Below are positions 1-64,000 of a DNA stretch of 64,000 bases, one piece after another. Under the pieces are notes generated by a model. The model saw only the letters and a list, made by a program, of their open reading frames with translations. It did no database searches and was not told the DNA's origin. Source of the stretch: Natronorubrum halophilum. GTDB lineage: Archaea; Halobacteriota; Halobacteria; Halobacteriales; Natrialbaceae. How positions within the stretch are numbered: the stretch's first letter is position 1; every line of letters begins with the position of its first letter. The stretch covers positions 310,001 through 374,000 of the forward strand of contig NZ_QQTY01000004.1 in assembly GCF_003670115.1 (NCBI RefSeq). Direction: 5' to 3'. The position numbers were made by a program, and so were the translations under genes.

Positions 1-364
1 CCTGATTGACCGGCGTGTCGCGCTCGTTCGGCAGAATACAGGAGTAGTTCGACTTCCCGCGGATGACGTTCAGATCGGCCAGCAGGTCGTCGGCCGCGAC
101 GTCGTCTAGCTGGGAGACCTGCGGGGTCGTGTAGTACGCGCCGGTCGCGTCGCTGGGATCGGCCCCGTCAATTTCGCGAGCGCAGCCGGCAACGGCCCGG
201 GCGAGCAGGGACTTGCCGCTGCCCGTCGGCGCGCGCACCAACACGACGTCGTTGCCGGCCGCGAACGCGTCTCGAATGTCGCGGAGGGCCTGCTCCTGGG
301 TCCCGCGGTAGCTCGGCGCGGGAAACTCCTCGAAGATCCGCTCGGGATTCACCGTTCGACTCAC
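1..364 (-). CDS. XPD/DinG-like DNA helicase, N-terminal part (truncated by window edge)
   Basis: Only the first 121 codons lie in the window; the gene runs off the left edge. A Walker A box APTGSGKS is at residues 45-52, preceded by a Q-like motif (YRGTQEQAL, 19-27). The segment RGKSNYSC (residues 102-109) matches the start of the iron-sulfur domain of XPD/Rad3/DinG superfamily 2 helicases, where the Cys is the first cluster ligand. These enzymes unwind DNA 5'-3' in repair. The start is the GTG at 364; a second GTG 12 bases downstream is possible. The gene is divergent from the lipoprotein gene at 496. The exact subfamily cannot be settled without the C-terminal half. Confidence 0.8.
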   Translation of the reverse strand, partial: MSRTVNPERIFEEFPAPSYRGTQEQALRDIRDAFAAGNDVVLVRAPTGSGKSLLARAVAGCAREIDGADPSDATGAYYTTPQVSQLDDVAADDLLADLNVIRGKSNYSCILPNERDTPVNQ

Positions 365-495
365 GGACCGGACGCGTCCTAAAGGCTGCGAACCGTTGCT
401 CGAGATGAGAGCTCGAGCACGAACCCGTCTGCCGAACGGAAAAGCGGAATTTGACCTACCCCAACAAATATAAACAGATCAACATATTTCTAGCA

Positions 496-1194
496 ATGAA
501 ACGACGCACGCTCCTCGCCACGGTCGGTTCGGGGACGGTCGTGTCGGCCGGCTGTCTCGGCAACGATATCGAAACCGACGCCGACGATTCGGACACCCCG
601 AGTCCGAGTTCAGCCTGTGACGCCGACGAGACGTACGAGACGTGTCATCACCTGATCATCCCGTACGCGTCGTTCCCCGACCCGCTCCAGTGTGAGGTCG
701 ATGCGGCGCTCGAGGCGAACGGCTACACCGCGACCGGTCGATTCCTGCTCGAGGACGCGATGGACGTCGAGCACGCCTACGTTCGCCGGGACGACGCGAC
801 GTACGAACCGAGCGTCTCCGAATCCGACGAGACCGACGAACGGACGCTCTCCCTGGTCGAACGAGGGCGACTCACTCGGCGACGCGTCCACGAACTGCGA
901 GTCGAGAACGCGACCGACGAACGCCGGACCGTGGCGATCACCATCGTCCGCGAGGGCGACGACGAGACCGTGGTCGACGAAACGCTCGCGCTCGAGGCCG
1001 GCGACCGCGAGAAAATCGCCGTTTCCGACGTGTTGGGACGCTACGAGTGTTCGGTATCGGACGATCGCGTGCTCGAGGAGACCGTCGACTCGCGGCTGGG
1101 CGAGTACGTCCAGTTCGACGCGCTCGTCGTGGACGAGGAGTTCTCGCTGGTCGAATCGACGGCCGACGTGGCTCCCTGCCCGTGGGAGCGCTAA
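496..1194 (+). CDS. Haloarchaeal Tat lipoprotein, function unknown
   Basis: 232 residues. The N-terminus MKRRTLLATVG carries a twin Arg and a hydrophobic stretch ending in a lipobox (VSAGC, Cys20), so the protein is probably exported folded by Tat and lipid-anchored outside the cell. An acidic Asp/Thr/Ser spacer follows, as is usual for haloarchaeal surface proteins. The mature part has five further cysteines (two near residues 42-50, one near 71, one in YECS, one in APCPW), possibly disulfides. The rest looks like a beta-rich domain with a segment resembling an extracellular Ig-like fold (VENATDERRTVAITI). An upstream in-frame TTG would spoil the signal, so ATG 496 is chosen. No family is recognised. 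Confidence 0.75.
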   Translation: MKRRTLLATVGSGTVVSAGCLGNDIETDADDSDTPSPSSACDADETYETCHHLIIPYASFPDPLQCEVDAALEANGYTATGRFLLEDAMDVEHAYVRRDDATYEPSVSESDETDERTLSLVERGRLTRRRVHELRVENATDERRTVAITIVREGDDETVVDETLALEAGDREKIAVSDVLGRYECSVSDDRVLEETVDSRLGEYVQFDALVVDEEFSLVESTADVAPCPWER

Positions 1195-1289
1195 CGCCGC
1201 TGTAGCCTCCGTCTACCGAGCGATTGGTCCCACTTCGGAACGGTAACCGCCCGATTACAAATACGAATCCGGACCTGGAATACGGATAC

Positions 1290-1377
1290 GGAAGGGTCGC
1301 TCAGCGGTAGAGCACCGCGGTGCCATCTGGCCCGCGGCGGCATCGAGCCTCGTGGCGTTCAAATCCCACCCCTTCCG
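1290..1377 (+). tRNA. tRNA-like sequence, degenerate (possible tRNA-Gly-like pseudogene)
   Basis: An 88-nt cloverleaf can be drawn. The acceptor stem is perfect: GGAAGGG (1290-1296) with CCCTTCC (1370-1376), discriminator G. The D arm is GCTC (1299-1302) with GAGC (1310-1313) and loop AGCGGTA. The T arm has the canonical loop TTCAAAT (1358-1364) on a 5-bp stem, but with one bulged C at 1356. The anticodon arm is abnormal: CCGCGG (1315-1320) pairs with CCGCGG (1332-1337) around an 11-nt loop, and the variable region is 14 nt. Reading GTGCCAT as the loop gives a GCC (Gly) anticodon followed by a 6-base insertion (1327-1332). It may be a decayed tRNA, an intron-containing tRNA, or a tRNA-like RNA. 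Confidence 0.45.
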
Positions 1378-1542
1378 CTCGCGGCTGTTATGCCACAGCG
1401 GTTCGTGACTCACGCGGTATAGGTGTGGCTTCCGTGGGGACTGCGGTCGGACCGCGGTCGGTTTCTGATTCGGACCATCGCACCGCGCCCGCGAACGCCA
1501 GTTCTCAACCGATCGGAGGACTCCGGTCGTCTCTGTTGCAAG

Positions 1543-1782
1543 TTACGCCGCTCGAAGCTGTGAGGTCTCCTCGTCGACTCGCTCGAGCCGTGCGACGTCC
1601 TCGGCGGTCGGCTCGTCGGGGATCGCCTCGAGACAGGGATAACAGAGCAGGTGTTCGGTCCCGTCGGCGAGTTCCAGCGTCATCGCGGTCCCCTCGCCGC
1701 CGTCCCCGAACGTCCAGAGGTTCGCGATGCTGCCGGCGATCCTGACCGATCGGCCACAGCCGTCACAGGAGTCCCGTGCCAT
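1543..1782 (-). CDS. Small haloarchaeal zinc-finger-like protein
   Basis: 79 residues with two CxxC knuckles, Cys6/Cys9 (CDGC) and Cys47/Cys50 (CYPC), spaced to bind one zinc. Between them lies a short beta-rich segment (TAMTLELADGTEHLLC). This is the layout of the many small CPxCG-type zinc proteins of haloarchaea, most of unknown function; nucleic-acid or protein binding is usually guessed. ATG start at 1782. It is convergent with nothing obvious and stands alone between the tRNA-like sequence and the YkgJ-type gene at 1864, which is divergent from it. Confidence 0.7.
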   Translation of the reverse strand: MARDSCDGCGRSVRIAGSIANLWTFGDGGEGTAMTLELADGTEHLLCYPCLEAIPDEPTAEDVARLERVDEETSQLRAA

Positions 1783-1863
1783 GGTGAAGGATGGGTACCG
1801 AGCGCTGAAAGTCGTTCCCCCGCGCCCGATCAGTTATCAGTCAGAGCATGGTAACGGTCGCGT

Positions 1864-2826
1864 ATGGAGGTGAACTGTCGCGGCTGTGCGGGCTGTTGTC
1901 TGGACTGGCGACCGCTGCTCGAGAACGACGCGGACCGATCGACACACCGGCAACGGCGCGCCCCGTTCAACGACGAGTCCGAGACCGAGCGAACGCCGCT
2001 CGACGAGGACACCAGCTTCGTGGCGCTGACCCGCGACGAAGTTCGAGCGTTTCTCGAGGCGGGGATGGCCCCGGCACTGACGCCGCGATTCTGGCGCGCT
2101 CGAGACGCGGACGAGGGCGTCGAAATCGACGGCCACAGCGTCGCCGCCGTCGCGGGCCGGCCCGTCTTCTTCGTCGGCCTGCGAAAGCCGCCGAAGCCGG
2201 TCGCCCCGTTCGACCGCGAGGAGCCGGCGTGGCTCCCGACCTGCGTCTTCCTCGATCCTGCGACGCTGCAGTGTCGCATCCACGACGACGAACTGTTCCC
2301 CGGCGAGTGCGGCGCGTATCCGAAACACAACATCGCACTCGAACAGGAAACCGAGTGTGAACGCGTCGAGTCGAACTTCGGCGGCGAGCGCCTGCTCGAG
2401 GCCGGTATCGAGGACGACGCCGGTGATCTCGACGGGTTACTGCTCGGCTCGCAAGCGCTGGGTGCGAAACTCTTCGCTCACCCTCGGCCGGACGCGCTCG
2501 AGGGAATCGTCGAGCGAACCGCGGCCGGCGAGTTGACGGCCGCGGACCGCGCGGAGTGTCTCGCCGTCGCCGCGGCCTCGAGTCCCGGCACGCTCGCAAC
2601 GTCCGACCACCACTACGAGCGGGGAAAGGAGCGAGCGCTCGAGACGGCGACTGACGGTCACGGGGCCGCCGCCGAGCGCGACGGATCGTGGGTCGGACCG
2701 GCGATCCGCGAGTGGTACCGCCGGAAACGGAACGCGGGCGAAACGGTGCCCTCGTCGGATACCGCAACTGCCGTCGAAGAGGCCCGTGGAGCGCCCGAAA
2801 CGCCCGGCTGGGATGCCCTCGAGTGA
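1864..2826 (+). CDS. YkgJ-family cysteine cluster protein
   Basis: 320 residues. The N-terminus has the cysteine cluster CRGCAGCC (Cys5, 8, 11, 12), and further cysteines follow at WLPTC, LQC and GEC around residues 125-150, ending in GAYPKHN. This matches the YkgJ/UPF0153 zinc- or iron-sulfur-chelating family (CxxCxxCC...C...C). The family's role is not established; proposed roles include metal binding and oxidoreductase partnering. The C-terminal 150 residues are acidic and helical, and are an extension beyond the short bacterial form. The start ATG 1864 puts the Cys motif right at the N-terminus as in relatives. It is transcribed alone. Confidence 0.75.
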   Translation: MEVNCRGCAGCCLDWRPLLENDADRSTHRQRRAPFNDESETERTPLDEDTSFVALTRDEVRAFLEAGMAPALTPRFWRARDADEGVEIDGHSVAAVAGRPVFFVGLRKPPKPVAPFDREEPAWLPTCVFLDPATLQCRIHDDELFPGECGAYPKHNIALEQETECERVESNFGGERLLEAGIEDDAGDLDGLLLGSQALGAKLFAHPRPDALEGIVERTAAGELTAADRAECLAVAAASSPGTLATSDHHYERGKERALETATDGHGAAAERDGSWVGPAIREWYRRKRNAGETVPSSDTATAVEEARGAPETPGWDALE

Positions 2827-2922
2827 GATTTTCGAAGGGAAGAGCACATCCGCTCCTCGGATGGGCCGTCGCCGACGGACTCGGGACGTCCGTCGCTTGC
2901 GTCGATGAACGAGCGAGAATCG

Positions 2923-3096
2923 TCAGTCCGATTTGATCTGCTCGAACTGATCTAACAGGTCCTCCGCCGACTCGCCGGAATCGTACTCGACTTTGCCGTG
3001 ATAGATCGTCCGCTCGTCGTCAAAATCCGTGTCCACCTTCGACGCTTGCTGCTCGCGGCGCTCGTGTTCGTCTTCGTCATATGCACCCATTGACAT
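2923..3096 (-). CDS. DUF5786 family small haloarchaeal protein
   Basis: 57 residues, starting MSMGAYDEDEHERRE and ending in FEQIKSD. This short, very acidic and highly conserved protein is found throughout haloarchaea (DUF5786). Nothing is known of its biochemistry. The sequence has no Cys, no hydrophobic segment and a central YHGKVEYDSG strand-like motif. A longer reading from ATG 3111 is possible, but relatives start at MSMGAYDE, so 3096 is used. It is divergent from the DUF5784 gene at 3198, with about 100 bases between them. Confidence 0.8.
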   Translation of the reverse strand: MSMGAYDEDEHERREQQASKVDTDFDDERTIYHGKVEYDSGESAEDLLDQFEQIKSD

Positions 3097-3197
3097 GGTA
3101 GATATACTCATGTTAGCGTTTGTCGCACATCAATGTAACGGTTCATCACATCGGTTCGGGACGTAAAGCGTATGCACACCCCCGCCGTAGTGAGGGT

Positions 3198-4205
3198 GTG
3201 GCACGGCCGCTCCGCTTTCGTTATTCGCCCACATCCTGGAGCGAACAGAAAGTTCGACAGAAGATACTCCAACCGCTCCGATCGAATCTCGGAGCCCGCG
3301 CAGTCGCGCCGTGGTTCGATATCGGCGCGAACTGGGAGACACACCGCTTCGAGATGCAAAACGGCGACGTCGCGCTCTTTGTACGAAACGACGAGGAGGC
3401 CTACTGGATGGGCAACACCGAAACGCCCTCCTCGCTCTGGCGAACGGATAAGTTCGGCTGGCGCGAGGTCCCCTATCACGTCTCTCGGTGGACCCAGCGC
3501 GAACTACTCGCGACCTTACACGAGGAAGACCCGTGGCTCGCCGACTACCCCCACATCTCGTGGTACTTTCTCCCCGTGTTCATGTCCAAGGACGGCCGCG
3601 AGTCGACCAGAGCCTTCTTCCGCGAGCACGCCGCCGGCTTCCCCGACGCCGGACGACGCGAGGCGACCCGATTCTTCGAGGACTTCTTCGCGACTGGCGT
3701 GCTCGACGAGTACCGACACGTCATGTCGGGCAAACTCGGTACCAGCGATCACGTCGACCGCGTTCGCATGAGCGCCGCGATGGGCGAATTTATCGCCGCG
3801 AAAATTCTCAGCGACGCCGGCTACGACGTGGTACCCGAGATCGAGGTCACGACCGGTCACTCGCTGGATTTCCGCGCGAAAGACGAGGAAACCAACGTGC
3901 TCGTCGAGGTGACCCGCCCGCAACCCCCGGCGAACCGGGTCGCGTCGGGCCCCGTCGCCGCCGTCCGCGACACCGCCGAAACCAAGACCAACGGCCAACT
4001 GGCCGAACACGGCGGCGGTGCCGTCCTCTTCGTCGACTGCTCGAGCTTTCGCGACGACGCCTGGAACGCCGTCCGCGGCGAACAACCCGACGTCCGCCAC
4101 CGACCCGCGGTGGTCTATCGTGCTCGCCCGAACGGCCGCGTCGAAGGCTACCGGAAGGGATCGGTGCCGCTCGAACTCGAGGCCGCGATCGACCTGCTGG
4201 ACTGA
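3198..4205 (+). CDS. DUF5784 family haloarchaeal protein, nuclease-fold-like
   Basis: 335 residues from GTG 3198 (VARPLRFRYSPTSW). This start matches the typical beginning of the family; upstream in-frame codons look non-coding, and a GAGGG lies just before the GTG. The middle contains FIAAKILSDAGYDVVPEIEV, then HSLDFRAK, then VLVEVTRPQPP, and later AVLFVDCSS. That order (helix, Asp in a strand, then ExT where ExK would stand) resembles a PD-(D/E)XK nuclease-like core, but this is my inference; the family is formally uncharacterised. A hairpin (3175-3181 with 3194-3200) overlaps the start region. It is transcribed alone. Confidence 0.7.
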   Translation: MARPLRFRYSPTSWSEQKVRQKILQPLRSNLGARAVAPWFDIGANWETHRFEMQNGDVALFVRNDEEAYWMGNTETPSSLWRTDKFGWREVPYHVSRWTQRELLATLHEEDPWLADYPHISWYFLPVFMSKDGRESTRAFFREHAAGFPDAGRREATRFFEDFFATGVLDEYRHVMSGKLGTSDHVDRVRMSAAMGEFIAAKILSDAGYDVVPEIEVTTGHSLDFRAKDEETNVLVEVTRPQPPANRVASGPVAAVRDTAETKTNGQLAEHGGGAVLFVDCSSFRDDAWNAVRGEQPDVRHRPAVVYRARPNGRVEGYRKGSVPLELEAAIDLLD

Positions 4206-4246
4206 AGAGACCGATCGCACGGCGCTCGACGAGGAAACGACGACTC

Positions 4247-4399
4247 TCAGCGCTCGAGGCGGTATTTCAACGCACACCTGACTCCGACGAGACTCGTTGC
4301 TGCAGCGGGGAGTCCCACGGATACCGTCTCCTCATCACCAGCGGTCGACTCGGTGTCGGTTCCGCCATCGGCGGCTGAATTGGTACCAGACTCGTTCAC
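4247..4399 (-). CDS. Possible 50-residue small protein
   Basis: In the 314-base gap between the DUF5784 gene and the dehydrogenase, the minus strand has a GTG-initiated frame of 50 residues. It starts with an acidic Gly/Thr/Ser-rich part (SAADGGTDTESTAGDEE), then a hydrophobic run (VGLPAAATSLVGV) and a basic end (KYRLER). This is the look of a small tail-anchored haloarchaeal protein. Composition fits coding sequence better than the other frames here. There is no clear TATA box or ribosome site upstream, so it may instead be a remnant of a membrane protein's C-terminus. Confidence 0.3.
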   Translation of the reverse strand: MNESGTNSAADGGTDTESTAGDEETVSVGLPAAATSLVGVRCALKYRLER

Positions 4400-4519
4400 G
4401 TTTCTCAACGGTGCAGGACCGAACTCGAACGAGCATCGATGCCGAGAACACGTACACGACTGTGACTGCTAGGGTCCCGTGGGGACACACATATGTTGCA
4501 TGGTATCAACAGACATTCT

Positions 4520-5581
4520 ATGCGCGCAGCAGTGCTCGAGGAACACGGCGAACCGCTCTCGATCGAAGACGTCGACGCACCGGATCCCGACCCGAACGGG
4601 GCCGTAGTCGACGTCGAAGCCTGCGGCGTCTGCCGGAGCGACTGGCACGGCTGGCAGGGCGACTGGGAGTGGCTGGGAATCAAAACCCAGCCGGGACAGA
4701 TCCTCGGCCACGAGCCCGCGGGGACGGTCGTCGCCGTCGGCGAGAACGTCGAGAACGTTTCAGAGGGCGATCACGTCGCCGTCCCGTTCAACCTCGGCGA
4801 CGGAACCTGTCCGGAGTGTCGTCGCGGTCACTCGAACACGTGCGAGAACGTGATGCCCCTCGGATTCGTCGAACTCGTCCAGGGCGCGTTCGCCGAACAG
4901 GTCCACGTCCCGTTCGCCGACCACAACCTCGTGGAGTTGCCCGACGGCGTCTCGTCGGTCGACATGGCCGGATTGGGCTGTCGGTTTATGACCTCGTTTC
5001 ACGCGCTGGCCCACCAGGCCGACGTCGGTGCGGGCGACTGGGTGTCGGTTCACGGCGTTGGCGGCGTCGGCCTCTCGGCGGTCCACATCGCCGACGCGCT
5101 CGGTGCGAACGTCATCGCGGTCGACCTCGCCGACGAGAAACTCGAGTCGGCCCGCGAACTCGGTGCCGTCGAGACGGTCAACGCCGAGGAGGCCGACAAC
5201 GTCGCGGCCGAGGTCAAGGCGATCGCCGACGGCGGAGCCGACGTGTCGATGGACGCGCTCGGAATCGAGACGACCAGCCAGAACTCCGTCCAGAGCCTCG
5301 GGACGCGCGGCCAGCACCTACAGGTCGGACTCACGACCCAGGACGAACGGGGAATGGTCCACCTTCCCACGGACGCGATGGTCATGCAGGAGATCGAGTT
5401 CATCGGCTCGTTCGGCATGCCACCGACCCGCTACGACGAGATCTTCCGGATGGTCGCGACCGACAAACTGCGACCCGAAGCCGTCGTCTCGGAGACGATC
5501 GGTCTCGAGGACGTCAGCGACAAACTGGCGGCGATGACCGACTACGGGACGGAGGGCATTCCGGTCATCGACGAGTTCTAG
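4520..5581 (+). CDS. Zinc-dependent alcohol dehydrogenase (MDR family)
   Basis: 353 residues. The GroES-like N-domain has the catalytic zinc signature CGVCRSDWH (Cys38) and GHEPAG; the structural zinc is bound by cysteines in CPECRRGHSNTC (residues about 96-107). The Rossmann half has VHGVGGVGLSAVHIADALG (about 176-195) followed by VDLADEK, an Asp that favours NAD over NADP. Such enzymes oxidise alcohols to aldehydes or ketones in the cytoplasm; the substrate is not predictable. ATG 4520 (MRAAVLEEHG) is the standard MDR start; an upstream frame is rejected. The 3' flank (5582-5776) holds no gene. Confidence 0.88.
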   Translation: MRAAVLEEHGEPLSIEDVDAPDPDPNGAVVDVEACGVCRSDWHGWQGDWEWLGIKTQPGQILGHEPAGTVVAVGENVENVSEGDHVAVPFNLGDGTCPECRRGHSNTCENVMPLGFVELVQGAFAEQVHVPFADHNLVELPDGVSSVDMAGLGCRFMTSFHALAHQADVGAGDWVSVHGVGGVGLSAVHIADALGANVIAVDLADEKLESARELGAVETVNAEEADNVAAEVKAIADGGADVSMDALGIETTSQNSVQSLGTRGQHLQVGLTTQDERGMVHLPTDAMVMQEIEFIGSFGMPPTRYDEIFRMVATDKLRPEAVVSETIGLEDVSDKLAAMTDYGTEGIPVIDEF

Positions 5582-5776
5582 AGCGGTCCTTTTTCTGCCC
5601 CGGGTTCGCTCGCGGGTGCCCCACCTGTGTCTCGAACCGAAGCAGTAACCTCATCCGTGTCGAGCGAAAGCGATCGTACCGAGCGCGGCGGGGCGCGCTC
5701 GGCCGTTTTCAGCGGCGTGTATTGGCGAGGCTCTCGCTCACACGGGTCGATCGAATCTCGTGAAAAACGTTCGTCT

Positions 5777-6064
5777 CTAGAACGAAACCGCGTCGGGCGT
5801 GTACGGACTCCCGACCGGGGCCGGGTCGCGGTCGCTGTAGCCGATGCGACCGATCGCCTTGTCGCTGACGGCACAGGAGAGCGCGAGACGGACGTCGTCC
5901 GGCGTCTCGAACGTTTCGGACTCGAGACGGGTGAGTACGTCGCCGACCGTTTCAGACCCGTTCGGGAGTTCGAGGGTCCGATCGCCGTAGTTGCTGATCA
6001 GTTCCTCGGTAGTCGCGGGGTAGTCGTGGTCATCGACGAACGCGCCGGAGCCTTTGTGCAGCAT
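5777..6064 (-). CDS. DUF5789 family haloarchaeal protein
   Basis: 95 residues, acidic, matching the haloarchaeal DUF5789 family (features such as PATTEELISNYGD, ELPNGSETV and a mid-helix VLTRLESETFETPDDVRLAL). Its function is unknown; members resemble small DUF2795-like domains. A TATA-like TTTATAA (6091-6097, minus strand) is centred about 30 bases before the ATG, implying a leaderless mRNA. The upstream region shared with the divergent PHP gene contains an unusual cluster of CTAG sites. Confidence 0.8.
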   Translation of the reverse strand: MLHKGSGAFVDDHDYPATTEELISNYGDRTLELPNGSETVGDVLTRLESETFETPDDVRLALSCAVSDKAIGRIGYSDRDPAPVGSPYTPDAVSF

Positions 6065-6090
6065 TACACGCTAACCTGTGTGAACGATAA

Positions 6091-6097
6091 TTATAAA
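6091..6097 (-). promoter_or_regulatory. TATA box for the DUF5789 gene
   Basis: TTTATAA on the minus strand in an AT-rich block, centred about 30 bases upstream of the ATG at 6064. With archaeal start sites about 25-30 bases from the TATA centre, the transcript would begin at or next to the start codon. Confidence 0.55.
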
Positions 6098-6116
6098 CAT
6101 TGTCCATATACGTTCT

Positions 6117-6157
6117 CTAGGCGGATGGTAGACCTAGTATTCCTAGAGGAGTCCTAG
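6117..6157. repeat. Cluster of four CTAG tetramers
   Basis: CTAG occurs at 6117, 6134, 6143 and 6154, three of them as CCTAG. CTAG is generally rare in haloarchaeal DNA, and only scattered single copies were seen elsewhere in this window. The cluster lies between the divergent DUF5789 and PHP genes. It also encodes a trivial 10-codon frame (6125-6157), which is probably incidental. Confidence 0.6.
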
Positions 6158-6224
6158 ACAGGGCGGGAATCAGAAGACGACGCGGAGAAATATCTTTACG
6201 AGCGGTGGCCTTCCCCTCGAGTGA

Positions 6225-7022
6225 ATGCCCTACGCCGACCTACACGTCCACACGACGCGTTCGGACGGGAGCCTCGAGTTAGACGCGGTACCGGATGCTG
6301 CCCGCCGCGCCGGCGTGGACGTCGTCGCGCTGACGGACCACGATCGGTTGCAGCCGTTCGACGAACCGCTGGTCGAACGGGACGGCGTGACGATCGTCAG
6401 CGGGATCGAACTCCGCGTCGAGACGCCGGGCGGCGAGCGCGTCGACCTGCTCGGCTACGGTGTCGAACCGACGGCGGAGTTGGAGGGACTGCTCGAGCGC
6501 CTCCAGGCCGATCGCGTCGAACGCGGGCGGACGATCGTCGACTGCGTCGAGAGCCGACTCGGGGTCGATCTCGACGTCACCGTCGAGGACGGCTTCGGCC
6601 GGCCACACGTCGCCCGCGCGATCGACGATCACCCCGACCTCGAGTACGACTACGAGGCCGCGTTCGACCGGCTCATCGGCTTCGAGGATCCCTGTTACGT
6701 GCCGCGGAACGTGCCCTCGTTCGAACGCGGACTGGCGGCACTCACCGCAACGTGTCGGCTCGTCTCGCTCGCCCACCCCCTTCGCTACCGCGATCCCGAG
6801 CAGGCGCTCGCGCTGACGGCGGAACCGGACCTCGAGGCCGTCGAGTTACAGTATCCCTACAACCGAGGCGACGAGGTCGATCGTAGCATCGTCGAACGAG
6901 CGATCAGCCGGAACGATCTCCTGTCAACCGGCGGAAGCGACGCCCACGGCACCGACCTCGGAATTGCCGGACTGTCGCGACCTGCGTACGAGCAGTTACG
7001 AATTGGCGAATTACCAGAGTAA
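6225..7022 (+). CDS. PHP-domain metal-dependent phosphoesterase
   Basis: 265 residues spanning one PHP domain. Metal-ligand motifs appear in order: DLHVHTTRSDG (residues 5-15), ALTDHD (about 39), SGIELRV (Glu, about 64), GRPHVAR (about 125), SLAHPLRY (about 183) and GGSDAHG (about 242). This set is typical of the trinuclear-metal YciV/RNase AM-like phosphoesterases, which act on nucleotides or short RNAs, though the substrate here is not shown. A TATA-like TATCTTTA (6191-6198) sits about 30 bases before ATG 6225, so the mRNA is probably leaderless. It is followed 60 bases on by the small zinc protein gene on the same strand. Confidence 0.85.
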   Translation: MPYADLHVHTTRSDGSLELDAVPDAARRAGVDVVALTDHDRLQPFDEPLVERDGVTIVSGIELRVETPGGERVDLLGYGVEPTAELEGLLERLQADRVERGRTIVDCVESRLGVDLDVTVEDGFGRPHVARAIDDHPDLEYDYEAAFDRLIGFEDPCYVPRNVPSFERGLAALTATCRLVSLAHPLRYRDPEQALALTAEPDLEAVELQYPYNRGDEVDRSIVERAISRNDLLSTGGSDAHGTDLGIAGLSRPAYEQLRIGELPE

Positions 7023-7081
7023 TAATGTGAATCCTAGCCGATAGCGGAGGGTTCAATGCATCGTGGGTCCAACGGACCTCT

Positions 7082-7246
7082 ATGAACTGCCATTACTGCG
7101 ACCACGAGGCCGCCTTCGCCGCCGAATCGGAAGGTCTCAAGGTCGGTCTCTGCGAGGAACACTTCCGCGAGCGGCTGCAAGAGCTCGCCGAAGCGGACGG
7201 CCTCGAGACGCTGAAAGAACAAGTCGACGTCGACCGCGCCGAGTAA
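7082..7246 (+). CDS. Small zinc-binding protein (DUF6757-like)
   Basis: 54 residues starting MNCHYCDHEA. Cys3/Cys6 (CHYC) and Cys24/His27 (CEEH) form a plausible treble-clef-type zinc site, followed by a charged helix (FRERLQELAEADGLETLKEQ). It resembles a short haloarchaeal family that I believe is DUF6757; the number is from memory. The function is unknown. It follows the PHP gene on the same strand, 59 bases downstream, and could be co-transcribed with it. Confidence 0.7.
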   Translation: MNCHYCDHEAAFAAESEGLKVGLCEEHFRERLQELAEADGLETLKEQVDVDRAE

Positions 7247-7292
7247 GCCGCTCGAGCGTCCGCGTCGGCCCGAGACGGATACACGCCGAAGG

Positions 7293-7646
<354 letters not shown>

Positions 7647-7651
7647 TTAAA

Positions 7652-7681
7652 AGTATATACTCGACACCCCTCGAGGTGTCG
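7652..7681 (-). promoter_or_regulatory. Ferredoxin promoter: TATA box and adjacent inverted repeat
   Basis: GTATATAC (7652-7659), within the perfect palindrome AGTATATACT, lies about 40 bases before the ferredoxin ATG. Directly upstream on the minus strand are CGACACC (7662-7668) and GGTGTCG (7675-7681), a 7-bp inverted repeat with a 6-base spacer. The position next to TATA suits a regulator-binding site. Confidence 0.55.
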
Positions 7682-7796
7682 CCTTCGGGCGGATAGAAAC
7701 GAACGTAATCGCGACCGATGATCACCCGCGGCTGGCCGGTGCTTCCCGTGTGTCTCCACCCTTGCAGAACGTACTGTCGGTCGCTACGAGCCCGGA

Positions 7797-8612
7797 TTAC
7801 TCCCCGAGGGCCCAGTCATCGCGTTTCTCGAGTCGGTCATCGAGCAGTTCACGCGTCCAGGCGGCGAATCCGTGATCGCGCCCGTACGTCCAGACGGCCA
7901 CCTCCTGTACGACATCAGGGAGGTCGTTCTCCTTGACGGCGGCGGCGACGACCGCCCGCTGATCGACCATGAGTAGCTGCGCTGGGAACTCCGATTGGAC
8001 GTTGTTAGTCGAGCGGAGATCCTCGGCGACCACGATATTCGCGTCCGGAACGACCTCCTCGAGCTCCGTTTTCGCCTCACGAGTGGGAACTTCGATGACC
8101 ACCCTCACCCCGCGGTCGGCAGCCGACTGCAACGCCTCGCGAATCCGCTGATCGACGACATCCATCACGGGGACGAGATAGTGGACCGTGTCGATGGCTT
8201 CCTCGAGAAAGAGGACGATGCGGTCGGTGACGTGCTCGTACCGGTTGATCGACCACATCCCCTCGTCGTCTTTGGACTCCGGTTCCTCGAGCTGCTCGAG
8301 CGCGTTCTCGGCGGCGTCGATTCGCGCGGTGTGGTCCTCGCGGAGCCGCCGACAGGCCATCTCGACCGGGACCGACTTGTACTCGCGAGGGTCGGACTGC
8401 TGGACGGTAACCAGCCCCTTTCGCTCGAGTCGTTCGATGGTGTCGTACACTCGCGAGCGAGGAACGTCGGCGACCTGACTGACCTCCTTTGCGGTCCCCG
8501 TCGAAATCCGCGTGAGTGCGACGAAACACCGAGCTTCGTACTCGGTCAATCCCAGGGCCTCGAGACTCGTGACTGCTTCTTCGGCTGCGGACACAGTACG
8601 TCCAGTCGCCAC
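7797..8612 (-). CDS. TrmB family transcriptional regulator
   Basis: 271 residues. Residues about 15-85 form a winged HTH of TrmB type (SLEALGLTEYEARCFVALTR, then ADVPRSRVYDTIERLERKGLV). The remainder is the effector-sensing domain (PLD-like fold; WSINRYEHVTDRIVLFLEEA through MVDQRAVVAAAV). TrmB proteins in archaea usually respond to sugars or central metabolites and repress or activate nearby genes. The downstream ferredoxin gene, with its operator-like repeat, is a possible target by position, not by evidence. Start ATG 8612. Confidence 0.85.
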   Translation of the reverse strand: MATGRTVSAAEEAVTSLEALGLTEYEARCFVALTRISTGTAKEVSQVADVPRSRVYDTIERLERKGLVTVQQSDPREYKSVPVEMACRRLREDHTARIDAAENALEQLEEPESKDDEGMWSINRYEHVTDRIVLFLEEAIDTVHYLVPVMDVVDQRIREALQSAADRGVRVVIEVPTREAKTELEEVVPDANIVVAEDLRSTNNVQSEFPAQLLMVDQRAVVAAAVKENDLPDVVQEVAVWTYGRDHGFAAWTRELLDDRLEKRDDWALGE

Positions 8613-8808
8613 ATCGATTAAAAGTCAGGGCCTTCTGTGGCCAGTCTCGCCGTCCCATCGCTCCGAACCGGACGCGGCGTCGGGAGTCGAGACGAGGTTC
8701 GTCCGCGGGGACGGCATCGGCGCTATCGAACGGACGAATCGCGATCCATCGGGAACCAAACCGCCACGCTGGACGGAATCGGCGACCGGCGTCCGTCGAC
8801 CGTCACGG

Positions 8809-9984
8809 TTAATAGCCGAGCGAGAGCGCCCAGTTGACGGCGAGTGCGACGAAGACCAGCGCGAGCAACGCGGCGAGGACGGCGAAGGACACTCCCCAGC
8901 CGAAGAGGTCGGCGAGGAGGCCGGTGACGACGGAGCCGAGCGCCCCGATGAAGCCGTAGACCGTCCTGATGAGGCCGAAACCCGCACCCCGCTCGGATTC
9001 TGAGAGCACGTCCATGAACCGCGGCAACAGCGCCGCGCCCCAGCCGAGACCCGTTCCGACGAGAACGACCGCGGCGAGGAGCGAAATCGTCCCCGGAGCG
9101 GTGACCAACAGACCGAATCCGGTCGCCGCGAGGACCATACAGCCCGCGGTCGCGAGATCGCGGCCGTACCGGTCGGAGGCCGCTCCGACGCCGACCTGCG
9201 TGACCGCCTGGACCACGAAGTAGCCCGCGAAGACCGTTCCGGCGAGTTCGGTCGACTGGCCGCGGTGCTCGACGAGGAACGTCGGCAGGAACGAGGCAGT
9301 CGCCTGCCAGACGAACGCGCCCGCGACTGCGAGACAGATGGGAAACGCGATCTGAGGCCTCGAGAGAAGCTCGAGAATGGGCTCGAGTTCGAACCGTTCC
9401 GCCATCCGCTGGTCGGGCCGGCGCGGCTCCGTCGGTCGGACGCGCCAGGCGAAGAGGACGAAGACCGGAATCGCCATCGCGGCACCGATGGCGACGGCGG
9501 GTCGCCAGCCGTACCGGACGCCGATCCACGCCGCGACCGGCGGCGCGAGCAGGCCGGCGGCGGGACCGCCGCTGTTGTGGACGCCGATCGCGGTACCGAT
9601 CTCGTCGTAGGTCCGCGTCAGTAGCGTCGTCGCGACGCTGTAGTGGAGACCCGCCACGCCACCGAGCGCGATCGTTCCGATCACGAAGAGCGAAAACAGC
9701 GGCGCGAGCGCGAGAAACGCGCTGGCGATCGCGGTGCCCCCGATCGCGACGAGGATGATGGGGCGTTCTCCGAACCGATCGGCGAGGATGCCGCTCGGGA
9801 ACTGGGCCGCGAAGTAGGCCATCCACAGTCCGGTGAGCGCGATGCCGATCACCGAGTTCGAGACGGCGAACTCCTCGATGATCAGCGGGACGACCGGACT
9901 AATCACCAGTCGACCGGCCATCGTGGCGAAGAAGGCGAGCGTACACAGCGCGAGAACGGTTTCTCGGTATCGCCACCGCATCAA
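8809..9984 (-). CDS. MFS transporter
   Basis: 391 residues with twelve predicted membrane segments. The first is TVLALCTLAFFATMAGRLVI; the MFS signature GILADRFGERP sits in the loop between helices 2 and 3. A second GxxSDRYGRDL motif appears around residue 265 in the symmetric position of the C-half. The cargo cannot be read from sequence; the closest look is of the drug/nitrate/organic-acid exporters annotated in haloarchaea. The Met at 9981 is an alternative start. It is divergent from hemB with 213 bases between; no operon partner. Confidence 0.85.
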   Translation of the reverse strand: MMRWRYRETVLALCTLAFFATMAGRLVISPVVPLIIEEFAVSNSVIGIALTGLWMAYFAAQFPSGILADRFGERPIILVAIGGTAIASAFLALAPLFSLFVIGTIALGGVAGLHYSVATTLLTRTYDEIGTAIGVHNSGGPAAGLLAPPVAAWIGVRYGWRPAVAIGAAMAIPVFVLFAWRVRPTEPRRPDQRMAERFELEPILELLSRPQIAFPICLAVAGAFVWQATASFLPTFLVEHRGQSTELAGTVFAGYFVVQAVTQVGVGAASDRYGRDLATAGCMVLAATGFGLLVTAPGTISLLAAVVLVGTGLGWGAALLPRFMDVLSESERGAGFGLIRTVYGFIGALGSVVTGLLADLFGWGVSFAVLAALLALVFVALAVNWALSLGY

Positions 9985-10197
9985 TCGAGTGAGAGAGCAG
10001 TCATTGCCAGTAGTACGGTCATTGTCGGTCGAACGCCGATAGTTCAGTCACCGCAACAGTCTACCGTGGCGGACCCGCGTTGATGAGGATACTGTTACCG
10101 GCAGTCGACGCCTCGAAGACGCCAGCCGTGACCGATCGCTCGCGGGGCCGTCGGCGGCGAGCGCATCGCTTTTGCGGCCGCCGCCGAATGATCGTCT

Positions 10198-11226
10198 ATG
10201 GACCTCACTCATCGCCCCCGGCGGCTCCGGCAGGACCGGGTTCGCGGCCTCGTCAGCGAGACGAGCCTCGAGCCCTCGGACCTCATCGCACCGGTGTTCG
10301 TCGACGCGACGACCGACGAGCGAATCCCCATCGAGTCGATGCCCGGCCACGAGCGCGTCCCGGTCGACGAGAGCGTCGACCGCGTGCGGGAGGTGCTCGA
10401 GACGGGCGTCGAGGCGGTGATGATCTTTGGCATTCCGGAGTCGAAAGATCCCGAGGGAACCCGTGCCTGGGCCGAAGACGGGGTCGTCCAGGCCGCCACC
10501 CGGCGGATCACGGCGGAGACGGACGCCTACGTTATCACCGACGTCTGTCTCTGCGAGTACACCGACCACGGCCACTGCGGGCCGCTCGAGGAGGAACTCA
10601 GCGGCGACGACGAGCGCGGCACACCCTGCGATCACGACCGCGACGCCACGATGACGGTCGACAACGACGCGACCCTCGAGTCGCTCGATCGGATCGCCGT
10701 CTCCCACGCCGAGGCGGGCGCGGATATGATCGCACCGAGCGGAATGATGGACGGAATGGTCGCTGCCATCCGCGGCGCGCTGGATCGCGACGGCTACGAA
10801 CACGTTCCCATCATGAGCTACGCCGCGAAGTACGAGAGCGCCTTCTACGGGCCGTTCCGGGACGCTGCCGACGGTGCACCGTCGTTCGGGGACCGGCGAC
10901 ACTACCAGATGGATCCCGCGAACGCGCGCGAGGCGCTGCGCGAGGTTCGTCTCGACGCCGAACAGGGTGCGGACGTGTTGATGATCAAACCCGCTCTGCC
11001 GTACCTCGATATCGTCGCCGAGATTCGCCGGGAGTTCGACCACCCCGTCGCCGCCTACAACGTCTCCGGCGAGTACGCCATGCTCCACGCCGCCGCCGAG
11101 AAGGGATGGCTGGAACTTGACGAAGTGGCACTCGAGTCGCTGGTGTCGATCAAACGTGCGGGTGCGGACCTGATTCTGACGTACTTCGCGGAGGAGGTCG
11201 CGAACCGGTTGTCTGCGGACCGATAG
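10198..11226 (+). CDS. hemB: Porphobilinogen synthase (delta-aminolevulinic acid dehydratase)
   Basis: 342 residues, full family length. It condenses two 5-aminolevulinate molecules to porphobilinogen in tetrapyrrole (heme, siroheme, cobalamin) synthesis. The two Schiff-base lysines are visible: SYAAKYESAFYGPF (Lys211) and MIKPALPYLD (Lys264). The metal-binding cysteines of the zinc type are in DVCLCEYTDHGHC. The ATG at 10198 gives the typical N-terminus (HRPRRLRQD). A weak TATA-like CTTTTG lies about 28 bases upstream. hemL, which makes its substrate, lies about 2.7 kb downstream beyond the amt-glnK gene. Confidence 0.95.
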   Translation: MDLTHRPRRLRQDRVRGLVSETSLEPSDLIAPVFVDATTDERIPIESMPGHERVPVDESVDRVREVLETGVEAVMIFGIPESKDPEGTRAWAEDGVVQAATRRITAETDAYVITDVCLCEYTDHGHCGPLEEELSGDDERGTPCDHDRDATMTVDNDATLESLDRIAVSHAEAGADMIAPSGMMDGMVAAIRGALDRDGYEHVPIMSYAAKYESAFYGPFRDAADGAPSFGDRRHYQMDPANAREALREVRLDAEQGADVLMIKPALPYLDIVAEIRREFDHPVAAYNVSGEYAMLHAAAEKGWLELDEVALESLVSIKRAGADLILTYFAEEVANRLSADR

Positions 11227-11704
11227 CGGCGCTCGCGTCGTCGGGATCGAGCATCTCGCGGAAGCCCCCTCCGGTGGCTGATGGCTGTTGATTAGGACCG
11301 AGGGCGGCCTCGAGAGCGAGCGGACGCGGTGGTCGGTAATAAAAGTGAGACCAGCGGGCCGACCCCAGGGAGGCGGATAAGCATTCGGACAAACGTCCAG
11401 GTCGGAGTTTTACCGACGAACGAGTGGCAACATCTGCCGCGCGCGAGCAATATCGCCCTGTTGAGCGCGCAGTAATGAGTCGATACCGCGGTATCCACGA
11501 TCGGGCGGGTTTTTCCGAGTTTACAAAGAGAGAATATATAACCACGGCTCGAAAAATCCGTAAGATCGAATCGCCTTATATACATTAAATCACCTCTAGA
11601 TTTGTTCGCTTGTGCCTATTACAGAGTGTTTTTCAGGCAATTGTCAACGCTAATCCTTATATGTAGCTAGTCCATCGAGATTAGACGTGATTCAGAAGAC
11701 AATC
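11227..11704. other. Gene-poor AT-rich spacer before amt
   Basis: 478 bases between hemB and the amt leader frame. The first 300 bases are GC-rich and hold no convincing frame. From about 11520 to 11670 the DNA is AT-rich with several TATA-like stretches (GAATATATAACC, CTTATATACATTAAATC, CTTATATGTAG), as expected of a complex nitrogen-controlled promoter region. Confidence 0.5.
11655..11665 (+). promoter_or_regulatory. Probable TATA box of the amt-glnK transcript
   Basis: CCTTATATGTA, the last TATA-like element before amt. It predicts a start near 11688-11691, leaving a leader of about 95 bases that contains the 26-codon frame starting at 11705. Unlike most genes here, the transcript is not leaderless. 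Confidence 0.45.
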
Positions 11705-11785
11705 ATGCGATCGAACGACCTATACATGGACATACGTCTACAACGCACCGGTAGCGAAACGAGGGGAACGGAGGTGGCAGCCTGA
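11705..11785 (+). CDS. 26-codon leader ORF overlapping the amt start
   Basis: ATG 11705 opens a 26-residue frame ([16 protein letters not shown]...) whose TGA overlaps the amt ATG as TGATG. A GGAGGTGG Shine-Dalgarno-like sequence lies 8-15 bases before the junction, inside the leader frame. The peptide is basic and has no known relative. The arrangement suggests translational coupling between the leader and the transporter, possibly regulatory. It could be chance in a 100-base leader, though the exact overlap argues against that. Confidence 0.4.
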
Positions 11786-13536
11786 TGGAACCGACGCTGC
11801 TACAAACCGAGGTCGATCCGCAAGTCATCGCCGACGGAGTCAACCTCATGTGGGTGCTGGTCGCCACCTTCCTGATCTTCTTCATGCACGCCGGCTTCGC
11901 CATGCTCGAGGCCGGCCAGGTGCGCTCGAAGAACGTGGCGAATCAGTTGACGAAGAACCTGCTAACCTGGAGCGTCGGCGTCACCGTGTTCTTCCTGATC
12001 GGTGCTGCGATTTCCGGCGTCGTCGGCGGGGACGGGTTCTCGCTGACGGCGACGGCCGAGAACCCGAACGCCTGGGTCGACTGGCTGTTCGGTGCCGTCT
12101 TCGCGATGACGGCGGCGACCATCGTGTCGGGAGCCGTCGCCGGCCGCGCGAAACTTCGCGCGTACGTCGGCTACACCATCGTACTGGCCGCGGTCATCTA
12201 CCCGGTCGTCGCCGGAATGGGCTGGGGGGCCGAAGGCCCGCTCACCGGTGCCGGCATGCTCGGAGACGCGCTCGATGGCGTCGGCTTCCACGACTTCGCG
12301 GGCGGGATGATCGTCCACGGGATGGGCGGCATCGCCGGCCTCACCGCAGCGTGGATCCTCGGCCCGCGGATGGACCGGTACAACGATGACGGCAGTGCGA
12401 ACGTCATTCCCGGTCACTCGCTGACCTTCGCCGTGCTGGGGACGCTGATCCTCGCGTTCGGCTGGTACGGATTCAACGTGGGAACTGCTGCGACGGTGTT
12501 CACGGTGACTGAGAGCGGTGAACTCGCCCTCGGAGCGTACGAAACGGTCGGTCGCGTCGCAATGACGACGACGATCGCGATGGCCTGTGGGGCGATCGGT
12601 GCCGGCCTCGTGTCGTGGCTCAAGACCAGTAAGGTCGACACGCTCTACGTTGCGAACGGTCTGCTGGCCGGCCTCGTCGGAATTACGGCGATCCCGGACA
12701 CCACCGCGTGGTGGGGTGCCATCGTCGTCGGTGGCATCGCCGGCGCTCAGTTGCCGATCGTCTTCGACTTTATCGAGAGTTATCTGAAGATCGACGACGT
12801 CTGCGCAGTCTTTCCCGTCCACGGATCCGCGGGCATCATCGGGACGCTCCTGTTCCCGTTCGTGGCAGCTCCGGGTGTCGTCGATAGCATCGGGACCGCC
12901 TTTGCGGCCCAAGTAGCCGGTGTCGCTATCATCACCGTTTGGACGGTCGCCACGACCGCGATCGTCTTCGGCGCGTTCAAGGCCATCGGCCAGGCCCGCG
13001 TCTCGCCCGAACACGAGCGCGACGGCCTCGACGTCTCCGAACACGGCGTCGATACCTACCCCGAGTTCGGACAGCCCGATGTCGCAACTGACGGCGGCAG
13101 CGGTGAGATCATTCGCACCGACGGCGGTAAGCGAGTCGATGACTCGCGATCCTCGTCGGACCTCCGAACCGACGGTGGCGAACCGAACGACGGCGAGATC
13201 AAGATGGTCACCGCGATCGTCCGCCCCGACCGCCTCGGCGCGATCAAGCAGTCCCTCGCCGAAGCCGGCGCGCCGTCGCTGACCGTCACCAACGTCTCCG
13301 GTCGCGGCTCCCAGCCCGCGAAGAAGGGGCAGTGGCGCGGCGAGGAGTACACGGTCGACCTCCACCAGAAGGTCAAAATCGAGTGCGTCGTCGCGGACAT
13401 CCCGGCCCAGGAGGTCGTCGATGCCATCCGCGAGGGCGCAGAGACCGGCGAACCCGGCGACGGCAAGATTTTCGTCATGCCCGTCGAGGGCGCGACCCAG
13501 ATCCGCACCGGCAAAACCGGTCGTGATGCCGTCTGA
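11785..13536 (+). CDS. amt: Ammonium transporter fused to a PII (GlnK) signal domain
   Basis: 583 residues. Residues about 15-410 form an 11-helix Amt channel for ammonium uptake. Both pore histidines are in place ([10 protein letters not shown] and [11 protein letters not shown]). A roughly 60-residue linker follows, acidic and carrying three TDGG repeats. From residue about 472 there is a complete PII domain: [19 protein letters not shown], the T-loop [17 protein letters not shown] (Tyr522) and the C-terminal [11 protein letters not shown]. Normally GlnK is a separate protein that plugs Amt from the cytoplasm according to 2-oxoglutarate, ATP and ADP. Here the plug is tethered. The start ATG overlaps the leader-frame stop. 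Confidence 0.93.
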
Positions 13537-13919
13537 GCCGGAGACACGCGATCGACCGCCGCGGTCCGCCCGCCGACGGATCGCGACGTGAGGTGACTCG
13601 CACGATCCGCATTTCACGGTGCGGTTCCGACAATCGGCGCCCTCGTGACACCCGTCCGAGTCGGGCACCGCGTTGGCAGTGGTCATCTGACCCGCGGCCG
13701 ACACCGGTGTAACCCGCCGTGGGCTCGATGGTGTCACGCTGTCCCGACTCCGTTCGGTTTCGTCGCGTTTCTCGTCGGTACGTTCTCTCGGTGGTCGGTC
13801 GGTCTCCCGCGCTCGGCGGGAGAAGGCTCGAGTCGAAGACGAACACGTTCGACGGTTCGGCCGACGGTTCGGAGACCGACCTCGGTACTACTTTCCCGTC
13901 CCGTTTCTAACGCTCGCGT
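13537..13919. other. 383-base spacer without a recognisable gene
   Basis: The region between amt-glnK and hemL is GC-rich. Its short frames have Arg/Ser-rich, non-haloarchaeal composition, so none is called. No strong hairpin or TATA box was seen, apart from ordinary GC-rich dyads near 13550-13580. Confidence 0.5.
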
Positions 13920-15266
13920 ATGACCGACGACAACTCACGCGACCTGTACGACCGAGCGCTGTCGGTGCTCCCCGGTGGAGTCAACTCGGCGGTTCGTGCG
14001 GCGATCGAGCCCTATCCGTTCTTCGTCCAGAAGGGCGACAGCGGGCACGTTATCGACGCGGACGGCAACCGCTACGTCGACTGGGTGATGGGGCTCGGCC
14101 CGCTCCTGCTCGGCCACAACTTGCCCGAACCCGTCCAGGCCGGAATCCAGCAGAAGGCGAGCGAGGGACCGATGTACGGCACGCCGACGGAGGTCGAAGT
14201 CGACCTCGCGGAGTTCGTCGTCAGACACGTGCCGAGCGTCGAGAAGATCCGCTTCGTCAATTCGGGCACCGAAGCCACGACCTCCGCCGTGCGACTCGCG
14301 CGCGGGTACACCGGCCGAAACAAGATCGTCGTCATGCAGGGCGGCTACCACGGCGCACAGGAGTCGACGCTGGTCGAGGGCGATGCCGACGATCCGAAAC
14401 CGTCCTCGGCGGGAATTCCGCAGTCCTTCGCCGATCACACCCTCCCGGTGCCGTTCAACGACGAGGACGCGATCCGCGACGTGTTCGAGGAACACGGGGA
14501 CGACATCGCGGCCGTTCTCACCGAGCCCATTCTGGGCAACTACGGCATCGTCTACCCCGAGGAGGGCTACCACGAGTTCCTCCGGGAGATCACCGACGAC
14601 TACGGTTCCCTGTTGATCTTCGACGAAGTGATCACCGGGTTCCGCGTCGGCGGACTGGGCTGTGCCCAGAGCGAGTTCGGCGTCACGCCCGATCTGACCA
14701 CGTTCGGTAAGATCATCGGTGGCGGCTTCCCCGTCGGCGCGATCGGCGGACGCGCCGAGATCATCGAGTGCTTCGCGCCTTCGGGCGACGTCTTTCAGGC
14801 GGGCACCTTCTCGGGCCACCCCGTCACGATGGCCGCCGGCCTCGAGACCCTGCAGTTCGCCGCCGAAAACGACGTCTACGACCACGTCAACGGGCTGGGC
14901 AAGCGGCTTCGTAGCGGGTTGACCGATATCCTCGCGGATCAGGCACCTAGCTACACGGTCACCGGCACCGACAGTATGTTCAAAGTGATCTTCACCCGCG
15001 ACGGTCCCGGCCCGGATTCGCTCGAGGAACAGTGTCCGGACGGCTGTCGACAGAACCCGACCTGTCCGCGCTACGACTACTGTCCGAAAAACGCCGCGGA
15101 TGTGAAAAACGCCGAAACCGACCGCTGGCGGCGCATCTTCTGGGGCGAGATGAAGGACGAAGGGATCTTCCTCTCGCAAAACCAGTTCGAGTGCCAGTTC
15201 GTCAGCTACGGCCACACCGACGCGGACGTCGAGGAGACGCTCGAGGCGTACAAAAACGCGCTCTGA
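13920..15266 (+). CDS. hemL: Glutamate-1-semialdehyde 2,1-aminomutase
   Basis: 448 residues. This PLP enzyme converts glutamate-1-semialdehyde to 5-aminolevulinate, the substrate of HemB, in the C5 pathway from glutamyl-tRNA. The N-terminal [11 protein letters not shown] and the PLP lysine motif [16 protein letters not shown] (Lys264) are typical, as is [14 protein letters not shown]. Near residues 370-390 is a cysteine-rich insert (CPDGC, CPRYDYC) seen in haloarchaeal HemL proteins. ATG 13920 is the natural start. It is a single gene, on the same strand as hemB and amt. Confidence 0.95.
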
Positions 15267-15360
15267 TCGGTGGGACAGGACCGTGTCCGAAACCAATACC
15301 GGTGACAACAGTTCGAGCAGTACACGTGTTCACCAACAGGCAACGTCTCCGCAGTAGGTG

Positions 15361-16047
15361 ATGAGTCAGCAGATGCCGACGCACGTCGACGAAATCGACT
15401 GGACACGGGTTATCGAGCGGCTCTTGTACCTGTTCCCGCCGATAATTGGAGTCGGAATCGTCGGAGTGATCCAGGAAGTACAGCTCGGTATCCCCGGTCT
15501 ACAGTACGGGTTACTCCTGTTCAGTAGCTTCGGATACAGCATTCTGACGCTGGGGCTACTGGTCTCGATCTTTTTCGATGCGCGGCGGATCCGTCGTCGA
15601 CCGTGGGCAAGCGAGAACTGGGAGCCGAACCCGTGGCTCAACGCCCTCGCGACGCTCATCTCAGCGCCGGTCGCCGGGGTCTGGTATCTCATACGCCGTC
15701 ACAAACGGTTCGGAACGCGGCCGGGCTGGTCCGGCTGGTGGCTCGTCGTGGCGGTTTCGCTCGGGACGACGCTGTTCGGGTTCGTCGCGGCGACGGTCGC
15801 GATCCTGTTTACGGTTCCGGGACTGTTCGGGGCTGCCGTCGCCCTCGCGGGAACGATCGCGTTCGGATCGTTTCCGATCGCGATCCATCAGGATGCCGCC
15901 TACGTCTGTACGTACGGCAACTCCTGGCGGCCGAACCCGGGACTCTACCTCGGAATCGCGTTCCTGAGCCTGATCGTCCCACCGGTACAGCCGCTCGTGG
16001 CAGGCTACTATCTCGCGCGGCGGCGAAAGGCGATCGGCGTGCGCTGA
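15361..16047 (+). CDS. Haloarchaeal multi-pass membrane protein, unknown function
   Basis: 228 residues with about six hydrophobic segments, such as YLFPPIIGVGIVGVIQEV, YGLLLFSSFGYSILTLGLLVS and WWLVVAVSLGTTLFGFVAAT. Between them are basic loops (RRIRRRPWASENWEPNPW, RRHKRFGTRPGW) that point to the cytoplasm. The repeated W-x-PNP-W/L motifs (NWEPNPWL, SWRPNPGLYL) suggest an internal duplication of two similar halves. No catalytic motif is visible. ATG 15361 is used; a GTG just before it is also possible. Confidence 0.65.
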   Translation: MSQQMPTHVDEIDWTRVIERLLYLFPPIIGVGIVGVIQEVQLGIPGLQYGLLLFSSFGYSILTLGLLVSIFFDARRIRRRPWASENWEPNPWLNALATLISAPVAGVWYLIRRHKRFGTRPGWSGWWLVVAVSLGTTLFGFVAATVAILFTVPGLFGAAVALAGTIAFGSFPIAIHQDAAYVCTYGNSWRPNPGLYLGIAFLSLIVPPVQPLVAGYYLARRRKAIGVR

Positions 16048-16117
16048 GGTTCCGAAGTCGATACGTCGCCACTCGACCGGGACGAGCGCTTGCGCCCGCA
16101 TCGAGGGGGCGACTCGC

Positions 16118-17257
16118 TCACGATCCCTTTCCGACCGTCGCCGCCGGGAGTTCGACCGTGAACACGCTTCCGTCGGGCCCCGTCTCGGTGAGTTCGATCG
16201 TTCCGTCGTATCGGCTCACTAACTGGTGGACCAGATAGAGTCCCAGCCCGTGCGTACTGCCGTAGCTCTCGACTCGCTCTTCGATCGAGTCGAGTTCCGA
16301 CGCTGGGATCCCGGATCCGTTGTCCGCGATTTCGACTCGCACGGTTTCCGGGCCGGGCTCGACCGTGACCGCAACACGGGGCCTCGCAGCGTCGTTGTGT
16401 TCGACCGCGTTCGAGAGGAGGTTCCTGAAGACGCGAGCGAGCAGTTCGTCGGCCTGCACGGAGACGTCCGCCGGAATCGACGTCTCCACGTCGATCGAAT
16501 CCCACTTCTGTTCCAGTTTTCGGATTTCTTCGGTCACGATTCGGGAAACGTTCACCGGTTCGAGTTGCCACTCGCCCTCGACCGACTGTAGCAGGACTTG
16601 GACGTCGTCGATCACGGTCGACATCTCCTCGGATTCGTCGATCACGATCTCCGCCCACCGGCGATGCTGGTCGGTCGTCGCCGCTTCCTGGTGGAGGAGC
16701 GAGGCGTACCCGTTGATGATCGTCGCGGCGTTCAACACCTCGTGTCGAAGGATGCTGTTGAGATAATCCAGGAACTCTCGTTGCTCCTCGAGGTGTGTCG
16801 CCCGGAGCGAAGCTCGTTCTGCGGCCAGGGAGCGTTCGATGGTGCGAGCCTCGATACAGCCGATCAGCAAACCGATACCGGCACCGAGCGCGACGGCCCA
16901 CCGGATCCACGCGACGACCATCGCGAACCGGTCGGTCGGAACCGCGGCGATGAGTGCGAGGTTGATGAGGAGGAAAACGACGAGCCCGCTGAACAACCAT
17001 CCGACGACCCGCAGATAGCGCGGGGGCGAGAGCCGAGAGGAATCGAGCCAGTACCCCCCGTAGACGATTCCGACGAGGAAAGGGACGACAGTGACCACAC
17101 CGATCAGGAACGCGCCGTCCGTGACGTACGGAGAGCCGGACGCGGTGAGCAGAAGTATCTCGCCGAGCATGACGAGTGTCACGGCCGCTCCGAATCCGAT
17201 GACGTACTGTGGGATTCGGTCGGCGGTGATGAAATCGGTGTCTACGGACCAACGCAT
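16118..17257 (-). CDS. Membrane sensor histidine kinase
   Basis: 379 residues. The first 130 contain four or more membrane helices (IGFGAAVTLVMLGEILLLTA, AFLIGVVTVVPFLVGIVYGG, VGWLFSGLVVFLLINLALIAA, WIRWAVALGAGIGLLIG), with little outside the membrane. The H-box is LNSILRHEVLNAATIINGY (about residue 178). The ATPase domain has the N-box VFRNLLSNAVEHND, the G1 box DNGSGIP and HGLGLYLV. The sensed stimulus is unknown; such kinases with only a membrane sensor often monitor membrane state. No response regulator gene adjoins it, which is normal in haloarchaea. Confidence 0.88.
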   Translation of the reverse strand: MRWSVDTDFITADRIPQYVIGFGAAVTLVMLGEILLLTASGSPYVTDGAFLIGVVTVVPFLVGIVYGGYWLDSSRLSPPRYLRVVGWLFSGLVVFLLINLALIAAVPTDRFAMVVAWIRWAVALGAGIGLLIGCIEARTIERSLAAERASLRATHLEEQREFLDYLNSILRHEVLNAATIINGYASLLHQEAATTDQHRRWAEIVIDESEEMSTVIDDVQVLLQSVEGEWQLEPVNVSRIVTEEIRKLEQKWDSIDVETSIPADVSVQADELLARVFRNLLSNAVEHNDAARPRVAVTVEPGPETVRVEIADNGSGIPASELDSIEERVESYGSTHGLGLYLVHQLVSRYDGTIELTETGPDGSVFTVELPAATVGKGS

Positions 17258-17882
17258 ACACTGGTAATCAGTGTTGGTTTTGTTAGCAGTTCTGGCCCGT
17301 TCGACGCGGTTTGTGACATATAACTATTATTATAAGGCGGAAACCGACGAGAGTGGCGTTACTCGTCGTCGCTCACCGCGTCGACGGAGTCGGTTGCGTC
17401 GTCCTCGCTGAAGGTCCGCGATGGCGTGGTAGTCCCTCCTTCGGTGGTCACCGTCCGACGGAAGAGGAGTTTCGCGGCGACCTCTCACGCAACGTTTCGA
17501 TAACCCGTAGACGGGCGTACGACGAACTCGCCGGATTAGATCGAGCGCCGCCGGTTCGTTACAGCGCCGTCGTCGCCGGATCGCTCCGGCGCTAGTCGAG
17601 ACGATCCCGGCTAACGGGGTCCGACGGCGTGCCAGATCGCAGATAAAAAGTACGGCAGGCGGCTGCAGGCACCGCCGCTTCAACGAAACGCGTCCAACAG
17701 GGCCGTGTCGAAACACGACGGATCCGACGCGGGTCCAGTCGTCGCGCTGGTGGAGGCGTCCTCGAACCGCCACGAAGGCAAGAATCGGCGTTACTGGCCC
17801 GTATCGCTACCGGAATCGCGGCTGCCGGTCTGCGGATAGCGGCCGCCGTAACGACCGCCGACGAAGATCTTCACTCTCGAGT
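17258..17882. other. 625-base region with a possible gene remnant
   Basis: An AT-rich stretch near 17318-17337 (ATATAACTATTATTATAAG) adjoins the kinase gene start. On the minus strand, 17359-17484 reads as an open frame ending in an acidic tail (SEDDATDSVDAVSDDE), which looks like the C-terminus of a haloarchaeal protein whose upstream part is missing. Other frames here are Arg-rich and non-coding in composition. Confidence 0.4.
17359..17484 (-). pseudogene. Possible C-terminal remnant of a haloarchaeal protein
   Basis: About 41 codons between stops. The end, KLLFRRTVTTEGGTTTPSR followed by an Asp/Ser-rich tail, has the composition of a genuine haloarchaeal C-terminus (for example a membrane transporter tail). 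No proper start codon precedes it except an internal GTG, and the upstream sequence in all three frames is not protein-like. It is best read as a decayed fragment. Confidence 0.25.
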
Positions 17883-18998
17883 ATGAATACGAGCATCGAA
17901 GTCGAGTACTGGGTGATCGATACCGACGGCGAACTCGCGTCACCGGGCGCGCTCGCCGATATCTCCGAACAGACCGAACGGGAGTTCGTCGAACCGCTGT
18001 TCGAGTTGAAAACACCGCCGTGCGAGACGATGACTGAACTCCGAACGACGTTCGTCGAGCAACTCGACACCGTCCTCTCGCGAGCGGCGGCCGCGGACAA
18101 GCGACTCGTTCCGCTGGGGACGCCGATCAACTGCGATTCGATCGACCGTCGCCCCGACGAACGCGGCCGCATACAGAAGGCGGTGATCGGCGAGCGCTTC
18201 GACTACGCCAAGTACTGCGCCGGGACCCACATCCACATCGAGAAGCGAAATGTTACCGATCAGCTCAACACGCTCATCGCCCTGGACGCCGCGCTCGGAC
18301 TGGTCAACTCCTCGCCGTACTTTCACGGCGAACGAATCGCTAACAGCGCTCGCGCCCACTGTTATCGGAAGGAAAGTTACGATGAGTATCCCAAACACGG
18401 TCAGCTCTGGCACTACGTAGAGACCGTCGGCGAGTGGCGTCGCCGCCTCGAGGATCGCTACGACGAGTTCAAACGAGCCGCACTCGAGGAAGGGATCGAC
18501 GAAAGCGCGGTCGAGGAACACTTCTCACCCGACGACGTGGTCTGGACGCCGGTCCGACTGCGCGATGCGATGCCGACGGTCGAGTGGCGCTCGCCCGATA
18601 CGGCGCTGCCGAGCCAGGTGCTCCGGCTGACCGACGAACTCGAGACGGTGATGGAGCGCCTGCACCACACCAACGTCGAAATCGAGACCGACAGCGATCC
18701 CAGAAACACCGGGCACGTTTCGAGCGACGGGATCGTCCTCCCCGAGTTCGACGTCGCGTGCGACCTCGCCGAAGCGGCGATCTACGACGGTCTCGAGTCG
18801 ACCGACGTCGCGCGCTATCTCGGTCGCATGGGCTTTTCCGTCGAGGAGTACCACCCGCTTTCGACGCGGATCGACGGTCGCCAGTACGTGACGACCAGCG
18901 ATGCGCGAGACGTGCGTCTGGAGTATGCGAGCCGACTCGAGGAGGACGTCGACGAACTCGTCCAGTCGATGAACGCCGACAGCGAGCGGGGTCGTTAG
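17883..18998 (+). CDS. gshA: Glutamate-cysteine ligase family 2 protein (gamma-glutamylcysteine synthetase)
   Basis: 371 residues of the GCS2 family. Motifs include an N-terminal EVEYWVID, EFVEPLFELKTPPCET, and the active-site segment CAGTHIHIEKRN (about residues 113-124), plus TVEWRSPDTALP near residue 235. Haloarchaea use gamma-glutamylcysteine as their main thiol instead of glutathione, and the characterised Halobacterium GshA belongs to this family. The product protects against oxidants and disulfide stress. ATG 17883 gives the standard MxTSIEVEYW start. Paralogues exist in haloarchaea, so substrate identity is likely but not proven. Confidence 0.75.
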   Translation: MNTSIEVEYWVIDTDGELASPGALADISEQTEREFVEPLFELKTPPCETMTELRTTFVEQLDTVLSRAAAADKRLVPLGTPINCDSIDRRPDERGRIQKAVIGERFDYAKYCAGTHIHIEKRNVTDQLNTLIALDAALGLVNSSPYFHGERIANSARAHCYRKESYDEYPKHGQLWHYVETVGEWRRRLEDRYDEFKRAALEEGIDESAVEEHFSPDDVVWTPVRLRDAMPTVEWRSPDTALPSQVLRLTDELETVMERLHHTNVEIETDSDPRNTGHVSSDGIVLPEFDVACDLAEAAIYDGLESTDVARYLGRMGFSVEEYHPLSTRIDGRQYVTTSDARDVRLEYASRLEEDVDELVQSMNADSERGR

Positions 18999-19841
18999 AT
19001 GATGCCGACGATGAACGCCAGTCCCATTCCGATCAGGACGAACGCCGTGATGGTCGGCAAGTAGGGCGTGACTTTCTCGATCCGCTGGCGGTGGTGTTCG
19101 TAGCCCGCGATCAACAGCATGGTCGGTGCGATGATCGCGACGATCACTGCGAGCGAGTAGACGAGCATCAACTCGAGGCAGAGTTCGGTTCCGGCACCGC
19201 TGCAGATCGCCAGGATCTGGATGGGCTCTTCGTGTGCGAAGCCGAGCAAGAGCGCCGTCGTTCCGAGGGCGACCAGCCCGCGCTCGGCGTGTTCCTCGCG
19301 TAGATGCTGGTGGCCGCCGCCCGGGAGCACCCCGCGGACGCGCTCGAGGATGCTGCGGTCGCCGTCGGCGTGGTGGCTGTCGATGTCGCGACCGTGATGG
19401 TCGTCTTCGTGATGACTATCGCCGTCGTGGGTGTGGTGATCGTGGGCGTCGTGGCCGTGAGCGTGGTGATTTCGGTGGGGGGTGTTCCTCGGTCCCGCCA
19501 TCGGTGTGGTGGCCGTGCCCGTCCCCGCGGTCGTCCAGACCGCCGTGGCCGCCGTGGCGGTACTCCTGAACGCCGAGCAGGATCAACAGGGTGCCGGCGA
19601 CGTAGCCGAGCCACGGATCCTCGGCGAAATCGGCGAACGTGCTGAACCAGAAGTACGCGAGAACGAGGACGACGCTGCTCACGAGATGGCCAACCCCGAG
19701 GATCAACGCCGCGAGGAAGCCGTACAGCCAGCGTCGGCGTCGGTTGAGCGCGTACGTCGCTGCGATCGGCCAACCGTGGTCCGGCAACACGCCGTGGACG
19801 AAGCCGATCGCGATGACGCCGAAGACAACACCGAGTTCCAT
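18995..19841 (-). pseudogene. NicO/RcnA-type nickel-cobalt transporter, split by a one-base frameshift
   Basis: The 847-base region reads as two overlapping frames that join into one protein of about 281 residues if one base is removed. The N-half (from ATG 19841) has the family signature HX4DH (HGVLPDHGWP) and three membrane helices. It runs into a His-rich loop, where it goes out of frame at a run of six C on the coding strand (19477-19482 on the plus strand). The other frame continues the His-rich loop (HAHGHDAHDHHTHDG...) and the last three helices. Five C would restore the frame. This may be a sequencing error, a true mutation, or phase variation. The intact protein would move Ni2+/Co2+ across the membrane. 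Confidence 0.75.
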
Positions 19842-19977
19842 ACCGAAATCGCATCGTTGGCGGGGTTTACAGGTTGTTATGACCCCGTTCGGGGAATCGT
19901 AATACGGGTGCTAAGCATTACTAATATTTCGACAGGTGATAGTAAATGAAGCGATCGGAAGGAGACAGGTTGTGAAG

Positions 19978-20547
19978 TTAGTTACCGTTGTCGTACTCGT
20001 ATTCTTCCTCGGGATCGTCGACACCTTCGGTTCGGGAACCAACCCACGCACCGAGCGAGAGTCCGTAAACGAGGTGTCCGGCGTGGAACAGCGCGAGTTC
20101 GTCGGTGTCCAGACGAATGTCGAGTACTTCTTTCAGCATGATCTGCGAGCCGAACGCGGAGAGGGCCATCCCGTAGATCGATCCCCAGACGATCCCGCGT
20201 TGTTCGGGTTCGATCGATCGTTCCGCATCCTGCAGCGCGAACAGCGCCCCGAAGATCGCACCCGCCTGAATTCCGTAAACGAAGTGTAAGAGAAGCCCGG
20301 CGACCGGATGGTCCTCCGGATCGCCGCCGGAGACGTACTGCGAGTAGAAGTTCGCCGACGGCGGCAGCGACCGCAGAATCGGCAGCCGGAACGCCGTCAT
20401 GATGATCGTCGCAACGAATCCCGCCTGCAATCCGCGGATCGCCGCGTAGGCGGCGTGCTCCGCCCGTGACTGCTCGGCCATCGCTCTGGGGCCCTCTTTG
20501 GATTCGCTTGTCGACCGCAGCCGTCGTAATCGGTTGGATAGCGACAT
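19978..20547 (-). CDS. Conserved haloarchaeal membrane protein
   Basis: 189 residues. After a basic, Ser/Arg-rich start there are about four hydrophobic segments (GLQAGFVATIIMTAFRLPIL, LLHFVYGIQAGAIFGALFAL, IVWGSIYGMALSAFGSQIML, HAGHLVYGLSLGAWVG) and an acidic C-terminus (DDPEEEYEYDNGN). The order and the Gly-rich helices with HxxYG motifs resemble the DUF6789/YqhR-like membrane family, which has no known function. An internal Met23 (20481) could be the real start, which would remove the odd N-terminus. Confidence 0.65.
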   Translation of the reverse strand: MSLSNRLRRLRSTSESKEGPRAMAEQSRAEHAAYAAIRGLQAGFVATIIMTAFRLPILRSLPPSANFYSQYVSGGDPEDHPVAGLLLHFVYGIQAGAIFGALFALQDAERSIEPEQRGIVWGSIYGMALSAFGSQIMLKEVLDIRLDTDELALFHAGHLVYGLSLGAWVGSRTEGVDDPEEEYEYDNGN

Positions 20548-20797
20548 GGTGTTCTCGGACCGTGTTCTACCACGAACGGAGACTTAACAGTCCGGCGTGC
20601 AGTGGACGGGTCGCTCGAGGCGATTCGATCGATACGTGTGTATCGTCCGAACTGTACAGCTATCGTACTACTGCGCTCGCTCTCGGCGGCCGCCGTCCGC
20701 AGCCGCTGCCGTAGTGCGGACGACGGTCCGCAGCGGGAATATCGCGCCAATCCGGACGTTCGACAGAGTATTAGTGCCCCCTCGAGCAACACGACAT

Positions 20798-21790
20798 ATG
20801 AATTTCGGCGTCCTCAGTACGGCGGGTATCGCGCGGAAGGCGTTTCTCCCGGCCGTCGAAGCCACCGACCACACCGTGACCGCCGTCGCCTCCCGCGACC
20901 TCGAGTCGGCGCGGGCGCTCGCAAACGAGTTCGCGATCGACGGCCGCTACGAGGGGTACGCGGACCTGATCGAGCGCGCGGACGTCGACGCGCTGTACAT
21001 CCCGCTTCCCAACGCTCTGCACGCCGAGTGGACGAAGCGGGCGGCCGACGCCGGCGTCGACGTGCTCTGTGAGAAACCGCTGGCGGTCGACGCCGACGAG
21101 GCGCGCGACGTCGTCGACTACTGCGCCGACCGCGATGTGACGCTCATGGAAGCGTTCATGTACCGGTACCATCCGCGAACCGAACGGGCCATCGAACTGG
21201 CCCGCGAGGAACTCGAGGACATCCGCTCCGTGACGAGCGCGTTCAAGTTCCCGCTGTTCGGTCGGCCGGACGACATCCGACTGTCCGAAGAACTCGTCGG
21301 CGGCAGCCTGATGGACGTCGGCTGTTATCCCGTCTCCCTCGTCCGGCAGTTCCTCGGCGAACCCGAACGGGCCTACGCGAACGCGGACGATTCGCGGGGA
21401 TCGGGCGTCGATACGGAACTGGCGGGGATTCTGGAGTACGACAATGGGGCGTCCGCGCGCGTCGCCTCCGGCTTCGACACGCAGGAGATCCAGCGCTACC
21501 GCGTGGAGGCCCGAAACGGCTGGCTCGAGGTCGAAAACGCCTTCAACCCGCCGGCGGACGAGCCACTGACGCTCGAGTATCGAATCGACGGTCGACGCGG
21601 CGTCGAGACGTTCGACCCGGTCGATCAGTACCGACTCGAGGTCGAGGCGTTCGTCTCGAGCGTCGAGAGCGGGCGTCGGCCGCGGACGGACGGCGACGAA
21701 GCGATCGCGAATATGCGGGTTATCGACGCGATAGCCGAGAGCGCCGAGTCCGAGCAAGCGGTCGAGGTCGAGGGGTATAGTGGCCACTGA
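20798..21790 (+). CDS. Gfo/Idh/MocA family NAD(P)-dependent oxidoreductase
   Basis: 330 residues. The N-terminal Rossmann fold begins at once (NFGVLSTAGIARKAFLPAV), with VTAVASRD ending the second strand. The family motif is CEKPLAVDADEA (about residues 90-101), and the catalytic region is EAFMYRYHPRT (about 119-129). Related enzymes oxidise or reduce sugars, inositols or D-xylose (the haloarchaeal and eukaryotic D-xylose/1,5-anhydro type has the same EAFMYRxHP motif). The substrate here is unresolved. ATG 20798 is chosen because the upstream extension is Arg-rich and non-conserved. Confidence 0.88.
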   Translation: MNFGVLSTAGIARKAFLPAVEATDHTVTAVASRDLESARALANEFAIDGRYEGYADLIERADVDALYIPLPNALHAEWTKRAADAGVDVLCEKPLAVDADEARDVVDYCADRDVTLMEAFMYRYHPRTERAIELAREELEDIRSVTSAFKFPLFGRPDDIRLSEELVGGSLMDVGCYPVSLVRQFLGEPERAYANADDSRGSGVDTELAGILEYDNGASARVASGFDTQEIQRYRVEARNGWLEVENAFNPPADEPLTLEYRIDGRRGVETFDPVDQYRLEVEAFVSSVESGRRPRTDGDEAIANMRVIDAIAESAESEQAVEVEGYSGH

Positions 21791-22043
21791 ACGTCAAAGC
21801 ACACCCGACCGCTCGACGTGTTGCCGCCAAGGTCGTGCTCCGGGCCAGCGGAAACAGCGTGTACGCCAAGCGAGCGTCGGGCGTCCCGACGGCGGCCCGT
21901 AAAGCGGTCGAGGCGACCTCGAGGACTCGAGCGGACGCCCACAGCGCCGGACTGGGGCCGCGAGTGAACGGACCGAAACCGGTGTCGCCGAGGTGCGCCG
22001 CGACGACAACGCGCTTTTGCCCGTTCGGTGCGAACGACGGGTC

Positions 22044-22970
22044 ATGACTACGGTCGAGACGAAACTCGAGGCTGCCCGCGAGGACCTCGCGGGACGCGAC
22101 GGAGTGCTCGTGGCCTTCTCCGGCGGGGTCGACTCGAGCGTCGTGGCCGCGCTCGCCCACGACGCCCTCGGGGCGGACGCGGTCGCTTGCACCGCAAAGA
22201 GCGAGACCTTACCCGAAGCCGAACTCGAGGAGGCGAGACGGGTCGCCGAGGAGATCGGAATTCGCCACGAAATCGTCTCCTTCTCCGAACTCGAGAGCGA
22301 CGACTTCGTCGAGAACGACGACGATCGCTGCTATCACTGCCGGACGATGCGACTCGGCGAGATGCTCGAAACGGCCCGCGAGTTCGGGATCGAAACGGTC
22401 TGTGACGGCACCAACGCGGACGATCCGGGGGCGGGCCATCGCCCCGGCCTGCAGGCGGTCGACGAACTCGAGGTTCACTCGCCGCTGCTAGCCCACGACG
22501 TCTCGAAGGCGGAGGTCCGCGAGATCGCCGACTCCTACGGTCTCTCGGTGGCGGACAAACCGTCGATGGCGTGTCTGTCCTCGCGCATTCCGACGGGTCT
22601 CGAAGTCACCGAGGACCGACTGACCAGGGTCGAACGAGCCGAGGCGCTGCTCCGACAGTGGGGTTTCGAGCAGTTTCGCGTCCGCGATCACGACGGTCTC
22701 GCGCGTATCGAGGTCGCACCCGACGAACTCGAGCGGACGCTGCAACTCGAGTTCGTCGAGACGGTTCGAGCGGAACTCGCGGAACTGGGCTTCGATCACG
22801 TGACGCTGGACTTACACGGCTACCGGACCGGAAGCGTGAGCCCGGAGGGAACGACCGCTGACGAGGGCGAAAACGAGCAGGCGGACGCGATCGAACGCAA
22901 GACCGAGACCGCGAGCGACGACCCGCTCGTCGAGGACGTCTTCGCCGCCGAGTCACGGACCGACGACTGA
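22044..22970 (+). CDS. larE: LarE-like ATP-dependent sacrificial sulfur transferase (PP-loop family)
   Basis: 308 residues. The PP-loop VAFSGGVDSSV (about residues 23-33) binds ATP and adenylates a carboxylate. CYHCRTM (about 94-100), CDGTNADD and MACLSSRIPTG (about 176-186) are typical of LarE; the family's sacrificial cysteine is in the CLSSR region by analogy. In Lactobacillus, LarE donates sulfur from its own Cys to build the nickel-pincer cofactor of lactate racemase. No larB or larC neighbours are seen, so another sulfur-transfer role is possible. The acidic C-terminal tail of about 40 residues is a halophile feature. Confidence 0.8.
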   Translation: MTTVETKLEAAREDLAGRDGVLVAFSGGVDSSVVAALAHDALGADAVACTAKSETLPEAELEEARRVAEEIGIRHEIVSFSELESDDFVENDDDRCYHCRTMRLGEMLETAREFGIETVCDGTNADDPGAGHRPGLQAVDELEVHSPLLAHDVSKAEVREIADSYGLSVADKPSMACLSSRIPTGLEVTEDRLTRVERAEALLRQWGFEQFRVRDHDGLARIEVAPDELERTLQLEFVETVRAELAELGFDHVTLDLHGYRTGSVSPEGTTADEGENEQADAIERKTETASDDPLVEDVFAAESRTDD

Positions 22971-23223
22971 TCGGCCGACCGAGTCGAGAGGGAGCCATAG
23001 TTTACTGGAAACTTGTCAGGAGGTACCGCTCTCGAGTTCGATTTTAATCCGAACACGCGGTCGAAGTTCGATAGTGTCCGTATTGAGTGAATCTTAGACG
23101 ACGTTTTTCCAAAATATAACCATATTTCCCGCAGAGAATCATCCATTGATGGAGTTTCTGAACTAACGTCCGGTAATATTGCTCTTTTCGATACGGACGT
23201 AGCGGTTGGGTTGGTACCATTGG

Positions 23224-23583
23224 ATGATGGACGCCGACGTGCCGCCCGAGTGGAGTACGGAAGAGTGTCGGACCTACACCCCGGCTGACACCGACCGGGA
23301 AATGCAGTATCGGACGTATCGTCACGAATCAGGTGACTTGCGGTTGAAGGTCGCGCCGGCGTCGCTCGACGGCGAGGACCACCCCGGATATGCGCTGACT
23401 GCGACGACCTATCCCGGGCTCGACCTCTCCGAGACGCTCCGCGTCAGAACCGTGCTCACCTTCAAGCGCTGCGACCGAATCGCCGACCAGTTCATGGATC
23501 TCTTCTCGGCCAGCTACGACGGTCCCGGCTCGCTCGAGGACGCCCTCGAGTACGCCTATCAGCGGACTCGAGAGCATCGGTAA
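23224..23583 (+). CDS. Conserved haloarchaeal hypothetical protein
   Basis: 119 residues from ATG 23224 (ATG 23227 equally possible; an upstream TTG is less likely). It has a beta-rich look (GDLRLKVAP, GYALTATTYPG, VRTVLTFKRC) and a C-terminal helix (SLEDALEYAYQRTREH). No metal site or known motif. The codon pattern and acidic composition are those of a real gene. The 250 bases upstream are unusually AT-rich (TTTTTCCAAAATATAACCATATTT). Confidence 0.6.
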   Translation: MMDADVPPEWSTEECRTYTPADTDREMQYRTYRHESGDLRLKVAPASLDGEDHPGYALTATTYPGLDLSETLRVRTVLTFKRCDRIADQFMDLFSASYDGPGSLEDALEYAYQRTREHR

Positions 23584-23763
23584 CGACGGTCGTTCCCCTC
23601 TCGAGGAGCCGCTCGATCCAGTACGACGGTTCCGTTGGATCGCTACCGACCGAATTCGTCGGTCAGGGCCGACCGGGTTCCGTCACACCGATTCACACGT
23701 TCCCGTGCGAACGTTTCCCTATAACGATTGTTGCTTTTCGATTTCGAAACTATATTTGCGAGA

Positions 23764-23770
23764 ATATAAA
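23764..23770 (+). promoter_or_regulatory. TATA box for the 45-residue protein gene
   Basis: ATATAAA centred at 23767, 28 bases before ATG 23795, predicting a leaderless mRNA. This supports reading the short frame downstream as a gene. Confidence 0.5.
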
Positions 23771-23794
23771 TGTCGCGGATTCAAAGATCGGAGT

Positions 23795-23932
23795 ATGACA
23801 GCGATAGAGCCGACCGACCCAACCGAACTCGAATCGACCGACCAGTCCGACGTTCCCGTCTACATGCCCGGAACCCCGACGCTCGGGTTTACGAATTTCC
23901 TCGAGCGACTCGCCGACGTCCTGCGCCGGTAA
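23795..23932 (+). CDS. Small 45-residue haloarchaeal protein
   Basis: The frame starts with an acidic Thr/Pro/Glu-rich part (TAIEPTDPTELESTDQSD) and ends with an amphipathic helix (GFTNFLERLADVLRR). It has no Cys and no membrane segment. A well-placed TATA box supports expression. No family is recognised. It lies tail-to-tail with nirA, 75 bases from the nirA stop. Confidence 0.45.
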   Translation: MTAIEPTDPTELESTDQSDVPVYMPGTPTLGFTNFLERLADVLRR

Positions 23933-24006
23933 TTCGTCGATCGCGGTCGACAAACGCCATCAGCGCCAGCACCGTCTAACGGGCGGCGAAACGGTCTCGG
24001 GCCGGA

Positions 24007-25779
24007 TTAGTCGTCCGAGGGGGCGACGGATTCCTCGTTCGCCGCAGCCGCCGCGGATTCGCTCTCGGCGAAGGGGTACCACGACTGCTTGGCGTCGTCC
24101 ATGTACGGCGCTTCGAAGTCCGTTTCCTCGGGTTCGCAGAACTCGACGAGCTGTTCGGTTCCGACCGCCTCGACCCACTGGCGGAACGTCTGCCCCTCCT
24201 CGCGGTGGGCCGCAAAGGCCTCGAGCAGGTTCCGAATCGCACCGGGGGCTTCGTCCGCGGGGACGCGCTGTTGGATCCACTCGACGAACGACGGGTTCTC
24301 GCCGACGCCGCCGCCGACGCCGATATCGAAGGCCTCGACCATCTCGCCGTCCTTCCGGGCGCGCATACCCTGTAAGCCGATGTCGGCGGTCATCGCCTGC
24401 CCGCAGTCGGCCGTACAGCCCGAGTAGTGCATCTTGATCTTGCCGACGTCGTCGGGCAGGTCGACGTTCTCGTTGAACCAGCGCAGCATCCGAGCCATCC
24501 GGCCTTTCGTCTCGGTGAGCGCGATCGAGCAGAACTCCGTTCCCGTACAGGCCATCGCACCGCGCTCGAACGGGCTGGGCTCTGGCGGATACGCGGAAAG
24601 GAGCGGTTCCGCGAGCAGGTCCTCGAGGTCGTCGTCGTGGACGTCGACGATGACCGGATTCTGACGGCGAGTAAGTCGAAGTTCTCCGGAGCCGTACTCG
24701 TCGGCCAGATCGGCGAGTCCGATCGCGTCTTCGGCGGGGAGGCGTCCGACCGGCACGCTCAGCCCGACGTAGTTGAGCCCGTCCTGTTTCTGGTCGTAGA
24801 CGCCGACGTGATCGTGTTTGCCCTCGTCGGTGGGGCGGCCGGCGTTGTACGTGTATTCGTCGCGGAAGTCCTCGCCCGCAGTGTGCATTTCGAAGTCGAC
24901 GTACTCCTCCTGCATCGTCTCGCGGATCTTCTCCATTCCCCAGTCGTCGGCGAAGAAGCGGGCTCGGTTCTTCGAACGGTTCGTTCGGCCGCCCTCGTCG
25001 TGGTAGAGTTGGACGAACGCGCGGCCGACCTCGTAGGCGTTCTCGGGACGGACGAAGATATCCAGCGGTGTGGCGGCGCGGGGCTGGCGACCGCCCATAC
25101 CACCGCCGACGCGCACGTTGAAGCCCTTGACCGTCTCGCCGCCGATCTCTTTGCGAGCCGGCTCGAACCCAATATCGTTGAGCGAGTCCTGCGCGCAGCC
25201 GGACGTCGACCCGGTCACGCTGATGTTGAACTTTCGGGGCATGTTCGCGAGCGCGTCGTCGCCGCGAAGCTCCTCCTCGAAGCGCTCGAGCAGCGGCCCG
25301 GACTCGACGTACTCCTCGACTTTCCCGTGGAGCGCCGACCCCGAGATGTTTCGCATCGTATCGCCGCCCGACGAGCGCGAGTGGACGCCCTTCGACTCGA
25401 GTTTCTCCCAGATTTCGGGGACGTCCTCGAGTTTGAGCCAGTGGAGTTGGACGGATTGGCGAGTCGTGAGGTCGATCCAGCCGTTGCCGAACTCGGGGTT
25501 CTCGACGGGCCCCGTGGCGTACTCGCGAGCGACCTCGCCGATGACGCGCAATTGGCCCGGGTCGAGGATGCCGCTGGCGTTGGTCAGGCGCATCATGAAG
25601 TACGACTCCTGTCCGCTGCGCTGGTGGAACAGCCCCCAGAACTTGAACCGAGTGAACCAGGTGTCGCGTTCGTCCTCGGGAATCGCCTCGTAGCCGCCGT
25701 TCTCGGCGAACTCGAGGATGTGTTCGTGGACCTCGTCGCCGTAGCAGTCTTCCTTCTGGTCTTCTTTCTTGTGCACCAT
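24007..25779 (-). CDS. nirA: Ferredoxin-dependent assimilatory nitrite reductase
   Basis: 590 residues of the siroheme/[4Fe-4S] nitrite/sulfite reductase family, with two repeated halves. The cofactor cysteines are seen in CTGTEFC and YSGCTADCG near residues 410-460, and the first half has ISVTGSTSGCAQ. It reduces nitrite to ammonium with six electrons from ferredoxin. The order nasA, transporter, nirA matches the haloarchaeal nas cluster (nasABCD of Haloferax mediterranei, where nasD is this enzyme). ATG 25779 (MVHKKEDQKED) fits relatives. A 337-base gap with its own AT-rich promoter-like region separates it from the transporter. The C-terminus is Ala/Glu-rich. Confidence 0.92.
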   Translation of the reverse strand: MVHKKEDQKEDCYGDEVHEHILEFAENGGYEAIPEDERDTWFTRFKFWGLFHQRSGQESYFMMRLTNASGILDPGQLRVIGEVAREYATGPVENPEFGNGWIDLTTRQSVQLHWLKLEDVPEIWEKLESKGVHSRSSGGDTMRNISGSALHGKVEEYVESGPLLERFEEELRGDDALANMPRKFNISVTGSTSGCAQDSLNDIGFEPARKEIGGETVKGFNVRVGGGMGGRQPRAATPLDIFVRPENAYEVGRAFVQLYHDEGGRTNRSKNRARFFADDWGMEKIRETMQEEYVDFEMHTAGEDFRDEYTYNAGRPTDEGKHDHVGVYDQKQDGLNYVGLSVPVGRLPAEDAIGLADLADEYGSGELRLTRRQNPVIVDVHDDDLEDLLAEPLLSAYPPEPSPFERGAMACTGTEFCSIALTETKGRMARMLRWFNENVDLPDDVGKIKMHYSGCTADCGQAMTADIGLQGMRARKDGEMVEAFDIGVGGGVGENPSFVEWIQQRVPADEAPGAIRNLLEAFAAHREEGQTFRQWVEAVGTEQLVEFCEPEETDFEAPYMDDAKQSWYPFAESESAAAAANEESVAPSDD

Positions 25780-26116
25780 CAGGCGACCACCTCGACCGAA
25801 CGATCGCAACCGAAGTTGTGGAATTCCTCTCCAAACATGACGTAATTCACGGTTCTACATCACGAGTCTAAATCACATAACACTAATCGTTGACAAATAG
25901 TTAATTTACGGGTGCGCTCGGCGGCAGACGTAGTATCTCCAATGGGATATGGTCAGTACTAGGACGTATGTCCGACGCGAGCCGCCGAACAATTGGGTGA
26001 ATTCAAACGGTACAGAGTCGGAATCGCTGCGGGTTCGACCCGCCCGTCGATGAAGCGAGACGGGAAGCTACGGAGCGGGATTTCGTTACGCGCTCGAGCG
26101 GAAGCAACGGGTGAGA
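25780..26116 (-). promoter_or_regulatory. nirA upstream region
   Basis: 337 bases between the nirA start and the end of the transporter gene. The part next to nirA (25840-25910) is AT-rich and contains possible TATA elements on the minus strand (TTATGTGATTTAG, and GTAAATTAACTATTTG upstream of it), so nirA probably has its own promoter as well as read-through. The rest is GC-rich without a gene. Confidence 0.4.
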
Positions 26117-27463
26117 TCAGTCGTCGGCGGGTACCGAGGATCCCGGTGTCGGCGTCGGCGTAGCGCGGTACAGCATACTCGAGAGCCCGAGCGCGACGAT
26201 GCTGAGCACGAGGTAGACGACGAACCCGGTCGCGTAGCCCGACGCACCCTGGAAATCGACGAACAGTCCGAGAACGGGTGGCACGACGAAACCGCCGAAC
26301 GCGCCGAGCCCGCCGATGAGTCCCGAGGCACCGCCGACGGTGTCGGGGACGTACCGCGGAACCAGTTGGAAGACGGCCGCGCTACCGACACCCATGCCGG
26401 CTCCGAGCAGGACGGTCGCAGCGAGTGCGAGCGAGAAGTTGCGGGCGACGATCAAGATCGCCGTCGCGATTGCGATCGTTCCGAAGCTCGCGATCGCGGT
26501 CGCTTCGCCGCCGAACCGATCGCTGATCGCGCCGCCGGCGCGAACGAGCGCCGACAACAGCGTGAACGACGCCGCAGTCAACGGACCGGCCGTCCGGGCG
26601 TCGAGGCCGTGTAACGAACTCCAGTAGGAGGGATACCAGACGGTCAGCGCGAGAAAGCCCCCGAACGACGTGAAAAACAGGGCGACGAGGATCCACGTCC
26701 GCGGGATACTCGCCGCCCGACGAACTGATCCCATCGTATCGCCGCTCGGGAACAGTTCCTGTCCGCGAGCCTCGGCATATCCTCGAGCTTCGCGCTCGTC
26801 GATCCCTCGTGTCACGTACTGGAAGTAGGGTGCGTCGACGGCGTAGCGGGCGTAGATACCCGTTCCGATCACGAGAAAGACGAACCACGCGAGGTACGCG
26901 TTCGTCAGGCCGACTCCGGCGAGGGCAACGGGAAAGATGAGCGTGAAAATTCCCGGCGAGCTGTTACCGAGCCCGCCAAAGAGCGCGAGCACGGTTCCCT
27001 GCTCGTCGGTCGAGTACCAGTACGACGTCTGGGCAGTTCCGACGGAGAACGTCGCGATGCCGCAACCGGAAAGCGAGCCGAACAGAAACACGACCGGGTA
27101 GTGGGCAATCGTCAAGTCGTCGGGGTAGGCCGTCACCAGGAGAACCAACAGGCCACCCATTCCGACGACCGACAGCCCCAGCAGGATCAGAAACGGCTTT
27201 TTTGCGCCCGCGTTCTCGACCCACGCGCCGAAAGGGATGCGAAGCAACGAGCCGGTTAGCTGCGGTGCAGCGACGAGTAGGCCGAGCAGCAGCCCCGAGA
27301 GCCCCATCGCACCTTCGAACTCGGAGGCCACGGGACCGAAGAGGACGACGCCGGCGAAGCCGACGAAGAAACCGAACTTTGCGGAGGCGACACCCTGACG
27401 CGGACTCCCCCGGACGGCGGGTGCCTCGCTCCCGACGGAACGCGACGCCGATCGTTCGCTCAT
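26117..27463 (-). CDS. nasB: NarK-type nitrate/nitrite MFS transporter
   Basis: 448 residues, about twelve membrane helices. The helix 2-3 region has RIPFGAWVENAGAKKP, and the nitrate signature GLGNSSPGIFTLIFPVAL in helix 5 (a glycine/asparagine-rich motif of the nitrate/nitrite porters) is clear. The C-half has GLIGGLGAFGGFVVPPVLG, the second nitrate signature. It imports nitrate or nitrite for assimilation. It starts at ATG 27463, eight bases after the nasA stop, so the two are translated from one mRNA. The symbol follows the Haloferax nas naming and is tentative. Confidence 0.85.
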   Translation of the reverse strand: MSERSASRSVGSEAPAVRGSPRQGVASAKFGFFVGFAGVVLFGPVASEFEGAMGLSGLLLGLLVAAPQLTGSLLRIPFGAWVENAGAKKPFLILLGLSVVGMGGLLVLLVTAYPDDLTIAHYPVVFLFGSLSGCGIATFSVGTAQTSYWYSTDEQGTVLALFGGLGNSSPGIFTLIFPVALAGVGLTNAYLAWFVFLVIGTGIYARYAVDAPYFQYVTRGIDEREARGYAEARGQELFPSGDTMGSVRRAASIPRTWILVALFFTSFGGFLALTVWYPSYWSSLHGLDARTAGPLTAASFTLLSALVRAGGAISDRFGGEATAIASFGTIAIATAILIVARNFSLALAATVLLGAGMGVGSAAVFQLVPRYVPDTVGGASGLIGGLGAFGGFVVPPVLGLFVDFQGASGYATGFVVYLVLSIVALGLSSMLYRATPTPTPGSSVPADD

Positions 27464-27471
27464 CGTGAAAA

Positions 27472-29640
27472 TCAGGCGCTCATTTCCGGGACAACCGCGA
27501 CGTCTCGCTCGCGGGGCGCCTCGAGGCGCACCGCACACTGCTTGAAGTTGGGCTCCTTCGAGCGCGGGTCGACGGCCGGGACGGTGAGTTCGTTGACCGC
27601 GGGGTGGTGGATCGGCAGCCAGACGACGCCGTCGGGGATCGACTCGTCGGCGTCGACGCGAACGGTGATCGAGCCGCGTCGGGAGACGATCCGGGTGTAC
27701 TGTTCGTCCGCCGCGTCGCCGTCGGCCGCGTCAGGTCGCTCCCGCTCTCTGAGTTCATCCGCGAGCGAGGCGGCCGTCGCGGGGCTGACGCGGGCCGTCG
27801 GCGGGGCCGACTCGCGGGTCCGGACGCCCGTGTTGTACGCGTCGGGACGACGGGCCGTCGTCAGCGTCAGCGGGAACTCCTCGTCGGCCACCTCGGGTAG
27901 CGGCCGCGTCTCGCCCGTCGAGAACTGCGCCCGACCGGACGGCGTCGGGAACGACCACGACTCCTCGCGGTCGTCCGCGACGGCCTCGCCGTCGACGTCG
28001 TCGTCCGCCGGTCCCTCGTAGTAGCGGTACCCCGCCGAGACGTCCGGCGCGGGCGCGGGCCACCGGACTGCGACCTCGGCCTCGAGTCGCTCGTAGCTGA
28101 TCCCCGAGAGGTCCGCGGGGGTGCCGGCGGTCAGCGCCGCCAGTTCCTCGAACGTCGAGTTCGGCTCGAGCGGCGTCTCGAAGAGGTCGGGGACGAGTCG
28201 GTCGGCGACCGCGCCGATCAACTCGAGGTCAGTCTTGATACCCGACGGGAGGGCCGTCGCGGCTCGGACACGCGAGACGGTGCGTTCCATGTTGGTCGTC
28301 GTTCCCTCGGACTCGCCCCAGGTCGCCGCGGGGAGGACGACGTCGGCGAGCTCGACCGTCTCGCTGTCGAAGGCGTCCTGAACGACGAGGAAGGCGTCCT
28401 CGAGTTTCTCGCGGACGCGGTTGGCGTCGGGCATGCCGGCGACGGGGTTGGTCGCGACCGCGTAGACGGCCTCGACGTCGTCGCCGATGGCGTCGACGAT
28501 GCCGACCGGGCCGGGGCCGGCGTCGTCGGGGAGTCGCGAGACGGGAACGTCCCACGTCTCGGCGACCGTCTCGCGGTGCTCGGGGTCGGTAAACGGCCGG
28601 TGACCGGGCCAGGACCCCTTCGACGAGCAGACGCGGGTCCCCATCGAGTTCGCCTGACCGGTCAGCGAGAACGGCCCCGAGCCGGGTCGCAGGTTCCCCG
28701 TAGCCAGACAGAGGTCGATCAGCGCGCCCGCGGCCGCCGTCCCGTTGACGCTCTGGTTGATTCCCATGCCCCAGTAACACAGGGTCGGATCCTCGAGCGC
28801 CGCGGCGATCCGATCGACGTCCTCGAGCGAGATGCCGGCGGCGGCGGCAGCCGCGGCCGCGTCGGGGAGTCGTGCGCACAGGTCGCCGAATCCGTCGGTC
28901 GCTTCGGTGACGAAGTCCTCGTCGACGCGATCGGTTTCGACGACTCGAGCGAGGATCGCGCGGGCGAGGTCGAGGTCGCCACCCGGCTCGAGGGGAACGT
29001 GGAGGTCGGCGATCTCGGCGGTCTCGCTCTCGATGGGATCGACGACGATCAGTTCGGAGTCGTCTTCGGCGGCGGACTGGTTGATCCACCGGAACATGAC
29101 GGGGTGGGCGGCGGCCGGATTCGCCCCCCAGACGAGGTGGGTCTCGGCCTCGGGGATGTCGTCGTACGTCGGCGGTGGCGCGTCGCTCCCGAAGGCGTCG
29201 TAGTAGGCCGTGACGGCCGACGCCATACACAGCGTCGTGTTGGCGTCGTAGTACCGGGTGCCGAAGCCGCCGCGGGCGAGTTTGCCCAGCGCGTAGGCGG
29301 CCTCGTTCGTCTGCTGGCCGCTCCCGAGAACGGCGACGCCGTCGCTTCCGCTCTCGAGCGCCGCATCGAGGCCTTCGGCTGCCCGCTCCAGGGCCGTCTC
29401 CCAGGTCGTCGGAACCAGTTCGCCGTCCCGTCGGACGAGCGGGCGGGTCAGCCATTCGCCGCCGGGATCGACGGTCTCGCTGATTCCGCGCTGGCAGGCG
29501 AGGCCGTTGTTGACCGGGTGGGCGGCGTTGCCCCGGACGACGTCGAGGCCGTACCCCTGCTCGACGGCCCGCTGGACGTGGCCACAGCCGACCGCACACC
29601 GCATACACGTCGTCGGCACGAGCTCTGTCACGCGGCCCAC
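27472..29640 (-). CDS. nasA: Assimilatory nitrate reductase, molybdopterin enzyme
   Basis: 722 residues. The N-terminal iron-sulfur motif CMRCAVGCGHVQRA...ACQRG binds one [4Fe-4S] cluster; molybdopterin-binding regions follow (WGANPAAAHP, SLTGQANSMGTR, ATNPVAGMPD), and the C-terminal dinucleotide-binding domain has NTGVRTRES. It reduces nitrate to nitrite in the cytoplasm with electrons from ferredoxin. No N-terminal Tat signal is present, which fits an assimilatory enzyme and not the periplasmic Nar type. GTG 29640 is used; GTG 29631 is also possible. It heads the nas operon. No MobA-like nasC gene is present in this cluster. Confidence 0.9.
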   Translation of the reverse strand: MGRVTELVPTTCMRCAVGCGHVQRAVEQGYGLDVVRGNAAHPVNNGLACQRGISETVDPGGEWLTRPLVRRDGELVPTTWETALERAAEGLDAALESGSDGVAVLGSGQQTNEAAYALGKLARGGFGTRYYDANTTLCMASAVTAYYDAFGSDAPPPTYDDIPEAETHLVWGANPAAAHPVMFRWINQSAAEDDSELIVVDPIESETAEIADLHVPLEPGGDLDLARAILARVVETDRVDEDFVTEATDGFGDLCARLPDAAAAAAAAGISLEDVDRIAAALEDPTLCYWGMGINQSVNGTAAAGALIDLCLATGNLRPGSGPFSLTGQANSMGTRVCSSKGSWPGHRPFTDPEHRETVAETWDVPVSRLPDDAGPGPVGIVDAIGDDVEAVYAVATNPVAGMPDANRVREKLEDAFLVVQDAFDSETVELADVVLPAATWGESEGTTTNMERTVSRVRAATALPSGIKTDLELIGAVADRLVPDLFETPLEPNSTFEELAALTAGTPADLSGISYERLEAEVAVRWPAPAPDVSAGYRYYEGPADDDVDGEAVADDREESWSFPTPSGRAQFSTGETRPLPEVADEEFPLTLTTARRPDAYNTGVRTRESAPPTARVSPATAASLADELRERERPDAADGDAADEQYTRIVSRRGSITVRVDADESIPDGVVWLPIHHPAVNELTVPAVDPRSKEPNFKQCAVRLEAPRERDVAVVPEMSA

Positions 29641-29738
29641 CCCCGGAACGGGACGGAACGAGCGGTGGGTGGTTTACAATCGCACCTCACATCAAAAATT
29701 TGGCCCGAAACCATACACTCTTGCACAGAAACAGGGAA

Positions 29739-29768
29739 CATATACAACTACTAAACGGTGATCGTTTA
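29739..29768 (-). promoter_or_regulatory. nas operon promoter: TATA box and operator-like inverted repeat
   Basis: TGTATATG (29739-29746, minus strand) is a good TATA box. Six bases upstream of it are TAAACG (29752-29757) and CGTTTA (29763-29768), a perfect 6-bp inverted repeat with a 5-base spacer. The predicted start near 29716 leaves a leader of about 75 bases before nasA. A nitrogen-responsive regulator could bind here. Confidence 0.45.
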
Positions 29769-30084
29769 CAAACTGTATTTTTTCTCCCGAAGAAGATGCG
29801 CTTTCGTCAATCTGCGGATGGATAGGGAGAATATAAGGCTGTGTAATCGCCGAACGACGGCGGTCGACCGGACGAGTGTCCACGAATGCGAGGGACCACC
29901 CGAGAGAGCGAGCTGTTGGTCACTCATCCCGCGTCTCTCGTCGACCGATACCGAGAGCGAGTACGGTCGGTCGCTTCTCGGTATCGCTGCAGGACGGAAT
30001 CGATACGAGCTGTATCCGGTAACGGCGGCTACAGACGCAAGTCGACCATCCGGACGGTAAAATCAGCCACGGATACCGATCGGG
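29769..30084. other. 316-base spacer between the nas promoter and tatC
   Basis: This lies between the nas operator region and the end of tatC. It begins AT-rich (AAACTGTATTTTTTC) and contains a second TATA-like GAATATAAGG near 29829-29838 on the plus strand, but only short frames of non-haloarchaeal composition follow. No gene is called. Confidence 0.4.
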
Positions 30085-31038
30085 TTACTCCCGCCCGACC
30101 CACTTCAGGATGAGCAACGTTCCCTCGAACAGCAGGATCATCGTGACCGCGACGAGGATGGGAGCCATCATCGTCGGGTCCATCGTGAACATGAACGAGA
30201 GCCCCGCGAAGGCGGCCCAGAAGTAGAGCCGCTTCTGTGCCAGCCACCGCCGGGTGGTCACGCCCATCATGATCGCGAGCATGATGAACAGCGGGATCTG
30301 GAAGACGATCGCGAGGAAACCGGTCAGCGTGATGATGAGGTTGAACGTGTCGCCGAGCGCGTACGCGATGTTCGCGCTTCCCTCGGCGTAGAACGTAAAG
30401 TACTGGAAGAGCACCGGCAAGACGAGTATGTACGAAAACAACATCCCGCCCGCGGCGAGGACGACGCTCATCGGCACCGCCGCGAGGTAGTACTTGCGCT
30501 CGTTGGGATAGAGCCCCGGTTTCATGAATCGGTAACACTGGTAGACGAACATCGGTAACGCCACCATGATTCCCAGCAACGCCGAGAGCTTGATCCGGGT
30601 CAGCCACAGCTCGAGCGGATGGTACACGTGCGGCGGCGGAACCTCCCCCTCCGCGTAGGGGAAGACGTTGAGCCAGATGTACTCGAGTGCGTCGGACGCG
30701 AACAACAGTCCGAGCGCGGTCCCGGCTGAGCCAAAGAGCAGGACGACCGCCAGCCGGAGGATCATCTCCTCGATGTGATCGGCAAGCGGCATCTCCTCGT
30801 CGTCCGGCGGCGTCGAGATGCCGCCGATATCGTCGTCGGGGTCGGGATAGGCGGATTCGCCGCCGGGTTCGTGGTGATCGCCGACGACACCCTCGCCATC
30901 GGTTTCGACCGGTGGCACGGCGTCGGGATCGTTCTCGCCGTCATCGGTCGGCAGCCGCTCCTCGGGCGTCCCCTGCGGCTCCTCGAGTTCGTCGACGGGG
31001 TCCTCGTCGGTCCCGCCGTCCAACGGCTCGTCCGACAT
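30085..31038 (-). CDS. tatC: Sec-independent translocase subunit TatC
   Basis: 317 residues. The first 80 or so are an acidic Pro/Asp/Glu-rich cytoplasmic extension typical of haloarchaea. Then come MPLADHIEEMILR (the conserved TatC N-terminal cytoplasmic Glu motif) and six membrane helices, with the FVYQCYRFMKPGLYPNERKYY loop characteristic of TatC. TatC recognises twin-Arg signal peptides, the main export route in haloarchaea, including for lipoproteins such as the one at 496. This corresponds to the TatCo type and is divergent from the double-length tatC, with 142 bases between. Confidence 0.93.
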   Translation of the reverse strand: MSDEPLDGGTDEDPVDELEEPQGTPEERLPTDDGENDPDAVPPVETDGEGVVGDHHEPGGESAYPDPDDDIGGISTPPDDEEMPLADHIEEMILRLAVVLLFGSAGTALGLLFASDALEYIWLNVFPYAEGEVPPPHVYHPLELWLTRIKLSALLGIMVALPMFVYQCYRFMKPGLYPNERKYYLAAVPMSVVLAAGGMLFSYILVLPVLFQYFTFYAEGSANIAYALGDTFNLIITLTGFLAIVFQIPLFIMLAIMMGVTTRRWLAQKRLYFWAAFAGLSFMFTMDPTMMAPILVAVTMILLFEGTLLILKWVGRE

Positions 31039-31180
31039 CTATCGGAATATCAAAAGTCCACTGGTTATAGGCCTTTTTCTTACGAGCACGTGGCGAGAGC
31101 GACACGATCCAGAACGCGCCGATTTCTACGCTGCCACTCGAAAGGTTGATAACTGGATGTCAGTTAGCCACAGGCAGTAA

Positions 31181-33523
31181 ATGAGTTCTGCAGTCGGTGA
31201 GGATACGGCCAAAGCGATCACCACTGGCCGAGAGACGATCGGCGCGATGCTCTCGAGTGCGCAGACGCATCTTCAGAAGGTGTTTATCGTCTTCGTCATC
31301 GGCTTCATCGGCTCCTTCTACGCGCTGCGGATCTGGATCTGGGACTTCCTCGAGGCGACGGCGAAAACCCAGATGGCTCAGTACGTCGCCGACCAGACCG
31401 ATATCATCACCCGAACGCCGTTCGAGGTGATCCTCTTACAGGCCAAGATCGGAATGTTCGTCGGCGTCATCGTCGCGATCCCCGCCCTGTTGTACCTGTC
31501 GCGGGACGCGCTTCGAGAGCGGGGCTACGACAGCGTCGTGCCGATCTCGCGGGGCTACGTGGCCGGTCTCGTCGCGGGTTCGCTCCTCTTGTTTGCCGGT
31601 GGTGTCATCTACGCGTATGCGGTTTTCTTCCCCTACACGTTCGACTTTCTCGCAAACAACGCCGTCAGCGCCAGCGTCAAACCCAGTTTCGGTATTACGG
31701 AGTTCACCGAGTTCATCGCCCTGCTGACGCTCTCGTTCGGACTCGCCGCCCAACTGCCGCTGTTTATGGGCGTGCTCGCCTACACCGAAATCGTCTCCTA
31801 CGAGACGTTCCGGGACAAGTGGCGTCACGCGATCGTCGGCGTGACGGTCTTCGGCGCGCTGTTCTCCCCGCCGGACCCCTTCACGCAGATCATGTGGGCG
31901 CTGCCGATGGTCGCGCTCTACATCTTCAGCCTCGGACTGGCGAAAGTCGTCACGAACATCCGGCGGCGCGGGGCCGCCGAAACGACGACGAGCGGTGCGG
32001 CACACTTCAAACGGATCGTCCTCCAGTTCGTCGGTGCCCTCGCGTTGGTCGCCGTCGCGACCGGCGCGTTCGTCAATCAGGGCGGCTTCGATTACCTCGA
32101 GGAATCGATCTACCCGCTCCTGCCGTCGGGCCTTCGACCCGGCCCGGGCGGACCCGGCGGACTCGAGTCGATCGCGATCGAACACGGCCTGCTCGGTGAC
32201 GCCGCGGTCGGCCTGCTCGTGGCCGCCGGCGTCGGCTTTTTCATCCTGATCGGCTACACGATCAAAGTCCTCCAGTCCCCGGTCTATCCGCGCGAAGACG
32301 ACATTCGGAACGCTGACGATCCCGACGAGGTCGATTTTGAGACCCTCACGGCCGAGGACGTCGAAGACGTTCCGACGCAGGTCTTCCTCGCGATGGACGA
32401 AGAGGAGGCGCTGGATTACTCCCGGCAGGCGATGTACGACGACAACCGGGAGAAAGCGCAGGCGATCCTCGACCGGTTCGATTCGCTGGAAGCGGAGCGA
32501 GACGGGGAAGGGAGCGGAGACGGCGCGTCGGCCGGGACGGGCGCTGGCGGCACGGCAGCCGCAGAAGCCGGTGACGACGAAGGAGGGATCTTCTCGAGTA
32601 CCGCCGCCGGCATGCTCGATCCGTTCACCGAGGAGGAGACGACCGAGGACGACATCGGCGGCTACGCCTACGATCTCATGTTCATCTTCAACAGCCTCAC
32701 CTCGAAGATGTTCCGCATCGTCGGCGTGTTCATGCTCGTCATGGGCGGATCGTTCTTCTGGCTCTACAGCGGCGGTCTCCGAACGGTCTACGCGCAGTTC
32801 CTCTCGGGCGTCCCGAACGACGTGTTAGTCGAGGTCGCCGAACAGAACGACGTGGCGGGCGATCCCGCCGCCATGCCGACGGACGAACTCATCAACCAGA
32901 TGGATCTCGTGATCGCGCTTCATCCGGTCGAGGTGCTGATCTTCGAAGTGAAGGTGAGCGTGCTGGCGGCGATCGTCACCGTGTTGCCGATGGTGCTGTA
33001 CTACGCCTGGCCCGCGATGAAAGAGCGCGGACTGGTCTACGGCGACCGGCGGACGTTCGTCGTCTGGGGCGGCGGACTGTTCGGCGGGTTCGCACTCGGC
33101 ACCTACCTCGGGTTCTACTGGGTCGCACCGGCGATCATCTCGTACCTCGTCACCGACGCGATCACCAACGGGATGGTCGTCTCCTACCGGATCAGCAGCT
33201 TCTTCTGGCTGGTGATCTTCACGACCATCGGTATCGGCTTCCTCATGAACATCATCGTCACGATGGGCCTGTTCCACGTGGGCGGGATCATCAGCTACCG
33301 GACGATGCTCCGGCGCTGGCGGCCCGTCGTCGTGGGTATCTTTACCGTCGCTGCGATTGCCAGTCCGAAAGGCATTCTGACAATGCTCCTGTTCGCGATT
33401 CCGATCGCGTTGACCTACCTGCTCGGCCTCGCAGTGCTCTACGTCCTCACCGGCGGCGGTCGGCTCTTCGGCGGCGGTGGCGGGAGCACGGCCGACCCCG
33501 ACTCCGGACCTACCGTCGAGTGA
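31181..33523 (+). CDS. tatC2: Double-length TatC (TatCt-type, two fused TatC domains)
   Basis: 780 residues containing two TatC-like units in tandem. The first spans about 1-300 (FIVFVIGFIGSFYALRIWIW, then FEVILLQAKIGMFVGVIVAIP), with extra helices following. The second spans about 490-760 (MFRIVGVFMLVMGGSFFWLYS, VEVLIFEVKVSVLAAIVTVLP, FLMNIIVTMGLFHVGGI). An acidic linker of about 140 residues joins them. About 14 membrane helices in all. This fused form is known only from haloarchaea (TatCt of Haloferax) and is essential there with TatCo. ATG 31181. The C-terminus is Gly-rich and acidic. Confidence 0.93.
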   Translation: MSSAVGEDTAKAITTGRETIGAMLSSAQTHLQKVFIVFVIGFIGSFYALRIWIWDFLEATAKTQMAQYVADQTDIITRTPFEVILLQAKIGMFVGVIVAIPALLYLSRDALRERGYDSVVPISRGYVAGLVAGSLLLFAGGVIYAYAVFFPYTFDFLANNAVSASVKPSFGITEFTEFIALLTLSFGLAAQLPLFMGVLAYTEIVSYETFRDKWRHAIVGVTVFGALFSPPDPFTQIMWALPMVALYIFSLGLAKVVTNIRRRGAAETTTSGAAHFKRIVLQFVGALALVAVATGAFVNQGGFDYLEESIYPLLPSGLRPGPGGPGGLESIAIEHGLLGDAAVGLLVAAGVGFFILIGYTIKVLQSPVYPREDDIRNADDPDEVDFETLTAEDVEDVPTQVFLAMDEEEALDYSRQAMYDDNREKAQAILDRFDSLEAERDGEGSGDGASAGTGAGGTAAAEAGDDEGGIFSSTAAGMLDPFTEEETTEDDIGGYAYDLMFIFNSLTSKMFRIVGVFMLVMGGSFFWLYSGGLRTVYAQFLSGVPNDVLVEVAEQNDVAGDPAAMPTDELINQMDLVIALHPVEVLIFEVKVSVLAAIVTVLPMVLYYAWPAMKERGLVYGDRRTFVVWGGGLFGGFALGTYLGFYWVAPAIISYLVTDAITNGMVVSYRISSFFWLVIFTTIGIGFLMNIIVTMGLFHVGGIISYRTMLRRWRPVVVGIFTVAAIASPKGILTMLLFAIPIALTYLLGLAVLYVLTGGGRLFGGGGGSTADPDSGPTVE

Positions 33524-33631
33524 GCAGGCACCCGCACTCGAGAACGCCACAGACGACGCGCGGCCTTCTTGACACCCACGCGATCGATACGGACTGTTAA
33601 GAGACTCCCCTTCGAACGCTCACGCAGACTG

Positions 33632-33808
33632 ATGCCCAAAATCAGCGTCGAAATTCCACAGGAACTCCTCGAGGATCTGGACGGACACGTCGGCGACGAC
33701 GGCAAGTTCGTCAACCGAAGCGATGCGATTCGCGCCTCGGTTCGAAAGACGCTCGACATCTTGGACGAGATCGACGAGCGCCACGACCGACTCGAAACCG
33801 AGGAGTAG
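33632..33808 (+). CDS. Ribbon-helix-helix (CopG-type) DNA-binding protein
   Basis: 58 residues. The strand PKISVEIPQELLEDLDGHV is followed by NRSDAIRASVRKTLDILDEIDERH, the two helices of a CopG/Arc-type RHH fold, which dimerises and inserts a beta ribbon in the DNA major groove. The ATG at 33632 gives the canonical start; the longer upstream frame is Arg-rich and discarded. It is on the same strand as tatC2, 108 bases downstream, and followed 50 bases later by the 33859 gene with its own TATA box. Target genes are unknown. Confidence 0.8.
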   Translation: MPKISVEIPQELLEDLDGHVGDDGKFVNRSDAIRASVRKTLDILDEIDERHDRLETEE

Positions 33809-33858
33809 TTCGGTTATTACCAATAACATTATAGTGGTGCGGACGAGTCTCGTACCAA

Positions 33859-34128
33859 ATGACATCTCCGGCTGCAGAACAACGGGACGGTATCGACTCC
33901 AGGGCGATCGAGTTTCCCGTCACGGCAGCTACGCAACGGGCGCTCCACGAGGCGATCGGCCACCTCTACGACGAACTTGCGGTCGCCAGAGAAGCGAACG
34001 AGGACGGGGCCGAACTACCCGACGAGTTGTTCGAACAGATCGAGCGGTTCTACACCGCGTCGGCGGACGAATCCGTCTCGAGCGTCGAACTCACGTACCG
34101 ACTCGAGACGCGGGAGAGCCGAGAGTAG
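33859..34128 (+). CDS. Conserved haloarchaeal hypothetical protein
   Basis: 89 residues, acidic and helical (TQRALHEAIGHLYDELAVAREA, LPDELFEQIERFY), without Cys, membrane or nucleotide motifs. CATTATAG (33827-33834) is centred 28 bases before the ATG, predicting a leaderless mRNA and supporting this start. It is convergent with rlmE, only six bases from the rlmE stop codon. No function can be assigned. Confidence 0.65.
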   Translation: MTSPAAEQRDGIDSRAIEFPVTAATQRALHEAIGHLYDELAVAREANEDGAELPDELFEQIERFYTASADESVSSVELTYRLETRESRE

Positions 34129-34134
34129 GGTCAC

Positions 34135-34917
34135 TTACTCGGCCTCGAGCGCCTCGGCGAATCCGAAGTTCGGTTTGACGTCCTCGACGCGAACGTCGAC
34201 GACGTCGCCCGCCGTCGTTTCCGGAACGAACAGCCGGTAGCCGTCGACGGACGCGATGCCGTCGCCTTCCGTGCCGACGTCGACGATCTCGACCTCGAGT
34301 TCGTCGCCCGGCCGTACCGGCGCGGTGAGCCGTCCCTTCCCGATGAGATAGATCTCGGAGGACTCGTCGCGGCTGGCCTTCGGCGACGTTGCGCGGACGT
34401 ACTGGAACTCCTCGCCGATGTCGGCACGGAGGTCGTCGACGTCCGGCCCCTCGAACACCTTCACGATGAAATGTCCGCCGCTGTCGAGGAGTTCGAGGGC
34501 GGTCTCGAAGGCCTGCCGGGCGAGGTAGAGCGAGCGGGCCTGATCCAGCGAGTACTCGCCGGACATGTTGGGTGCCATGTCGGAGACGACGACGTCGACG
34601 CGGCCCCCCGCGGCGTCGATGACGCGCTCGCGCGTTTTCTCCTCGGTCATGTCGCCGCGAAGCGTCTCGACGCGGTCGTTCAGGGTCGAATCCTCGAGGT
34701 CCTTGATGCGCTGGAGGTCGACGCCGATCACGTTACCCGGCGGACCGACCCGTTCGGCGGCGACCTGTAGCCAGCCGCCCGGTGCGGCACCGAGGTCGAC
34801 GACCGTGTTGCCGCCCGAGATGACGTTCTCGAGTTCGTCGAGCTGCTTGAGCTTGTAGGCCGCTCGGCTCCGGTATCCCTGCTGTTTCGCTTTGTTGTAG
34901 TATTGATCTTTTGCCAT
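34135..34917 (-). CDS. rlmE: 23S rRNA 2'-O-ribose methyltransferase RlmE with TRAM domain
   Basis: 260 residues. Residues 1-200 are an RrmJ/FtsJ fold: SAM motif VVDLGAAPGGWLQVA, and the K-D-K-E catalytic tetrad in the segments QQGYRSRAAYKL (Lys), VVSDMAPN (Asp), FIVKVFEG (Lys) and SRDESSEIYL (Glu). The C-terminal 60 residues are a TRAM domain (RPGDELEVEIVDVG...TTAGDVVDVRVEDV), an RNA-binding beta barrel that archaeal but not E. coli RlmE carries. The expected target is the A-loop uridine (E. coli U2552). ATG 34917 (MAKDQYYNKAKQQGYRSRA) is the family start; the upstream frame is non-coding. Confidence 0.92.
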   Translation of the reverse strand: MAKDQYYNKAKQQGYRSRAAYKLKQLDELENVISGGNTVVDLGAAPGGWLQVAAERVGPPGNVIGVDLQRIKDLEDSTLNDRVETLRGDMTEEKTRERVIDAAGGRVDVVVSDMAPNMSGEYSLDQARSLYLARQAFETALELLDSGGHFIVKVFEGPDVDDLRADIGEEFQYVRATSPKASRDESSEIYLIGKGRLTAPVRPGDELEVEIVDVGTEGDGIASVDGYRLFVPETTAGDVVDVRVEDVKPNFGFAEALEAE

Positions 34918-35180
34918 GGTTCGTTCCTCGCGTGGAGAGTCCCGTGCCGATCGACGGGCAGGGACTGTCGACAGAACCGATCCGGACGACGTCGGTCTCG
35001 AGTCGCGTCGCGGATCGATCGTGTTCGTACCACGGGTACGGACCAGAAGCGGAAAGGCCTGCTGAAAGCGATCCTCGGTGGGGCGAGTGCGGACGCGTCG
35101 GAACGGATGACTTTCGGAACAGCATCGAGTTCCGGACGGCGCTCGCCGAGTTCGAGTCGGGCGAGTCGGAGGAAACGTCC

Positions 35181-35741
35181 TCACGCAACCTCGAGCGCTG
35201 CCGCCAGATCGGACTCGATCGCATCGACCTTGCTCCGATCGTACAGCGCTGCTGCCGGGTGAAACGACGGGACGACGATCCGGTCTTCGTGCTCGAACGG
35301 TTGGCCGTGCACGTCCGTGATCGTCTCGTCGGTGTCGAGGATCTCGGCCGTCGCGAAGCTTCCCATCGGAACGAGAACGGACGGGGCGACGCGCTCGAGT
35401 TCGGCCTCGAGAACCGGCCACCAGGCGTCGATCTCGGCGACGTACGGATCGCGGTTCTCCGGCGGCCGCACCTTGACGAGATTGGTGATGTAGCAGTCCC
35501 GCCTATCGAAGCCGATCGACTCGAGTACGCGATCCAGTTGCTTGCCGGCCTGTCCGACGAACGGTTCGCCCTCAGCGACTTCCTGGCCGCCGGGAGCCTC
35601 GCCGACGAGCATTACGTCGGCGGACAGCGGACCGACACCGGGGACGAATCGCTCGCGATCGAACTGGTCGTCCGGAACGCCCTCGAGTACGGTAGCGAAT
35701 TCGGTTTCGAACTCCCACTCGGTGGGTTCCTGATCGCTCAT
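35181..35741 (-). CDS. Uracil-DNA glycosylase superfamily protein (type 4-like, no Fe-S cysteines)
   Basis: 186 residues. Motif A is GEAPGGQEVAEGEPFVGQAG (residues about 47-66), as in type 4 UDGs, and motif B is PSFHPAAALY near 160. Type 4 enzymes hold a [4Fe-4S] cluster with four Cys, two of them just before the first strand; here only one Cys (RRDCYITN) is present and the N-terminal CxxC is absent. The enzyme may still remove uracil from DNA without a cluster, as other UDG families do, or act on other bases. It is transcribed alone, antisense-free, and divergent from the small gene at 35992. Confidence 0.8.
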   Translation of the reverse strand: MSDQEPTEWEFETEFATVLEGVPDDQFDRERFVPGVGPLSADVMLVGEAPGGQEVAEGEPFVGQAGKQLDRVLESIGFDRRDCYITNLVKVRPPENRDPYVAEIDAWWPVLEAELERVAPSVLVPMGSFATAEILDTDETITDVHGQPFEHEDRIVVPSFHPAAALYDRSKVDAIESDLAAALEVA

Positions 35742-35991
35742 GGCGGTGGACTACGGCCGTCTCTGGAAACTTCCTTTTCCCTGCGTACGCGTTTCAATCG
35801 GGTCCCTTCGGGTGACGGCCTCGACCCGATCGACTCGTAGAAGGGACGATGCGTGCGAATCGACTGCCCTCGAGATGGTTACCGGCCGCGTCACAGACGG
35901 TATCGCGGCGCAACTCGAGTGAGAGAACGTGGCTCGGGACGGGGCACATTCAGGCCCTACCGTTAGGATCACGGGCGGAGGCGAACGAGAT

Positions 35992-36261
35992 ATGGGCGAC
36001 ATTCCAGACGTCGAGCTGGTAGAGACGGAAGACGACTACATCCACGTCCGGTTTCGCGATCCGGATCGATACGACGAGATTCGAACGCCCGACTGGGCCG
36101 AAAACCCGGCAGAGTCGGTTTCGAAGGGGAGCGAGGTGCGAACCGGGAAGGTCGAAGGCGAAGACGACTGGGAGGTGACCAGCGTCCTGATCAAAAAGAG
36201 CGTCGGCGAGGAGAAGGCCGAAGAACAGGCGCGCGAAATCGTCGAGAAGATCGAATCGTAG
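35992..36261 (+). CDS. Conserved small haloarchaeal protein
   Basis: 89 residues. It has a beta-rich first part (VELVETEDDYIHVRFRDPDRYDEIRTPDWA) and a second part (GSEVRTGKVEGEDDWEVTSVLIKK), ending in a charged helix (EEKAEEQAREIVEKIES). It resembles short haloarchaeal proteins that are usually left as hypothetical. The start ATG 35992 follows a GAGGCGAACGAG stretch; the longer reading from 35929 lacks conservation features. No function is assigned. Confidence 0.65.
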   Translation: MGDIPDVELVETEDDYIHVRFRDPDRYDEIRTPDWAENPAESVSKGSEVRTGKVEGEDDWEVTSVLIKKSVGEEKAEEQAREIVEKIES

Positions 36262-36442
36262 TAGGCGAGATCGACGGCGAACGCGAGACCGGATTCGGCT
36301 GGAGAAAGGCGACCTGTCCACAGTCGTGGTTGACGATTCGAGCCTCGTCTTCGTCCGAGAATCACACCGGGGACAGGGCGTCGAGTAGGTATCTGTCGTT
36401 CGTTACTGGAGGAAGACGGGGGGCAATACTGGCAGCGAGGTG

Positions 36443-36541
36443 TACGTATACGCGCCGGGTTACCTCGAGGATAGCGTCCGTTCGAGGTCGTCACAAACCA
36501 CCTGCTTATCGTCTCGGGAACGCTACAATAGCGTATACGTA
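36443..36541 (+). promoter_or_regulatory. Promoter of the signalling island with paired 11-bp inverted repeats
   Basis: TACGTATACGC (36443-36453) and its exact reverse complement GCGTATACGTA (36531-36541) flank about 77 bases. Each contains the palindrome CGTATACG. The second copy lies between a TATA-like TACAATAG (36524-36531) and ATG 36557, where a bound repressor would block transcription. The encoded HxlR-type protein is the obvious candidate ligand. Confidence 0.5.
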
Positions 36542-36556
36542 TCGGGACGAATCATC

Positions 36557-37447
36557 ATGACTCAGACACCGAATCCGGCACAGTCGATCGCGAGTTCGAT
36601 CCTCGGCACCAAGTGGAAACCGCGACTGATCGTCGCGCTCGCGACCGAGGGCCGGCTCGGATTCGGAGACTGCAAACGCGAACTCGAGGGCATCTCGAGC
36701 AAGGTGCTTTCGGATAACCTCGACGATCTGCGCGAACGGGACGTCGTTTCGAGAGACGTGGTTCAGGAGCAACCGCGCCGCGTCGAGTACGAACTCACCA
36801 CGGCCGGCCGGGAGCTGTACGCGATCCTCGAGACGATGGCCGAATGGGACGCCACCTACGTCACGGGCGATGGCGTTCCGACGGTGTTGCTCGCCGACGA
36901 CGACCCGCGGCTCCTCGAACTCTACTCGCTGTGGCTCGTGGCGGACTACGACGTCGTGACGGCGACGAACGGACAGGAAGCCCTCGACCTGCTCGACGAG
37001 TCGGTCGATATCGCGATTCTCAACCGGACGCTACCGGGACTGAGCGGTGACGAGGTCGCAACGGCGGCGATCACCGTCAACCAGCAACCGGCGATCGCGA
37101 TCCTCACGTCGACGCAGGTGTCGCCGACGGACGTCTCGCTGCCGGCCGATCGACTGCTGCGAAAGCCGATCACGAAAGGGGAGTTGCTCGATGCGATCGC
37201 GGACCTGAGCCGACTCGCCACCGACGCGCCGATCGCCCGCGAGGTTCGGGCGCGCCACCATCGGCTCGCGTTCGTCGAAACGCACCTCGGATCGGCCGTC
37301 AAAACGACGGCCCCGTACCGTCGCGCGACGGAGGAGCTGGAACGAGTCGAAGCCGAGCGAACGGCGGCGCTCGAGGCTCGCGAACCATGGCGTCGGCTGC
37401 TCGAGGCCGAGGCGAATTCGGAGGAGACGGACACCGAGTCGTCGTGA
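36557..37447 (+). CDS. HxlR HTH - receiver - HalX fusion regulator with Asn at the phosphoacceptor
   Basis: 296 residues in three parts. Residues about 10-100 form an HxlR-type winged HTH (ILGTKWKPRLIVAL, ELEGISSKVLSDNLDDLRERDVV, RRVEYELT). Residues about 107-215 are a receiver: acidic pocket VLLADDD, conserved Lys in LLRKPI, but the phosphoacceptor is Asn156 (ILNRTLPGLSG, codon AAC at 37022) where Asp is normal. The tail (YRRATEELERVEAERTAALEAREPW) is a HalX-like helical domain. The protein probably binds DNA and responds by dimerisation or partner binding, not by Asp phosphorylation. ATG 36557 follows a TATA-like box by about 28 bases. It precedes the receiver-kinase gene by 54 bases. Confidence 0.85.
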   Translation: MTQTPNPAQSIASSILGTKWKPRLIVALATEGRLGFGDCKRELEGISSKVLSDNLDDLRERDVVSRDVVQEQPRRVEYELTTAGRELYAILETMAEWDATYVTGDGVPTVLLADDDPRLLELYSLWLVADYDVVTATNGQEALDLLDESVDIAILNRTLPGLSGDEVATAAITVNQQPAIAILTSTQVSPTDVSLPADRLLRKPITKGELLDAIADLSRLATDAPIAREVRARHHRLAFVETHLGSAVKTTAPYRRATEELERVEAERTAALEAREPWRRLLEAEANSEETDTESS

Positions 37448-37501
37448 CGTCGGTGGCCGCTGAATCCGGACCGAGGAGCTTTGGGACTCCGCGTGGTGAA
37501 T

Positions 37502-38647
37502 ATGGCCATGACAACGGGACAGCCTGACCCCTACACGGTGTTGCTCGTCGAAGACGACGACCTGCAGGCACGGCTGTACCAGATGATGTTGTCCCAAAAC
37601 ATCGGGAATCAAAGGAACGGAACGCACGGCGGACGGTCGAGCAAGTCGGTCCCGACCGTCGAGATCGCCGAGACGCTTGCAGACGCACAGGACGTACTCA
37701 GAGACGCGTCCACGTCGATCGACCTGGTCCTGCTCGATCTGAATCTGTCCGATTCCTCGGGCCTCGATACGCTGGATTCGGTCCTCGAGACGGTCGACAA
37801 GACGGCGGTCGTCGTCCTCACCGCGATGGACGACGCCATGATCGGACGGGAAGCGGTCGAACGGGGGGCACAGGATTACCTGTTGAAAGACCACGTAACA
37901 CCGCGGCTGCTCGTACAGACGGTGACGTACGCCATCGAACGGCGAAAACGGGCCGCCGAACTCGAGCGCCAGCGCCGAGAGCTGGCGGTACTCCACTGGC
38001 TGGTCCGCCACGAAATCAGAGAGGACGCCGTCATCGTCCTTGGATGGGGCGCAGAGCTCTCGCCGTCGGATCCCGACGAGAAACGAACCATCTCGCGGAT
38101 CGTCGACGCGGGCGAACACATCGTCGAACTCACCGAATCGGTGGGAGCGATGGTACAGACGCTCGACGAACGGCCACCGGAACTCACGGCGATCGATCTC
38201 GAGGGCGTGCTCGCGGAAGAGATCGAGCGACTCGAGACCCGGTACGACGACGTCGAGGTGTCCTTCGATCGAACCGGCGAAGCCGTCTCGGTCAAAGCCG
38301 ATCGGTTTCTCAACGTCGTCGTCCGGAACGTGCTGACGAACGCAGTCGTCTACACGGAGGGCCGGGACGGCGAGGTGACGGTATCCGTGATCGACGAAGA
38401 CGGCGATGAGCCGTCCGTCGGGTTTTCGGTATCGGACGACGGTTCCGGGGTTTCGCTCGCAGATCACCAGCGCATCACCGACCGCGAGTACACCCCTGAG
38501 GGAGCCAGAAGCGGGGTCGGACTGTATCTCGTCCAGACCTTCGTCGACCGATACGGCGGCCGGCTCGAAATCGAGGAGGAGTCGGGTCCGGAGGCCGGAA
38601 CGACGGTCCGAGTATCGCTCGAGCCGGCGACGGCAGACGCGGAGTGA
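37502..38647 (+). CDS. Receiver - histidine kinase hybrid
   Basis: 381 residues. Receiver, residues about 10-135: VLLVEDDDLQ, phosphoacceptor LVLLDLNLSDSSG (Asp79), then TAMDD and YLLKDHV (Lys). A kinase core follows: H-box WLVRHEIREDAVIVLGW (His170), N-box VVRNVLTNAVVY, G1 SDDGSGVS and SGVGLYLVQTF. There is no membrane segment, so it is cytoplasmic. An N-terminal receiver before the kinase suggests it takes phosphate from another kinase or is self-regulated. ATG 37502 is preferred (a second Met at 37508). It sits between the HxlR-receiver gene and the LOV kinase gene, all on the same strand. Confidence 0.88.
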   Translation: MAMTTGQPDPYTVLLVEDDDLQARLYQMMLSQNIGNQRNGTHGGRSSKSVPTVEIAETLADAQDVLRDASTSIDLVLLDLNLSDSSGLDTLDSVLETVDKTAVVVLTAMDDAMIGREAVERGAQDYLLKDHVTPRLLVQTVTYAIERRKRAAELERQRRELAVLHWLVRHEIREDAVIVLGWGAELSPSDPDEKRTISRIVDAGEHIVELTESVGAMVQTLDERPPELTAIDLEGVLAEEIERLETRYDDVEVSFDRTGEAVSVKADRFLNVVVRNVLTNAVVYTEGRDGEVTVSVIDEDGDEPSVGFSVSDDGSGVSLADHQRITDREYTPEGARSGVGLYLVQTFVDRYGGRLEIEEESGPEAGTTVRVSLEPATADAE

Positions 38648-38785
38648 TCGCCTCGAGAACGCCGCCAACCGTACGAGGGTCCACGCGGGTGGCGGTGGGG
38701 AGAGGACGGCGATCCATCGTCCCCGAAGCGTGTGGCTCTCCGGACGCTGGCACACGTTCAAGCGTCTCGGCGTTGTACCACCCGT

Positions 38786-40210
38786 ATGGTGGCAGCGAGC
38801 GGGCGAGCGATTCGCGTGCTCTGTGTCGACGAGGATAGCGAGGCGCTCGAGCGAGCGGACGAGTCGCTGGTCGTCGATACGGAACGGGATCCAGCCGAGG
38901 CACTCGAGCGGGTTCACGACCGCCGGTACGATTGTGTCGTCTGTGAGTACGAGCTGCCGGAGATGACCGGTCTCGAACTCCTCAAATCGATACGTCGAGT
39001 CGACGACGAGTTGCCGGTGATCCTGTTTACCGGTGCTGGCTCGGAAGACATCGCAAGCGAGGCGATTTCGGCTGGCGTAACGGATTACGTCAGAAAAAAA
39101 CAGGGGACGAGTCGATACGAACACCTCGCAGAACGGATCACGAACGCGGTCGCACAGTACCGAACTCGCGAGGACCTCGAGCGCAAGAGCGCGGCGATGG
39201 ACGAGGCACCCATCGGGATCGTGATCTCTGATGCAACCCAACCGGACAACCCGCTCATCTACGCGAATCAGAAATTTCAGGAGCTGACCGGCTATCCGAT
39301 CGACGAGATACGCGGTCGAAACTGTCGATTTCTACAAGGGGAGCGAACAGCACAGGAGCCAGTCGGCGAGATACGAGCGGCGATCGATTCCCGAGAACCC
39401 GTTACCGTCGGGTTGCGAAACTACCGCCGCAACGGAACGATGTTCTGGAACGAGGTGACGGTCGCGCCGATCACGACTAACGAGGAGACGTCTCCACACT
39501 TCGTCGGCTTCCAGAAGGACGTGACGCGACGGAAACTCGCCGAAGAACGCGTCAAGCGACAGAACGCGCGCCTCAGGGAGCTTACCAGCGTACTCTCACA
39601 CGACATTCGGGGGCCGCTTACGGCCGCCACCGGCTATCTCGAGTTGGCTCGAGAGCACGACGACAGCGTGCCGTTTCTCGACGAGGTAACGGAGGCACAC
39701 GAGCGGATGGCGACGCTGGTCGAAGACATGCTAGCGCTCGTTCGAGCGGGGAATCTCTCCGACGACCTCGACGACGTCTCGGTGGCGGCGGCGATCGATT
39801 CGGCCTGGGTTCCGCCGCCGGGTGTCGAGCCGGAACTCGACATTCGGATCGACGAGGACCGGCGGATTCGAGCCGACGAAATCCATCTGCTCCAGTTGTT
39901 CGAAAATCTCTTCGAGAACAGTCTCACGCACGGAACGACTCGAGACGCGGATGGTGTCTCCCGGGTCACGGTTACCGTCGAGTCGCTCGAGGACGGCTTC
40001 GCCGTCGAAGACGACGGTCCCGGCATTCCGTCGGAAGATCGCGATATCGTCTTCGAAGCGGGATACACGACCGACGAGAACGATATCGGGACCGGACTCG
40101 GATTGCGGATCGTCAAAGACATCGTCGACGCTCACGGCTGGAATATCGACGTCGTCGACGGAAGCGAGGGAGGAGCCCGCTTTGAGATCACCGACATCGC
40201 CGTCATCTGA
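38786..40210 (+). CDS. Receiver - LOV - histidine kinase, probable blue-light sensor
   Basis: 474 residues. The N-terminal receiver (VLCVDEDSE...CEYELPEMTG) has Glu54 at the phosphoacceptor site; Lys remains (YVRKKQ). Residues about 145-250 form a PAS domain with all LOV hallmarks: GRNCRFLQG with the photoactive Cys180, LRNYRRNGTMFWNEV with the flavin-binding Asn residues, and FVGFQKDVT with Gln243. Such domains bind FMN and form a Cys-flavin adduct in blue light. The kinase has LTSVLSHDIRGPLTAA (His272), N-box LFENLFENSLTHG and DDGPGIP, GTGLGLRIV. It is cytoplasmic. ATG 38786 is chosen; the upstream frame is non-conserved. Confidence 0.9.
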   Translation: MVAASGRAIRVLCVDEDSEALERADESLVVDTERDPAEALERVHDRRYDCVVCEYELPEMTGLELLKSIRRVDDELPVILFTGAGSEDIASEAISAGVTDYVRKKQGTSRYEHLAERITNAVAQYRTREDLERKSAAMDEAPIGIVISDATQPDNPLIYANQKFQELTGYPIDEIRGRNCRFLQGERTAQEPVGEIRAAIDSREPVTVGLRNYRRNGTMFWNEVTVAPITTNEETSPHFVGFQKDVTRRKLAEERVKRQNARLRELTSVLSHDIRGPLTAATGYLELAREHDDSVPFLDEVTEAHERMATLVEDMLALVRAGNLSDDLDDVSVAAAIDSAWVPPPGVEPELDIRIDEDRRIRADEIHLLQLFENLFENSLTHGTTRDADGVSRVTVTVESLEDGFAVEDDGPGIPSEDRDIVFEAGYTTDENDIGTGLGLRIVKDIVDAHGWNIDVVDGSEGGARFEITDIAVI

Positions 40211-40233
40211 AACGCGTCGGAACCCGCGGGTCG

Positions 40234-42054
40234 TTACTGCACGGTGACGCTTTTCGCCAGGTTTCGTGGTTTGTCGATCGGACGGTCGAGCGCGTTGGCG
40301 AGCCAGTAGGCGACGAGCTGGAGCTGGACGTTTGCGACGATCGGCATCACCGCCGGATGCGTTTCCGGGATTTCGAGGACGTAATCGGTGTGGTTGGCGA
40401 CCGATTCCGGGTCGTCGGTCACCGCGACGACGGGTGCATCCCGCGCCTGTACCTCCTTGATGTTCCCGATCGTCGCCCCGGCCTGTTCGCGACTCGAGAC
40501 GAGCGCGAAGACCGGCGTCGACTCGGTGACGAGCGCGAGCGGCCCGTGTTTTAACTCCCCGGCCGGAAAGCCCTCGGCGTGTTTGTACGTGATCTCTTTG
40601 AGCTTCAACGCCCCCTCGAGCGCGACGGGCGCGTTGTATCCGCGACCGATGAAGAAGTAGGCGTCCGCGTCGAGGAACTCCTCGGCGACGGCATCGGCCC
40701 TCGAGTCGTCCAGCACGGACTGGATGTGATCGGGAAGCCGTCGAAGCTCGCGCAGGTACTCGCGCGGCGGAAACGCGGCCGAAGAAGCGGAGTCGACCAG
40801 AGCGGTCGCGAGAAGCGACAGGGAGACCTGCTGGGAGGCGAACGACTTCGTCGCAGCCACGCTGATCTCCGGACCGGAGCGGATGTAGAGAACGTGATCA
40901 CACTCCCGTGCCGCCGAGCTCTCGACGACGTTCGTCAGGGCGAGGGTCGTCGCTCCCGCCCGGTTTGCACTGCGGAGCGCAGCCATTGTGTCGGCGGTCT
41001 CGCCGCTCTGGGTGACGCCGACGACAAGCGTCGATTCGTCGACCGGGAGCCGAGCGGCGTCGTACTCGCTCGCGATGAACGTCTGCGTTGGAATGCCACG
41101 CCGCTGGAGCAATCGCTCACCGTACAGCCCCGCGTGGTAGGACGTTCCACAGGCGACGAACTGGACGGACGACGGCGTCTCGAGACCTTCGAGTTCGGGC
41201 AAGGTGACGGTCCCGCCGAGTTCCTCGATGCGACCGCGCAGGCAGTCGCGGATCGCGCGTGGCTGTTCGGCGATCTCCTTTCGCATGTAGTGATCGTAGC
41301 CGCTCTTGCCGGCGTCTTCGGGGTCCCAGGCGATCGTCTCGACCGACTTCTTGATGGGGGCTCCGGAGCCGTCGGAAACGGTGACCGACTCCGGCGAAAG
41401 CGCCGCGAACTCGCCGTCGTCGAGGTAGACCACTCGGTTCGTGAACTCGATGAACGCCGGCACATCGCTCGCGAGGTAGTTGCCGTCCGATCCGAGTCCG
41501 AGAACGAGCGGTGACTCGTGTCGCGCCGCGAAGACCGTCTCGCAGTCGGGGTAGACGGCCGCGATCGCGTAGCTCCCCTCGAGTCGCCCGATCGCCTCCC
41601 GAAACGCGGTTTCTCGGTCGGCACCGCCGGCTCGCTCCCGCTCGATGAGGTGTGGAACGACCTCGGTATCGGTGTCGCTCCGGAACGTGTGCCCGGCTTC
41701 CGACAGTTCCTCGCGGAGTTCCAGATAGTTCTCGATGATGCCGTTGTGGACGATGGCGACGGACTCCTCGGCGTTCGTATGCGGATGGGCGTTTGCGTCC
41801 GTGGGCGGGCCGTGCGTGCTCCAGCGCGTGTGTCCGATGCCGGTCGAACCGTCGAAGCCGTCGGCATTACCGGCGAGCGCGTCCTTGAGTTCCGACAGCT
41901 CTCCCCCGCGTTTTTCGATGGAAAGCGACGCGTTCGCCACCGCGACGCCGGCCGAGTCGTAGCCGCGGTACTCGAGGTTCCCGAGCCCGTGGAGCAAGAC
42001 CTCGAGCGTGTCACTGTCGCCACCGCTACCGGCGTAGCCGATGATCCCGCACAT
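40234..42054 (-). CDS. glmS: Glutamine-fructose-6-phosphate transaminase (isomerizing)
   Basis: 606 residues, the full family length. The N-terminal glutaminase domain starts MCGIIGYAG, where Cys2 is the nucleophile; two SIS sugar-isomerase domains follow (VACGTSYHAGLYGERL, VGVTQSGETADT, ARECDHVLYIRSG). The C-terminal tail is NLAKSVTVQ, close to the consensus KSVTVE. It makes glucosamine-6-phosphate from fructose-6-phosphate and glutamine, for UDP-GlcNAc and surface glycans. Its ATG overlaps the stop of the upstream GlmU-like gene as TAATG, so the two are translationally coupled. Confidence 0.95.
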   Translation of the reverse strand: MCGIIGYAGSGGDSDTLEVLLHGLGNLEYRGYDSAGVAVANASLSIEKRGGELSELKDALAGNADGFDGSTGIGHTRWSTHGPPTDANAHPHTNAEESVAIVHNGIIENYLELREELSEAGHTFRSDTDTEVVPHLIERERAGGADRETAFREAIGRLEGSYAIAAVYPDCETVFAARHESPLVLGLGSDGNYLASDVPAFIEFTNRVVYLDDGEFAALSPESVTVSDGSGAPIKKSVETIAWDPEDAGKSGYDHYMRKEIAEQPRAIRDCLRGRIEELGGTVTLPELEGLETPSSVQFVACGTSYHAGLYGERLLQRRGIPTQTFIASEYDAARLPVDESTLVVGVTQSGETADTMAALRSANRAGATTLALTNVVESSAARECDHVLYIRSGPEISVAATKSFASQQVSLSLLATALVDSASSAAFPPREYLRELRRLPDHIQSVLDDSRADAVAEEFLDADAYFFIGRGYNAPVALEGALKLKEITYKHAEGFPAGELKHGPLALVTESTPVFALVSSREQAGATIGNIKEVQARDAPVVAVTDDPESVANHTDYVLEIPETHPAVMPIVANVQLQLVAYWLANALDRPIDKPRNLAKSVTVQ

Positions 42055-43229
42055 TACGAATGCACCTCGGTATCGTCGTCGATCGTCCCGCGAACGGTCG
42101 CGCCGGCTTCGATCGTCACGGCGGCACCGACGATCGCTCCCGGAACGTAGGTCACGCCGCCGTTGTCGGTGACCCGATCGGCGAGCAACGCCCCGATCGG
42201 CGCGTCCTCGAAGAATCGGTCGCCGATGCGGGCGTCACCCGGCCCACCGGGAACCACCGTTCCGTGACCGAGATCGACGCCGACGCCGGTCACGCAATCG
42301 ATCGCGGTCGCGTTGGCACCGATCCGGGTGTCCGCGTCGATCACGCTCCGCTCGACGACGGCGTTCGAACCGACCGTCGTATTCTCGCCGAGACAGGCGT
42401 GCGGGCCGACGACGGCACCGGGACCGATCTCGCAGTCTCGGTCGACGACGACCGGCGACCGAACGATCGCCGAATCGTGGACGATCGCCGACGCCGCGAC
42501 CTCGTCGCCGATTACGCCGGCGTCGAACAACATGTCGGAGACGGCGAGCAGATCCCACGGATACATCGCGTCGATCCACCACCCCTCCGAGACGACGCCT
42601 CGAACAGTCTCGCCGTCCTCGAGAAGCGTCGTCATCGCGTCCACCAGCGAGTGTTCGCCCGGGGTCATGTCGAGGCGCTCGATCGTCTCGAGGAGGTTCG
42701 GATCGACGACGTACACGCCGGCGTTGAGCCTGTACGCGCGGTCGTCTTGGGGATTCTCGACGAGTTCGACGACGGACCCGTCGTCCTCGAGGATCACCCC
42801 GCCGTACTCGCCGATCTCTTGGCGGTTGACCAGCCCGATCGTCGCGGCGGCATCGGCTTCGTGCGTGGCGACGACATCCTTGATGATCCGCGAGTCGACG
42901 AACTGGTCGCCGTTGACGACGACCGTCGCACCGTCGATAACCGACGACGCGAGACGCAGCGCGTGGCCGGTTCCGAGCTGTCGTTCCTGCTCGACGTAGG
43001 TCAGTTCGATCTCCCGGTAGCTCGAGCCGAAGTACGACCGGATTCGGTCGCCGCGGTATCCGACGACGACGGCGATCGAGTCGATGTCCGCCGCGATCAA
43101 CTGATCGAACACGTGCTCGAGAATCGGTCGCGTTCCGGCCGGTAGCATCGGTTTGGGCCGGTTTCGCGTCAGTGGACGCAGTCGGATCCCCTCGCCCGCT
43201 GCGAGGACGACCGCAGAGGAGACGCTCAT
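42054..43229 (-). CDS. glmU: GlmU-like sugar-1-phosphate nucleotidyltransferase with left-handed beta-helix
   Basis: 391 residues. The N-half is a nucleotidyltransferase: AVVLAAGEGIRLRPLT with KPMLP, VVGYRGDRIR, and VVVNGDQFVD at the metal site. The C-half (from about 240) shows hexapeptide repeats (IVRSPVVVDRDCEIGPGAVV, ENTTVGSNAVVERSV), a left-handed beta-helix of the acetyltransferase type. With GlmS downstream and overlapping by one base, the likely role is making UDP-GlcNAc from glucosamine-1-phosphate; haloarchaeal paralogues acting on glucose-1-phosphate also exist. An AAACAAATACC stretch about 28 bases before the ATG may be its TATA region. Confidence 0.82.
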   Translation of the reverse strand: MSVSSAVVLAAGEGIRLRPLTRNRPKPMLPAGTRPILEHVFDQLIAADIDSIAVVVGYRGDRIRSYFGSSYREIELTYVEQERQLGTGHALRLASSVIDGATVVVNGDQFVDSRIIKDVVATHEADAAATIGLVNRQEIGEYGGVILEDDGSVVELVENPQDDRAYRLNAGVYVVDPNLLETIERLDMTPGEHSLVDAMTTLLEDGETVRGVVSEGWWIDAMYPWDLLAVSDMLFDAGVIGDEVAASAIVHDSAIVRSPVVVDRDCEIGPGAVVGPHACLGENTTVGSNAVVERSVIDADTRIGANATAIDCVTGVGVDLGHGTVVPGGPGDARIGDRFFEDAPIGALLADRVTDNGGVTYVPGAIVGAAVTIEAGATVRGTIDDDTEVHS

Positions 43230-43465
43230 AGGATCACGGCAGCGTGCCCGGTATTTGTTTGGGCGTCCTTACAGAACTCTCGACGGCCGGTACGCGCGTC
43301 TCGATCGGCACCCATACCTCGATTACCGCCCTCGTCGCGATCGTTTTATCGCTAAACGTGTCCTTTCGGAAAGAGGTGCAACGCGAGCGAGTAACGGCCG
43401 GTCGCGACCGATCCCCGTCTTGTGCCGTCTCGTACTTCGGTCTCGCGTTCGCGCGTAAAGGGTGG

Positions 43466-43473
43466 CTTTTTAT
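43466..43473 (+). promoter_or_regulatory. TATA box of pcn
   Basis: CTTTTTAT centred about 29 bases before the pcn ATG (43499), preceded by purine-rich GGGTGG that could serve as a BRE. It predicts a leaderless transcript. Confidence 0.55.
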
Positions 43474-43498
43474 GCCAACCGTTCGTACCTCGACGCAT

Positions 43499-44242
43499 AT
43501 GTTCAAGGCCATCGTGAGCGCAGAAACGCTCACCAGCGCGCTCGATTCGGTGAGCGTGCTGGTCGACGAGTGCAAGATCCACCTCGAGGAAGACGGTCTC
43601 GAAATTCGGGCCGTTGACCCCGCTAACGTCGGGATGGTCGACCTCTCGCTCGATGCGGCTGCGTTCGAATCCTACGAAGCCGACGGCGGGCTCATCGGTG
43701 TCGACCTTTCACGACTCGAGGACATCGCAGGCATGGCCGAATCCGGCCAACTCCTCCAGCTCGAACTCGACGAGGAGACCCGTAAACTCCACATCCAGAT
43801 CGACGGGCTCGAGTACACGCTCGCGCTCATCGACCCCGACTCCATCCGTCAGGAGCCGGACATTCCGGATCTCGATCTGCCGGCGGAAGTCGTCCTCGAG
43901 GGCAAGGACGTCAACCGCTCGGTCAAGGCGGCCGATATGGTCTCCGACCACATCGCACTCGGCGTTGACGAAACTGACGAGTTCTTCTACGTCAACGCGG
44001 AGGGCGACACCGACGACGTCCACCTCGAACTCACCCAGGACGATCTGATCGATCTGCAGGCCGGCCCGGCACACTCGCTGTTCTCGCTGGACTACCTCAA
44101 GGACATGAACAAGGCCATCCCAGCCGACACCGAGGTCACGCTCGACCTCGGCGAGGAGTTCCCGGTGAAGATCTACTTCGGCTTCGGCGAGGGGCAAGGG
44201 CAGGTTACGTACATGCTCGCGCCGCGAATTCAAAGCGAGTAG
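43499..44242 (+). CDS. pcn: DNA polymerase sliding clamp (PCNA)
   Basis: 247 residues, the standard archaeal PCNA length. It starts [24 protein letters not shown] and ends APRIQSE. Two similar halves are visible, with the interdomain connecting loop around [19 protein letters not shown]. The homotrimer encircles DNA and tethers polymerases, ligase and FEN1. The ATG at 43499 with a TATA box about 29 bases upstream fits a leaderless mRNA; the upstream in-frame extension is not real. As in other halophiles, the surface is very acidic. priL lies nearby, 1.6 kb downstream. Confidence 0.97.
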
Positions 44243-44499
44243 CCGTCACTCGCGACGAACATCTATTTGTACAGCCGCGCTGAGCACCGCCGGCTAGCGG
44301 AGCCGCTGAACGTCGGTAGCGACGATACCGTCTCGAGCGAATGTCGGAGTCACGATCCGAGGCCCGCCGTAATTCACGGTTGGGAGCCGCTCTCAGCGCC
44401 CAGATCCCGCCGACGGTCCATCCGTATGGACGAACGCGTTATTTAATACACACATATAGGAAGGTGACAACCTACCAGTCGCTCCACAGTCGTATTGGT

Positions 44500-44823
44500 G
44501 TGCCCTCCACAGACGATCCCGAAGACGCGGACGGGCCGCGATACGTCACGACGTTCGATCCGGAATCCGGCGAGCGAGCGAGTGAAGCCGTCGTGGCGGC
44601 GGTCGCCGCGCTCGTCGACGCGAACGGAACGACTCTCGAGCCGCTCTACTCCGTCGTCGAACCGGAAGCCCTCGACTCCCTGGTCGAACACGCCCGACGA
44701 GTCGACGACGCCAGCACCCACCGGCTCCGATTTACCTACGAGGGGTTCGACGTCGCCGTCCGAAGCGACGGACAGATACGGATTCGAGATCCCTCCGACA
44801 CGCCGAACCCGGACGCCGAGTAG
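44500..44823 (+). CDS. HalOD1 output-domain protein
   Basis: 107 residues from GTG 44500 (VPSTDDPEDADG). The domain follows: EAVVAAVAALVDANGTTLEPLYSVVEPEALDSLVEHA, a beta region RLRFTYEGFDVAVRSDGQIRI, and an acidic end. This is the haloarchaeal HalOD1 domain, usually found alone or behind a receiver; its molecular role is not known. The start is uncertain: TTTAATA (44442-44448) and CATATAG (44453-44459) are possible TATA boxes, and GTG 44464 would give a 119-residue form. A sister gene occurs at 56641. Confidence 0.75.
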   Translation: MPSTDDPEDADGPRYVTTFDPESGERASEAVVAAVAALVDANGTTLEPLYSVVEPEALDSLVEHARRVDDASTHRLRFTYEGFDVAVRSDGQIRIRDPSDTPNPDAE

Positions 44824-44838
44824 CGAGTCAGCCCGGCG

Positions 44839-45705
44839 TCACTCGTGCTCGTCGAGAAACGCCAGCAGTTCCTCGTTTACGCGCTCTGCGTCCTCGATGA
44901 AAAAGCAGTGGGAGCCGCCCTCGAAGCGCTCGAGTCGGGCGTTCGGAATCGCTTCCTTGAGCAGCGTGCCGTTGGTGGCCGGGACGACCCGGTCGTCGGT
45001 CCCGTGAAGGATCAACGTCGGGACTCGGAGCCCATCGAGGCGATCGCTGACGTCGAAGTTCAGGGCGGCAGCGGCCTGGGCCTCGCGCGCCGGATCGAGG
45101 GCGTCTTGCTCGAGTCGCCACTCGAGGATTCGATCCATCAGGTGCGGATTCCGGTTCGTAAAGCGTTCGTTGAACGCCGGCCGCATCCGGTGGCGGAGTT
45201 TCTCCCGTTCGCTCGCGCCCTTCGGAACGTCGAAGATGAACTCCCGGGTCTCCTCGGGGATCGGCACGGCATCCGGGCCGCCGTGGCTCGTACAACAGAG
45301 CGTGAGCGTCTTCGCGCGGGTGTACTCGAGCGCGTAGCGCTGGGCGATCATCCCGCCCAGGCTCGCGCCGACGATGTGCGCCTCGCGGATGCCCGCGTCG
45401 TCGAGGACCGCCTCGAGGTCCGCCGCGAGCCCGCCGATCGAGTAGCCGGCGAATTTGAAGATCAGCGGCGCGCGAAGTTTGCGCGGCAAGCGCGGAATGA
45501 GCGGTGGCAGTCCGGTATCGGATTGGCCCGTCCCGCGGTTGTCCGGCGCGATAACGTCGAAGGTGTCGGCGACGGCCTCGCGTTGCCAGCGCCACATCCA
45601 TCGACCGTAGCCCAGTCCCTGCACGAAGACGACCGGCGTTCCGTCGCCCTCGCTCTCGTCGTACTCGTAGTGTATCGACACGCCGTCTCGTAGCACCCGT
45701 GACAT
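44839..45705 (-). CDS. Alpha/beta hydrolase
   Basis: 288 residues. The alpha/beta-hydrolase order is intact: VFVQGLGYGRWMW (oxyanion region), the nucleophile elbow VGASLGGM (Ser about 115), HGTDDRVVP with the acid, and GGSHCFFIED with the histidine. RGTGQSD is typical of the esterase/haloperoxidase-like branch. The substrate is unknown. ATG 45705 is natural. It is convergent with the HalOD1 gene and divergent from priL (158 bases between). Confidence 0.88.
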   Translation of the reverse strand: MSRVLRDGVSIHYEYDESEGDGTPVVFVQGLGYGRWMWRWQREAVADTFDVIAPDNRGTGQSDTGLPPLIPRLPRKLRAPLIFKFAGYSIGGLAADLEAVLDDAGIREAHIVGASLGGMIAQRYALEYTRAKTLTLCCTSHGGPDAVPIPEETREFIFDVPKGASEREKLRHRMRPAFNERFTNRNPHLMDRILEWRLEQDALDPAREAQAAAALNFDVSDRLDGLRVPTLILHGTDDRVVPATNGTLLKEAIPNARLERFEGGSHCFFIEDAERVNEELLAFLDEHE

Positions 45706-45863
45706 ACTCGGTGTGATGTGTCGGACCGTCTTGAAATCGACCCTCGTCGGCCGACCCGCGACGGACTCGCTGCCGACGAGCTGATCCAGTACGAGGGTGC
45801 CGCCGGTCGGGAGCGAACGAACAACCAGCGGCTTTAACCCGGCGCGGTAATATCGAATTACCG

Positions 45864-46946
45864 ATGCAGCGACTGCACGCTCGATACCCGTTTCTCGAGG
45901 CGGCCCGCGACGCCGTGGCGACGGAGGCCGTCGATCTGGCCACCGTCGTCGAGCAAGACCGGGCGGTCGTCGACCGCGCCCGCGAGCGCGTCGTGGCGGC
46001 GCTCGAGGACGGCGAGATCGGCGAACCGCGCCGCGAAGCCCGCATCGAGTTGCTCTCTTACCCCGTCGCGCGCGTGCTGGTCTCGATGGTCGACGAGCGG
46101 ATCCTCGTGCGCAAGTACGCCCGCGCCGAGGCCGCGACCGCGTACGACCGATTTACCGCCGATTTCGAGGAAACGACCGAACTCAAGAGCGTCGAATCGA
46201 CGGGGGTGGACCTCGAGACGCTGCTCGCGGAGTTCGACCTGCAGACGGCCGTTCGAGAGACCGCCGACGGCTACCGGATCGACGTCGGCACCTATCTGCC
46301 GCTCGCAGAGGACTTGTGGGCGGACGAGTGGCATCTCGTCAATCGGGCGCTGGCCGACGGCGAGGTCCCGATCACGGACGCCGAACTGCTCACCCTGCTC
46401 CAAGAAGCCATCCGAAGTCACATCGAGACGGGACTCCCCTTCGACGTTCCCGACGTTATCGCGACCGGACTCGAGGACGAGGTCGCTGAGATTCGGGAGG
46501 TGCTGGCGGACCTCGAGTTGACCCGCGAGATCGATACGGTCGTTCCCGACCTGTTCCCGCCGTGTATGAAGGCCCTGTTGGATCAGATTCAGAAGGGCGA
46601 GCACCTGCCCCACCACTCCCGGTTCGCGATCACCGCGTTTCTGGCGAGTATCGGGATGGACACCGACGAGATCGTCGACCTCTATCGGGTGAACTCCTCG
46701 TTCGGCGAGGAGATGACCAGGTACCAGACCGACCACATCCGCGGCGATTCCTCCCCGACGGAGTACTCGGCACCCTCGTGTGCGACGATGCAGTCCTACG
46801 GCGACTGCGTGAACAAAGACGACCTCTGTGAGCGCATTCCCCACCCGATGGCCTACTATGAGGAGCGAATCGACGACGCCGACGACGAAGAGATCGAGGA
46901 CTGGCGAGACGACGGGACCGACGGCGAGTCGGCAAACGGCGATTAA
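45864..46946 (+). CDS. priL: DNA primase large subunit
   Basis: 360 residues. With PriS it makes RNA/DNA primers for replication. The C-terminal domain has the four cysteines of the archaeal/eukaryotic primase iron-sulfur cluster: Cys234 (FPPCMKALL), Cys306 (PSCATM), Cys315 (YGDCVNK) and Cys322 (DDLCERI). The N-domain has the helical PriL pattern (ARYPFLEAARDAV, LLSYPVARVLVSMV). HHSRFAITAFLASIGM is the conserved mid-region. An acidic tail ends the protein. ATG 45864 is about 20 bases after a possible promoter GTAATATCG. priS is not in the window. Confidence 0.93.
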   Translation: MQRLHARYPFLEAARDAVATEAVDLATVVEQDRAVVDRARERVVAALEDGEIGEPRREARIELLSYPVARVLVSMVDERILVRKYARAEAATAYDRFTADFEETTELKSVESTGVDLETLLAEFDLQTAVRETADGYRIDVGTYLPLAEDLWADEWHLVNRALADGEVPITDAELLTLLQEAIRSHIETGLPFDVPDVIATGLEDEVAEIREVLADLELTREIDTVVPDLFPPCMKALLDQIQKGEHLPHHSRFAITAFLASIGMDTDEIVDLYRVNSSFGEEMTRYQTDHIRGDSSPTEYSAPSCATMQSYGDCVNKDDLCERIPHPMAYYEERIDDADDEEIEDWRDDGTDGESANGD

Positions 46947-47095
46947 TCGAGTGTGAGACCGCCGAAAAGCGGCTCGCCTCCTCGAGTGGACTTGCTCTCG
47001 TCACCGTCGATCCATCAAGTCGCTGCAATTCGTCACTAGAGAAAGAAGCGTCCGACCGCCACTCGGTCCGTTCGAAAACGGACGCCGACGCTCAC

Positions 47096-47359
47096 TCAGA
47101 CCGCACTTTTTGCGTCCGCATCGTCGTCCGGTTCGAGTTCGTCTTCGGGTTCGTTCATCAGGAACGCGAGGACGAGCCCGACGGTGGTCAACAGGAGAAT
47201 AAAGCCGATGATAGCGATGACGAGCATCTCGCCGCCTTCTGGCGACAGCGTCCCGTTGTCGGTTCCGTACTGGGATCCGATTCCGAACATGGCGCTGAGC
47301 ATCAAGAGAACGGAGGCGACGGCCACGGCGATTTCGATGATTTGGTCGCGGTCGAGCAT
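47096..47359 (-). CDS. Small two-helix haloarchaeal membrane protein
   Basis: 87 residues from ATG 47359 (MLDRDQIIEIAVAVASVLL). Two membrane helices, IIEIAVAVASVLLMLSAMFGI and MLVIAIIGFILLLTTVGLVLAFL, flank a short loop with NGTLSPEGG. The tail is very acidic (EPEDELEPDDDADAK) and probably cytoplasmic. The longer frame to 47557 is not supported. It resembles a short conserved haloarchaeal family, of which I am not certain of the name. Function unknown. Confidence 0.7.
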   Translation of the reverse strand: MLDRDQIIEIAVAVASVLLMLSAMFGIGSQYGTDNGTLSPEGGEMLVIAIIGFILLLTTVGLVLAFLMNEPEDELEPDDDADAKSAV

Positions 47360-47631
47360 TACCGGACCGGTTTCTTCGGACCGGTCAAAAGCGCTTCGAA
47401 GGGGCGACCGACGAACTCGCAGCAGGAGGACGCGACTGGAGACGCCGATCGGGGCAACGGGTTCGATTTTCACCCGAATTGACGGGGTGGCTTCCCCCAG
47501 CCCCTCATAAAGCACGTGCCGGCGATCGCAGGCGAGCCCGTTATTTCGTTCGAGCACCTACCGTATTCGAATAGCCAACCGACCAGCGACACGTCGATCA
47601 GCCCCGGTGCTGATCCACTCCCGACGCACCC

Positions 47632-48273
47632 ATGAACACAACAGCGTCACCGAAGACACCACTGCCAGTACCGCCCAACAACCGCTTAGCGGGGCGTTCG
47701 CGCCGCGCCCGCACCGAACCGATGTCGGTGTTGCCCCTCGGCGACGGCCTCTACGAGGTCGAGTCGGCCAGCGGGCACACCTATCTCGTCGATCTCGAGG
47801 GCGGACGGTGTACCTGCCCGGACCACGTCTTCCGCGAGGCTCGGTGCAAGCACATCCGCCGGATCGCGATCGAAATCACCGAGGGACGAACGCCGCCGCC
47901 GGGCGAGATCGCCGTCTCCTGCGAGGAGTGTGGCGAGACGATCTTCGTCGACGAAGACGACAACGAGCCCTTCTACTGCGGAGCGCACACGATCTGGCCG
48001 GGCGATACCGTTATCGACCGCGAAACGGGCGACCGACTCACCGTCGTCGACGTCTCCGACCTGCGGGCCGACGCCGTCGAGATCGGCGCGGCCGACACCA
48101 CCGTCGCCGAGTACGCGACGAACGAGCGCTACGATCCCGACGTGCCCGTCGTCGGCGCGGTCTACCCCCACGCCACCGTCGCCACGAACGGCGTCGTCCC
48201 CAAGTCGCTGCGGGTCTACGTCTTCCCGCGAACGCGACTCGAGAAAGCGACACGACCTCAGTCCACGCGGTAG
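47632..48273 (+). CDS. SWIM zinc-finger protein
   Basis: 213 residues. The SWIM motif CxCx(n)CxH is seen as CTCPDHVFREARCKH around residues 61-75, with the preceding strands HTYLVDLEGGR. A second zinc-like pair follows: CEECGE, then FYCGAH. The C-half is a beta-rich domain (GDTVIDRETGDRLTVVDVS...AYPHATVATNG-type). SWIM domains bind DNA or proteins in transposases, Swi2/Snf2 and stress proteins; this stand-alone form is common in haloarchaea. ATG 47632 is used; ATG 47722 (MSVLPLG) would still include both zinc sites. Confidence 0.82.
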   Translation: MNTTASPKTPLPVPPNNRLAGRSRRARTEPMSVLPLGDGLYEVESASGHTYLVDLEGGRCTCPDHVFREARCKHIRRIAIEITEGRTPPPGEIAVSCEECGETIFVDEDDNEPFYCGAHTIWPGDTVIDRETGDRLTVVDVSDLRADAVEIGAADTTVAEYATNERYDPDVPVVGAVYPHATVATNGVVPKSLRVYVFPRTRLEKATRPQSTR

Positions 48274-48320
48274 TCGAGTCCGAAAGCGCGCGACAACGGA
48301 CCTCGAGTTGACTCGTACCC

Positions 48321-48344
48321 TTTTTATTGTTGTTCGTCAACAAC
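48321..48344 (+). promoter_or_regulatory. TATA box and operator-like inverted repeat before the acyl-CoA dehydrogenase gene
   Basis: TTTTTATT (48321-48328) is the probable TATA box, 26-33 bases before ATG 48354. GTTGTT (48329-48334) and AACAAC (48339-48344) form a perfect 6-bp inverted repeat with a 4-base spacer, lying between TATA and the expected start site. A repressor bound there would block transcription. Confidence 0.55.
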
Positions 48345-48353
48345 TATCATAGC

Positions 48354-50195
48354 ATGTCCTCGAGCATCGACTACGGCCGATTCGACGAGGGACGGGCGGT
48401 GAACTACTGGGAACTCGATCGGACGCTCGAGCGGGAGGTTCGGCGGATCTACACCGCCGACGAGTTCGAGTGGGCCGAATCACGACTCTCAGCGTTCGGC
48501 GAGTGCGTCGGCCACACCATCGCGGACAACGCCGACTACGTCGACGATCACGGGCCGGAACTCGAGCCCTACGACAAACACGGCGAGATCCAGAATCTGG
48601 TTCGGTACCCGGCCGAACAACTCGAGAACGAGCGATTGGCCTACGAGATGGGGATCGTCGCCGATTCCTTCGAGGCCCCGCCCGGCCGCGACGAGCCGAT
48701 GCCGCTCTCGCACACCCTCGCGATGCAGTACCTGCTGTGTTACGCCGACGCCGGCTTCGACTGTCCGGTCGCGATGACCGCGGGCGCGGCGCTCGTCCTC
48801 GAGAAGTTCGACGACGGCACCCTCGGCGAGTACTACGACGCCCTGACGAGTCGGGAGTACGAGGGGCTGATCGAGGGTGCGATGTTTCTCACCGAAAAAC
48901 AGGGCGGCAGCGACGTCGGCGCGAACGAGACGCGAGCCGAGTGGAACGAGCGAACCGGGTGTTGGCGACTGTACGGCGAGAAGTGGTTCTGTTCGAATAT
49001 CGACGCCGAGGGCACCCTCGCGCTCGCTCGGACCGAGGACGCGCCCGAGGGAACGGACGGACTCTCGATGTTCCTCGTCCCCCATGCGGACCTCGAGGAC
49101 GGTCCCGTCACGAAAGGCGACCTGCTCGAGGACGGGGCGCTCGAACCCGACGCGGTGAACGACCAGCTGTACCGGCGGCTGAAGGACAAACTCGGTACCA
49201 TCGCCGTTCCCACCGGCGAGGTCGAGTTCACCGGCGCGAACGCGCACCTCGTCGGCGAGGAAGAACGCGGGTTCAGGCAGATGACCGAAATGCTCAACCT
49301 CGAGCGACTCTCGAACGCCGCGGCCTCCTGTGGAATTATGGGCCGAGTGCTGCTCGAGAGCAAGATCTACGCCGCGAACCGCGAGGCCTTCGGCGAGACG
49401 ATCGATCAGTACCCGTTGATGCGTGCGGACCTGGTCGATATGGCAGTCGATCACGAGGCCGCGACGGCGTTTACCTTCGAAGCGGCGCGGCTGTTTGCCG
49501 AGCGCGAGCGGGCGGAACGTCGCTCCGCGGGAACGGCGAGCGCGGCTGACGACGACGCCTACCGCCTGATGCGGCTCCTGATCCCGATCGCCAAGGCCCG
49601 AACGGCGCGGATGGCCGTCGACACCGCCTCCTACGGCATGGAGATCCACGGCGGCAACGGCTACGTGAACGACTTCGTCACCAACCGCATGCTCCGGGAC
49701 GCGCAGGTGCTCCCGATCTGGGAGGGGACGGAAAACGTCCTCTCGCTGGACGTCCTCCGAGCGCTCGAGCGGGAGGACGCCCACGAGCCGTTGCTCGAGA
49801 CCATCGAGGAACGCCTCGAGACGGTGTCGCATCCGGCGCTCGAGGACGCCGCCGAGACGGTCGCGTCGGAGTACCGCGACCTCGCGGGTGCGCTCGCGAC
49901 GCTGGCCGCCGAAGACGGCGAGTACGCACAGCTGTCGGCCAAGCGCCTCGCCCACTACGTCTTCGACGTCTTCACCGCGGCGCTGTTGCTCGCGCAAGCG
50001 CAGGCGGAACTCGAGGACGGCGCCGGCCGACTGGCCCTCGTCGCCCGGCGGTTCGTCTCGAACGAACTCGAAACCGACGACGCGCGGGGGATCACGAGCG
50101 GCGACCGGTTCGCGCTCGAGGCGTTCGAGTCGATCGTCGAGTACGCGCCGGCAGACCCCGAGACGCTCGCGGAGACGGTTTCGGCGGACGACTAG
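48354..50195 (+). CDS. Acyl-CoA dehydrogenase family protein (AidB-like)
   Basis: 613 residues, longer than the usual 380-residue enzymes and like the AidB/long ACAD branch. Typical motifs are seen: MFLTEKQGGSDVGANETRA (flavin region), EKWFCSNIDAEGTLALART, LNLERLSNAAASCGIMGRV and the C-terminal EIHGGNGYVNDFVTNRMLRDAQVLPIWEGTEN-type segment. The enzyme probably oxidises acyl-CoA to enoyl-CoA with FAD, or protects DNA as AidB does. The C-terminal 120 residues are an extra helical part. ATG 48354 follows the TATA/operator region. It is a single gene. Confidence 0.87.
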   Translation: MSSSIDYGRFDEGRAVNYWELDRTLEREVRRIYTADEFEWAESRLSAFGECVGHTIADNADYVDDHGPELEPYDKHGEIQNLVRYPAEQLENERLAYEMGIVADSFEAPPGRDEPMPLSHTLAMQYLLCYADAGFDCPVAMTAGAALVLEKFDDGTLGEYYDALTSREYEGLIEGAMFLTEKQGGSDVGANETRAEWNERTGCWRLYGEKWFCSNIDAEGTLALARTEDAPEGTDGLSMFLVPHADLEDGPVTKGDLLEDGALEPDAVNDQLYRRLKDKLGTIAVPTGEVEFTGANAHLVGEEERGFRQMTEMLNLERLSNAAASCGIMGRVLLESKIYAANREAFGETIDQYPLMRADLVDMAVDHEAATAFTFEAARLFAERERAERRSAGTASAADDDAYRLMRLLIPIAKARTARMAVDTASYGMEIHGGNGYVNDFVTNRMLRDAQVLPIWEGTENVLSLDVLRALEREDAHEPLLETIEERLETVSHPALEDAAETVASEYRDLAGALATLAAEDGEYAQLSAKRLAHYVFDVFTAALLLAQAQAELEDGAGRLALVARRFVSNELETDDARGITSGDRFALEAFESIVEYAPADPETLAETVSADD

Positions 50196-50262
50196 CGGCC
50201 GCTAACGGAGCCGACGGAAGTCGGCCGTCCCGTAGGGACGTGATGTCGGCGACCCGATCGGT

Positions 50263-50330
50263 CGAATCGGCCACCGAATGATGGTTACAGACCGGGCGAA
50301 TCGGCCATCGGGTGATGAATGTAGACCGGC
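50263..50330. repeat. Two tandem 34-bp imperfect direct repeats
   Basis: Unit 1 is 50263-50296 and unit 2 is 50297-50330. Both begin CGAATCGGCCA and end with AGACCGG plus one base, with about eight substitutions between. A shorter partial copy (CGAACGAGTATCGACC) may follow. They lie in the 177-base gap between the acyl-CoA dehydrogenase gene and hjc, downstream of both converging genes. Confidence 0.6.
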
Positions 50331-50372
50331 CGAACGAGTATCGACCGCCTCCCGAGTCGGATTCGAGCCCCG

Positions 50373-50894
50373 TTACTCGAGCAGTTCCGCGGCTTCTTCG
50401 ACCTCCATGACGCCCTTCTCGACGGCGTTAAGCACGCGGAGGATATCCTCGTCCGGGCCGTCGGTGCCGCCGGTGGCGGCCTCCTCGAGCGTGACCTTCT
50501 CGCTCTTGCCGACGAACTCGGCGAAATCGGTGCCCTCCGCGATGGCGACCTCTTTTTTGACTCGGTAGTTGCCGCCGTCGGTGACGTAGAGGTCGCCGGG
50601 GTGGAAGAAGTACCAGTCCTCGCGGTCGAACCGGACGCCGATTCGGGGTTTCGCGCCGAAGTTCTGGGCGAAGTAGATCAGCGCTTCGACTTCCTCGCCG
50701 GTGAGATAGATGGGATCGCCGGCGCTCGATTTGGCTTCGATGGCGTAGAACTGTTCGCTGTCACCCGCGAGAACGTCCGGGAGTTCGCGTTCCGTCGCGG
50801 AACCGCTTGCGGGTGCACGCATCACCGCGAAGCCGGCGTCGTCGAGTGCGTTGACGAGTTCGCGTTCGCGGCGGTCACCCTTCGCCTGAGACAT
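50373..50894 (-). CDS. hjc: Holliday junction resolvase Hjc
   Basis: 173 residues. The first 110 are the archaeal Hjc nuclease: [36 protein letters not shown] (active-site Asp), and FYAIEAKSS (ExK), with [18 protein letters not shown] after it. It cuts four-way DNA junctions in recombination as a dimer. The C-terminal 60 residues (acidic, [21 protein letters not shown]...) are an extension beyond the crenarchaeal protein, common in haloarchaea. ATG 50894. It is 62 bases from the CPBP gene downstream on the other flank. Confidence 0.92.
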
Positions 50895-50956
50895 ACACCC
50901 CTCTCACCGGCGATTGCTAATAAAAGAACGGACAGCGCGGCGGAGTTGGCACCCGA

Positions 50957-51778
50957 TTACAGCGGAACGCTCGCGACGAGGTCGACCAGCAACGAGGTGG
51001 TCGGCTCCGTTCCCTCGAGATCGTACTCGAGGGCGATGTAGAGCAGGCCGAACTGGAAGGCGTTGAAGGTGGCGTGGGACGCGATCGGGACGAGGAGGTT
51101 GTCGCTTTTCGCGTAGAGGTAGCCGAAGATGAGCGAGCCGCCGAACACGACCACGATCGGGACGGCGGTCGCGAGCAGCGAGTCCGAGAGGACGGCGTAG
51201 GACAGGAAATGAACGAGCGCGAAGATCGCGCTGGCGATGACGATAGCCTGGGAGCGACTGAACGCCTCGTAGAGGCGCTTTTGGACGATGTTACGGAAGA
51301 GGAACTCCTCCGCCGGCGCGTTGAAGAAGAAGACGATGCCGATCATGACCAGGACCATCGTCGGATCGTCGTTGATGTACGTCATCACATCGTTTTCCGC
51401 GGAGGGCAGCGAGAGCAGACTGACGGCGATGCTCACGAGGACGTAGAACGCGAGGATTCCGACTATGCCCGCGATGACGTACATCCAGCCCCGTTTCGAC
51501 GGGATCCGGAGATCGACGTACGACCAGCCGCGGTCGGTAACGGCGAGGTAGATGGCACCGGCCAGCGCTATGCCGACGAAGTTCAGGGTCAGCAACGCCG
51601 TCCGGGCGGTTATCGACGCATCAGCCGGCGAGGTGATCAACGCAGGATCGAGGAGAAACGCCGGAAGCGTCGTGAAGTTGGGGGCGACGAGGACGCCAAA
51701 GATCGTCAGTCCAATGGCGACGAGCGCCGACCGGAGCGGGCCGGACTCGCGCTCGCGTTGCCGGGTGGGTGTCTCCAT
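50957..51778 (-). CDS. CPBP family intramembrane metalloprotease
   Basis: 273 residues with about eight membrane segments. The Abi/CPBP motifs are present: AEEFLFRNIVQKRLYE (EExxxR, motif 1) and a following FALVHFLSYAV (FxxxH, motif 2), with a third conserved region SHATFNAFQFG (HxxxN). Related proteins process membrane-bound substrates (for example prenylated CaaX-type or signalling proteins); the target here is unknown. ATG 51778. It lies downstream of the giant Bat-type regulator gene on the same strand, 63 bases after its stop. Confidence 0.85.
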   Translation of the reverse strand: METPTRQRERESGPLRSALVAIGLTIFGVLVAPNFTTLPAFLLDPALITSPADASITARTALLTLNFVGIALAGAIYLAVTDRGWSYVDLRIPSKRGWMYVIAGIVGILAFYVLVSIAVSLLSLPSAENDVMTYINDDPTMVLVMIGIVFFFNAPAEEFLFRNIVQKRLYEAFSRSQAIVIASAIFALVHFLSYAVLSDSLLATAVPIVVVFGGSLIFGYLYAKSDNLLVPIASHATFNAFQFGLLYIALEYDLEGTEPTTSLLVDLVASVPL

Positions 51779-51841
51779 AACAGGGTCTACGGGGACCGGG
51801 TCCTTGGGCGTTCCTTTCTGGAGCGGAACGTCGCGCCCGGA

Positions 51842-54800
51842 TCAGTCGTCGACCGCCGAAGTCATCCCGTTCTCGAACAGCTGTTTCAGCAGTTGTTGCT
51901 GGCCGATTCGGAGGTGGCGGTTGACCGTCGGCTGGGTCACGTCGAGCATCTCGGCGACCTCCTCGCCGGTGCTCTCGCGTGGCCACTCGAAGAAGCCGGC
52001 CAGATACGCCGTCCGGAGCACCTCGAGTTGTCGGTCGGTCAGGTCTTCGAACAGCGATGTGACCAGTTCCTGTCTGGTGTGCATCGCCCGCTGGACGTGG
52101 CGACGGGACTGCAGTTCGACGCCGGCGTAGTGGTCGCCGAGCATCCCGACGAACTCGCGGACGTCGGTTGTCGTCGGGACGTCGACGGTAATCTCGGTTC
52201 GCTCGCCGTCGGCAGCGATCGAGCGCGGACTGCCGCCGTGGCGAACCAGCCGGGAGGCGACGACGTCGCCCGCGATGGTCGCCTCGAAGAGACAGCCGTG
52301 ATCAGACTCGGTAACGAGTCGAGAGTCCGTGACGGAGACGAGGTCATCGAGGACGCGACGCACGTCGGCCGACGGCGCGCCGGTGGTCTCGAAGAACAGG
52401 ACCGTCTCCGGCCCGGAGTGGGTCCCAAGCCCTTCGTAGGTGACGTGAGCGCCGGTCGCAGTCGCGATCCGCGAGAGGATCTCGTCGTCCGTCTCGAGTC
52501 GAAGCGTGAGTTCGACGAGCGTCTCGGCGTGTAACGCTTCCTGCGTTTTCGTCGTGTTGATCGCGTTCGCGATTCCCTCGCCGAGTTCCGAAAACACGGT
52601 TCGCTCGAGGTCGCTAAAGGCGTCGGGTTCGTCGGCGTACACCGAGAGGACGCCGTACCGATACTCCTCGAACGAGATCGGGACGGAGACGACCGATTGA
52701 TAGCCCGCGTCGAGCGCGTTCGTCCGCCACGGCTCGCGTTGGAGCCCTTCGACGGTGTTTTCGACGACCGTCGGCGTCTCGGTGCGCGCAGTACGCACGG
52801 ACGGCTCCGGCGCGTCGGCCTCGAGATCGAACGAGTCGGTATCGAGATACTCCGGATCGGTGCCCGCCCAGGCGCGGGGCTCGAGCGTCGTTCCGCTCGG
52901 GTCGATATCGCCGATCCAGGCGAAGGCGACGGTGTCGGCTTCGACCAACCGTTCGGGGACCGTTCGTTCGATCTCGGCGCGGCTTTCGGCACCGATCAGC
53001 GACGTGTCGATCCCCCTGATGATCTCGGTGATCTGGACCTGCCGCCGGAGTCGGCGGTTCTGGGCTTCCAGTTCCGCATCGCGCTCCCGCAGGCTCGCCT
53101 CGCTCTCGAGTCGGTCGAGCGCGGCCTCGGTCGTTGCGACGAGTGTCTCGACCAACTGTCGCGTCTCGTCGTCGATCGTTGCCGGCGGGGCGACCAGAAC
53201 GAACACGCCGTGGTCACCGACCGGGACCAGCAACCCGCCGGGAGCGCCGCCGCCGAACAACGGGGACTGCGCACCGATCTCGGCGTCGTCGACGACCGTC
53301 TGGGTTCCCGTCACGTAGGTGTTCCAGAGGACCGAATCGGCGTTCCCGACCGCGACCGACGGCGCGCCGCCGGAGTGATCGGCGAAATCGCTCGTCGAAG
53401 CCGCCGGTTCGAACTGGTTCGTTTCGGCATCGAGAAGGTAGAGGCTCGCGCTGACCGAGTCGAGTAAGTCCGCAGCCGTCTCGACGACGCGGTCGGCGAC
53501 CGACGATTCCGTCTCGGCGTTGAGCAGTCCGCGGGCGGTTTCGTGGAGCGACTCGAGCGCCAGTTCCCGCCGCTTCTGGTCGGAGATATCCTGCACCGAG
53601 CCGCGGTACTTGACGAGGGTGTCGTCGTCGTAGATCGGTTCGCCGATCACCCGCACCCACCTGGTGTCGCCCGCGGCAGGTTGCAGGCGAGCCTCGAGTT
53701 CGTACCCCGTCCCGGTCGCCATCGCGGCCTCGATCCCGCTGCGTACGGCCGGTCGGTCGTCCGGATGGTAACGCTCGAGCGTCGTCTCGAGGGTGGGAGT
53801 GACGTCGCGAGGCAGGTCGTACAGGCGGTACAGTTCCTCGGACCAGGTCTCCGTCGGCGGCTCGTCGCGGACGTCCAGTTCCCAGCCGCCGATCTTCGCC
53901 ATGCGCTGGACGCGCTCTAGCAGGTCCGTCGTTCGCTCGAGATCGCGTTCGCGGTTCTTTCGGTCGGTGATGTCCCGAATGACCCCCGCGGTGCCGGTGA
54001 ACTCGCCGTCGTCCGTCGGTAACAGCGCCATGTGATTTTCCGTCTCGATCACGTCGCCGTCCGCGGTCTCGAGAGCCATCTCGAACGTTTGAGACGGTTC
54101 GTCGGCCCGCAACAGCTCTCGAATCAGGTTCCGGGCCGTCTCGAGTTCGTCCCGGCGCATCATCGTTGCGACGTTTTCACCGATTAGATCCTCCGGATCG
54201 AAGCCCGCGATCGAGTGGGTGGCGTCGTTCAGGAAGCGGAAGTTCCCCTCCTCGTCGAGGGTGTACACCAGTTCGTCGAGCGCCTGAACGATCGTCTCGT
54301 AGCGCTCGAGTTCGCGTTCGCGCTCCTTGCGATCCGTAATGTCCTGAACCGACCCGTGGATTTTGACGATTTCGTCGGCCGGCTTCGCCCGACCGGTTTC
54401 GGGACCGACGTCGAGATGCTCCGCTCGAACCGACTCGCCGATCGTTCGTACCCAGCGCTGCTCGCCGTCGTTCGAAACGATTCGTACCTCGAGATCGTAG
54501 GGCTCGCCCGACTCGATGGCGCGCTCGAGTGCCCGCTCGATCTTCGGGCGATCCGCGGGGTGGTAGAACTCGAGTGCGTCCGCCAATTCCACGTCGTCAC
54601 CGGAGGAGACGCCGTGGATCTGGGCGACTTCGTCGGTCCAGTGCAACTCGAACGGCTCGGTCCGCACGTCGAGTTCCCAGGCCCCGATGTTGGCCAGTCG
54701 CTGGGACTGCTCGAGCAGTCGCGTGGTTCGCTCGAACCGTCGCTCGCTTTCGACCTGTTCGGTAACGTCGGTAATCACGCCCTCCAGGCCCTCGATCGAG

Positions 54801-56308
54801 TCGTCCTCGGCGAAGACGCCGCGACCGCGTTCGCTGAGCCACCGGCGCTCGCCGTCAGCCGTTTCAATCGGAAACGTCACCCGAAACGGCTCCCGCGCCG
54901 CCACGGCTTGTTGGACCGTCTCCCACAGCTCGTCGTCGCCCTCGAGGACGACATCGTCGAACCAGCTCACGTCGCCGTTTTCCAGCGTTTCGGGCTCGTA
55001 CCCGGTGAGTTCGCGACACCCCTCACTGACGAAATCGAACGGCCAGTCCGGCTCGTTTCGACACCGATACACCATTCCGGGAACGTTGCTCATCAGCGTC
55101 GAGAGCTGGCGTTCGCGCTCTTTCCGTTCGGAGATATCGCGACCGATGCCCGTCACGACGGCGTTCCCGTCGGGGTCCTCGAGCCTGGACGCGACGAACT
55201 CGTAGGGGATCGATTCCCCGTCCTTGGTGACGACGGTTGCGTTGACCTTCGCGAGTCCGTCCGTCAGCGCGTCGTCGATGGCACCTTCGATCAGCGCTCG
55301 ATCGTCTTCGACGAAGAATTCGACGGCGTTCATCGACCCGATCTCGCCGTCCGAGTAGTTACTCACCGCGGGAAGCGTCTCGTTCCAGCGCTGCACGTCG
55401 CCGTGCTCGTCGATCACGTAGAAGACGTCGTCGACGGCATCGAGCAGGTCGTTAGTAAACGACGTCTGCGTCCGGAGTCGGCGTTCCCGTTCGCGCAACT
55501 GCCGTTCCGCCTCCTTGCGCTCGGTGATATCCTCGAACGCGGCCATGACGCCGACGACGTCACTCTCGGCGTTTCGAAACGGCGCTTTCGAGAGACTCAC
55601 GTCGACCCGCGAACCGTCCTTGGTCAGTCGCTCCGTTTCGACGCCGGTGATCGGCTCGCTCGACTCAAGCCGGTGAAGAAGCGGCTCGGCCTCGTCGTCC
55701 CGGTCCGGCGGAACGATCGGCAGCGGTTCGCCGCGGATTTCGTCGGCGCTCCAGCCGAAGATACGCTCGGCTGCCGGGTTCCACTGTTCGACGGTTTCCT
55801 CGAGGTCGACGGCAACGAGCGCGGCTGGCGACGCCTCGATGATCGCGCGGAACCGTTCGTTCGTCGCCCGTAGCTCCCGCTCGCGGTCGGTGAACTGGCG
55901 CTCCCGTTCCTGAACCGTCTTCGCCAGCTCCTCGACCGCCTCGGACAGGCGCCCGATGTCGTCGTCTCGATCGAGTTCGAAGTCCACGTCCGCGTTCCGG
56001 ATCCGATCCGCTCGCTCCGACTCGCTTTCGTCCGCGTCTCGAGCGTCGGAAACGGCGGCGACGAACGCCTCGAGGTCGGTCGTCAGTTGCTCGATAGCGG
56101 CTTCCTGACCGGTGCCGCCGTGTGCGGCGAGACCGAGCAAAACCGGCACGAACACCGTCGATCCCGGCGTCGCGCCGCCGAGATCCGACGCTCCCGTCAG
56201 GACGGAGACGATTCCGAACACGATCGCAACCGCTCCGAGAACGACCAGCAGTGTCCGCCGGGTAGTAACACGCTCGAGTGATCCCCCGCGAAACGACGGG
56301 ATGTTCAT
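51842..56308 (-). CDS. Giant membrane-anchored multi-PAS/GAF regulator with Bat-type HTH
   Basis: 1488 residues. Two N-terminal membrane helices (TLLVVLGAVAIVFGIVSVL, GSTVFVPVLLGLAAH) lead to a HAMP-like helical stretch, then six PAS domains in tandem (each closing with a GxxxDITERK or GSVQDISDQK-type motif), two GAF domains (about residues 970-1120 and 1130-1290) and a C-terminal bacterioopsin-activator region. This ends in a winged HTH (LTDRQLEVLRTAYLAGFFEWPRESTGEEVAEML...). There is no kinase domain, so it appears to be a membrane-held transcription regulator that reads several signals directly. ATG 56308 is preferred over TTG 56323. A palindrome and a TATA box precede it. Confidence 0.85.
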   Translation of the reverse strand: MNIPSFRGGSLERVTTRRTLLVVLGAVAIVFGIVSVLTGASDLGGATPGSTVFVPVLLGLAAHGGTGQEAAIEQLTTDLEAFVAAVSDARDADESESERADRIRNADVDFELDRDDDIGRLSEAVEELAKTVQERERQFTDRERELRATNERFRAIIEASPAALVAVDLEETVEQWNPAAERIFGWSADEIRGEPLPIVPPDRDDEAEPLLHRLESSEPITGVETERLTKDGSRVDVSLSKAPFRNAESDVVGVMAAFEDITERKEAERQLRERERRLRTQTSFTNDLLDAVDDVFYVIDEHGDVQRWNETLPAVSNYSDGEIGSMNAVEFFVEDDRALIEGAIDDALTDGLAKVNATVVTKDGESIPYEFVASRLEDPDGNAVVTGIGRDISERKERERQLSTLMSNVPGMVYRCRNEPDWPFDFVSEGCRELTGYEPETLENGDVSWFDDVVLEGDDELWETVQQAVAAREPFRVTFPIETADGERRWLSERGRGVFAEDDSIEGLEGVITDVTEQVESERRFERTTRLLEQSQRLANIGAWELDVRTEPFELHWTDEVAQIHGVSSGDDVELADALEFYHPADRPKIERALERAIESGEPYDLEVRIVSNDGEQRWVRTIGESVRAEHLDVGPETGRAKPADEIVKIHGSVQDITDRKERERELERYETIVQALDELVYTLDEEGNFRFLNDATHSIAGFDPEDLIGENVATMMRRDELETARNLIRELLRADEPSQTFEMALETADGDVIETENHMALLPTDDGEFTGTAGVIRDITDRKNRERDLERTTDLLERVQRMAKIGGWELDVRDEPPTETWSEELYRLYDLPRDVTPTLETTLERYHPDDRPAVRSGIEAAMATGTGYELEARLQPAAGDTRWVRVIGEPIYDDDTLVKYRGSVQDISDQKRRELALESLHETARGLLNAETESSVADRVVETAADLLDSVSASLYLLDAETNQFEPAASTSDFADHSGGAPSVAVGNADSVLWNTYVTGTQTVVDDAEIGAQSPLFGGGAPGGLLVPVGDHGVFVLVAPPATIDDETRQLVETLVATTEAALDRLESEASLRERDAELEAQNRRLRRQVQITEIIRGIDTSLIGAESRAEIERTVPERLVEADTVAFAWIGDIDPSGTTLEPRAWAGTDPEYLDTDSFDLEADAPEPSVRTARTETPTVVENTVEGLQREPWRTNALDAGYQSVVSVPISFEEYRYGVLSVYADEPDAFSDLERTVFSELGEGIANAINTTKTQEALHAETLVELTLRLETDDEILSRIATATGAHVTYEGLGTHSGPETVLFFETTGAPSADVRRVLDDLVSVTDSRLVTESDHGCLFEATIAGDVVASRLVRHGGSPRSIAADGERTEITVDVPTTTDVREFVGMLGDHYAGVELQSRRHVQRAMHTRQELVTSLFEDLTDRQLEVLRTAYLAGFFEWPRESTGEEVAEMLDVTQPTVNRHLRIGQQQLLKQLFENGMTSAVDD

Positions 56309-56363
56309 AGGGTGGATACGCAATGGTTACTAATGAGAGGTGCGGCTTATAAATCTCTCACTT

Positions 56364-56376
56364 TTACATAATGTAA
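56364..56376 (-). promoter_or_regulatory. 13-bp perfect palindrome next to the Bat-type gene TATA box
   Basis: TTACAT-A-ATGTAA, 10 bases upstream of the minus-strand TATA box. It is a typical size and place for an activator or repressor dimer site and could mediate autoregulation by the Bat-type protein. Confidence 0.5.
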
Positions 56377-56593
56377 GGATAATAGTACCGAATATAAATC
56401 GTTGATCGGTACTAAGCGGGCTTCAGCGGGACGGCGTCGATCGAATCCGAGTGATCGGTATCGCCAGCGACGATTCGCGGGCGGCGATCGAACAGTCACT
56501 GACTGGCTCCCAACGGGATATTTTCCCGATTCGGTGGCGCGATTTCGATCGTCATTCAATACATGTAGCGTCCCAGGCCCAACGGGCGTACGT

Positions 56594-56600
56594 GTATAAT
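56594..56600 (+). promoter_or_regulatory. TATA box of the HalOD1 gene
   Basis: GTATAAT centred at 56597. Transcription should start near 56623, so the in-frame ATG at 56599 lies within the TATA box and cannot be used; ATG 56641, 17 bases from the predicted start site, is the likely initiator. Confidence 0.5.
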
Positions 56601-56640
56601 GAACAGTAGAATACCCGTCGTCCGACTTGTATCAACTAAC

Positions 56641-56898
56641 ATGCCTGGGACGATGCTTGACTATCACAACGATTCGATTAGCCTCTCCGTCATCGAAGCG
56701 CTCGCCGACGCGACCGACACAGATCCCATCGACCTCGAGCCGCTGTATCACGTCGTCGATCCCGAGGCACTCGATCAACTCTTTCAGGGGAATACGACCG
56801 CAAACGCGCGGATTCAGTTCGCTTACGGCGAGCATTCGGTCGAGGTCCGGAACGACGGAACGATTCTGATCGATGACACGGTCCATGAGCGACCGTAG
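56641..56898 (+). CDS. HalOD1 output-domain protein
   Basis: 85 residues, almost entirely one HalOD1 domain: DSISLSVIEALADATDTDPIDLEPLYHVVDPEALDQLF, then RIQFAYGEHSVEVRNDGTILI. It is a sister of the protein at 44500. The start ATG 56641 is selected because the upstream ATG at 56599 overlaps the probable TATA box. The stop is 24 bases before the next gene, a receiver-PAS protein, so they very likely form an operon; in other proteins HalOD1 and receiver domains occur in one chain. Molecular function unknown. Confidence 0.8.
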   Translation: MPGTMLDYHNDSISLSVIEALADATDTDPIDLEPLYHVVDPEALDQLFQGNTTANARIQFAYGEHSVEVRNDGTILIDDTVHERP

Positions 56899-56922
56899 GT
56901 GGGACGGACCGGAGACGCGCCG

Positions 56923-57720
56923 ATGACCAGCACTTCGATGGAGACGCACTGCCGAGAGCCGTCGCCGGTCGCCGATCGGATTACCGCCCTCGTCGTCGTC
57001 GATGACGAGCAGTACAGAGAACGGATCGAAGCGACCGTCGGCGACGACGACGGGCTTTCGATCCGGACGCGGCCGTCGGTTACGGATCCGCTGACGTGTC
57101 TCGACGATATCGACTGCCTCGTCAGCGAATACCCCGCGGCGACCGGAAACGGGGACGATCTCCTCGAGCGGGTCAGAGAGCGGGTGCCCGACCTCCCGGT
57201 CGTCTTCCTCATGGATGACCGCGAAGGGACGGCCGGAATCGTCGACACGGTCCAGAATACCCGGTGGACCGACTACGTGAGCCAACGCGCCGCGTCCGTC
57301 GCGGCCGAACGGCTCGGCCACCGGATCCGGACGCTCGTCCACCACCGCCGCCTCGACGCCCTGTCGCGGCGGTCGCTGGCCAGCATCGAACTCGCCCAGG
57401 ATGCGATCGCCATCGTCGATCCCGACGGCGAATTCGGGTTCGCAAACCGCTCGTACGCGATGCAGTTCGGCTACGACCGCGACGCGCTCTTCGGAGCGCC
57501 GTGGCAAGCACTGTTCGCCGACGACAGCGTCGAGCGCCTCGAGAAGACCGCCATTCCGACCGTCGCGGACGGGTGGCGCTGGACCGGTACCTGTACCGGC
57601 CGCCGGAAATCGGGATCGACGTTTCCCGTCAGGATTCGCCTCGGCGGCCTCGAGGACGGCAGCCTGGTGTTCGTAGTGGATCAGTCGGCCGTCGGAGACG
57701 AAACCGGCGAGACGAGATAG
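56923..57720 (+). CDS. Degenerate receiver - PAS protein
   Basis: 265 residues. Residues about 20-140 follow a receiver fold (ALVVVDDEQYRER, CLVSEYPAATGNGDDLLERVRERV, VVFLMDD), but the phosphoacceptor is Glu69 and the conserved Lys near YVSQRA is missing. Residues about 155-255 are a PAS domain (AQDAIAIVDPDGEFGFANRS, RDALFGAPWQALF, SVERLEKTAI). There is no kinase or HTH. It is likely a protein-interaction sensor that does not receive phosphate. ATG 56923 follows GGAG by a suitable spacing; GTG 56899 is less likely. It is co-transcribed with the HalOD1 gene. Confidence 0.78.
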   Translation: MTSTSMETHCREPSPVADRITALVVVDDEQYRERIEATVGDDDGLSIRTRPSVTDPLTCLDDIDCLVSEYPAATGNGDDLLERVRERVPDLPVVFLMDDREGTAGIVDTVQNTRWTDYVSQRAASVAAERLGHRIRTLVHHRRLDALSRRSLASIELAQDAIAIVDPDGEFGFANRSYAMQFGYDRDALFGAPWQALFADDSVERLEKTAIPTVADGWRWTGTCTGRRKSGSTFPVRIRLGGLEDGSLVFVVDQSAVGDETGETR

Positions 57721-57872
57721 AGGCTCGAAGAGCGCCGTTTTCGCGTTCGAATCAGGCGGTACTCCGGGAGCGATCGGCCGAGCACGTAACCAGCGCGCGC
57801 CACCGCAAGAAAACGGGAGCGAGTACGAGACTTCGTAGCCGCTATCCTTCGAGACGGGTCGGCTGAAATCGC

Positions 57873-59207
57873 TTACGTCCCGTGGTCCCAGCTACCCATG
57901 TAATCGCGCTGGGTGTCCGTCAGCGAGTCGAAGTCGACGTCCTCGGCCTCGAGTTTGATCTCGGCGATCTCTGTGTCGAGTTCGTCGGGGACGTCGTGGA
58001 CGCCCGCGTCGTACTCGTCCCCGTTCTCGAGCATCTCGCGCACACAGACGGCCTGCACGCCGAAGCTCTGGTCCATCACTTCGACGGGGTGGCCGAGCGA
58101 GATGGGGGCGGCGAGGTTGACGAGGCGGCCCTCGGCGATGACGTTCAGCCGTCGGCCGTCGGCCATCTCGTAGGCTTCGATGCCGTCGCGAGCCTCGTAG
58201 CGGTCGACCGCGAGGTCGTCGAGCGCGTCGAGATCGATCTCGATGTCGAAGTGGCCCGCGTTGGCCAGCAGGACGCCGTCTTGCATCTCCTCGAAGTGCT
58301 CCTCGACGATGACGTCCCGGTTGCCGGTCGTCGTGAGGAAGACGTCGCCGACCTCGGCGGCCTCGGCCATCGGCATGACCTCATAGCCCTCCATGTGGGC
58401 CTCGAGGGCGCGCCGGGGCTCGACTTCGGTCACGATGACGTTCGCGTTCTGGCCCGATGCCTTCCGGGCGACGCCCTTGCCGCAGTAGCCGAAGCCGGCG
58501 ATGACGACGTCCTTGCCGGCCCACGAGAGGTTCGTGGTCATGGCGATGGAGGCCAGCGAGGACTCGCCGGTGCCGTGGACGTTGTCGAAGAGGCGCTTCA
58601 TCGGCGTGTCGTTGACCGCGAAGACGGGGTAGTCGAGTGCCCCGTCCGCGTCCATCGCGCGCAGGCGGTGAACGCCGGTGGTCGTCTCCTCGGCTCCGCC
58701 GACGATGCCGTCGATGAGTTCGGGGTAGTCCTCGTGGATCGCCGCGACGAGGTCCATCCCGTCGTCGACGGTGACAGTCGGTTCGTGGGCGATGACGGCC
58801 TCGATGGCGTCGTAGTACGCCTCGTCGTCGACGCCGCGTTTGGCGTAGCTGGTGATGTTCTCGTGGGCGTCGAGTGCGGCCGAGACGTCGTCGTGGGTCG
58901 AAAGCGGGTTGCAGCCCGTCACCGCGACCTCAGCGCCGCCCTCGGCGAGCGTCTCGACGAGGATCGCCGTCTTCGCTTCGACGTGCATCGCCATCCCGAT
59001 GCGCTCGCCCTCGAACGGTTGATCCGCGACGAACTCCTCGCGGACGTGCTCGAGAATCGGCATGTGCTGGGTGGCCCAGTCCATCTTCCGACGCCCCTCC
59101 TCCCGTGCGGACTCGAGGTCCTGAAATTCCATTTCAGGGTTCGTCGAGCTCTGCTCGGCGGCTTCCGACAGTTGGTCGCTGATCGGCGGATACGCAGAGT
59201 CGGTCAT
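57873..59207 (-). CDS. ahcY: Adenosylhomocysteinase (S-adenosylhomocysteine hydrolase)
   Basis: 444 residues. It splits SAH into adenosine and homocysteine, removing the inhibitor of methyltransferases. The NAD-binding core has DVVIAGFGYCGKGVARK (about residues 234-250). Substrate residues are in MHVEAKTAILVETLAEGGAEVAVTGCNPLST-type and ANAGHFDIEIDLDALD-type segments (split here into family motifs), and the C-terminus is typical. The real start is ATG 59207 (MTDSAYPPISDQL); the longer frame is not protein-like. The gene for an SAH/MTA-type deaminase lies 1.1 kb further on, on the same strand. Confidence 0.95.
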   Translation of the reverse strand: MTDSAYPPISDQLSEAAEQSSTNPEMEFQDLESAREEGRRKMDWATQHMPILEHVREEFVADQPFEGERIGMAMHVEAKTAILVETLAEGGAEVAVTGCNPLSTHDDVSAALDAHENITSYAKRGVDDEAYYDAIEAVIAHEPTVTVDDGMDLVAAIHEDYPELIDGIVGGAEETTTGVHRLRAMDADGALDYPVFAVNDTPMKRLFDNVHGTGESSLASIAMTTNLSWAGKDVVIAGFGYCGKGVARKASGQNANVIVTEVEPRRALEAHMEGYEVMPMAEAAEVGDVFLTTTGNRDVIVEEHFEEMQDGVLLANAGHFDIEIDLDALDDLAVDRYEARDGIEAYEMADGRRLNVIAEGRLVNLAAPISLGHPVEVMDQSFGVQAVCVREMLENGDEYDAGVHDVPDELDTEIAEIKLEAEDVDFDSLTDTQRDYMGSWDHGT

Positions 59208-59458
59208 ACGATAACGGAGTGGGACGCGCGTCAAAACGCTACCGAACCGGATCCGACGGGAGCCGCGGCTCGAGGTCGATCGGTCGCGGGTTGCAGTACC
59301 GATAGCCAAAGTGATTCCGAACGGTACCCGTCCGTCTCGTTTCGATCGGTGGCGCTCGACTCGATGCGAGCGCCGCGATCGCTTCGGACGCCGGCGACGG
59401 GATCGTGCCTCTGACAACGCGGGAATCGAACCGTCGAGCGGCGTCCGTCGGTCAGTTC

Positions 59459-60172
59459 TCAGGGAGACGAGCCGGCGTGGGACGGCGGGCCGCCGCCGTT
59501 ACCCTTCTCGTCCGACGGGTCCTGATCGTCTTTCTCGTCGGTATCCTCGTCCGGCGGTCCGGCGTGGCTCGGCGGGCCAGCGTGATCCGGCGCGTTACCC
59601 GGGTTGGTCTCGACGACGAAGGAAGCGATTTGGAGCCCCAGCGGCTCGTCGTCGGTCACGTCGTTGGTCTTGAACTCGTCGAGGAGTTGCCCGAAACTCT
59701 TCGGGTCAGCGTCCTCGACCCGCTCGAGGGTCGCCGTCGTCTCGACCGGCTCGTCGTCGACGGTCGCCTCGAACACGACGTCGACGCTCTCGTCGGTCGT
59801 CGGCGCGTCGAACGTCGCCGTGCCGTTCGCGTCCGTCGTCTCGCCGGCCGAGTAGGAGACGTTCCCGTCGACAGCTTCAGCCGTGACGGTCGTGTTCGTG
59901 ACGGCCTCGCCACCGGCGGTAAGGCTCACGGTGACGGTGTTCCCGTCCTGCGTGACGGAGATCGAGGGATCGTCGACGTCGTCACCATCATCGGTTTCGT
60001 TCTCGTCGTCGGTTTCGTTGCCATCAGTGGCTTCGTTATCGTCGGGGCCTTCGATATCCTCGTCGTCGGCGATCGATGCGTCTACGGTCGCGGCCACCGC
60101 ACCCGGCAACGCGAACAGCGACAGCAACACGGCGGCAGCCACGGCCGCCGCGAACAGTTCTCTGTTATTCAT
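59459..60172 (-). CDS. Secreted acidic protein with Ig-like domain and GPPSHAG repeats
   Basis: 237 residues. A Sec-type signal peptide ends near LFALPGAVAA (residue about 28). An Asp/Glu/Thr-rich segment and a beta-sandwich-like domain follow (SISVTQDGNTVTVSLTAGGEAVTNTTVTAEA...GTATFDAPTTDE), resembling bacterial Ig-like or carboxypeptidase-regulatory folds. The C-terminal region is low-complexity with repeats: DHAGPPSHAGPPDED, and PPSHAGSSP at the end. No cell-wall anchor or PGF-CTERM signal is visible, so it is probably released or surface-bound by the tail. N-glycosylation sequons (NET, NTT, NVS, NGT) are frequent. Confidence 0.75.
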   Translation of the reverse strand: MNNRELFAAAVAAAVLLSLFALPGAVAATVDASIADDEDIEGPDDNEATDGNETDDENETDDGDDVDDPSISVTQDGNTVTVSLTAGGEAVTNTTVTAEAVDGNVSYSAGETTDANGTATFDAPTTDESVDVVFEATVDDEPVETTATLERVEDADPKSFGQLLDEFKTNDVTDDEPLGLQIASFVVETNPGNAPDHAGPPSHAGPPDEDTDEKDDQDPSDEKGNGGGPPSHAGSSP

Positions 60173-60315
60173 CCGCTCGAGACATTCGGAGATCCGTAAA
60201 TAAATCCGGCCGGCAGTTCTGGGCGTTTCCGGTTCGACGAAACCGGCGGATAAACGTTTTAAGCGTTTATAATACGGTGTAAGCGTTCATATTTTCGTTC
60301 GCCCTCGCAAGCAAC

Positions 60316-61614
60316 TTACGTCTCGGCGCGATCGACCAGCGCCTCGGCGGCCTCGCTCGCCCGCGATCGAACCGCGTCTTCGTCGAGCGTCAGCACGTCC
60401 CGATCGCGCATCAGCACTCGCCCGTCGCAGACGGTGTGGCGGACGTCCGCCGCCGCGACGGCGTAGGCGAGGTGGCTCACGAGGTCGTGACGCGGCGTCA
60501 GGTGGGGCTTCTCGAGGTCGATCACTGCGATGTCGGCGGGTGCACCCTCCTCGAGGCGGCCGGTATCCAGACCGATGGCCTCGGCGCTGCCCCGGGTCAT
60601 CATCTCGACCACCGACTCGGCGGCCACCGCGCTCGCGTCGCCGGTCTCGAGTTTGCCGATCATGGCGGCGTCGCGGGCCTCGTCGAGCATCGAGAGGTCG
60701 TTGTTCGAGGCCGCGCCGTCGGTGCCGATGCCCACGGTGACTCCCGCGTCGAGCATCCGCTGAACGGGAGCCATCCCGCTGGCGAGTTTCATGTTCGACG
60801 CCGGGCAGTGGATCACGCTCGTGCCTGCCTCCGCGAGCAGGGCGATCTCGCTCTCGTCGAGGTGGACGCCGTGGGCAATGAAGTCGTCGGGCTCGAGCAG
60901 TCCCTTCTCGGCGGCGTAGGCCATCGGGCGGACGCCGTGTTCCTCGACGATCGGTGCGACCTCGTTTGTGGTCTCGTTCGCGTGATAGTGAATCGGCACG
61001 TCGAGACCGCGGGCCTGCGGGACGAACTCCTCCAAGTACTCCCCGCCGACGGTCGTCAGCGAATGGGGCATGAACGCCGTCGAGATGCGGCCGTCGGCGC
61101 GACCGTCGAGTTCCTCGGCCACGTCGAGACCCTCTCGAGCGTCGGCCCGGGCCTCCTCGTCGCTCGACGCAATGGAGATGACGCCGTGGCCGAGGCGTGC
61201 GCGGAGGCCGGCCTCCTCGACCGCGTCGGCGATTCGGGGCACCATGAAGTACATATCCGCAAACGAGGTCGTGCCGGATTTGATCATCTCGAGCAGGCCG
61301 AGTTTCGCCCCACGGTGGACGTCCTCCGGCGTCAGTTCGGCTTCCGTCGGGAAGATGTCTTCCCGAAGCCACGCGTCGAGCGCCTTGTCGTCGGCGTAGC
61401 CCCGAAGCAACGTCATCGCGACGTGACAGTGTCCGTTGACGAAGCCCGGCGTGACGAGCGAATCCGTCGCCTCGAGCGTCTCGTCAGCGTCGCCCGCGAG
61501 TTCGGTTCCGATCTCGAGGATCTCGCCGCCGTCCTGATCGACCAGTACGTCCGCGCGGGTCACCGTGATGTCGGGCAACAGCACCTGCCCGCCGGTGATC
61601 GCCAGTGTCGTCAT
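60316..61614 (-). CDS. dadD: Amidohydrolase, SAH/MTA/5'-deoxyadenosine deaminase type
   Basis: 432 residues. Metal-dependent hydrolase motifs are present: GFVNGHCHVAMTLLRGYADD (zinc HxH, about residues 57-76), HYHANETTNE (about 202), HGVHLDESEIALL, and TDGAASNNDLSMLDEAR with the catalytic Asp. The closest known group deaminates S-adenosylhomocysteine, methylthioadenosine or 5'-deoxyadenosine (DadD/MtaD of methanogens). The SAM-cycle neighbour ahcY, 1.1 kb downstream on the same strand, supports that role, but ahcY already removes SAH, so 5'-deoxyadenosine or MTA may be the main substrate. ATG 61614. Confidence 0.82.
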   Translation of the reverse strand: MTTLAITGGQVLLPDITVTRADVLVDQDGGEILEIGTELAGDADETLEATDSLVTPGFVNGHCHVAMTLLRGYADDKALDAWLREDIFPTEAELTPEDVHRGAKLGLLEMIKSGTTSFADMYFMVPRIADAVEEAGLRARLGHGVISIASSDEEARADAREGLDVAEELDGRADGRISTAFMPHSLTTVGGEYLEEFVPQARGLDVPIHYHANETTNEVAPIVEEHGVRPMAYAAEKGLLEPDDFIAHGVHLDESEIALLAEAGTSVIHCPASNMKLASGMAPVQRMLDAGVTVGIGTDGAASNNDLSMLDEARDAAMIGKLETGDASAVAAESVVEMMTRGSAEAIGLDTGRLEEGAPADIAVIDLEKPHLTPRHDLVSHLAYAVAAADVRHTVCDGRVLMRDRDVLTLDEDAVRSRASEAAEALVDRAET

Positions 61615-61620
61615 GGATCG

Positions 61621-61848
61621 GCGTTTCTCCTGCGAGGGCCTTATACTGTCGAATGGAATCGATCGCCGGCCACGCTTCTCGAGGCGGCCGTCGGCCGACG
61701 GGTATCGGTCCGAACCAGCTATAGGCTCTCCGAACGGTTTCTCTCGCAACCGGCCCTCGAGCGAGAGGACGGAGCCGGAGAACGGGTCGTCCAGTACGAC
61801 GGGAGCGAGTACGTCGCCGAACTCAACGCACCGCCGGAATTGCACTGA
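61621..61848 (+). pseudogene. Possible C-terminal gene remnant
   Basis: The plus strand reads open to a stop at 61848, with haloarchaeal codon use and composition at the end (ERVVQYDGSEYVAELNAPPELH). There is no ATG, GTG or TTG at a suitable place in the frame before 61840, and further upstream it is antisense to the deaminase. It may be the tail of a lost gene. No family is identified. Confidence 0.25.
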
Positions 61849-61875
61849 CCCGGCTCGTGTCGGTGTCGCGTCCGA

Positions 61876-64000
61876 TTACCGCCGGAGCCACTCGAGCGGC
61901 CGTAGTACCACCGGCCGGTAGTCCTCGTGGGGATCGTACGTTGCGAAAGAGAGGCTGTTGGCCATCACGCTCACGCTCGAGGCGGCCATCGCCAGCCCCG
62001 CGAGCGCGGGATTCAGGAGGCCGAGCGAGGCGATGGGGATCAATGTTGTGTTGTAGGCGAAGGCCCAGAAGAGGTTCTGGCGAACCTTCGAGATGGTCGC
62101 CTCGGAGATGCGGACGGCCTTGAGCACGTCCGCCGGATCGTCGCGCATCAGGGTCACGTCGGCGCTCTCGATGGCGATGTCGGTGCCGGAGCCGATGGCG
62201 ACCCCGACCTGTGCGGTCGTCAGTGCGGGCGCGTCGTTGACGCCGTCGCCGACCATCATCACCCGCGAACCGTTGGTTCGCCCACCGCCGTCCTGAAGCG
62301 CCTCGATGTGGTCGGCCTTGTCCTCCGGCAACACCGCCGCGCGAACGTTGTCGGGATCGATCCCGACCTGTTCGGCGACCGCTCGAGCGGTGCGCTCGTT
62401 GTCGCCGGTGAGCATCACGACCTCGATGCCGCGCCGGTGGAGCGCCGCAACGGTCTCTTTGGCGCTCTCGCGGACTTCGTCGGCCACCGCGAGCACGCCG
62501 AGGAGTTCACCATCGACCGCAACCGGCATCGCCGTCTTCCCTTCGCGCTCGAGTCGCGTCAGGGGTTCCTCGGCGGGTTCGGTGTCGATACCCGCGTCCT
62601 CGAGCAGTTTTCGGCGACCGATCAGGACGCTCCCGCGGTCGGTCTCGGCGCGGATACCGTGACCCGGAACGTTCTCGAACTCGCTGACCTCGCCGACCTC
62701 GATACTGCGTTCCTCGGCTCCCTCGACGATCGCCCGCGCGATCGGGTGCTCGGAGCCGGATTCGGCCGTCGCGGCCGCCCCGAGGACGAACGACTCGAGG
62801 TCCTCCTCGCGTTCCTGCGGGTCGACGAGCGCGCCGCCGTCCGATGTCGCGTCGGCTCCGCCGTCGGTAGCCGCCCGGTCACCGACGAGTTCCACGTCCG
62901 TCAGGGTCATCTCGCCGTGGGTCAGCGTTCCCGTCTTGTCGAAGACGACCGTGTCGATGTCGCGGACCTGCTCGAGGACGTCGCCGCCCTTGAACAGCAC
63001 GCCGTTGGTCGCCGAGAGCGTCGAGCCGACCATCGTCGCGGCCGGCGTCGCCAGCCCCAGCGCGCAGGGGCAGGCGATCAGCAGGGCCGAGGCGAGGACG
63101 ATGACGGAGAACTCGAGGAGCGGGACGCCAGCGCCGCCGACGGCGGCCACTTCGGGGCCGCCCTCGACGAGGCCCCACAGCGGCAGCCAGTTCGCGACCG
63201 CGGCCAGTCGGTCGGGGAAGACGTACCAGAGCGTCGCCCAGATGACGGCGTTGCCGATCACCGCGGGGACGAAGTAGGCGCTCACCCTGTCGACCAGCCG
63301 CTGGATCTCGGGCTGGCGCGACTGGGCCTCCTTGACCCGGTCGACGATCTGCTGGATCGCCGTCTCGGAGCCGACTTGCGTCGCTTCCACGAGCAGGACG
63401 CCGTTCTCGTTGATCGTCGAGCCGACGACGTCGTCGCCCTCACCTTTCTCGACCGGCACCGATTCGCCCGTCAACATGGACTCGTCGACGGCACTCTGGC
63501 CGTCGACGACTACGCCGTCCGTCGGAATCCGCTCGCCCGGTCGGACCTTCATCACGTCGCCGACCGCGACGTCCTCGAGCGGGAGCCGCGTCTCCTCGCC
63601 GTCTTCGACGACCGTCGCCTCGTCCGCCTCCATCTCGAGCAGTTCGCGCAACGCGTTGCCGGCCCGGGCTTTCGACCGGATCTCGAGCCAGTTGCCGAGC
63701 GTGATGAACCAGAGGATGAAGGCGACGGCCTCGAAGTAGAGACCGGCACCGGCGATCAGTCCGAAGAGGACCGCCGCGCTGTAGACGTAGCCCGCCGAAG
63801 AACCCATCGCCACGAGCGTGTCCATGTTCGCCCGGCGATTGTGCGAGAACGCGCGATAGGCACCGGCGAGGAACTCCCGGCCCAGCGTCGCCATGAGTAC
63901 CGTCGCGAGGGCGAACTCGAGCCAGCCGATCCCGATACCGGCGACGGCGTCCGGAACCGACACGAGCCCGAGCATCGCGAGCATGATCGGGACGAACGGC
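61876..64000 (-). CDS. copA: Copper-translocating P-type ATPase (CopA type), N-terminus beyond window
   Basis: About 708 residues are visible; the gene continues past the right edge. P1B-type ATPase features in order: helices before the actuator domain, [15 protein letters not shown] (TGES), the CPC metal channel [18 protein letters not shown], phosphorylation site [27 protein letters not shown] (HP motif), [10 protein letters not shown], and a C-terminal pair [14 protein letters not shown] and [13 protein letters not shown] that marks P1B-1 Cu+ pumps. It exports copper from the cytoplasm. The N-terminal metal-binding domain is outside the window. It is convergent with the remnant at 61848. 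Confidence 0.92.

Follow-up and report, generated by a model that had tools for sequence, protein, structure and literature searches.

We analysed a 64,000-nucleotide stretch of the Natronorubrum halophilum genome (contig NZ_QQTY01000004.1, positions 310,001 to 374,000, hereafter the window; coordinates below count from its first base). At the locus a regulator gene with a DNA-binding domain and a receiver (REC) is followed by a REC-histidine-kinase gene and a third receiver-bearing gene:

36459..36474, + strand: candidate operator GTTACCTCGAGGATAG, with 3 mismatches to the palindrome GTTACCTCGAGGTAAC; its left half is preserved and its right half degenerate
36505..36510, + strand: TATA-like CTTATC between operator and start, noted by eye; TTTATC is at a like place in many orthologues
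36557..37447, + strand: HxlR-REC-HalX-like regulator of 296 aa, its pseudo-receiver carrying Asn156 (ORF translation, Pfam, alignment)
36599..36862, + strand: HxlR winged helix-turn-helix (HTH), residues 15-102, without N-terminal Cys (Pfam PF01638, E 2.2e-21; Cys survey)
36884..37198, + strand: receiver domain, residues 110-214 (Pfam PF00072, Response_reg, E 3.8e-11)
37022..37024, + strand: codon AAC, Asn156, at the phosphoacceptor position; alone changed among 62 subfamily-invariant positions
37211..37426, + strand: HalX-like helical tail, residues ~219-290 (alignment to members with Pfam HalX matches)
37502..38647, + strand: partner gene, REC-HisKA-like-HATPase, with ATG at 37502 or 37508; its own receiver is intact and His, N, G1 and G2 motifs are present
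38807..40210, + strand: third gene, REC-LOV(GRNCRFLQ)-HisKA-HATPase, near the pair in some relatives too (Pfam, alignment)

The HTH indeed precedes the receiver, as a sequence-only reading of the locus had stated. That reading considered the fusion and its domain order unusual, but neither is without precedent: HxlR-REC-HalX is listed as an architecture in a table of REC-associated domains (Galperin et al. 2018, PMC5847659), and the order HTH-REC is known from LtrR. The HxlR and REC domains of that architecture are directly recognised in the window protein. Its tail had no Pfam HalX match, nor did those of 14 aligned relatives; the aligned tail scored as HalX in canonical family members (E 1.5e-13 and 5.3e-15) and weakly so in subfamily B (2e-4). 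Because canonical members of the same family have clear HalX matches, the tail is, by alignment, probably a diverged HalX, which upholds the earlier label of HalX-like. The HxlR-REC protein is present in a single copy in its genome, and its closest named relatives are from Natronococcus species, at 75–76% identity. An AlphaFold2 model from a 4-row alignment (pLDDT 47) was too poor for fold searches.

Apart from residue 156, the receiver retains the acidic pair, Thr/Ser and Lys of canonical response regulators (D114/D115, T184, K203-P204), the remainder of the active site thus being as complete as first described. The aromatic switch residue three positions before the Lys is absent, being Leu200. 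All of subfamily A, the window's own group (see below), has Leu or Ile at this position where canonical members have Tyr; the receiver had therefore departed from the usual type by the time it lost its Asp. The N-terminal Cys of redox-sensing HxlR proteins is absent from the window protein and occurs in 2 of 83 family members. Sensing through the usual HxlR Cys is thereby ruled out; the sequence-only reading had not noted the missing Cys.

All near relatives have their phosphoacceptor Asp in the alignment column of residue 156, with no gap and no ambiguity of register, which confirms Asn (AAC at 37022) at this position. The Asp of canonical response regulators is therefore absent, and the window protein has the sequence hallmark of aspartate-less receivers (ALR/PsR): a recognisable REC whose acceptor Asp is replaced. 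Activity independent of phosphorylation, the other mark of this class, may apply to it. In relatives the Asp codon is GAT or GAC, and GAC to AAC is a single transition, as had been pointed out. Across the 13 subfamily A members that bear Asp, 62 positions are invariant (21 lie in the receiver), and the only one at which the window protein differs is residue 156. Its receiver is no farther from outgroups than those of sister lineages, evidence that it has not evolved faster. Receiver dN/dS between the window gene and its relatives was ~0.3–0.5, compared with 0.31 for an Asp-bearing pair (L001–L012). General decay of the receiver is ruled out by this codon comparison together with the invariant positions and evolution rate. 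By the condition that the sequence-only reading had set for itself, the loss of Asp is lineage-specific, as all five distinct nearest orthologues keep it, but loss as such recurs, as Ala156 in four species and as Glu, Ala or Ser elsewhere. Since Asn156 is seen in one genome, it may be an adaptation, a recent mutation or a sequence error.

The receiver encoded at 38807-40210 has Glu at the phosphoacceptor position and is shortened by a 7-residue deletion that follows the acidic pair; six relatives have Asp and no deletion. Two receivers of this locus have thus lost the Asp in this lineage. By eye, ~6 of ~21 receiver matches in the same genome (L137-L157) are without the acceptor Asp: the window's Asn, Glu in L144, L146 and L152, and the degenerate L155 and L156. 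Acceptor loss is therefore common in this genome.

We searched at the levels of family and order and obtained 83 distinct relatives that share this domain order. Position 156 is Asp in 74, Ala in 5, Glu in 2, Asn in 1 and Ser in 1. The second acidic position is Asp in only 41 of the 83, position 184 is Thr or Ser in 47, and position 203 is Lys in 79. With the active-site columns left out, a tree from a quick search (supported by SH-aLRT only) resolved three groups: the canonical members, with a full active site and Tyr at K-3; subfamily A (18 rows), with Leu or Ile there; and subfamily B (41 rows), where most members have lost the second acidic residue and most have Val in place of the Thr. 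The minimum number of Asp losses on this tree is four; as judged from the alignment, loss of the phosphoacceptor is a recurrent event in the family. In one clade of subfamily A, comprising four species, Ala156 and Lys203Asp are fixed. These proteins differ at four of the invariant positions, namely 156, 183 (adjoining Thr184), 201 and 203, every one within the receiver. Pairwise receiver dN/dS among them was ~0.09–0.15 (0.021/0.227, 0.045/0.441, 0.139/0.955 and 0.150/1.031), indicating that the acceptor-less receiver is kept under constraint there. Their ORF is intact, and their upstream palindrome (see below) is perfect or near-perfect.

At every A-type locus a REC-histidine-kinase gene lies downstream on the same strand, within ~0.7 kb. 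Most other family members also adjoin a related kinase gene, downstream in canonical members and usually divergent and upstream in subfamily B. Kinases and regulators fall into the same three groups, and their trees mirror each other (r=0.85, 0/2000 permutations). The permutation leaves in shared species history, so this correlation demonstrates, with the gene order, that the genes are paired and inherited together, and does not speak for contact between their products. The window partner has the phosphoacceptor His and the N, G1 and G2 boxes of a histidine kinase; it does not belong with DivL-type proteins, defined by a missing His. Its H-box is HEIRED, with Glu four residues after the His, where most relatives have Asn or Asp. 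In HisKA kinases this position is linked to phosphatase activity.

We scored 62 regulator-kinase pairs for receiver and kinase motifs. In all 11 canonical pairs the receiver was intact and the kinase retained its His (the end of the locus truncates one kinase). Subfamily B had a broken receiver in 33 of 33 pairs, and its kinase lacked the phosphoacceptor His in 30 (Gln, Thr, Lys, Arg, Ser or Glu instead), 22 of these 30 retaining every ATP-site motif scored. Pairs of subfamily A were in mixed states. Six were fully intact; seven combined an intact receiver with kinase damage (a His-to-Gln change in two, only a G1 Asp-to-Asn change in one, a frameshift in one, ATP motifs lost in three); and in the four Ala156 pairs the kinase was without the ATP motifs (N/G1/G2 boxes). 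The frameshift is in the Natronococcus amylolyticus assembly (L003 / L098) and may be an assembly error. At one Ala156 locus (L111, ~8640-9590) the kinase gene is split by a transposase-like ORF, with the HxlR-REC gene intact. Thus the residues of phosphotransfer have demonstrably been lost more than once from the aligned sequences, in one partner or in both. The HxlR receiver is broken in 38 pairs, and only the window's pair among them retains every kinase motif. By contrast, the partner's own receiver had every residue of the quintet in 61 pairs, and the 62nd showed no loss in the part that could be read, demonstrating that by its motifs it stays intact. A rule that receiver loss always goes with kinase loss is ruled out, since subfamily A has several broken kinases beside intact receivers and the window's pair has the reverse. 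Coupling of the two losses is not statistically established: the states are inherited, which leaves 2–3 independent contrasts and no significance.

A palindrome, GTTACCTCGAGGTAAC, lies 93 to 172 bases before the start of most A-type genes, with at most 3 mismatches in 13 of 18. Four A-type loci (L015, L016, L017 and L021) have the operon without it, and L050 has a weak match only. Since the motif was derived from those loci, finding it at the operon is in part a matter of construction. We scanned 36 genomes, chosen by carriage of subfamily A, with the pattern GTTWCCTYRAGGTWAC. Exact matches occurred in 10 of 18 carriers vs 0 of 18 non-carriers, and a reversed-pattern control gave zero matches in the 36 genomes. 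Every exact site was upstream of the HxlR-REC operon or of one glycosyltransferase gene, and nowhere else. This absence elsewhere and the recurrence at the glycosyltransferase gene are not by construction, and they demonstrate, for the scanned sequences, a near-exclusive placement of the palindrome. It precedes the family-2 glycosyltransferase gene in the window's genome, G107 and G016; the site in the window's genome (C5:365360-365375; L158, L167) is well kept, with 1 mismatch. The glycosyltransferase itself (E below 1e-80) was found in 6 of 16 carriers vs 0 of 12 others (Fisher p=0.024), a co-occurrence with subfamily A that is only suggestive because the genomes are related. Among canonical and B members, matches to the palindrome mostly did not exceed chance (L030 is an exception), and we therefore claim it for subfamily A only.

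Another palindromic repeat, CGTATACG, occurs upstream of the window gene at 36445 and 36532, its only two copies in the window, and had no counterpart ahead of the other A-type genes. A scan for sigma-70-type promoters and terminators, using models not suited to archaea, found nothing.

We propose that the HxlR-REC-HalX protein is the DNA-binding regulator of a conserved two-gene unit with the adjacent REC-histidine kinase. Because Asn156 replaces the Asp, its receiver should be unable to accept a phosphoryl group by the usual His-to-Asp route. An HxlR dimer would bind the palindrome (GGTTWCCTCGAGGTWACC) that precedes its own operon and the one family-2 glycosyltransferase gene. The receiver would have turned into a domain for docking or allostery with which the partner protein makes contact, and the phosphate signal would enter at the partner's own, chemically complete receiver. 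The window copy would be functional and not freshly damaged. Control of DNA binding by a non-phosphorylated receiver, which the sequence-only reading took the fusion to imply, is plausible. That reading holds in part; it overlooked the linked kinase gene, the kinase decay in relatives and the upstream palindrome. We give even chances to the window protein being a phosphorylation-independent, probably autoregulatory regulator whose signal comes in through its partner.

This proposal is supported by the family tree, with at least four Asp losses, and by the window protein itself, with one of 62 invariant positions changed, the phosphoacceptor, and a receiver evolving no faster. It is supported too by the Ala156/Asp203 clade, which is constrained and keeps the palindrome despite kinase decay; by the pairing of the genes, the intact partner receiver and the specific placement of the palindrome; and by the bacterial proteins RitR, with an Asn receiver, and DivL, which work without normal phosphotransfer (PMC4395418, PMC4211667). 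It is weakened by the window kinase, which retains all its motifs, the opposite of a settled pseudo-pair. Also weakening it, Asn156 is found in one genome, the palindrome at the operon has three mismatches, five A-type loci have none or a weak one, and the coupling of receiver and kinase loss falls short of significance.

A serious rival is a recent point mutation, or an assembly error: the lineage would work by phosphorylation, and the window copy would be a locked regulator beside an orphaned, intact kinase. Asn156 is a singleton one G-to-A transition away from the Asp kept by the five nearest orthologues, the partner kinase is complete, unlike that of every other broken pair, and the operon's own operator copy is degenerate. 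A freshly broken gene fits less well with an intact ORF, no other invariant position altered and a receiver not evolving faster, or with a second site, at the glycosyltransferase gene, that is well kept; and in related species an acceptor-less receiver, with Ala156, is fixed and remains under constraint. We regard a recent mutation as a serious possibility that falls well short of even.

Alternatively, the receiver could be a small-molecule or redox sensing domain for which the kinase-like partner is irrelevant. Such signals are usual for HxlR proteins, and ligands may control some bacterial pseudo-receivers (PMC12632262). We nevertheless consider this explanation improbable, as 81 of 83 members lack the N-terminal Cys and joint inheritance with the partner gene points to a functional link. 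Asn156 stands in the pair Asn-Arg, which is not a fast-deamidating sequence. Deamidation of Asn156 to Asp after synthesis, raised for Asn-type receivers in PMC4395418, would make the receiver phosphorylatable with a built-in delay and would suit the retention of D114/D115, T184 and K203 and the complete kinase, but is highly improbable given that sequence context and sister clades with Ala or Ser, incapable of deamidation.

A broader reading, which we hold to be less likely than not, can be put forward: a whole class of archaeal gene pairs derived from a two-component system may have left His-to-Asp transfer between its two proteins repeatedly, often in both partners. The kinase-like protein would read phosphorylation of its own receiver and signal by contact to the HxlR pseudo-receiver of a tiny regulon, in subfamily A the own operon and the glycosyltransferase gene. 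The window's pair would then be an intermediate, in which the regulator's acceptor was lost before the kinase decayed. Phosphotransfer chemistry has been lost repeatedly, often in the kinase too, while the gene pair and, in several species, the candidate DNA site were kept. The family offers natural replicates of one gene pair: both intact, only the kinase broken, only the regulator's receiver broken (the window's pair) and both broken. With a candidate target gene and a short candidate operator at hand, these make the control of pseudo-receivers directly testable.

Receivers without the acceptor Asp make up ~10–15% of archaeal receivers (PMC12632262); Halobacteria are among the archaeal classes richest in them, and Asn accounts for 16% of replacements (PMC4395418). 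According to the 2025 review PMC12632262, no archaeal pseudo-receiver is known to have been studied functionally. In the open full-text literature we found no account of the HxlR-REC/kinase pair, its decay or the palindrome.

The HxlR-REC-HalX response regulators of PMC5847659 have the same domain order and haloarchaeal distribution as the window protein, and members with Pfam HxlR, REC and HalX share its tree. What that source says of HxlR-REC-HalX includes no mention of lost acceptors, a paired kinase, kinase decay or an operator; compared with it, the pattern of losses is new and the architecture is not. LtrR-like HTH-REC regulators of haloarchaea and Methanosarcina, as that source presents them, also have the HTH before REC; the window protein differs from them by its HalX-like tail. 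RitR (Asn53; PMC4395418, PMC12632262) resembles the window protein in its Asn at the phosphoacceptor position, its DNA-binding output and its presumed independence of phosphorylation. RitR-type aspartate-less receivers, however, are bacterial and receiver-first, whereas the window protein is archaeal, with the HTH first and a co-inherited kinase-like partner. DivL of Caulobacter (PMC4211667) is a kinase-like protein without normal phosphotransfer that is thought to act by receiver contact. This likeness covers the partners in subfamily B and some of those in A, but the window kinase retains its His. Unlike in DivL, the partner kinase here carries its own intact REC, and the HxlR receiver that it would contact is itself broken.
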